DNA of 22,973 nucleotides from a virus: IMG/VR virus record IMGVR_UViG_3300008963_000036, positions 1-22,973 of that record; one strand, given 5' to 3'. A program made the translations under genes and the position numbers. The notes under the pieces are model-generated. The model made no database searches. It saw nothing but the letters and a program-made list of their open reading frames with translations, and was not told the origin of the DNA. Below, piece after piece: positions 1-22,973 of the stretch. Each line of letters opens with the position of its first letter. The first letter of the stretch is position 1.

Positions 1-1191
1 ATCTAATTCTATACCTATGAAGTTAAAATCTTCTAATTTTGCTGCTTTACCTGTCGAACCAGAACCCATAAATGGATCAAGAACAGTTCCATTTTTAGGT
101 GTCACCATACGAACTAAATATCGCATAAGATCAGTAGGTTTTACCGTTGGATGATTATTTTTGGAAGGGATGAAAGGTCTATTTGCTCTTTCAGGAACCG
201 CAGCACCTTCATTTTTCCATTCTTTATCAGGAAGATTATCAAGACCCTCATTTCGATCTTTCTTGGAAGTCTTAGCACAATAGAAGAAACGGGCGGCGGA
301 ACCATCATCACCAAGACCACCTGCATTTGCCACCAAAACATCACCAGAAAAGTCGCCATATTTATGACCAAAATTATTTTTAGTCTTACCACCACTAGAT
401 TTTGATTGTGGAAATAACTTCGTCACTTCTTCACTACCGTCATGAATCAGATTAGCGGGGAAACGACCAACAGGTTGTTCTTGATTACCTGCTCCCAACC
501 CTTTCCCATATACTTCATTATCATCACGCTTTATAAAAGGACGTGTCACATTTTCTTCACTTGTAATCCTACTTTCATCAATATTGATTCCACCTGTTCC
601 ATACTTCAAGACATTGGCGGCAACAGTCTTTTCAGACAATGGTTTTCTTGCAACCGTTATAGGTTCTAATGCTGGTTTGAGTGCAGTTCCCCAACCATCC
701 CATTGTTTTGCTTCGTCTGTGGCGGGAGCAGTGACTTCTGACTTTGCAGACCCGTTCGCCAAACCCTTACCATAAATCTCATTGTTTCCTGTCTCTCCAT
801 CTCTATATCCCGGTAATCCAATCTTTGTTCCGATTACCTTACGTTCAGCACCAGCAGATTTATCAATCGCCTTACTGATATTCTGCGATTTCGGAAACCC
901 ACTTCCATACACCCATGCAATCATATCACGAATTTCAAAACCACCATCTTCAATAGCAACTGCCATACGATGTTGTGTCCGAGTGCCAGCAAACGCCAAC
1001 AAGTGACCACCCGGTTTCAAAACCCGTAAACATTCTTCCCAAACGTCTTGACTAGGAACAGATTTATCCCATGCTTTCCCCATAAATGAAAGACCATATG
1101 GAGGATCAGTGACAATACTATCCACACTATTGTCAGGTAGTTCTTTCAGACGATCTAAGCAATCGCCCAACATAAAATTCACTTCACTCAT
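1..1191 (-). CDS. DNA methyltransferase, beta class (N6-adenine type), 3' end cut by window edge
   Basis: Reading leftward from ATG at 1191, 397 codons are open with no stop before the edge, so the C-terminus is missing. Motif IV DPPY is at residues 29-32 (VTDPPYGLSFMGKAW), followed by KPGGHLLAFAG and, about 340 residues later, the SAM-binding motif I DPFMGSGSTG (372-381) and FIGIEL. The order IV then I defines the beta class (N6_N4_Mtase family); DPPY favours adenine-N6 methylation. The long interval between the motifs probably holds the target-recognition region. The start lies 2 nt beyond the primase stop, so the two genes are co-transcribed. In a phage this enzyme would mark its own DNA against host restriction; no restriction partner is visible. 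The class is firm, the target sequence unknown. Confidence 0.9.
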   Translation of the reverse strand, partial: MSEVNFMLGDCLDRLKELPDNSVDSIVTDPPYGLSFMGKAWDKSVPSQDVWEECLRVLKPGGHLLAFAGTRTQHRMAVAIEDGGFEIRDMIAWVYGSGFPKSQNISKAIDKSAGAERKVIGTKIGLPGYRDGETGNNEIYGKGLANGSAKSEVTAPATDEAKQWDGWGTALKPALEPITVARKPLSEKTVAANVLKYGTGGINIDESRITSEENVTRPFIKRDDNEVYGKGLGAGNQEQPVGRFPANLIHDGSEEVTKLFPQSKSSGGKTKNNFGHKYGDFSGDVLVANAGGLGDDGSAARFFYCAKTSKKDRNEGLDNLPDKEWKNEGAAVPERANRPFIPSKNNHPTVKPTDLMRYLVRMVTPKNGTVLDPFMGSGSTGKAAKLEDFNFIGIELD

Positions 1192-1193
1192 TT

Positions 1194-2210
1194 TCACCTC
1201 TTTTTCCATTTAGTAAATTTCAGACTTGCATCAAGACCTTTGAAAGAATTGTCGTATATAATCTTTTCAATGTCTTTAACACCAGAAAGCACCATATCAT
1301 TAATATCTTTTTGTTCTATATATGAGGGCCATATACATACTTTATAACCTTGCTTAATCGCTTTTTGCATTCTCTTATGTATTTCGACATTTCTTGGTTC
1401 GTTATCGAAAACTAAAATACCATTATCAGCATTACGCAATCCATTCATGTTACCATCCGCACCCGCCATTGCGACACAGTTATTTAGAAATAAACTATCA
1501 ATACCACCTTCAACAACGAGATAAGGTTTTTCGAAATCTACTTTATCCAACCCAAATATTTTTGGTTTGTCTTCATGAAACATGATGGTGATATATCTAA
1601 TTCCATTAGGATCAAACCCCCTTGCAGAAACACCAAAAATCTTTCCATTCTCATCAAGAAATGGTAAAATCAATCTAGGTTCGTCTTTTTTGAAACCTTC
1701 AAACTTATTAGGCAAAATAGTGTTGATCCAAGTTTTGAACTTAGGAGCATAGAACAACCTATAATGTTGATCGGGAGGTATTCTGCGATTTTGTATATAT
1801 TTCTTAACGGGATGATCATGCTTTAATTGACTAATTTTTTTGATCTTTTTTAGAGGATGACTTTCAAAAACAGGTTTGATTGTTTTGTATTCTGCATCCA
1901 CAGGCATTTCTTCTTTTTTCTTACCCTTACTCAAAAACTTTTCAGCAAGGTAATCTTTGTATACTTCGGGATCAATGATTTTAAGAAATCCCATCAAAGG
2001 GTGACTTTCTCCACAGTTATGGCAATAATATACAAATGATTGATTCTTGCTTTCAAGCAACCAACCTCTTGCTTTCGTTTTTGATGTTTGTGAATCGCCA
2101 CATAAAGGACACCTGAAATTTATCCTATATGGGTTTTTGTGTGTGATTTTAAACCTTTCGAGGCGGTTTGAAACCAACATAATATGTTGCAAGTCTACAT
2201 AATCTACCAT
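1194..2210 (-). CDS. 61: DNA primase, T4 gp61-like
   Basis: The 338-residue protein matches T4 gp61 in size. An N-terminal zinc ribbon has Cys34-x2-Cys37 (CPLCGD) and Cys63-x2-Cys66 (CHNCGE). A C-terminal TOPRIM-type catalytic domain shows VEGGIDSLF at 233-241 and FDNEPRN at 268-274, the latter typical of gp61. It makes RNA primers for lagging-strand synthesis together with the gp41 helicase, which is encoded at 18862-20301. The ATG at 2210 has an AGAGAG-like ribosome site. Just upstream is an exact sigma-70 consensus promoter (2244-2272), and the DNA methyltransferase follows 2 nt after the stop, giving a two-gene unit. In T4 the primase gene lies close to 41; here lysis and virion genes separate them. 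Confidence 0.95.
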   Translation of the reverse strand: MVDYVDLQHIMLVSNRLERFKITHKNPYRINFRCPLCGDSQTSKTKARGWLLESKNQSFVYYCHNCGESHPLMGFLKIIDPEVYKDYLAEKFLSKGKKKEEMPVDAEYKTIKPVFESHPLKKIKKISQLKHDHPVKKYIQNRRIPPDQHYRLFYAPKFKTWINTILPNKFEGFKKDEPRLILPFLDENGKIFGVSARGFDPNGIRYITIMFHEDKPKIFGLDKVDFEKPYLVVEGGIDSLFLNNCVAMAGADGNMNGLRNADNGILVFDNEPRNVEIHKRMQKAIKQGYKVCIWPSYIEQKDINDMVLSGVKDIEKIIYDNSFKGLDASLKFTKWKKR

Positions 2211-2243
2211 TTTTCTCTCTTATTTTATAGATATACAAAAGAG

Positions 2244-2272
2244 ATTATAGCACTATGAGTCTAGGTTGTCAA
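2244..2272 (-). promoter_or_regulatory. Sigma-70 consensus promoter for primase/methyltransferase
   Basis: On the minus strand TTGACA (2272-2267) and TATAAT (2249-2244) are separated by exactly 17 nt, a perfect match to the bacterial housekeeping consensus. It overlaps the stop codon of the 2269-2736 gene and lies about 35 nt before the primase ATG. I infer early transcription by unmodified host RNA polymerase. Confidence 0.85.
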
Positions 2273-2736
2273 CTAGGAAATAAAACGTTCCAAGGAAAAA
2301 CAGACAGCACAAAAATTAAAATTGCGGCGATGCCCATAGCATACCACTTCCAGTTTTCCAATTTTGTTATTCTTTGATCTTGCTTGTCAAGTTTGTCATT
2401 AAATGAAGTGCTCATATCATCAATTTTAGTCATAAGTTCTTTGTGTCTTTCTTCTCTATGCTTTTCAGACACTTCTTTAAGATCATCAAGTCTCTTATTC
2501 AAGTCTTTATGAAACTCCATTTCATCTTTATTATGCTGAACAAATTTCTTTTCTAGTATTTCTACTCTTTTTTCGTTGTTTTTAAGCATTGCTTCTTGCA
2601 CTGCCAAATTTTTAAGTATATCTGACATTTGCCCAGCGACCTTATCGAATTTAACAAACACTTCTTCTATTTGCTTAATATCTTTTTTAACCAAAGCAAT
2701 ATCAGTAACAATGCTATTTATATCATCATCTGACAT
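2269..2736 (-). CDS. Coiled-coil protein with C-terminal membrane anchor (possible lysis accessory or holin)
   Basis: The 155 residues are mostly charged heptad-like helix (about 10-128), then one hydrophobic segment near 130-150 (WYAMGIAAILIFVLSVFPW) and a very short tail. There is no signal peptide. This layout, a soluble coiled coil followed by a C-terminal anchor, resembles haemolysin XhlA-type proteins. It follows the endolysin and spanin genes, and the endolysin needs a membrane exit route, so a holin or holin-partner role is possible. One transmembrane segment is not decisive, and a membrane tether for another phage process is equally allowed. The ATG has a strong AAAAGGAG site, and a late-promoter motif (2773-2780) lies directly upstream. 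Confidence 0.75.
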   Translation of the reverse strand: MSDDDINSIVTDIALVKKDIKQIEEVFVKFDKVAGQMSDILKNLAVQEAMLKNNEKRVEILEKKFVQHNKDEMEFHKDLNKRLDDLKEVSEKHREERHKELMTKIDDMSTSFNDKLDKQDQRITKLENWKWYAMGIAAILIFVLSVFPWNVLFPS

Positions 2737-2772
2737 TCGTTTCTCCTTTTAATTAAGCAATTTGTTTAATTG

Positions 2773-2780
2773 TATTTATT
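2773..2780 (-). promoter_or_regulatory. T4-type late promoter motif AATAAATA
   Basis: AATAAATA on the minus strand fits NATAAATA, the T4/cyanophage late -10 element. It overlaps the stop of the o-spanin gene and lies about 37 nt before the ATG at 2736. Confidence 0.5.
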
Positions 2781-3147
2781 ATTCGTAAGATTTTTCATAT
2801 ATAGCAACGACACTTTGATATTGCTGTATCGTTGATCTAACATCATTCAAGTTCAATGCAAGATTTTCATAATCATCGCCACTCAAACCAAAAATTACGG
2901 GGTTTTGGTTTGAATTCTCCATTTCTTCAAAAACTTCTTGATAGTTTTCTTCTGTAATTATAATCCATTCGACGTTTCTAAGTTCCAACTGATCCACAGT
3001 AGGAACAATAGGTGCAGGTTTTTCAACGGGAACCTCTCTAACTTCTACAATAGGTTCTTGTTCAGGAACGTCAACGGTAGAACAAGCACTAACGGCCAAC
3101 AAGACTGTCAAACAACCAAGGACATTCATTGTTAAATTTTTGCCCAT
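2779..3147 (-). CDS. o-spanin-like outer-membrane lipoprotein (Rz1 type)
   Basis: The product has a short basic N-terminus, a hydrophobic stretch and a lipobox LAVSAC (Cys22 from this start), then a Pro/Glu/Val-rich segment (VPEQEP, VPVEKPAPIVP) typical of Rz1 proteins, and a longer acidic C-terminal part. The frame opens at 3165 with three in-frame ATGs. I prefer the third (3147) because AAAGGA lies about 9 nt upstream and it gives a standard signal peptide; the ATG at 3165 has no visible ribosome site. The gene begins inside the i-spanin gene in another frame, the classic overlapping Rz/Rz1 arrangement. The pair should bridge the envelope and disrupt the outer membrane at lysis, which implies a Gram-negative host. 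Confidence 0.82.
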   Translation of the reverse strand: MGKNLTMNVLGCLTVLLAVSACSTVDVPEQEPIVEVREVPVEKPAPIVPTVDQLELRNVEWIIITEENYQEVFEEMENSNQNPVIFGLSGDDYENLALNLNDVRSTIQQYQSVVAIYEKSYE

Positions 3148-3574
3148 TTTCTGCATTCCTTTCATTATCTGTTAATGGCGCACCAGAAAGAAGTTCAAAA
3201 CATCTTAATGCTTCATCTGATGCATTGTTAATAATTCTTTCAACTAACTCTGGTCTTGCCTCTGCCAAAGCACTTATATCGTGATCACTTAGTCTGTCTC
3301 TCAGTCTAGAATTTTGTTGACGTATTTCGTCTAACTGTCTTTGCGCAACTTCATATTGCTCTCTAATCTGCCTAGCATTATCTTGTAAATATGTAATAGT
3401 TTCATTGGCGCTTTCAATAGCACCCTCTAATTCTATCTGATTGCTTTTCAAAGTTGCATTGTTTTCAGTTAGTTGCATAATAGTATTTTGGGTGGTGGTG
3501 TAATAATAATAAGCACCACCACCTATAACTGAAAATAATGATATTATTCCAATGATAAAGTAAACTTTAAGCAT
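3089..3574 (-). CDS. i-spanin-like inner-membrane protein (Rz type)
   Basis: The 161-residue protein has one N-terminal transmembrane segment (about residues 4-24, FIIGIISLFSVIGGGAYYYY) and a long periplasmic coiled coil (about 30-100, rich in Gln/Glu/Arg). Its C-terminal region has Cys125 and Cys151 (ALRCFELLSGAP and NNECPWLF), which could form a disulfide. This is the i-spanin layout, and the o-spanin gene starts inside its 3' end. The ATG at 3574 lacks a clear Shine-Dalgarno and lies 8 nt after the stop of the acidic protein, suggesting translational coupling. Topology and overlap support the call strongly; sequence identity to a named Rz was not tested. Confidence 0.82.
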   Translation of the reverse strand: MLKVYFIIGIISLFSVIGGGAYYYYTTTQNTIMQLTENNATLKSNQIELEGAIESANETITYLQDNARQIREQYEVAQRQLDEIRQQNSRLRDRLSDHDISALAEARPELVERIINNASDEALRCFELLSGAPLTDNERNAENGQKFNNECPWLFDSLVGR

Positions 3575-3582
3575 TATTCAAA

Positions 3583-3774
3583 TTAGTCATCGTCGTCTTC
3601 GTCGTCATCATCTTCCATTTCTTCATCATCGTCATCGTCTTCATCATTCATTTCTTCTTCATCGGATGCTTCTAGTGCAAGACGGATACGTTCTTTAAGT
3701 TCTTCTTCAAGTGCCTCTTTTACAGAAAGAGGGTTTTTGTTGATTGTTTCTTGAATGATTTTTTCTACTGACAT
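3583..3774 (-). CDS. Small highly acidic protein, gp67-like prohead core candidate
   Basis: These 63 residues consist of a helical N-terminal part (IIQETINKNPLSVKEALEEE and a following RIRLALEA segment) and a C-terminal tail made almost entirely of Asp and Glu. T4 gp67 (PIP), an internal prohead core component cut into internal peptides, has the same plan: a short helix with repeated basic/aliphatic residues, then an acidic tail. Synteny does not help, because in T4 gene 67 lies by the head genes 68-21-22-23, whereas here it sits between endolysin and spanins. A low-complexity acidic tail is easily matched by chance. The ATG has AAAGGAG and its own late-promoter motif (3811-3818). Confidence 0.7.
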   Translation of the reverse strand: MSVEKIIQETINKNPLSVKEALEEELKERIRLALEASDEEEMNDEDDDDDEEMEDDDDEDDDD

Positions 3775-3810
3775 TTTATGTCTCCTTTATGTTGATTATT
3801 GCTATACACT

Positions 3811-3818
3811 TATTTATT
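3811..3818 (-). promoter_or_regulatory. T4-type late promoter motif AATAAATA
   Basis: The minus strand reads CTAATAAATAAG about 37 nt before the ATG at 3774, overlapping the end of the endolysin gene. It would drive the acidic protein and spanins late in infection. Confidence 0.5.
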
Positions 3819-4677
3819 AGCGAAATAATTTTGCGTATGTATTCGGACCCGCAATACCATCTGGTTTCAGACCATTAGCACGTTGGAAGTTTTTCAATGC
3901 AGCGGCAGTTCCAATACCAAAAATACCATCATCTTTGATACCCAATGCTTTTTGCAATTTACCAACTGCTGGACCTCTTGAACCTCTTTTCAAAATAGGC
4001 ATAGATGAATTTCTAGGCGATGGTGTTCTAGTAGGTGTAGGAACCTCTCCGCTCAATATATCTAATGCTCTTGCATATCTTGCTTTACGGTCATCTAATC
4101 CAATTTTCCCGCCATTAACTCTTTTAGACATTCCAACAATATCATTTCTATCAGCATATCTTTCTAGATTGTTTTTCTCCCAAAACCAACATGCTGATTC
4201 AAAGGCACCTTGTTTTGTTGACAAGTATTCAGCGGCATCTTCTGCACTCATACCTACATCGTTTCCAAATGCAGTGTAGTTGCTACGACCTGTAAGTTGT
4301 TTGATACCACGTCCACGAAACCTCCAACCATCACCATCTTCCACATTACCTAATGCACCACGTCTTGAACGATTTTTGTCCATGTATACATAGTTAGCAA
4401 TCTTTTCAGGTTGTCTATGATACTCTTGCGCATGTGATTTTGATTTGAAATATCTTTTTCCAAAAACACGATATAGTGCATCTGCGGAATAATTCAAGTT
4501 TTCTTCCAATCTAGTAAAATCAGCGGATTCATGTGCACATTGTGCCATAAAACCTGCGATTCTGTTTGGAGTGTTTATTTCATATTTTGCAAACATCTTC
4601 AATGCGATTTCATACCATTCTTCTGGTTCACGGTTTGTTGGTATCATCGCTCTAAACTGGTCTAATGTTATTTGCAT
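3817..4677 (-). CDS. Endolysin: GH19-type muramidase/chitinase fold with C-terminal peptidoglycan-binding domain
   Basis: Residues 1-210 carry the glycoside hydrolase 19 signature: CAHES with presumed catalytic Glu50, the ENLNYSA segment, and FRGRGIKQLTGRSNY (120-134). A Pro/Thr/Ser-rich linker (about 211-226) leads to a PG_binding_1 domain (about 228-286; LKRGSRGPAVGKLQKAL, DGIFGIGT and KPDGIAGPNTYAKL repeats). It should cut the glycan backbone of host peptidoglycan. There is no signal peptide or SAR segment, so release needs a holin. The ATG has TAGGAGAT, which lies inside the 3' end of the upstream gene. The nearby spanins make this a lysis region. Confidence 0.93.
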   Translation of the reverse strand: MQITLDQFRAMIPTNREPEEWYEIALKMFAKYEINTPNRIAGFMAQCAHESADFTRLEENLNYSADALYRVFGKRYFKSKSHAQEYHRQPEKIANYVYMDKNRSRRGALGNVEDGDGWRFRGRGIKQLTGRSNYTAFGNDVGMSAEDAAEYLSTKQGAFESACWFWEKNNLERYADRNDIVGMSKRVNGGKIGLDDRKARYARALDILSGEVPTPTRTPSPRNSSMPILKRGSRGPAVGKLQKALGIKDDGIFGIGTAAALKNFQRANGLKPDGIAGPNTYAKLFR

Positions 4678-4678
4678 T

Positions 4679-5242
4679 TTAATCTCCTAAAATATCTCTT
4701 AGTTTTTTGCCTTTGTTTTTCTTATTTTTTCTTTTATAACGTCTCATTTGTGCAGGCGTCACACCCGGTTCGCCATCGGGACCAACTCCCAAACCAGCAA
4801 TTTTTCCCGATCCAACATTCATTGTTGGAGTCTCTAAAAAGTCGTTTTTTGTATTGACAAAATTGTTTTCAGTGATATAATCCATGTATGGCATAAGGGA
4901 TATTATTGATTCGTTAAGCTGTTCTGATTCAATTATTTCTTCTGTTAGCATTGATTCATCAGTAAAATATTTCCATTCTTTAATTAACCATAAAGCAGCA
5001 GCATAAGATGCAATTCTACTTTTGCCGCCGGGAACTTTTTCAAGTAATTTTTTCAATTTTAGAACAAGTAAATCAAATTTTCCAAATGCATTTCTCATTT
5101 GTTTTGATCTACTACGTTCTCTTTTATTGATTAAAATATTTCCACGTTCATCAATTATACCAAGATCATATGCCTCCCACTCATCAAAGGGTGTGGCAAG
5201 TCTTCTGATAAATTGATATACTAAAAATAGGTCAACGACCAT
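4679..5242 (-). CDS. Conserved protein of T4-like marine phages, probable virion-related
   Basis: The 187-residue protein has a conserved N-terminal part (residues 1-95: LVYQFIRRLATPFDEWEAY, LGIIDERGNIL, KVPGGKSRIASYAAALWLI). An acidic middle follows (LTEEIIESEQLNESI), then a Gly/Pro-rich stretch (MNVGSGKIAGLGVGPDGEPG) and a very basic tail (RRYKRKNKKNKGKK). I recall similar N-terminal blocks in many T4-like cyanophages, with no assigned function. The basic tail could contact DNA. LNE and FLE segments resemble the prohead-protease-like sites of its neighbours. The ATG has AAGGACG. The gene lies between the modular virion-type genes and the endolysin, whose ribosome site overlaps its stop. Confidence 0.8.
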   Translation of the reverse strand: MVVDLFLVYQFIRRLATPFDEWEAYDLGIIDERGNILINKRERSRSKQMRNAFGKFDLLVLKLKKLLEKVPGGKSRIASYAAALWLIKEWKYFTDESMLTEEIIESEQLNESIISLMPYMDYITENNFVNTKNDFLETPTMNVGSGKIAGLGVGPDGEPGVTPAQMRRYKRKNKKNKGKKLRDILGD

Positions 5243-5266
5243 TATTACGTCCTTACTTGTTAGGTT

Positions 5267-6208
5267 TTAATCTATACTTTCGCCCATGTCATCCATTTTA
5301 GCGACATAAACTTTTTTTCCCTTTTCACCAATTACGCCATAATCATCATTTTTTTCAAGAAACTTATTTGCTTCTCTTTCACTATTGAATACTTTGTAGT
5401 CTTTGAATGTTCTGCCGTTGAATTTTACTGACTCATTGTATGCAGGTTTTACTGCCAATACGCCCATTTTTGATTTTGGAACCTTCAATTCTTTTGCTGC
5501 ATACATCTTGGCACCATAAAGGTCTTTGGCATCATTTTTTGTTATTTCAAGTTTCTTTCCATTATACATAGCAATCCAACCATCTGCTTCATCAAGTTGA
5601 ACATCTTCACTAAGTGCTTTCAATTCATCTGGTGCATACTTCATCATTTTACCGTCTTCACGCTTCACAGTGTAGTATTTTCCCTTTTCTTTAGGGTCTA
5701 CTTTTACAACTTCACCTTCCATGCCACTCTTAATGCATTCTACTTCATCACCAACTTCGAAGTGTGACTCTTGAAGATCGTAATCTTCTTTCATCATTGC
5801 AATCTTTTTGCCTTTTGGTGTAAGATTATAGTAATAGGTATCCTGTTCTGGTGAAATGATACCTTTTTGAAGTTCTATATCTTTCACATAACCCATTCTC
5901 TTTAGTTTTTCGATAACTTTTTTATACTTTGGGTCCGCCGCTCCACCAAAACCTAATGCAGATTTAAGTGCTTGCTTTTCCATAGCACTGAGGTTTTTTT
6001 CTTCATCAATTCGCTCTACATCTTCTTTTTTCATTGCCTTGGTGATTGCTTTACGTTTTGTGTGTAGATATTTGTCTTCATCATCTACTTCACCATCATT
6101 ATCAATGTCTTGATCTTTTCTTTTTGCAAACTTTTTCATAACAGCATCTTTGTTAACTTTGTCAAGTTTTTCGCTGATAATCTTTTGTAGAATATCTTCT
6201 ATAGACAT
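5267..6208 (-). CDS. Modular virion-type protein with EF-hand-like loop, winged-helix-like and SH3-like parts
   Basis: The 313 residues divide into apparent modules. Residues 34-45 form a canonical 12-residue EF-hand/dockerin loop (DIDNDGEVDDED), followed by KYLHTKRKAITKAMKK. Residues 72-140 look like a winged helix (ADPKYKKVIEKLKRMGYV). Residues 150-198 look like an SH3/KOW barrel (VGDEVECIKSGMEGEVVKV, YTVKREDGKMMKYAPDEL). Residues 208-258 and 260-313 are further small domains. The joints carry LQE/S (145-148), LSE/D (199-202) and LDE/A (205-208), which fit the T4 prohead-protease pattern [LI]-x-E. I recall these modules from cyanophage structural proteins. AAAGGAGAT and a perfect late promoter (6262-6269) precede the start. 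A capsid-internal or head role is inference. Confidence 0.85.
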   Translation of the reverse strand: MSIEDILQKIISEKLDKVNKDAVMKKFAKRKDQDIDNDGEVDDEDKYLHTKRKAITKAMKKEDVERIDEEKNLSAMEKQALKSALGFGGAADPKYKKVIEKLKRMGYVKDIELQKGIISPEQDTYYYNLTPKGKKIAMMKEDYDLQESHFEVGDEVECIKSGMEGEVVKVDPKEKGKYYTVKREDGKMMKYAPDELKALSEDVQLDEADGWIAMYNGKKLEITKNDAKDLYGAKMYAAKELKVPKSKMGVLAVKPAYNESVKFNGRTFKDYKVFNSEREANKFLEKNDDYGVIGEKGKKVYVAKMDDMGESID

Positions 6209-6583
6209 TTATATCTCCTTTAGTTTTATCTTTATTTTTTCGTCAGAATTTATGTCATCAGTATTTATAACCGTTCCGTTGTATTCTATTTTTTCGGGTA
6301 AATAATTAAGAAATTCTACGAATGGTTTTACCAGACCGTGATATTCTTCTAATTTCATAAAAAGCATGTTAGTAGCATTTGGTCCAAAACAGTTATAGAT
6401 AATGATGATGTGATTAAGAATTAACCTTTCTTTCAAGTCACCACACTGTATGTATCTGTTCAATAATTTTCTAATGTATTGAAACCTTTTCAAATCTTCT
6501 TCGAATTCTGTTTCATCATGGCAATGAGGATTGTCATAACTCTTTGCAGCATATAAAAGAAAGGTTGATTCATCTAATTTCAT
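6209..6583 (-). CDS. Conserved hypothetical protein of T4-like marine phages
   Basis: The 124-residue, largely helical protein has segments such as FLLYAAKSYDNPHCHDETEF, EEDLKRFQYIRKLLNRYI, LKERLILNHIIIIYNCFG and VKPFVEFLNYLPEKI. I recall a family with the same order of blocks (LNRY..., ERLILNH..., FLNxxPE) in T4-like cyanophages, catalogued only as a domain of unknown function. No catalytic motif, signal peptide or membrane span is visible. Its stop directly precedes the next gene's ATG, and the late promoter for that gene lies inside this gene's 3' end. The start at 6583 has GTAGGTAA. Confidence 0.8.
   Translation of the reverse strand: MKLDESTFLLYAAKSYDNPHCHDETEFEEDLKRFQYIRKLLNRYIQCGDLKERLILNHIIIIYNCFGPNATNMLFMKLEEYHGLVKPFVEFLNYLPEKIEYNGTVINTDDINSDEKIKIKLKEI
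6262..6269 (-). promoter_or_regulatory. T4-type late promoter TATAAATA
   Basis: This is an exact TATAAATA on the minus strand, about 54 nt before the ATG at 6208 and inside the 3' end of the 6209-6583 gene. It is a perfect match to the T4 late consensus in a position that serves the modular protein gene. Confidence 0.7.
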
Positions 6584-6593
6584 TATATATTAC

Positions 6594-6935
6594 CTACTTT
6601 TGTCTTGCTTTTTCTCGTTCACGTTGTTTTTTATCTCTCTCACGCTGCTTTCTGCGTTGTTCTGCGCCACGCTCTTTTTGTATCTTTTCTCTTGCTTTCT
6701 TTAGTCTTTCACGGTCTTTTTTTTGTTTTTCCATTGCCTTTGCTCTTTTTTCAGCAGCATCAGCACGACCAGATGTAGACATTCTTTTTGCCGCTTTTTT
6801 GGCACCTTTAAATGCCAGTTTAGCAGCACCCTTTGCAAGAGAATCTACAAACTCATTCACATCTTCTTTTTCTTCTACCCTATTTTGAAGAAAATCATTA
6901 ATTTTTTCGTCAACACTTTCTTTCATGTAGTCCAT
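6594..6935 (-). CDS. Small, extremely basic coiled-coil protein, possible DNA-associated head protein
   Basis: In this 113-residue protein residues 1-35 are acidic (VDEKINDFLQNRVEEKEDVN). Residues 36-52 are Ala/Lys-rich (LAKGAAKLAFKGAKKAAKR). The rest is almost pure Lys/Arg/Glu/Gln helix (EKQKKDRERLKKAREKIQKE and on to the end). The strong positive charge suggests DNA or RNA contact, for instance condensing packaged DNA, but a scaffold-like coiled coil is also possible. It has no CTS-type N-terminus. The start has GGGAGAT, and a long hairpin (6959-6984) separates it from the gene before. Confidence 0.75.
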   Translation of the reverse strand: MDYMKESVDEKINDFLQNRVEEKEDVNEFVDSLAKGAAKLAFKGAKKAAKRMSTSGRADAAEKRAKAMEKQKKDRERLKKAREKIQKERGAEQRRKQRERDKKQREREKARQK

Positions 6936-6958
6936 TGAAATATCTCCCGTTATAAGCG

Positions 6959-6984
6959 AAATGAGGGGGATTGTCCCCTCATTT
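6959..6984 (-). terminator. Hairpin, probable (partly bidirectional) terminator
   Basis: AAATGAGGGG (6959-6968) and CCCCTCATTT (6975-6984) form a 10-bp stem with a 6-nt loop, between the 6992-7288 stop and the 6935 start. Leftward transcripts get only a short U run (TTTCGC) after the stem; the other direction would get a longer one. Efficiency for the minus-strand genes is uncertain. Confidence 0.6.
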
Positions 6985-6991
6985 TTAATTG

Positions 6992-7288
6992 TTATTCAGA
7001 GTCTGCAACTACAGTATCTTCGATAGCAGTATTACCTGTTACGCCATCGTCACCTGCGTCTACAGCGGAAACTTTCATTGCTACAAGATTTTCTACCTTG
7101 TGGCGTGTTTCGCCTAGTGCATTTGTGTATGTTGTGTAAAGATTCCAACCGGGTGTTACGATACCTTTATCACGGTTAGATTCTACACCCGCTTCCTCAA
7201 GGTCTACAAAATACACGTCATCCGCTTCTGCGTCTGATAGATACTTAGGTGCGTCTGATTGTGTGTCTGTCTTTCCAAAAAGTGACAT
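6992..7288 (-). CDS. Conserved small virion-type protein
   Basis: The 98-residue protein starts MSLFGKTDTQSDAPKYL and contains EEAGVESNRDKGIVTPGWNL, YTTYTNALGETRHKVENLVA and an acidic Val/Thr/Ala-rich tail. I recall the same pattern (MSLFGKTDxQ..., GIxTPGW..., YTDxxGxxRHKxExLVA) in T4-like cyanophages, where it is annotated as a structural protein; I cannot name its place in the virion. It has a strong ribosome site (AAAAGGAG) and its own late-promoter motifs (7340-7351), with a hairpin after the stop. This suggests a stand-alone, highly expressed late gene, as expected for an abundant virion component. Confidence 0.82.
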   Translation of the reverse strand: MSLFGKTDTQSDAPKYLSDAEADDVYFVDLEEAGVESNRDKGIVTPGWNLYTTYTNALGETRHKVENLVAMKVSAVDAGDDGVTGNTAIEDTVVADSE

Positions 7289-7339
7289 TTTAGTTCTCCT
7301 TTTTATGGTCTTTGTTTATTGTTTTTATCGCCATAATAT

Positions 7340-7351
7340 TATTTATTTATG
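7340..7351 (-). promoter_or_regulatory. Overlapping T4-type late promoter motifs (CATAAATA and AATAAATA)
   Basis: The minus strand reads TCATAAATAAATAATATT, giving two overlapping NATAAATA matches about 55 nt before the ATG at 7288. They overlap the stop of the 580-residue gene. Confidence 0.5.
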
Positions 7352-9089
7352 AGATATACATGTTTAGTTCATATCTACCTTCATCGTAGTAAACTTGCAT
7401 TTGTAATTTGCGTCTGGATTCTTTTCCATTTTTCATCAAGTCAATAGTGTATATGTTTGTTTTTCCACGACTGGGTTTTCTCGGACCCGTAGCAACTTTA
7501 CGATCCCATTCATCGTCATCTATTTCATAACCTCTTTTTTCAACCTGTTGTTTTGCATGTTGCACCGCAGATGAAAAAGTCTTGTGATTTATCTGGTAAC
7601 TATCTTTTGATTCTTCTATTTGAGAACCCTTATCTGTCATTTTAATCTTCATTTTTACCATAGGATATTTATCGGAAATCTTTTTGAACTCTATGTATCC
7701 ACGTCTTCTGAGACTGAACACAGAATTATACATTTCTTGGTCTGCACCTGTGCGCAAATCAAAATCCACGTTTGACCACTTATTTTTATCAGCGATACTA
7801 ATTATTTTCTTTTCGCCTACGCTAAGAGCATTCAAAAGACCTAATTTCTTTTCGTTGATACTATCTTTTGCTTCGTTAGGTCCATATCCTTTAGGAGTAA
7901 CGTCCTTTGCTTTTCTTGTTTTCTTTCCAGTAGGAACCCATTTTCTGTTCTTGCCTGTCCCGACCCATTTGCCGTTTACCTTACTTCCGTCTTTATTGAA
8001 GTGTCTTTGTAAATGTGCTGGCAATTCTTCGTTAAGTCTATTTTCTTCATATAAATCATCAATAACAGATTTTAGACCATCACGTGTGCTCATTTCTTTT
8101 TCAAGTTCTTTTTTCTGCTTACTACTTTGATTGTCATAAAGAGTAATTAGATAACTTGCATCTTTCAAAGAAACTTTTATGGGTTTACCACCTAATATCA
8201 AGATACGATCTTTCGTTTTTTTATTAACCATATCTCTCATTTTATCAATCGTGCTTTCTGAAATGACGCTTTCGCCTAGAATGCCATCAATCTTGGACTT
8301 ATTCTTCTTGAAATAGTCCATCATTTTCTTTTCTAGGTCTGTATCATTTTTGTATTTTGTCTTGCGCATCTTTGCTTTTGCGTTGCGAACTTGATAAGAA
8401 TGGTTGGTCATTTCCAAAACACCATCATCAATGCTAAATGTTGCATGAAAAGGCGAATTCATTGCAATGCCATTTTTCCAAGTATCTTTAGGACCAAAAA
8501 CTTTAAGAAAATATGTGGGTTCTCCACCCCCTAAAGTGCTTTTACTCAAAGACGCCTCAAATCCGTATTCTTTTTTAAGTTTGTCAGCAATACCTTTTAA
8601 TGTATCCATTTCAACAGATTCACTTAGTCCGCTTCCATACCCCTCATCAATGTTCGCTTTTTCTTGCCATTCAAGCGAAACTTTGTCCTTGTCTATTGGA
8701 CCACCTTTTGCCCAAGTTCTACAAGAACGTGCAGAGTGGCATTTGAAGTGGTGCATCCAGCAATAACCAAGTTCACCATCATCATCAGATGTTTTACCCG
8801 GCATACATTCTTTCATGCGCTCTGATATATCAAAGGCAACGCAGTTTCCACAATTGGATTTCTTTGCGGCATTTTCTGTCGTATCCCAATATTCTGCTAT
8901 ATCCTTCCAATAATCCCCCGGTTCATTGACATTTAGAGGTCCATATTGTATGTGTTCTTCTTTTATTGCAGCGTCACGGTTTTTCGTGTTCACTTTTAAG
9001 TTTTGTGTCGCAACAGGGCATGATTCTTCTTCGTAGATTGGAGATTCACTTAACCCATTCTCTTCAACAAACTTTCTAAAACTTTTCAT
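7347..9089 (-). CDS. Large modular capsid-targeted protein with Cys-rich HiPIP-like module and several predicted cleavage sites
   Basis: The 580-residue protein begins MKSFRKFVEE, aligning with the T4 internal-protein capsid-targeting sequence MKTYQEFIAE. Residues 22-132 form a conserved module (CPVATQNLKVNTKNRDAAI) with Cys80-x2-Cys83, Cys95, Cys110, Cys117 and Cys123; CxxC followed by GYC-x12-C-RTW recalls HiPIP iron-sulfur proteins, but zinc is also possible. Residues 158-273 are an unknown domain; about 280-345 and 352-405 are small modules, the latter Lys/Gly-rich (NGKWVGTGKNRKWVPTGKK). About 413-490 are winged-helix-like, and 495-580 carry ATGPRKPSRGKTN and YELNMYIS. Joints carry LSE/S (13 and 155), LGE/S (271), ISE/S (276), LNE, INE and IEE/S (491). 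Late promoter TATAAATA and TAAGGATACGG precede it. Confidence 0.85.
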   Translation of the reverse strand: MKSFRKFVEENGLSESPIYEEESCPVATQNLKVNTKNRDAAIKEEHIQYGPLNVNEPGDYWKDIAEYWDTTENAAKKSNCGNCVAFDISERMKECMPGKTSDDDGELGYCWMHHFKCHSARSCRTWAKGGPIDKDKVSLEWQEKANIDEGYGSGLSESVEMDTLKGIADKLKKEYGFEASLSKSTLGGGEPTYFLKVFGPKDTWKNGIAMNSPFHATFSIDDGVLEMTNHSYQVRNAKAKMRKTKYKNDTDLEKKMMDYFKKNKSKIDGILGESVISESTIDKMRDMVNKKTKDRILILGGKPIKVSLKDASYLITLYDNQSSKQKKELEKEMSTRDGLKSVIDDLYEENRLNEELPAHLQRHFNKDGSKVNGKWVGTGKNRKWVPTGKKTRKAKDVTPKGYGPNEAKDSINEKKLGLLNALSVGEKKIISIADKNKWSNVDFDLRTGADQEMYNSVFSLRRRGYIEFKKISDKYPMVKMKIKMTDKGSQIEESKDSYQINHKTFSSAVQHAKQQVEKRGYEIDDDEWDRKVATGPRKPSRGKTNIYTIDLMKNGKESRRKLQMQVYYDEGRYELNMYIS

Positions 9090-9351
9090 TTATCCGTATC
9101 CTTAGTTTATTATTGCTAGGTATTATTCTGTGGTAAACCATTTTTGGAATATGTATATTATCACCTTTATTTATAAAAAAAGGCAATTCGTTGTCAAATT
9201 GGAATTTCCACCCTCCCCCTTCAAGAACAGTGACTTCTCTATCGTTGTGGTCTCTATGCCATACATATTCTTCTGATTCAGTAACATTCGGATCAAAGGT
9301 TCTAATCCACTCTGTCTCACTAATCTTTTCATCAATATAAGGTTCTGTCAC
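9076..9351 (-). CDS. Small cupin-fold protein
   Basis: The 91 residues form one compact beta-barrel-type sequence: EYVWHRDHNDREVTVLEGGG, WKFQFDNELPFFINKGDNIH and IPKMVYHRIIPSNNKLRIRI. The H-x-D-x(n)-E...H spacing is that of a metal-binding cupin: WHRDHND in the first motif, IPKMVYHR in the second. I recall close relatives in T4-like cyanophages without assigned substrate. The start is GTG at 9351 in a GTGA overlap with the upstream stop, with GGAGGG about 11 nt before it; the end overlaps the 580-residue gene by 14 nt. It has no CTS, unlike its neighbours. It may modify or stabilise a virion component or host metabolite; the function is unknown. Confidence 0.82.
   Translation of the reverse strand: MTEPYIDEKISETEWIRTFDPNVTESEEYVWHRDHNDREVTVLEGGGWKFQFDNELPFFINKGDNIHIPKMVYHRIIPSNNKLRIRINEKF
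9168..9175 (-). promoter_or_regulatory. T4-type late promoter TATAAATA
   Basis: An exact TATAAATA lies on the minus strand inside the cupin gene, about 79 nt before the ATG at 9089. It would give the 580-residue capsid-targeted protein its own late transcript. Confidence 0.65.
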
Positions 9352-9902
9352 CAGAAAAAATTCCCTCCATTTTTCAATCCGAGTTGTTTAGAATATTTTG
9401 GAAGGTTGCAACTCCAATATCCAGCAGTTGTCTTATCTTTCTTCAAATGACATTTGTGCCTTGCTGCAAAGGATTTTCTTGCTTCTTCGTCATCAAAATT
9501 AACATCTAAACCACTATCATCACCAAAATTTACTTTTATCACATTGCCCTTGTCATTTTTAACGTAGACATAGAATTTTTTAGGTCCGCCCCTCTTAGGT
9601 TCATTAAGTTCTACATCTTCTCCATCATATTCTGCTTCCATCAATGGAATGTCTAAAGGAACATACTGACCTTCATATTTCGCATGTTCTCCTATGTCAG
9701 TTTCAAGAAGTTCAACATCAAAAGTGTTTTTAACCACTAGCAAACCTTCTTTGTATTGTCTTCTCGCTTCTAGAAAAAATCTATAAAACCCTTCACTGTG
9801 GGGTCTGAAAACACATTCGGATATTGGTATATCGTTTTCGACATGATATTCAACAGATTTTCTTACTGTTTCTTCATGTATGAATTTCTTAAAATGTTTC
9901 AT
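9348..9902 (-). CDS. Capsid-targeted (CTS) protein with conserved C-terminal phage domain
   Basis: The 184-residue protein begins MKHFKKFIHE, matching the T4 CTS with the [IVL]-x-E cleavage position at residues 8-10. A middle region (11-88) ends in PLMEA, an L-x-E/A site (87-90). The C-terminal domain (about 101-184) reads KRGGPKKFYVYVKNDKGN, VIKVNFGDDSGL, ARKSFAARHKC and TAGYWSCNLPKYSKQLGL. This is a module I recall across marine T4-like phages as an uncharacterised structural-protein domain; its two conserved Cys and several His could bind metal. There is no clear ribosome site before 9902. The ATG lies one nt after the stop of the upstream gene, so coupling is likely. Confidence 0.83.
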   Translation of the reverse strand: MKHFKKFIHEETVRKSVEYHVENDIPISECVFRPHSEGFYRFFLEARRQYKEGLLVVKNTFDVELLETDIGEHAKYEGQYVPLDIPLMEAEYDGEDVELNEPKRGGPKKFYVYVKNDKGNVIKVNFGDDSGLDVNFDDEEARKSFAARHKCHLKKDKTTAGYWSCNLPKYSKQLGLKNGGNFFW

Positions 9903-9903
9903 T

Positions 9904-10146
9904 TCAATAAGTGTTACTACTTTTTTTCGATATGTTATTGGTGACTATAAAATCGTAATGTTCCATATTCAGAACACCACTATTTGTCTTTTTGTCCAAT
10001 TCGGAAATGTTTTCTGCTATATCATGAAGAATAACATCATCAGTTTCTTCTTCTCTGAAATATTCAAAAAGACGCATCATTAGAGAATACGATAATCTAA
10101 CGTGTTCTACATTTCTTTCTTCTAATATCTGTTTGAATGTTTTCAT
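9904..10146 (-). CDS. Small capsid-targeted (CTS) protein, unknown function
   Basis: Two ATGs are adjacent (10149 and 10146). I choose the second because it gives MKTFKQILEE, matching the CTS pattern exactly, and a better gap to GAGGGT; it also makes a TGATG overlap with the upstream stop. The 80-residue product then has a helical domain, VRLSYSLMMRLFEYFREEE, DDVILHDIAENISELDKK and VLNMEHYDFIV, resembling a small helical module I recall as recurring in marine T4-like phages. No catalytic residues are evident. It is probably a small internal head protein like T4 IPI-IPIII. The packaging role is inference from the N-terminus. Confidence 0.8.
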   Translation of the reverse strand: MKTFKQILEERNVEHVRLSYSLMMRLFEYFREEETDDVILHDIAENISELDKKTNSGVLNMEHYDFIVTNNISKKSSNTY

Positions 10147-10985
10147 CATACCCTCACAATTGGATTTGGTGTTCTAAAATCTTTCTTTCTCATAATAGTT
10201 TTAGCGATAACATCAAGTTCGTCGTTTCTACGATCATATTCGATAGCAATTGGCATATTTAACTTTGATTGTAAATCTTTCAAGACAACTTCCGCATCTT
10301 TGTGTTTTGATAAAGTGTTACCTTTTTTCTTTACTTGCATATACAACTTTTTGATCATTTCCGATAGTTCTTTCATGTCAATGCAAGGTTTATTTCTTTC
10401 ATCTGACATTCTGTCTCTGAAATGTCTTTTACCAAAATCAAAGTCAATATTGTATTGCTTGAAAAGTTTATCGACAACTCTTTCAAACGCTTTTAACTGC
10501 GCAGAAGTAAGTATCGGACATGAATCATCTCTTTCGCAAACCAATTCAAGTGCCTCATAAAGACTTTTGGTAAATGATTTTGGGTATTCTTTCATCAAAC
10601 CAATCAGTTCTTTTGCATTTACATTCGTCTCAAAAACATCAATTTTTTTGTTCATGTTGTAAAATGCCAACCACCTGTGGTGACCATCAATGACGTAACC
10701 ATCTTTAGAAACCATTATTGGTTTATTGGGCATAGAACCAGAAGAAATATCATCAATTGCTTTTTTAATTTTATCTTTGTCGAACTGTCCTTGCGTTCCC
10801 TTTAGTTTTTTAGGATTAATAGTTTTCTTTACTGTTTTTACGTCATTCTTCTTCAAAAAAACAAAGAAATCTTTCAAGTCTTTTGACTTGATCTGAGGCA
10901 TATCTTTTCTTTTAATGTCCATAGTGTCCTTTTTTGAAGGAACAGTGACATTGAATTCTCTGACAAAAGACTTGAAACTTTTCAT
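10146..10985 (-). CDS. Capsid-targeted protein with ParB/Srx-like domain and possible nuclease-like C-terminal domain
   Basis: The 279-residue protein begins MKSFKSFVRE, the CTS pattern with V-x-E at 8-10. Residues about 55-130 are a ParB/sulfiredoxin-like domain: LKGTQGQFDKDKIKKAIDDI, KPIMVSKDGYVIDGHHRWLA with the diagnostic GYxxDGHHRW at 96-105, then NVNAKELI. Residues about 160-279 are a separate domain with RHFRDRMSDERNKP, IDMKELSEMIKKLY and DELDVIAKTIMRKKDF. The HF-x2-R-x(4)-RN pattern and closing strand recall the barnase/EndoU/RelE-like (BECR) folds of phage polyvalent proteins; that match is weak. GAGGAAAT precedes the ATG. Possible roles are protection or remodelling of injected DNA, or an effector that acts at entry. 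Confidence 0.83.
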   Translation of the reverse strand: MKSFKSFVREFNVTVPSKKDTMDIKRKDMPQIKSKDLKDFFVFLKKNDVKTVKKTINPKKLKGTQGQFDKDKIKKAIDDISSGSMPNKPIMVSKDGYVIDGHHRWLAFYNMNKKIDVFETNVNAKELIGLMKEYPKSFTKSLYEALELVCERDDSCPILTSAQLKAFERVVDKLFKQYNIDFDFGKRHFRDRMSDERNKPCIDMKELSEMIKKLYMQVKKKGNTLSKHKDAEVVLKDLQSKLNMPIAIEYDRRNDELDVIAKTIMRKKDFRTPNPIVRV

Positions 10986-10996
10986 ATTATTTCCTC

Positions 10997-12625
10997 TTAA
11001 ATAATTTTTACATTCTGGTGTTTTACAACGTAAAGTTTACCTTCATCATCTCTTATTCTCATACGACCTGTCGCTTCATCTGTTCCGACAAAGGTTCCTT
11101 CAACGTCTTTATACCCATCTGTTATCTTGTATTTTTTAAACCTTACTCTTGAACCTCTAGGCATCTCTTTTTCTAATGGCGAAGATTCATGTTGACCGGG
11201 GGTGTCTTTTTTATAAATTCTGGTAAGACTATCTGTTCCCCATTCTCTGTCATATGGATCGGAAGATTCGGCAACCCCGTATTTTCTTCTAAATTTATCC
11301 ATAATTTTCGGATCATGTTTTTTCTTTGCTTTTTGAGGTGGTCCATATTTTTTGATATATTCTTTTTCCAGTTGCTTACCAGTCAATTTTATACCAGAAA
11401 CTAATTTACTAATGTCATATGCGATATCACCCACATCAACGCCTTTTAGAACATGTCTGTGCATGGCAGAAAGTGCTTTGTCTACGATACTTTCTTCATC
11501 TAAGAAATCCATATCGTAGATTTCTTCCAATGTAAAAATGTCTTCTTTTACGCAAGAACCGGGTTCATAATCTTTTTTGCCACGAACTTTTTTATATCCA
11601 TCCCAACATGGATTGTCTTCTTCTAAAGATTCGTTTTTCTTCACTTTGTCGGCAAGGTCTTTATCTGCTTTCCCCCATGTTCCTTTTCCTTTAGTAGCAA
11701 ATGAGTTTACACGTGCAAGACCCCACTGAACTGGTGTTGTTCCGGGTCTGTGTCCTGTTCTCCACGCAGCAACACCACGATCAAAAACCTTTTTAAGAAT
11801 TGAATATGAAATGCCAGTTTCTTTTGATTTCTTTTTCAATGCTTTTTCTGCTTTTTCTTCCATCAACTCTATTTGTTCTATAAGATTTTCTATTTGAACA
11901 TCCTCACCGAACATCTTGTCATATTTTTTAGTATGTTTTGAAGGTTTTGTTTTTGCTTCTTTATCACCGGGTGCGGGTTTATAAGCATCAGGATTGTCAT
12001 CATCCATCTTTGCTTTTTTATTGAAGTGTGCATCTCTCTTGTCTTTTGTAGAAGGTGCAAGTCCTTTATAGTATTTGGCAGGTTGTGTGCCTTTTTTATC
12101 TTCTATGTCTTGATCTTGCTTGGTAGACTCATTAATTTCATAAACTAAAATATCGAATTCATAGTCTTCTTTTTTCCCACCTCTATTAGCAAGTCTTTCT
12201 CTTTCTGCTTTTTTGACTTGTGGAAGTTGTCTTCTTGTAAGTCTTTCGAGTGCTGCTTTAGGAATTCTTTGAATTCTTTTATCTAATGCAATTTTTTCAG
12301 CAGCAGACATTTCAGAATACTTCTTACTTTTCATAAGTCTCTGTTTAATTATGTTTCTTGATTTTCTCTGCGCTCTTGCCTTCAACTTTTCAGGCGTTGC
12401 TTTTCTTTTCGCCGCTCTTTTTCTCGCCATTGCAATCTTATTCTTATAACGACGCATAGTCATTGCTTTTCTTTTTCTTTGTGCCATAGATAATGGCGCT
12501 CTTTCTTCTAAGTAATTAAGAGCAATATCGGTAACACTTTCGTATGATGGTTCCAAATCAATATACTTTTTTGGATTGTGCTTTCCGCCACTATCCTTAT
12601 TTTTCTTATCTTTTTTATTAGGCAT
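10997..12625 (-). CDS. Large modular virion-type protein with very basic region and several conserved phage domains
   Basis: In this 542-residue protein, residues 45-150 are strongly basic and helical (APLSMAQRKRKAMTMRRY, KIAMARKRAAKRKATPEK), conserved in cyanophage structural proteins as far as I recall. Residues 175-241 read KGTQPAKYYKGLAPSTK, KRDAHFNKKAKMDDDNP and KTKPSKHTKKYDKMFG. Residues 255-330 (ISYSILKKVFDRGVAAW, TGHRPGTTPVQWGLARV) form a second known uncharacterised phage domain, DUF5824 from memory. About 338-360 is a Cys-containing motif (NPCWDGYKKVRG, CVKE), and 488-542 a small SH3-like barrel. [LIV]-x-E sites lie at 164-166 (INE/S) and 451-453 (VAE/S). It lacks the MKxF N-terminus. 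A perfect late promoter lies 33 nt upstream with GAGGATATT. Confidence 0.85.
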   Translation of the reverse strand: MPNKKDKKNKDSGGKHNPKKYIDLEPSYESVTDIALNYLEERAPLSMAQRKRKAMTMRRYKNKIAMARKRAAKRKATPEKLKARAQRKSRNIIKQRLMKSKKYSEMSAAEKIALDKRIQRIPKAALERLTRRQLPQVKKAERERLANRGGKKEDYEFDILVYEINESTKQDQDIEDKKGTQPAKYYKGLAPSTKDKRDAHFNKKAKMDDDNPDAYKPAPGDKEAKTKPSKHTKKYDKMFGEDVQIENLIEQIELMEEKAEKALKKKSKETGISYSILKKVFDRGVAAWRTGHRPGTTPVQWGLARVNSFATKGKGTWGKADKDLADKVKKNESLEEDNPCWDGYKKVRGKKDYEPGSCVKEDIFTLEEIYDMDFLDEESIVDKALSAMHRHVLKGVDVGDIAYDISKLVSGIKLTGKQLEKEYIKKYGPPQKAKKKHDPKIMDKFRRKYGVAESSDPYDREWGTDSLTRIYKKDTPGQHESSPLEKEMPRGSRVRFKKYKITDGYKDVEGTFVGTDEATGRMRIRDDEGKLYVVKHQNVKII

Positions 12626-12657
12626 AATATCCTCTTAATATATGAATTTTCTCTAAT

Positions 12658-12665
12658 TATTTATA
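12658..12665 (-). promoter_or_regulatory. T4-type late promoter TATAAATA
   Basis: An exact TATAAATA lies on the minus strand 33 nt before the ATG at 12625, in the short gap after the GT25-like gene. It likely starts the transcript for the 12625-9904 virion-type genes. Confidence 0.75.
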
Positions 12666-12677
12666 AAATCATTCAAT

Positions 12678-13349
12678 TCAAACATTATTAAAGTGTCTCC
12701 TGAAAGAAGGTATAAAATCGTAATTTTTTGTTGAACTTTCTTTCCATATAGTAGATTGCCTTAACCACCCAATAGCAGGTGTGGGGTCAGCAATTGCTAA
12801 TGGTATTTTTGTTTTTCTGGACCTCAAAAAGTATACATTGTCAATCGCACCCATAACACCATTTTTTTCAATCTCATCTATCAATTTTTTAGCAGTTACA
12901 TGATTTATGCAATATGCATGTGCTCCTTCATGACCGTCTATATCAATCAATCTTTTAGGTGGTCCTGCCATCACATAATCATACAACTGTGGTTCTTTTG
13001 TCTTATATCCCAGAACCACAATCTTATTATCTGGTATGTCAATATTTATTTTGTGCAACATTATAGCGTCATGTTCTAAAATTATCGCACACTCTTTTTC
13101 ATCGGCAATTTTTTTCCATATCGCTGCATGTCCAGAAGAAGCAAGTTGTGCTTTATTAGAAACGTTTTTTCGTTCTATCTTTCTTTTTAGTCCAAAACTG
13201 TTCCACGCAACGTTTCCGTCAATACTGTGATGCCAGTTGAAATATTCCCACTTTATGCCCAATCCATCACAAGAGTCAGAACAATTTTTCGCATATTCGT
13301 CTGATATTGGCGTTTTTGTTTTTAGTATATAAACTTTTGTTGGTTTCAT
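12678..13349 (-). CDS. GT25-like glycosyltransferase
   Basis: The 223-residue protein shows KVYILKTKTPISDEYAKNC at the N-terminus, SSGHAAIWKKIADEKECAII (71-90) leading into LEHDAIML (91-98), and EGAHAYCINHVTAKKLIDEI. The order matches family GT25 (LPS beta-galactosyltransferase type): SH-x2-x-W-K-I, then the EDD-type acidic motif, then the HAY block. The usual EDDA reads EHDA here, so the central Asp is His and metal-dependent activity needs checking. It is the last gene of the glycan cassette, overlapping the sulfotransferase gene by ATGA. It would move a sugar onto a surface glycan of host or virion; donor and acceptor are unknown. Confidence 0.75.
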   Translation of the reverse strand: MKPTKVYILKTKTPISDEYAKNCSDSCDGLGIKWEYFNWHHSIDGNVAWNSFGLKRKIERKNVSNKAQLASSGHAAIWKKIADEKECAIILEHDAIMLHKINIDIPDNKIVVLGYKTKEPQLYDYVMAGPPKRLIDIDGHEGAHAYCINHVTAKKLIDEIEKNGVMGAIDNVYFLRSRKTKIPLAIADPTPAIGWLRQSTIWKESSTKNYDFIPSFRRHFNNV

Positions 13350-14014
13350 ATTTCAATTCCAGTAATTTCAAAATACTTTTCGAAGTCTTTTTCGTAATAC
13401 TTCTTTACTGCGCTTGCAGTTTTTTCGTCATAATACTTATCAAAAAGACTTTCGTCTTTGGGTTTCATTTCACTTTTAAACTGTTGAAGATTGGTTCTGA
13501 CTTGTATAGAATTATCAGATATGAACTTATTTGTGTGTCTATCTATATTGTCGTAATCCCACCACTCACCACAATCTTTGCTATCAATTGACAGATAATC
13601 GGTCTGCAAAATTTTATTTGAACCATCCTTAAAATGATATCCGTTTTTGAAATGTTCTCTGAATTCTTCTGGATTACTTTTTTTTGTTCTCCTATCCAAG
13701 AAGAAATATAAACTCAACTGCCTTTCAAATGGATTCCTTATGACACCAATGTTTTTCTTCTTAATAGCATCGCTTTTTGATATGATACCATTATCAATTA
13801 TCTCTTGTAGTGTAAGGTGGATAAATCTATATTGAGTCTTGTATTTTAAAACAATGTTATGTGGAACATTGTTGTTTGGTATTCCAGCGTCATTAACTTC
13901 GGTGTATACGTCTCTGCCATTACAGCAATTCTTTATGAAAAAATGTGCAAGACTAGAACTTGCATTCTTAGGAATTCTCATAAACGTAAAATTGTATTGA
14001 TCACAAATAACCAT
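13346..14014 (-). CDS. Sulfotransferase, PAPS-dependent
   Basis: The 222-residue protein opens with the 5'-phosphosulfate-binding loop FMRIPKNASSSL (11-22), a fold-typical K-x-A-S-S/T motif. The 3'-phosphate-binding motif follows at GVIRNPFERQLSLYFF (90-105), where R93-N-P-F-x-R and S101 match carbohydrate sulfotransferase families. A Trp/Tyr-rich middle (CGEWWDYDNIDRHTNKFI) may bind the acceptor. The C-terminal EKTASAVKKYYEKDFEKY resembles the closing helix seen in Sulfotransfer_2 proteins. It should transfer sulfate from PAPS to a glycan hydroxyl. GTGAGGTCAAT precedes the ATG. It is embedded between glycosyltransferase genes, so the acceptor is probably the glycan they build. Confidence 0.85.
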   Translation of the reverse strand: MVICDQYNFTFMRIPKNASSSLAHFFIKNCCNGRDVYTEVNDAGIPNNNVPHNIVLKYKTQYRFIHLTLQEIIDNGIISKSDAIKKKNIGVIRNPFERQLSLYFFLDRRTKKSNPEEFREHFKNGYHFKDGSNKILQTDYLSIDSKDCGEWWDYDNIDRHTNKFISDNSIQVRTNLQQFKSEMKPKDESLFDKYYDEKTASAVKKYYEKDFEKYFEITGIEI

Positions 14015-14021
14015 ATTGACC

Positions 14022-14720
14022 TCACTTTAAAATAATATCTCGCTTTATGTCTTCAAACATCATAACTTTGTTTTTTCTGTGGTAATGAATGAAGTCCTGT
14101 TCAAATCGTTTCGAATGATCTTCCCTAGATAAATGGTAATTATATCTCGGCGGCAAGTCATAATACCTATCCACGTGCCTTACGTAATAATTGACAAATG
14201 CTTGGTCGAAGTTGCCTAATGAAGTATAAACAACATCATTTGTATCAAAAATACTTTCTATATTTTTAAGGTATTCCAACAAATCATCATATTCACTTTT
14301 TGGAATAACCACAACCCCACTGTTTATGTGACCTTTGTTTTTCCAATACTTGAAATTGTTATTTCTTAGTGTCAGTTTTCGCATCCTCTCATGAGTTTTC
14401 ATGAAGTTAGCAGACAAGCAATCATTAGGCGTATCTTCAAATATATCCTTGCTATGTATAGTTGCTAATATGTCACTGTCTACGAAACAAACTTTGTCAT
14501 AATCGTGCATCCATTTTTCAAAAAACGGTTGGAATATGCCGAAAAATGGAGGTAGGTTGTGCGGTAAATTTCCATTAAGAAGTTTGTAGTCTGCACCTAT
14601 TTTTTGTGCATACTTTTTAAAAGACCTTTCCGAAATAGTGTGATATTCTTCTTGGGTCTGGATATAATTTTTGGTAACAAATTCGGGTGTTTTGTAATAT
14701 TGGTATATGAGTTTTTTCAT
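14022..14720 (-). CDS. GT-A fold glycosyltransferase (GT8-like)
   Basis: The 232-residue protein carries KVCFVDSDILATI with a DxD motif at 81-83, GHINSGVVVIPKSEYDDLL (NSG at 133-135), and LGNFDQAFVNYYVRHV. These three blocks in this order are typical of GT-A nucleotide-sugar transferases such as GT8: metal/nucleotide-binding DxD, acceptor-side NSG, and D-Q. The N-terminal part (LIYQYYKTPEFVTKNYI) is less conserved. Donor and acceptor cannot be read from sequence. It overlaps the preceding gene by ATGA and lies 7 nt before the sulfotransferase gene, in one operon. Confidence 0.82.
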   Translation of the reverse strand: MKKLIYQYYKTPEFVTKNYIQTQEEYHTISERSFKKYAQKIGADYKLLNGNLPHNLPPFFGIFQPFFEKWMHDYDKVCFVDSDILATIHSKDIFEDTPNDCLSANFMKTHERMRKLTLRNNNFKYWKNKGHINSGVVVIPKSEYDDLLEYLKNIESIFDTNDVVYTSLGNFDQAFVNYYVRHVDRYYDLPPRYNYHLSREDHSKRFEQDFIHYHRKNKVMMFEDIKRDIILK

Positions 14721-15328
14721 TTCATCACCATAAAATCTTCAAAAGACATTTTATCCCAAGGCAAAACACTATCAGGATCATCAGACAAATTGACCAATTT
14801 GGTATTGCCTTTTCTTTCATTAAGTCTATCGAATAACGTTTTTAATATGTCAGGATTGTTTTTGTATTCTTCGACATTTCTGAATTGATATAAAGGATCG
14901 GGCATTCCTCTTTTTTGTATATCGTATCCAACTCCATAGAAGGCAGTAGAACCATCTTTTTGGGGTGTGTAATTCATGTCAAATCCGATGAAACCAATAT
15001 GAGTTGGTTTTAGATAAAATAGCGCCCAATAAGTTGAAGTGAAGTATATGGGCAGACCTAAGAATATTCTCGCATCTGACCATTCCATATTTGCCATTCT
15101 CACATATGACCTTTTATATCCCCTGATACCATCCTTAGAATGTATTTCTTGGTTTGGTCTTTTTTTCAAAATATCTTTTTTGAAAGGGTAGTCTCCTGCA
15201 TGTATCAAGTGATCCCATTTGTCTGTTCCTTTCCAGACATTGTTAACACCGACTATTGTAACTGATTTTGTATCCCAATTGTTAATATTCACCATATTAG
15301 GACCACTACCAACACAAATCACTTTCAT
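14717..15328 (-). CDS. Putative sugar-processing or glycosyltransferase-like protein with GxGPN loop
   Basis: The 203-residue protein begins MKVICVGSGPNMVNINNW, a G-x-G-P loop after the first strand, then VTIVGVNNVWKGTDKWDHLI. This recalls the CMP-sialic acid-binding start of GT42 and of DUF115/MptE-type proteins (GxGPSL...FxxN), and IYFTSTYWALFYLKPTHIGF with GFDMNYTPQ follows. The similarity is limited to the N-terminal loop and general layout, so the specific activity is open. Its place, overlapping both the methyltransferase and glycosyltransferase genes by ATGA, makes a role in the same glycan pathway likely. Confidence 0.6.
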   Translation of the reverse strand: MKVICVGSGPNMVNINNWDTKSVTIVGVNNVWKGTDKWDHLIHAGDYPFKKDILKKRPNQEIHSKDGIRGYKRSYVRMANMEWSDARIFLGLPIYFTSTYWALFYLKPTHIGFIGFDMNYTPQKDGSTAFYGVGYDIQKRGMPDPLYQFRNVEEYKNNPDILKTLFDRLNERKGNTKLVNLSDDPDSVLPWDKMSFEDFMVMK

Positions 15329-15864
15329 CTTATTATCTCACAACATTTTATCGGGACATTTACTCCTGTAGATGCAGGGTAAGAAGTTTCTGCAACCACT
15401 TTCAGTTTTGTCTTATTTTCTTGAAATGTTTTCTTCACATTTCTGTTTTGTAAATCATCAATTATTGCATATTTCACATCAGAAAGAAATGCTAAGTTCA
15501 AGTCATTTTGAATGTAGGGTAAGTCATGCGAACCGTCAATGAATATAACATCATATCCATCAACTTCATTTGGTTTCAAATACATAGAGTTTTTTTCGTA
15601 AAAAGAAAACCTGTCTTTGAACTTGTTTTTAACCACTTTGGCATTTCTTTTTGTTATATCAAACATGCATATATCAAAAGAGTGAACAATAACATCATCG
15701 AATAAAGATAGTATTATGGAACTACTGTGTCCTGCATTAAAACCTATTTCAAATATGCTTTTGAAGTCAGTTTTCTGTTTCACATTTTTCCAAAAAGATA
15801 TTACTTCTTCGTTAGCAACCATATGACCTGTTCCGCCATCAGGCAACCAATTAATGTCAATCAT
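15325..15864 (-). CDS. SAM-dependent methyltransferase (Methyltransf_24-like)
   Basis: The 179-residue class I methyltransferase has motif I IFEIGFNAGHSSS (37-49), a second-strand acidic HSFDI, and DVIFIDGSHDLPYIQNDL (105-122) with AIIDDLQN afterwards. FIDGxH...D-L...IIDD is the Methyltransf_24 signature found beside glycosyltransferases. The longest frame would use TTG at 15870; I choose ATG 15864 because AAGGAG then has a normal 8-nt gap, while it would touch the TTG. It is the first gene of the glycan cassette, 22 nt after an exact late promoter and downstream of a strong terminator. It may O-methylate a sugar; the substrate is unknown. Confidence 0.82.
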   Translation of the reverse strand: MIDINWLPDGGTGHMVANEEVISFWKNVKQKTDFKSIFEIGFNAGHSSSIILSLFDDVIVHSFDICMFDITKRNAKVVKNKFKDRFSFYEKNSMYLKPNEVDGYDVIFIDGSHDLPYIQNDLNLAFLSDVKYAIIDDLQNRNVKKTFQENKTKLKVVAETSYPASTGVNVPIKCCEIIR

Positions 15865-15885
15865 ATTCAAAACTCCTTTTTCTTA

Positions 15886-15893
15886 TATTTATA
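15886..15893 (-). promoter_or_regulatory. T4-type late promoter TATAAATA for the glycan cassette
   Basis: An exact TATAAATA lies on the minus strand in the 48-nt gap between the terminator hairpin and the ATG at 15864. With no other promoter seen, it should drive all five cassette genes late in infection. Confidence 0.75.
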
Positions 15894-15898
15894 CGCAT

Positions 15899-15928
15899 AA
15901 AAAAAGAGGGCGTTACTTGCCCTCTTTT
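15899..15928 (-). terminator. Strong rho-independent terminator
   Basis: On the minus strand AAAAGAGGGC (15928-15919), a 7-nt loop AAGTAAC and GCCCTCTTTT (15911-15902) form a 10-bp perfect stem ending in a run of T. The loop contains the stop codon of the 21-residue ORF. It closes the DUF1127 unit and isolates the glycan cassette. Confidence 0.88.
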
Positions 15929-15978
15929 CCTTCTTTATCTAATGGGTCTTTTTCCCCATAGTATGGTATATGTGACAT
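15913..15978 (-). CDS. Possible 21-residue peptide gene
   Basis: An ATG at 15978 overlaps the stop of the preceding gene by one base (TAATG). It opens 21 codons (start MSHIPYYGEKDPLDK, then Gly/Lys/Glu-rich) before a TAA in the loop of the terminator hairpin. There is no separate strong ribosome site, so translation would rely on coupling. The tight junction and the way it fills the space to the terminator favour a real gene; its small size leaves chance possible. Function is unknown. It is hydrophilic, with no membrane span. Confidence 0.45.
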   Translation of the reverse strand: MSHIPYYGEKDPLDKEGKEGK

Positions 15979-16151
15979 TAGATGTTTCCTTTTCTCATAT
16001 CTTTATAAATTTTTCTTGCTTCTTTATAGTGACCTAATCTTTCCAATTCTCTTGCCGCTCTTGCCATTCCTGACAATTCTACCGCTCTCATTATAGATTT
16101 ACAAAAATTAAAGAATGGGTTTACGAAATAATTTTTTGCTAACTGTGCCAT
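15978..16151 (-). CDS. Small DUF1127-related helical protein
   Basis: I use ATG 16151 rather than the in-frame TTG at 16160. It gives a TGATG overlap with the preceding DUF1127 gene and AAAGG at a normal distance. The 57-residue product has a hydrophobic/aromatic N-terminus (FVNPFFNFCKSIMRAV) and a basic helical end (RAARELERLGHYKEARKIY). The RAARELxRLG block resembles the helical half of DUF1127/YjiS proteins, but the D-[ML]-G-I-x-R-x-D-I signature is missing. Pairs of such proteins occur in alphaproteobacteria as far as I recall. A regulatory or RNA-related role would follow only if the DUF1127 relation holds. Confidence 0.7.
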   Translation of the reverse strand: MAQLAKNYFVNPFFNFCKSIMRAVELSGMARAARELERLGHYKEARKIYKDMRKGNI

Positions 16152-16396
16152 CAAACCCAACCTTTGATATTTTCGTTCACTTCGATATGTTTTTCATAAA
16201 CTTCTTTAGATATACGTGGTATATCGCAACGAGTAATTCCCATATCCGCAAGTTCTCTGCTACCCAAAGATTGTAATTCATTTCTAGTTTGTATCATAAG
16301 TCTACGTGCAATAATTCTACTTTGTAGTTTTTTGAAAAATTTTGCTATGAAGTTAAGATTAAGTCTTTCAGCAAAATCAATAACAGCATCAGTCAT
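16151..16396 (-). CDS. DUF1127 (YjiS-like) small protein
   Basis: The 81-residue protein has a basic N-terminal half (IAKFFKKLQSRIIARRLMIQ) and the core TRNELQSLGSRELADMGITR followed by CDIPRIS. This is the DUF1127 signature: R-x-E-L-x-x-L-x-x-R-E-L-x-D-[IM]-G-[IL]-x-R-x-D-I. The family is common in alpha- and gammaproteobacteria; one Rhodobacter member (CcaF1) is described as an RNA-binding modulator of RNA processing and decay. Finding it in a phage suggests capture from an alphaproteobacterial host and possible control of host or phage RNA. It has its own late-type motif (16433-16440), a good AAAGGACAGGAA site, and two coupled small genes behind it. Confidence 0.88.
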   Translation of the reverse strand: MTDAVIDFAERLNLNFIAKFFKKLQSRIIARRLMIQTRNELQSLGSRELADMGITRCDIPRISKEVYEKHIEVNENIKGWV

Positions 16397-16432
16397 TTCC
16401 TGTCCTTTCTATGTTTTTTCGTTTTACATAGT

Positions 16433-16440
16433 TATTTATT
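16433..16440 (-). promoter_or_regulatory. T4-type late promoter motif AATAAATA
   Basis: AATAAATA lies about 37 nt before the ATG at 16396. A weaker sigma-70-like pair (TTGTCA, then TATATG about 18 nt on) lies further upstream near 16461-16490, so the timing of this unit is uncertain. Confidence 0.45.
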
Positions 16441-16487
16441 TTGCAGGTGCAGAAAAATGACATATAATTTTGGCATTGTCGGTATGA

Positions 16488-16525
16488 CAAGGTTACATAC
16501 CTATCAGATTAGATTTGTAACCTTG
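16488..16525 (-). terminator. Inverted repeat around the stop codon of the metallophosphoesterase gene
   Basis: CAAGGTTACA (16488-16497) and TGTAACCTTG (16516-16525) are perfect 10-nt arms with an 18-nt loop that contains the TGA stop (16504-16506). A second small stem (TTGTC-ATACC-GACAA on the minus strand) overlaps its 3' arm. There is no U run, so an RNA stability or attenuation element, or a protein-binding palindrome, is as likely as a terminator. Confidence 0.45.
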
Positions 16526-18132
16526 CCATTTACGTTATTGATTAATTGTCTTTGACCGTTTTCATATATAAGGCAACATGTTTGTGACCATGATGATGGA
16601 CCTCTGTTGTAACCCATATCTAACTTTGATAGTGTTCCCACTCTAAAGACGCCACGATTTATAGCAGCAGAGTGGTTATGACCAATGATACAGTTTCCAT
16701 ATATTTTTTCTAAGGAGTTAAGTGAAGGTTTTGCACCATTAAGACCTAGATCACCATGCGACCCACATTCAGCACCCGCAATAGTCGAACTGTCTTCTCT
16801 CTGTAAGAAATCCCAATTATCTGGCACTTCATTACCTGCGACTTCAAATCCTTTTGCAAGAACATCACCTTCTTCAAAAAGAGAAACAGCAATTTTCAAA
16901 CTTGGCAGATGGTTTTCAGGATCAAACAAGTATCGTCCTTCTTTGAGATATCTATCCAAAAATTCGTCATGATTGGATTTAACAATTTTTATCTCATTTG
17001 CTTTTGTTTTCTTTTGAATGTCATTGACAAGGTTGAATGTCTCTGTCAATTCATTGATAAGATTTGACATTCCGTTTTGACTTCTTACAGATTTTTCTGC
17101 GATATCTTTTACGTGATGTGAAATGCTATACGCATCAAAAATATCATGCAAGTATATTCTGTTGACTTTCATTTTTGAAAACAAGTCTGTGAATACGTTT
17201 ATTGCTTCGAAATCTGCATTCACACCGTGTAAATCACCCATCACTACATTTGTAGCGACATTCGTTATTTTTCCGCTAGGACTATATTTCTTTCCTAGGT
17301 CAATAAATGATCCATCTTCATCGCATTGTATTTGTCTAAAGTGAAATGTGTTTTCATCTTCAATTTCGATTATGATTGCACCCATGGTATGGTCATGTTC
17401 TGCAATGTATGATAATCTTTTAGAAACAAAAACTTCTGAATAATAATTCGGAAGGGTGCAGGCACCCGGAGTCATAATTGAATAGTTTTTTCCTCTTTTG
17501 TTTCCTGATGGGATATATTCTAGAAATTGCTTTGGACTTGCAAAAACATACGATCCATCACGACTGCCCAATCTAGAAAGACCAGTGATAGGTTTTATCT
17601 GTTTCGCAGAAACTTGAATACTACAAAGAGAAATATTATCATTCAATGGGGTGTCATCTTGAACGAAAAGATATTTTTCGTCATTGAATTCTTTGTCAAA
17701 AACAGCAGTTTTCTTTTCGAAACTGTTTGTAATGCTTTCCGCTGGCATGATGACAATCTGCCCATCATTCTCTTGACAATATTTGTCCAATGTTTTTAGG
17801 AAACCTTTATGGATTTTAGAACCAGCAACAGCAGTTGTTACCACAAAAACTTTCTTGTCTGATTTCCCAACACTTTTTTCCTCAGAAAACACTTGATCAA
17901 CGGAAGAGAAGTGTTTATTAAGAAATTCGTTTTCAGTGTCTCTGACATATTCGTGTAAAGTTTCGATGCCACCAAAAACACGCCTTACACTGTCTCTTGT
18001 TATGTCATACTCTACGAAATCCTGATACACAGGAATTCTTTTTTCTTCTTTAACGACTTTCTTGTATATTTTTAGTATATACTTTCTCTTTTTCTCTCTT
18101 TGCTTTTCTAATGATTTTTCATTATCTGCCAT
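16504..18132 (-). CDS. Calcineurin-like metallophosphoesterase, T5 A1-like
   Basis: The chosen start, ATG 18132 with GAGGATA, gives 542 residues. The longer frame begins at a TTG inside a hairpin and is unlikely. Residues 8-65 are a basic helix-turn-helix-like region (IPVYQDFVEYDITRDSVRRV). The C-terminal half has the five metallophosphoesterase motifs in order: GDLHG (299-303), HDIFDA (329-334, where GD is usual), SNHDE (386-390, in place of GNHE), SHGD (458-461) and GHNHS (484-488). Size and layout recall phage T5 A1, a pre-early protein needed for host DNA breakdown and completion of DNA transfer; I did not verify homology. It may cut nucleic acid or a nucleotide second messenger. It stands alone between two hairpins. 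Confidence 0.82.
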   Translation of the reverse strand: MADNEKSLEKQREKKRKYILKIYKKVVKEEKRIPVYQDFVEYDITRDSVRRVFGGIETLHEYVRDTENEFLNKHFSSVDQVFSEEKSVGKSDKKVFVVTTAVAGSKIHKGFLKTLDKYCQENDGQIVIMPAESITNSFEKKTAVFDKEFNDEKYLFVQDDTPLNDNISLCSIQVSAKQIKPITGLSRLGSRDGSYVFASPKQFLEYIPSGNKRGKNYSIMTPGACTLPNYYSEVFVSKRLSYIAEHDHTMGAIIIEIEDENTFHFRQIQCDEDGSFIDLGKKYSPSGKITNVATNVVMGDLHGVNADFEAINVFTDLFSKMKVNRIYLHDIFDAYSISHHVKDIAEKSVRSQNGMSNLINELTETFNLVNDIQKKTKANEIKIVKSNHDEFLDRYLKEGRYLFDPENHLPSLKIAVSLFEEGDVLAKGFEVAGNEVPDNWDFLQREDSSTIAGAECGSHGDLGLNGAKPSLNSLEKIYGNCIIGHNHSAAINRGVFRVGTLSKLDMGYNRGPSSWSQTCCLIYENGQRQLINNVNGKVTNLI

Positions 18133-18159
18133 ATTATCCTCAATCTTTGTTATAGTAGA

Positions 18160-18181
18160 AAAGGGCAATAGAATGCCCTTT
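18160..18181 (-). terminator. Hairpin terminator after the 164-residue gene
   Basis: AAAGGGCA (18160-18167) and TGCCCTTT (18174-18181) form an 8-bp stem with a 6-nt loop. On the minus strand the stem ends in TTT followed by TCTACT, giving a short U-rich tail. It overlaps the stop of the upstream gene and lies before the ATG at 18132, so it closes the replication operon. Confidence 0.65.
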
Positions 18182-18674
18182 ATGATATTTTATCAAATTT
18201 TTCAATAGAGTCAATAGAAAATGTTCTTACTATCACTTTATTTTCTATCCCACCTTGTGAATCTTCATTGATCTTTTTTTCAGGTAGTCCTTCAATATCT
18301 CCTTCGTAAAAAACACCATCTAGAAGATATTCTGTTTCGCCGGGATTTTCAAAGAAACACTCAATATAGTGTTTTCCTTTGTTTTCAACAAAGGGTGTGT
18401 TTTCAATTCTTACACCCCATGCCCTAGGTTTAAGTTCAAATGTAGAGGGGTCTTTTCCTTCAAGTTCCATTTGCTCTTTGACAAGACTTTCATAACCACC
18501 TTGATTGTATTTATTATAAACGGTAACAACTGCATTTTTGGTTCTTTTTTGAACCCTGCCCTGCATTTCATTTTTCTTACCGCCTTTCAACTTGACATCT
18601 GTTAAAGTGTCTATTTTAAATTTGGCAGAACCTTCTACTCCATCTAAAATATTTTCTAATTCCTCTAAATTCAT
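18180..18674 (-). CDS. Conserved hypothetical protein of the T4-like replication operon
   Basis: The 164-residue acidic protein has blocks DTLTDVKLKGGKKNEMQGRV, VVTVYNKYNQGGYESLVKEQ, EGKDPSTFELKPRAWGVRI and NTPFVENKGKHYIECFF. I recall comparable WGxRIxxTPFxxxxGKxY proteins in T4-like cyanophages, without known function. No nuclease, nucleotide-binding or membrane motif is visible. The ATG overlaps the previous stop (ATGA), which places it in the gp41 transcript and suggests a replication-related or early/middle role. A hairpin follows the stop. Confidence 0.78.
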   Translation of the reverse strand: MNLEELENILDGVEGSAKFKIDTLTDVKLKGGKKNEMQGRVQKRTKNAVVTVYNKYNQGGYESLVKEQMELEGKDPSTFELKPRAWGVRIENTPFVENKGKHYIECFFENPGETEYLLDGVFYEGDIEGLPEKKINEDSQGGIENKVIVRTFSIDSIEKFDKIS

Positions 18675-18865
18675 CTAGGTATTTCCTTTCCTTTATAATC
18701 AGCAAAGAAAACAGGCGTGAAACCATTGAACCCACTACCTAGGTTCAATTTACGACAAAGTTCTCTTGCACGTTTTTCATTCGTCTTCATAACAATAGTA
18801 ATGTCAGTATCTTTTTCGATAATGTCATATGAAAATTTCTCATTTTCTTTCACCGAATAACTCAT
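18671..18865 (-). CDS. Small conserved protein next to helicase gene
   Basis: The 64-residue protein reads FSYDIIEKDTDITIVMKTNE, then RARELCRKLNLGSGFNGFTP and VFFADY. The block A-R-x-L-C-R-K-L-N-L-G-S-G-F-x-G-x-T-P-x-F-F is very regular and I recall it from T4-like cyanophages; function unknown. Both ends overlap neighbours by ATGA, so it is translated together with gp41 and the 164-residue gene. One Cys, no membrane span. Confidence 0.75.
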   Translation of the reverse strand: MSYSVKENEKFSYDIIEKDTDITIVMKTNEKRARELCRKLNLGSGFNGFTPVFFADYKGKEIPR

Positions 18866-20301
18866 TGAAATTCTCCTATTTTTTTCTTCTTTTTACGACT
18901 TAGACCAACATTCAAACTAGTTTCATCAGTTGTGTTATCATCATTAAATGCCGACGAATCCATAATAGGTTTGTCTTCGTCTTTTGTTTGATTGTCATTT
19001 ATTACATTATTTTGAGAACTTTGTTCTGTATTGTAGAGTTTCATTCTCGCTTTATCCATGCCTATGACAAACTTTCTATGTCTAGATATATCACCCCATC
19101 TGTTTTTCAACTGTTTAACCATGATTTGACTCATACTTTCAAGGTCTTCGGAAGTCATCAGTGCAAAAATAGCATCGGCGGTATGTGTTATACCCATCGA
19201 CTCAGAAGTGTTTGTCAAATCAACATCACTATTGTTATATCCATCACGGTTTAACTGTGAACTTGAAACGATAGGAACATCAAATTCCATTGCCAATCCC
19301 CTAACTTCTTCTGCAATAGACTTGACAAGAGTGTATGAATTTGTTGCAGCAGAACCCTTAATTCGTGAAGATGCACAAATGTTAAGGTAGTCTATGTAGA
19401 TTGCATCTGGAACAAAACCTTTCTTTTGTCTAAGTTCATTAAGCAAATGCCTAAAATGTGCCGTGTTTGCAGAACCAGTAGGATATTCCTTGATTATCAA
19501 CTTTCCCGGTGTTTTACTTTTGTAAGTGTTCATCCTCTTTTCAAATGTCTTCAACGGAATAGTAGCAACTTCATCTACTGTGATATCCATAATATTAGCA
19601 TCAATTCGTCTGGCAACTTCTTCTTCTGATAGTTCCATTGATATATACAAAACATTTTTACCATGCATAAGATTTGTCGCTGCCATGTGACATTTCACGA
19701 TACTTTTACCAGTTCCTGTTCCGCCTAAGAAAAGAGACAAAGACTTTCTCGGTATGCCACCCTTAGTGATCTTATTCAAAAGATCAACGTCAAATGGTAT
19801 TCTAACTTCTTTTCTGTTGTAGTATTCGTGACGATTTATGTAATCTTCAAGAAAGTCATGTCCAACATGAGTGTCGAAGTTGATACCCAAAGAGTCTGAA
19901 AGAAGTTTAGGTATAGAACCTTTATCTAGTTCTTTGTCCTGACCATCAAGAATTAAAATCGCTCTACGAATGGAGTTGTAAAGATCACGATCTTGGCAAA
20001 ACTTTTCTGTCTGATCAATCATCCAGTCTACATTTGTCTTTTCATCAATAGACAAATCGTTTAGATGATTCAAAACCTCTTTATACTGATCTTCATTTAA
20101 GTCTTTTCTGTCTTCAAGGGATATTTTTAGAACCTCCTTGGTAGGAGGTTCTTTGTATTCCAAAACATATTCAGAGACAGAATCGAAGATTTTTTGGTAT
20201 GCCAAGTCTTCAAAGTAATCTTCTTTTATATATGGATATACTTTTTGAAAGTAATCTTTATTGAAAAGAAGATAAGATAATATGGTTTTTTCTATTGACA
20301 T
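18862..20301 (-). CDS. 41: Replicative DNA helicase, T4 gp41-like (DnaB family)
   Basis: The 479-residue protein is close to T4 gp41 in size. The N-terminal domain is helical (1-150). The RecA-type motor has Walker A GGTGTGKS (193-200), NVLYISMELSEEEVARRI, Walker B-type AIYIDYLNI, and IVSSSQLNRDGYNN followed by SESMGITHTADAIFALM, all DnaB-family hexameric helicase signatures. A polar, low-complexity C-terminal tail (about 430-479) ends in KKKKK, longer than needed for the motor and perhaps a contact for partner proteins. It unwinds the fork 5'-3' on the lagging strand with the gp61 primase. The start lies 6 nt after the UvsX stop, with GGAG about 11 nt upstream. Confidence 0.95.
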   Translation of the reverse strand: MSIEKTILSYLLFNKDYFQKVYPYIKEDYFEDLAYQKIFDSVSEYVLEYKEPPTKEVLKISLEDRKDLNEDQYKEVLNHLNDLSIDEKTNVDWMIDQTEKFCQDRDLYNSIRRAILILDGQDKELDKGSIPKLLSDSLGINFDTHVGHDFLEDYINRHEYYNRKEVRIPFDVDLLNKITKGGIPRKSLSLFLGGTGTGKSIVKCHMAATNLMHGKNVLYISMELSEEEVARRIDANIMDITVDEVATIPLKTFEKRMNTYKSKTPGKLIIKEYPTGSANTAHFRHLLNELRQKKGFVPDAIYIDYLNICASSRIKGSAATNSYTLVKSIAEEVRGLAMEFDVPIVSSSQLNRDGYNNSDVDLTNTSESMGITHTADAIFALMTSEDLESMSQIMVKQLKNRWGDISRHRKFVIGMDKARMKLYNTEQSSQNNVINDNQTKDEDKPIMDSSAFNDDNTTDETSLNVGLSRKKKKKIGEFQ

Positions 20302-20307
20302 ACTTTT

Positions 20308-21369
20308 TTATTCTCCGTTTTCTTCACCCCCTAAATTATCGTCTTCAATAATAGGTTGGGCGAGTTTAAATTTGTTTTTGACAAAATTCTTAAATTCGTC
20401 ATTTTTAATCAAAGATGAAAAGAACTCATCATCTGCTTCAATATCTTTTGCACGGCGTTTTGGTTCTATGACCTCACCAGTTTCCATGTCCACAAGATTA
20501 TACCAACCCTGATTTGCCTTTACGATATTTCCAGATTCCAAAGAAAGATCGAATAGTGAACTCCACTTTTGGATGCCTTTGTCGTAAAGAACAGTGAATG
20601 GTAACTTTGCTTTTTCTTTCACAAACCTTGATTTTTCAATGTTAATTGTGAATTTGTAACCAGCAATTTCAGTTCCGTCTTTTTCTTGTGCTTTAGTTAT
20701 CACGAAAATTTGGTTAGCAGCATATGTTACTGCGGTCCCACCCGGAATAACTGTTTTAGGGAACATTCCAATTTCTTGGTATACATGATTTACCACTATA
20801 CACGGCAAATCTTTCATTGTCAAGTGCGGAGTTATAATTCTTAGCAAAGAACGTATTGCTTTTGCACGGGACATATCAGCAACTGATTTTTCGTCCATAG
20901 CATCATCAACTTCTTTTTTAGATGCCAGCGCACCTAAAGAATCAATCATTATAAATACACGGTCGCCACGATTGATTTCTTCTAGACGTTTGACAACATC
21001 AAATTTAAGTTGCTCTACGTGTTCGACAGGAATATGAAGAACACGATTTGGATCAATGCCATTGCTTTCTAAGTAATCTGGTGTTATACCAAATTCAGAA
21101 TCGTAAAGAATTGCAACAGAATCGGGATACTTATTAAAATATGCTTTCATACAATACAAACCAAGCAAAGTTTTGAAACTTTTACTCATACCTGCAAAAA
21201 TTGTAAGACCGGGAACAAGACCACCATCAATGTCGCCGCTAAATGCAATGTTTAGGATTGGCAGGTCTGTAGGAATAACATCTTTTGCATTAAAAAATGC
21301 AGACTCGCTTAAAACAGACGCATTTTTTATTGAACCTGATTTTTTTAGTTTTTCTAGTAATGAACTCAT
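20308..21369 (-). CDS. uvsX: UvsX RecA-like recombinase
   Basis: The 353-residue protein has Walker A G-M-S-K-S-F-K-T at 60-67 (T4 UvsX has GPSKSFKS), AILYDSEFGITPDYL, Walker B-type VFIMIDSLGALASKKEVDDA (138-157) and GGTAVTYAANQIFVITKAQE. It forms filaments on ssDNA, with gp32 as competitor, for strand exchange and recombination-dependent replication. The C-terminus is acidic (DDNLGGEENGE). AAAGGAAAATTA precedes the ATG. It lies between the small 98-residue gene and gp41, an order common in T4-like phages. A UvsY mediator is not in this window. Confidence 0.96.
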   Translation of the reverse strand: MSSLLEKLKKSGSIKNASVLSESAFFNAKDVIPTDLPILNIAFSGDIDGGLVPGLTIFAGMSKSFKTLLGLYCMKAYFNKYPDSVAILYDSEFGITPDYLESNGIDPNRVLHIPVEHVEQLKFDVVKRLEEINRGDRVFIMIDSLGALASKKEVDDAMDEKSVADMSRAKAIRSLLRIITPHLTMKDLPCIVVNHVYQEIGMFPKTVIPGGTAVTYAANQIFVITKAQEKDGTEIAGYKFTINIEKSRFVKEKAKLPFTVLYDKGIQKWSSLFDLSLESGNIVKANQGWYNLVDMETGEVIEPKRRAKDIEADDEFFSSLIKNDEFKNFVKNKFKLAQPIIEDDNLGGEENGE

Positions 21370-21400
21370 TAATTTTCCTTTCTGTGTTGATTGTTTTAAA

Positions 21401-21417
21401 GAGGGGAACTACCCCTC
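21401..21417 (-). terminator. Small GC-rich hairpin before uvsX
   Basis: GAGGGG (21401-21406) and CCCCTC (21412-21417) with a 5-nt loop lie between the stop of the 98-residue gene and the uvsX start. On the minus strand TTTAAAA follows. It may be a weak terminator or an mRNA-stabilising stem. Confidence 0.5.
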
Positions 21418-21425
21418 AATATGAG

Positions 21426-21722
21426 TTACTTTTCTTCCCACTCCCCAAGAAGTGATTTCAATTTTTCTTGGAAAGCATCTATTTTTTCTGTCCTATTAGG
21501 CCAGTATATTGTTGTTTTGTCTGGATTTTTCTTTAGATTTTCTAGAAAGGGATTGATGGAATTGAACATCGCATTTAATCTTGATCGAAGTTCTTGTATC
21601 CTTTCCCTCTCAGATTTTGTGGTGTTTTCTAGTTCTGTGACTTGCGATTTCACTTCCTCAAAATCTTCATCAACAAAACTAAACCCAAAATCATCATCAA
21701 AGGGTTCAAAGTTGTTTTTCAT
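21426..21722 (-). CDS. Small conserved protein between genes 32 and uvsX
   Basis: The 98-residue protein starts with an acidic aromatic segment (FEPFDDDFGFSFVDEDFEE), then a heptad-like coiled coil (about 22-50). A conserved end follows: INPFLENLKKNPDKTTIYWP, then NRTEKIDAFQEKL. I recall the N-P-x-K-x-x-I-x-W-P-x-R block from T4-like phages at the same place, function unknown. It is shorter than UvsY (about 137 residues) and I see no reason to call it that. The position beside gp32 and UvsX suggests a partner in ssDNA handling, which is inference. AAGAGAAAAA precedes the ATG. Confidence 0.78.
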   Translation of the reverse strand: MKNNFEPFDDDFGFSFVDEDFEEVKSQVTELENTTKSERERIQELRSRLNAMFNSINPFLENLKKNPDKTTIYWPNRTEKIDAFQEKLKSLLGEWEEK

Positions 21723-21752
21723 TTTTTTCTCTTGAAATATTGTTTTAAATGT

Positions 21753-21780
21753 GTCCCCGCACTAGAAATAGCACGGGAAC
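21753..21780 (-). terminator. Hairpin after gene 32
   Basis: GTCCCCGCAC (21753-21762) and GCACGGGAAC (21771-21780) can form a 10-bp stem in the leftward RNA when three G-U pairs are allowed, with an 8-nt loop. It begins 9 nt after the gene 32 stop. Only ATTT follows, so it could be a terminator that leaks into the next gene or a stabilising 3' stem. Confidence 0.5.
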
Positions 21781-21788
21781 AGTTTCAT

Positions 21789-22727
21789 TTAATTGTCAGC
21801 AAGGTTCTTGAAGAATTCCAAATCGTCATCATCGTCATCCCCACCATTGGATGGTTCTGATTTAATTTCTGGTTCTGGTTCTTCTTTTCTAAGAGAAGAC
21901 ATATCAAGTTCTTGATCAACTTCATCTTCTTCTTCTGCTTTGGTGCCATAGTTTCCACCACCTGTATTCTCAGATAGACCTAGAACACGATACAGTTTTG
22001 CTTTCAATTCATCATATGATTTGAAATTCTTTTCATCAATAATTTCTTGAAGCGAATATTGCTGTTTCCAAATTTGTTCTAGTTTGTCATTATCATCAAA
22101 AAGTGCTTCTGGATTATCAAACTCTGATTTGTCATAGTTTCTGTATCCATCAACTTTACGAATTTTCAAGCGGAAATTTGCACCATACCAAAAATCAAAT
22201 GGGTTTACAGGTTCTTCATCTTCAAATTGCGGGTTCATCATGTCATTAAGTTTGTCAAAGATTTTTTTGCCATATCTATACAAAAAGACCTTTCCTTCGT
22301 TTTCAGGATTGCCTGAATCTTTAACAACGTAAATATTAGAGACATATTGAAGTTTGCGCTTTTGTTTACGAACTTGTTGGCGCTCTTCGGAATTATCATC
22401 TGTAGTGGAATTCCAAAGTTTGTTGTTGTATTCGTTTACAGGGTCGTCTTTTCCAATTGTTGAAAGACAATTTTCAATATACCATTGACCCGTTGGACCT
22501 TGGAAACCATGGTTCCAAAGGCGAACAAATGGCATATCTTCACCTTCAAATTCTGGAAGGAAACGAATAATAGCAAAACCATTACCAGCACTGTCTACTG
22601 TTGGTTGCCAATATTTGTTTTCATCTGGATTGGAATATCCCCCAGAACTCATTTCAGTTAGTTGTTTATTGAGTTTTTCGAAGGATTTTGAACGTGACTT
22701 TTTTAGTTCGCTAAATGAACTAGGCAT
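21789..22727 (-). CDS. 32: Single-stranded DNA-binding protein gp32
   Basis: The 312-residue protein aligns along T4 gp32: N-terminal basic cooperativity-type region (LKKSRSKSFEKLNKQL), then DSAGNGFAIIRFLPEFEGED, VRLWNHGFQGPTGQWYIENC, SNIYVVKDSGNPENEGKVFL, YRYGKKIFDKLNDMM and DFWYGANFRLKIRKVDGYRN. It ends in an acidic tail (GGDDDDDDLEFFKNL) of the kind that recruits replication partners. Of T4's zinc ligands His64, Cys77, Cys86 and Cys90, the His and first Cys are retained, but the CPVC segment is replaced by KDDPVNEYN, so zinc binding is probably lost; I recall cyanophage gp32 also lacking it. AAGGAGAAA precedes the ATG; the leader has repeats and promoter motifs. Confidence 0.96.
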   Translation of the reverse strand: MPSSFSELKKSRSKSFEKLNKQLTEMSSGGYSNPDENKYWQPTVDSAGNGFAIIRFLPEFEGEDMPFVRLWNHGFQGPTGQWYIENCLSTIGKDDPVNEYNNKLWNSTTDDNSEERQQVRKQKRKLQYVSNIYVVKDSGNPENEGKVFLYRYGKKIFDKLNDMMNPQFEDEEPVNPFDFWYGANFRLKIRKVDGYRNYDKSEFDNPEALFDDNDKLEQIWKQQYSLQEIIDEKNFKSYDELKAKLYRVLGLSENTGGGNYGTKAEEEDEVDQELDMSSLRKEEPEPEIKSEPSNGGDDDDDDLEFFKNLADN

Positions 22728-22747
22728 ATTTTTCTCCTTATTTTTAA

Positions 22748-22782
22748 AGTATTGCTACGTATTTTTTAGTATTGCTATGTAT
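22748..22782 (-). repeat. Tandem 15-nt direct repeat in the gene 32 leader
   Basis: AGTATTGCTACGTAT (22748-22762) and AGTATTGCTATGTAT (22768-22782) differ at one base and start 20 nt apart. They lie 21-55 nt before the gene 32 ATG, in the expected mRNA leader. T4 gp32 represses its own translation by binding an unstructured A/U-rich leader, so these may be binding repeats. Confidence 0.7.
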
Positions 22783-22788
22783 GTATCA

Positions 22789-22818
22789 AGTATATAAACC
22801 TTGAAACTAACAAGGCAA
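22789..22818 (-). promoter_or_regulatory. Possible sigma-70-like promoter for gene 32
   Basis: On the minus strand TTGCCT (22818-22813) and TATACT (22794-22789) are 18 nt apart, about 60 nt before the gene 32 ATG. A short inverted repeat CCTTG-TTAGTTT-CAAGG lies between the two boxes. The match is moderate and could be an early or middle promoter. Confidence 0.4.
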
Positions 22819-22821
22819 ACA

Positions 22822-22829
22822 TATTTATA
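22822..22829 (-). promoter_or_regulatory. T4-type late promoter TATAAATA upstream of gene 32
   Basis: An exact TATAAATA lies directly after the stop of the upstream gene and about 95 nt before the gene 32 ATG. T4 gene 32 is likewise transcribed in both middle and late periods. Confidence 0.65.
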
Positions 22830-22973
22830 TCAGAAAAAACGTTCTTTTAGAATTTTTTTGAACTTTTTTTCATCATAGTCTAAGAAAGGTCTGTATTTCT
22901 TAGATGTTGCAAATATATCACATGCTATGAATTTGTCAAGAACTTTTTCGTCCCAATAGTCAAAAACATTTGC
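22830..22973 (-). CDS. C-terminal fragment of an unidentified gene
   Basis: The frame is open from the right edge to TGA at 22830-22832. Its 47 residues begin ANVFDYWDEKVLDKFIACDI and continue with SKKYRPFLDYDEKKFKKI, ending KERFF: a charged, helical tail. In T4, gene 59 (helicase loader) precedes gene 32, but I see no clear gp59 feature in this short piece, so the name stays open. The TATAAATA for gene 32 starts immediately after its stop. Confidence 0.7.
   Translation of the reverse strand, partial: ANVFDYWDEKVLDKFIACDIFATSKKYRPFLDYDEKKFKKILKERFF

Follow-up and report, generated by a model that had tools for sequence, protein, structure and literature searches.

The 22,973-nucleotide window analysed here, which derives from an uncultured T4-like phage, carries five intact ORFs at 12678–15893 on the minus strand. 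Very probably, their products assemble a short glycan and add methyl and sulfate groups to it in the late phase of infection. A virion protein is given an even chance of being the acceptor of this sulfated, methylated glycan. The genes, their families, the promoters, the recurrence of the five enzymes as a set and the linkage of the sulfotransferase with the GT25 glycosyltransferase are established.

The first gene of the cassette encodes a methyltransferase (P0005, 15325..15864), and is followed, also on the minus strand, by genes for the GxGPN protein (P0004, 14717..15328), a GT8-like GT-A glycosyltransferase (P0003, 14022..14720), a Sulfotransfer_2 sulfotransferase (P0002, 13346..14014) and the GT25 glycosyltransferase (P0001, 12678..13349). 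Three of the four junctions are 4-bp ATGA overlaps, and at the fourth the genes are separated by 7 nt. In the minus-strand direction, the cassette lies behind an intrinsic terminator (15902..15928, a stem followed by a T7 tract) that closes the preceding DUF1127 unit; its MFE is -17.7 kcal/mol (z -4.34), and equal stability was reached in no shuffle. A late-promoter-like TATAAATA is found at 15886..15893 (minus strand), 21 nt ahead of the first ATG. Another, at 12658..12665 (minus strand), lies 32 nt ahead of the ATG of the next late unit, which encodes a DUF5824 protein (10997..12625, minus strand; PF19141, E 1.8e-18), the fixed downstream neighbour of the island. The initial annotation had described a single five-gene unit between a strong terminator and the next late promoter, joined mostly by ATGA overlaps and placed behind one exact TATAAATA. 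The elements listed above bear out this description, most of which is further backed by comparison with relatives, the promoter by its strand bias there.

In the whole window, TATAAATA occurs seven times against 2.0 expected, and three intergenic copies on the minus strand compare with 0.26 expected. In related loci, it is 29 times commoner in the sense orientation (205 sense, 7 antisense), and of 82 loci, 63 have it ahead of the gene that follows GT25 and none has it ahead of GT25 itself. An equivalent element precedes the methyltransferase gene in lineages L050, L051/L053 and L056. Thus, the element is strand-biased and lies just upstream of late units, as expected of a T4-type late promoter, and its sense bias and position before the gene that follows GT25 support expression of the cassette late in infection. 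Rfam and tRNA scans of the window gave no match, and an NCBIfam search returned nothing useful. No transmembrane segment was found in the cassette, the maximum 19-residue hydropathy being 1.66.

As judged by its profile match and motifs, P0002 is a predicted PAPS sulfotransferase of the Sulfotransfer_2 family (PF03567, E 2e-6, 28.6 bits against the Pfam cut-off of 22). This was the sole family found at E<=0.1, and the Stf0 profile gave no match. Both PAPS-binding motifs are present, the 5'-PSB (PKxxxS) as PKNASSS and the 3'-PSB (RxPxxRxxS) as RNPFERQLS, and residues R93, P95, R98 and S101 are invariant in an alignment of 11 relatives. P0001 matches PF01755 (GT25) with E 8.8e-6 (26.2 bits, cut-off 24), and PDB 8xc8, also a GT25 enzyme, is a further match (E 1.1e-4). 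Its conserved motifs are EHDA and DPTPAIGWxRxSTIW, and EHD, the acidic nucleotide-sugar motif, is invariant in the alignment. P0005 matches PF13578 (Methyltransf_24; E 1.8e-6, 29.2 bits, cut-off 26.3), and the SAM motif EIGFNAGHSS and FIDGxH are conserved in an alignment of 7 relatives. Hence, the methyltransferase, sulfotransferase and GT25 types read initially from the sequence all lie above the Pfam cut-offs.

P0003 itself has no Pfam match; two of the seven members of its family match GT8 (PF01501, best E 2.7e-6). A DxD motif (DSD/DAD, with D81 and D83 invariant), GHxNSGV and DQ are conserved. The AlphaFold model (pLDDT 83) adopts a GT-A fold, in agreement with the type originally assigned, and Foldseek returned 264 PDB matches at E<=0.001, GT-A/GT8 enzymes among them. 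The top structural match is the capsid glycosyltransferase of PBCV-1 (2p6w, 2p72, 2p73; E 1.3e-8), which is alike in fold but is only 16% identical and comes from an algal virus, and a shared fold does not imply a shared acceptor. No Pfam family was found for the GxGPN protein or for any of 19 relatives, and it is therefore filed only as a sialyltransferase-fold protein. Its AlphaFold model (pLDDT 90) has the fold of the sialyltransferases CstI (Z 11.5 over 177 residues) and CstII (Z 11.2) and of the Maf glycosyltransferase (Z 10.6), with unrelated Rossmann proteins at Z 8.6 or below. However, identity to these enzymes is only 12–14% with no profile match, and the sialyltransferase catalytic base was not located. 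P0004 is thus a putative sugar transferase with a GT42/GT29/Maf-type fold. Single-sequence searches of solved structures with P0003 and P0004 gave chance matches only.

A nucleotide search with the cassette as the query found no similar DNA among phage records. In tblastn searches of 50,697 phage records, P0001–P0004 had no match and P0005 had one weak match (Phage C48C1, 32%). When P0002 or the A1-like protein served as a single-sequence query against viral contigs, no match emerged; relatives of both were detectable only with alignments as the query. GT25 relatives in viral contigs numbered 206. The one from lineage L111 scores 23.7 bits against PF01755, just below the cut-off, and tblastn with the L111 sulfotransferase and GT25 gave no match. 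The only GxGPN match in bacterial genomes lies on a MAG contig that also bears a phage DUF5824 homologue, and this contig is therefore probably a phage contig within the bin.

All five enzymes occur together, arranged in three gene orders, in five other uncultured phage lineages (L050, L051/L053, L052, L055 and L056). Comparison of the cassette content across related phages thus agrees with the variable island initially suspected: in many uncultured relatives, the same enzymes recur in permuted order at the same spot, with the replication-side A1-like gene to one side and the DUF5824 unit to the other. A GT25-anchored survey drew on the best 80 of the 206 GT25 relatives. Here, 40 of 51 lineages have a sulfotransferase gene immediately upstream of GT25, and 45 of 50 have a DUF5824 family member at position +1/+2 relative to GT25. 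On the basis of the former count, the predicted sulfotransferase–GT25 pair is taken as the core, and the other enzymes as exchangeable. Domains are also shuffled: one ORF in L081 matches both the GT8-like and GxGPN profiles, and in L065–L068 GxGPN domains are fused to an N-terminal sulfotransferase-like QRSGT domain that has no Pfam match, which is likely a sulfotransferase–GxGPN fusion.

In 17 of 35 lineages, the genes upstream of the island include virion structural ones, from clusters that match phrog_1645 or phrog_8198. L050, the nearest relative, has both a tail-fibre-like gene and a virion structural gene a short distance upstream. Of the six glycan-bearing loci among A1-anchored relatives, only three also have a structural gene, and a link between the two (3/6 versus 0/4 lineages) is suggestive only.

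From these data, we infer the enzyme activities, the order of steps, the sugar identity, the acceptor and the benefit as follows. The five genes would form one late transcription unit, and a short glycan would be built in the host cytoplasm by two or three nucleotide-sugar-dependent transferases, namely GT25, the GT8-like protein and the sialyltransferase-fold protein. The methyltransferase would O-methylate the glycan, and the sulfotransferase would move sulfate onto it from PAPS. A PAPS-forming APS kinase (PF01583) was not found in 20 related records, and hence the PAPS would have to be made by the host. The unit would fire with the structural genes and sits among them, and a virion surface protein is therefore the most likely acceptor. 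The result would be a negatively charged, lineage-variable coat that may alter adsorption, stability or recognition.

Late modification of the host LPS O-chain or capsule with a sulfated or methylated side group, blocking adsorption of competing or progeny phage to the dying cell or debris, ranks below a virion protein and is a serious contender, though held at somewhat less than even confidence. GT8, GT25 and CstI/II-like folds are those of bacterial LPS enzymes, and Pfam names PF01755 'LPS biosynthesis protein'. The related pelagimyophage glycosyltransferases were interpreted as modifying the host O-chain (PMC7029224). The nearest cultured UvsX relatives include the Sinorhizobium phages phiM12/phiM7/phiN3, and S. 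meliloti LpsS is a dedicated LPS sulfotransferase (PMC12445080), which likewise sulfates a surface glycan but belongs to the Stf0 family, whereas the phage enzyme matches Sulfotransfer_2 only. The partner enzyme of the common island, moreover, is GT32/Caps_synth-like. However, the promoter is late, not early or middle, the cassette has no lipid-carrier, flippase or polymerase gene, and virion genes are neighbours in relatives. GT8, GT25 and sialyltransferase-fold enzymes, phage-encoded ones included, are standard LPS and capsule enzymes, which counts against a virion acceptor.

Sulfation of a protein or peptide (tyrosine-sulfation-like) or of a small molecule, with the other genes as unrelated passengers, is very unlikely; sequence does not reveal sulfotransferase specificity, and P0002 was compared by motif and profile only, but the tight linkage to GT25 noted above (among the best 80 relatives) argues against it, as does the best solved-structure match of the sulfotransferase profile, a sugar-modifying heparan sulfate 2-O-sulfotransferase (E 2.8e-4). 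Hypermodification of DNA with a glycan, as in the glucosylated bases of T4 or with the diverse glycans of other phages, is the least probable reading of all, since, although DNA is a common target of phage glycosyltransferases and about a dozen related islands hold a serine hydroxymethyltransferase, the promoter is late, an N4/N6 methylase (1–1209) is the sole DNA-modifying gene noted in the window, and the sulfotransferase and GT25 families are, to our knowledge, not known to act on DNA. The initial proposal, in which late timing makes DNA modification less likely than decoration of virions or the cell surface, is therefore reasonable, given the late promoters, the virion genes alongside in relatives and the lack in the window of any visible gene for base hypermodification. 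A glycan on the particle is a prediction, and the GT25, GT8 and sialyltransferase folds are just as typical of LPS and capsule enzymes.

Both glycan islands and sulfotransferases are already known from phages. Pelagimyophages and cyanomyophages carry host recognition clusters or glycosyltransferase islands, including a large island, with tail fibres, that separates VrlC from neck gp14 (PMC7029224). These resemble the cassette in that their glycosyltransferase genes vary between T4-like phages whose gene order is otherwise conserved, but the cassette sits in the interval from the A1-like gene to the DUF5824 unit and includes a conserved sulfotransferase–GT25 pair; the pelagimyophage paper (PMC7029224) makes no mention of a sulfotransferase. 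In mycobacteriophages Che8, Corndog and Myrna, the phages' own glycosyltransferases decorate the capsid and tail tube (Freeman et al. 2023, as cited in PMC12363180 and PMC12619734). The acceptor is proven in those different phages, whereas here it is predicted, and sulfation is not reported in the citing accounts consulted.

In a literature search, the conserved, shuffled sulfotransferase–GT25 pair appears undescribed. We know of no phage particle shown to be sulfated so far, and sulfated virions here, if true, would be the first. It is tentatively suggested, at less than even confidence, that uncultured T4-like phages of a widespread group bear sulfated virion glycans made by a modular, shuffled sulfotransferase–GT25 pathway, as a charge-based, rapidly exchangeable coat. 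The sulfotransferase–GT25 pairing, the GT8–GxGPN and likely sulfotransferase–GxGPN fusions and the late promoter give a concrete, testable frame for a late-sulfated glycan. If present on virions, this glycan would represent a new phage surface chemistry; if present on host cells, it would represent a new way of remodelling their surface late in infection.

The cassette described in the initial annotation at 12678-15893 on the minus strand was borne out. Its five ORFs are all intact and are ordered methyltransferase, GxGPN protein, GT8-like protein, sulfotransferase and GT25, with ATGA overlaps at three of the four junctions and a 7-nt gap at the GT8/sulfotransferase junction. A terminator (-17.7 kcal/mol, z -4.3) separates the cassette from two small minus-strand genes (15978-16396) that lie between it and the upstream A1-like gene. 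One of these (16151-16396, minus strand) is a DUF1127 gene (PF06568, E 1.3e-9), a type of gene also seen immediately before the glycan island in several relatives.

The TATAAATA of the cassette (15886-15893, minus strand) is 21 nt upstream of the first ATG, and a second (12658-12665, minus strand) is 32 nt upstream of the DUF5824 gene. Intergenic copies on the coding strand of the window number 3, against 0.26 expected. Over 981 kb of GT25-bearing loci, 205 copies were sense and 7 antisense. The 100 nt preceding the gene that follows GT25 contain TATAAATA in 63 of 82 loci; it is absent from the corresponding stretch before GT25 itself in all 82, and present in that before the gene preceding GT25 in one of 76. 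The methyltransferase gene is likewise preceded by TATAAATA in relatives L050, L051/L053 and L056. As judged from sequence, TATAAATA is strongly predicted to be a T4-type late promoter.

In HMM typing, three proteins matched Methyltransf_24, Sulfotransfer_2 and Glyco_transf_25 above curated cut-offs; the GT8-like protein, searched alone, had no profile match and the GxGPN protein has no Pfam family. The sulfotransferase retains both PAPS loops (PKNASSS and RNPFERQLS), and a PDB search with its profile found heparan sulfate 2-O-sulfotransferase (E 2.8e-4). In an alignment of relatives the GT25 retains EHD, and its profile matched solved GT25 enzymes. Two of seven relatives of the GT8-like protein matched the GT8 profile, and its AlphaFold model is GT-A (pLDDT 83); the top Foldseek match (E 1.3e-8), the major-capsid glycosyltransferase of the virus PBCV-1, is taken as a lead only and not as evidence for a shared acceptor. 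The GxGPN model (pLDDT 90) resembles the sialyltransferases CstI and CstII (Z 11.5 and 11.2) and a Maf glycosyltransferase (Z 10.6), with unrelated Rossmann rows at Z 8.6 and below; given this fold match, transfer of a CMP-activated sugar is possible.

The window, a 22,973-base IMG/VR virus record, is from a T4-like phage and encodes gp32 (PF08804), UvsX, a gp41-type helicase, a GH19-type endolysin and further late genes; almost every gene is on the minus strand. Its gp41 and UvsX are only about 50-56% identical to those of the nearest cultured relatives, cyanophages and Sinorhizobium phages phiM12, phiM7 and phiN3, and the A1-like protein is closest to that of Ochrobactrum phage OC (41%). In loci L004, L005, L019-L022, L026, L027, L030 and L031 gp41 is in two ORFs, uvsX is likewise split in several of these, and the halves are about 1 kb apart in some, which suggests inserted introns, inteins or homing genes.

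GxGPN-anchored scans of viral contigs brought in loci with all five enzymes (L050, L051/L053, L052, L055 and L056) and one, L054, with four. L050, with proteins 59-71% identical to those of the window, shares its gene order. L051 and L056 have MT-GT8-GxG-ST-GT25, L052 has the same with an extra sulfotransferase-like gene separating GxG and ST, and L055 has ST-GT25-GT8-MT-GxG. The retention of the same set despite rearrangement argues for the five enzymes belonging to one predicted pathway. Among only six taxa, pairwise identities of the sulfotransferase, methyltransferase and GT25 covary (r 0.82-0.90), and GxG and GT8 depart from this pattern, L052 and L055 being 78-82% identical there and only 46-51% elsewhere; blocks of genes would thus have been exchanged by recombination. 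One ORF (L081 6713-8005) matched both the GT8-like and GxGPN profiles and is probably a fusion. Single proteins in L065-L067 (5245-6579) and L068 (5125-6618) join a GxGPN domain to an N-terminal domain that is sulfotransferase-like as judged from a QRSGT motif and has no Pfam match. The viral contig L063, from another type of phage, has four or more sulfotransferase-like genes interspersed with two GxGPN genes (2-5141). The sole bacterial-genome match, MAG contig L170, carries four of the five genes adjoining a DUF5824 homologue and is probably a phage contig placed in a bacterial bin.

A GT25-anchored scan found 206 relatives. Of the 80 loci closest to the GT25 of the window, five-enzyme loci included, 59 have a sulfotransferase of the cassette's family as the gene immediately preceding GT25; after clustering at 90% identity this corresponds to 40 of 51 lineages, a fraction that may drop among distant relatives since only the closest were counted. 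A GT32-like enzyme (Gly_transf_sug) takes the place of the sulfotransferase in eight lineages of these 80 loci. On this gene-order evidence, the sulfotransferase-GT25 pair shows as the putative core of the island. The common island runs virion structural protein, DUF1127, Methyltransf_24, (kinase, SHMT), GT32, ST, GT25, TATAAATA and a DUF5824-type gene, and the window has GxG and GT8 instead of GT32. A serine hydroxymethyltransferase and a small P-loop kinase (named by eye from sequence) directly precede GT32-ST-GT25 within the island in L099, L100, L108, L109, L114, L133, L135 and others. The island proves optional among relatives retrieved with the A1-like gene: six carry glycan genes downstream of that gene, and none of the glycan genes sought occurs in several others with sufficient sequence. 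Comparison with relatives supports a variable island, with enzyme sets shuffled and exchanged. L019, L023 and L028 carry alternative islands at the same site with GT29 sialyltransferase-like genes, accompanied in L019 by a polysaccharide pyruvyl transferase-like gene and in L023 by DegT-like aminotransferase and GDP-mannose-dehydratase-like genes.

Glycosyltransferase islands are known in T4-like marine phages (PMC7029224), virion glycosylation is known in mycobacteriophages (PMC12619734, PMC12363180), and phage sulfotransferases are on record with function unclear there (PMC10580990). No description of the conserved sulfotransferase-GT25 pair was found, which is weak evidence since only open-licence papers were covered. 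Searches of 50,697 phage records by tblastn gave no match to the GT25, sulfotransferase, GT8-like and GxGPN proteins (P0001-P0004), nor to the sulfotransferase and GT25 of relative L111.

In the proposed pathway, two or three transferases would use nucleotide sugars of the host to assemble a short glycan, which the methyltransferase would cap and the sulfotransferase would sulfate with PAPS supplied by the host; a search of 20 related records, many of which are fragments, found no APS kinase. None of the five proteins has a membrane segment, and the cassette includes no lipid-carrier enzyme, flippase or polymerase. Host LPS or capsule as the acceptor is a serious rival, of somewhat less than even likelihood: the enzymes belong to LPS and capsule families, such pelagimyophage genes have been so interpreted (PMC7029224), and LPS sulfation by LpsS is known in bacteria (PMC12445080). 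Virion structural genes are upstream of the island in 17 of 35 lineages, and the nearest relative, L050, has tail-fibre-like genes and head-type structural genes a short distance upstream. Given these genes, the late promoter and the fixed place before a late gene, we favour a virion protein as the acceptor, a reading with about an even chance of being correct, in which the phage would decorate its own particle with a sulfated, methylated glycan.
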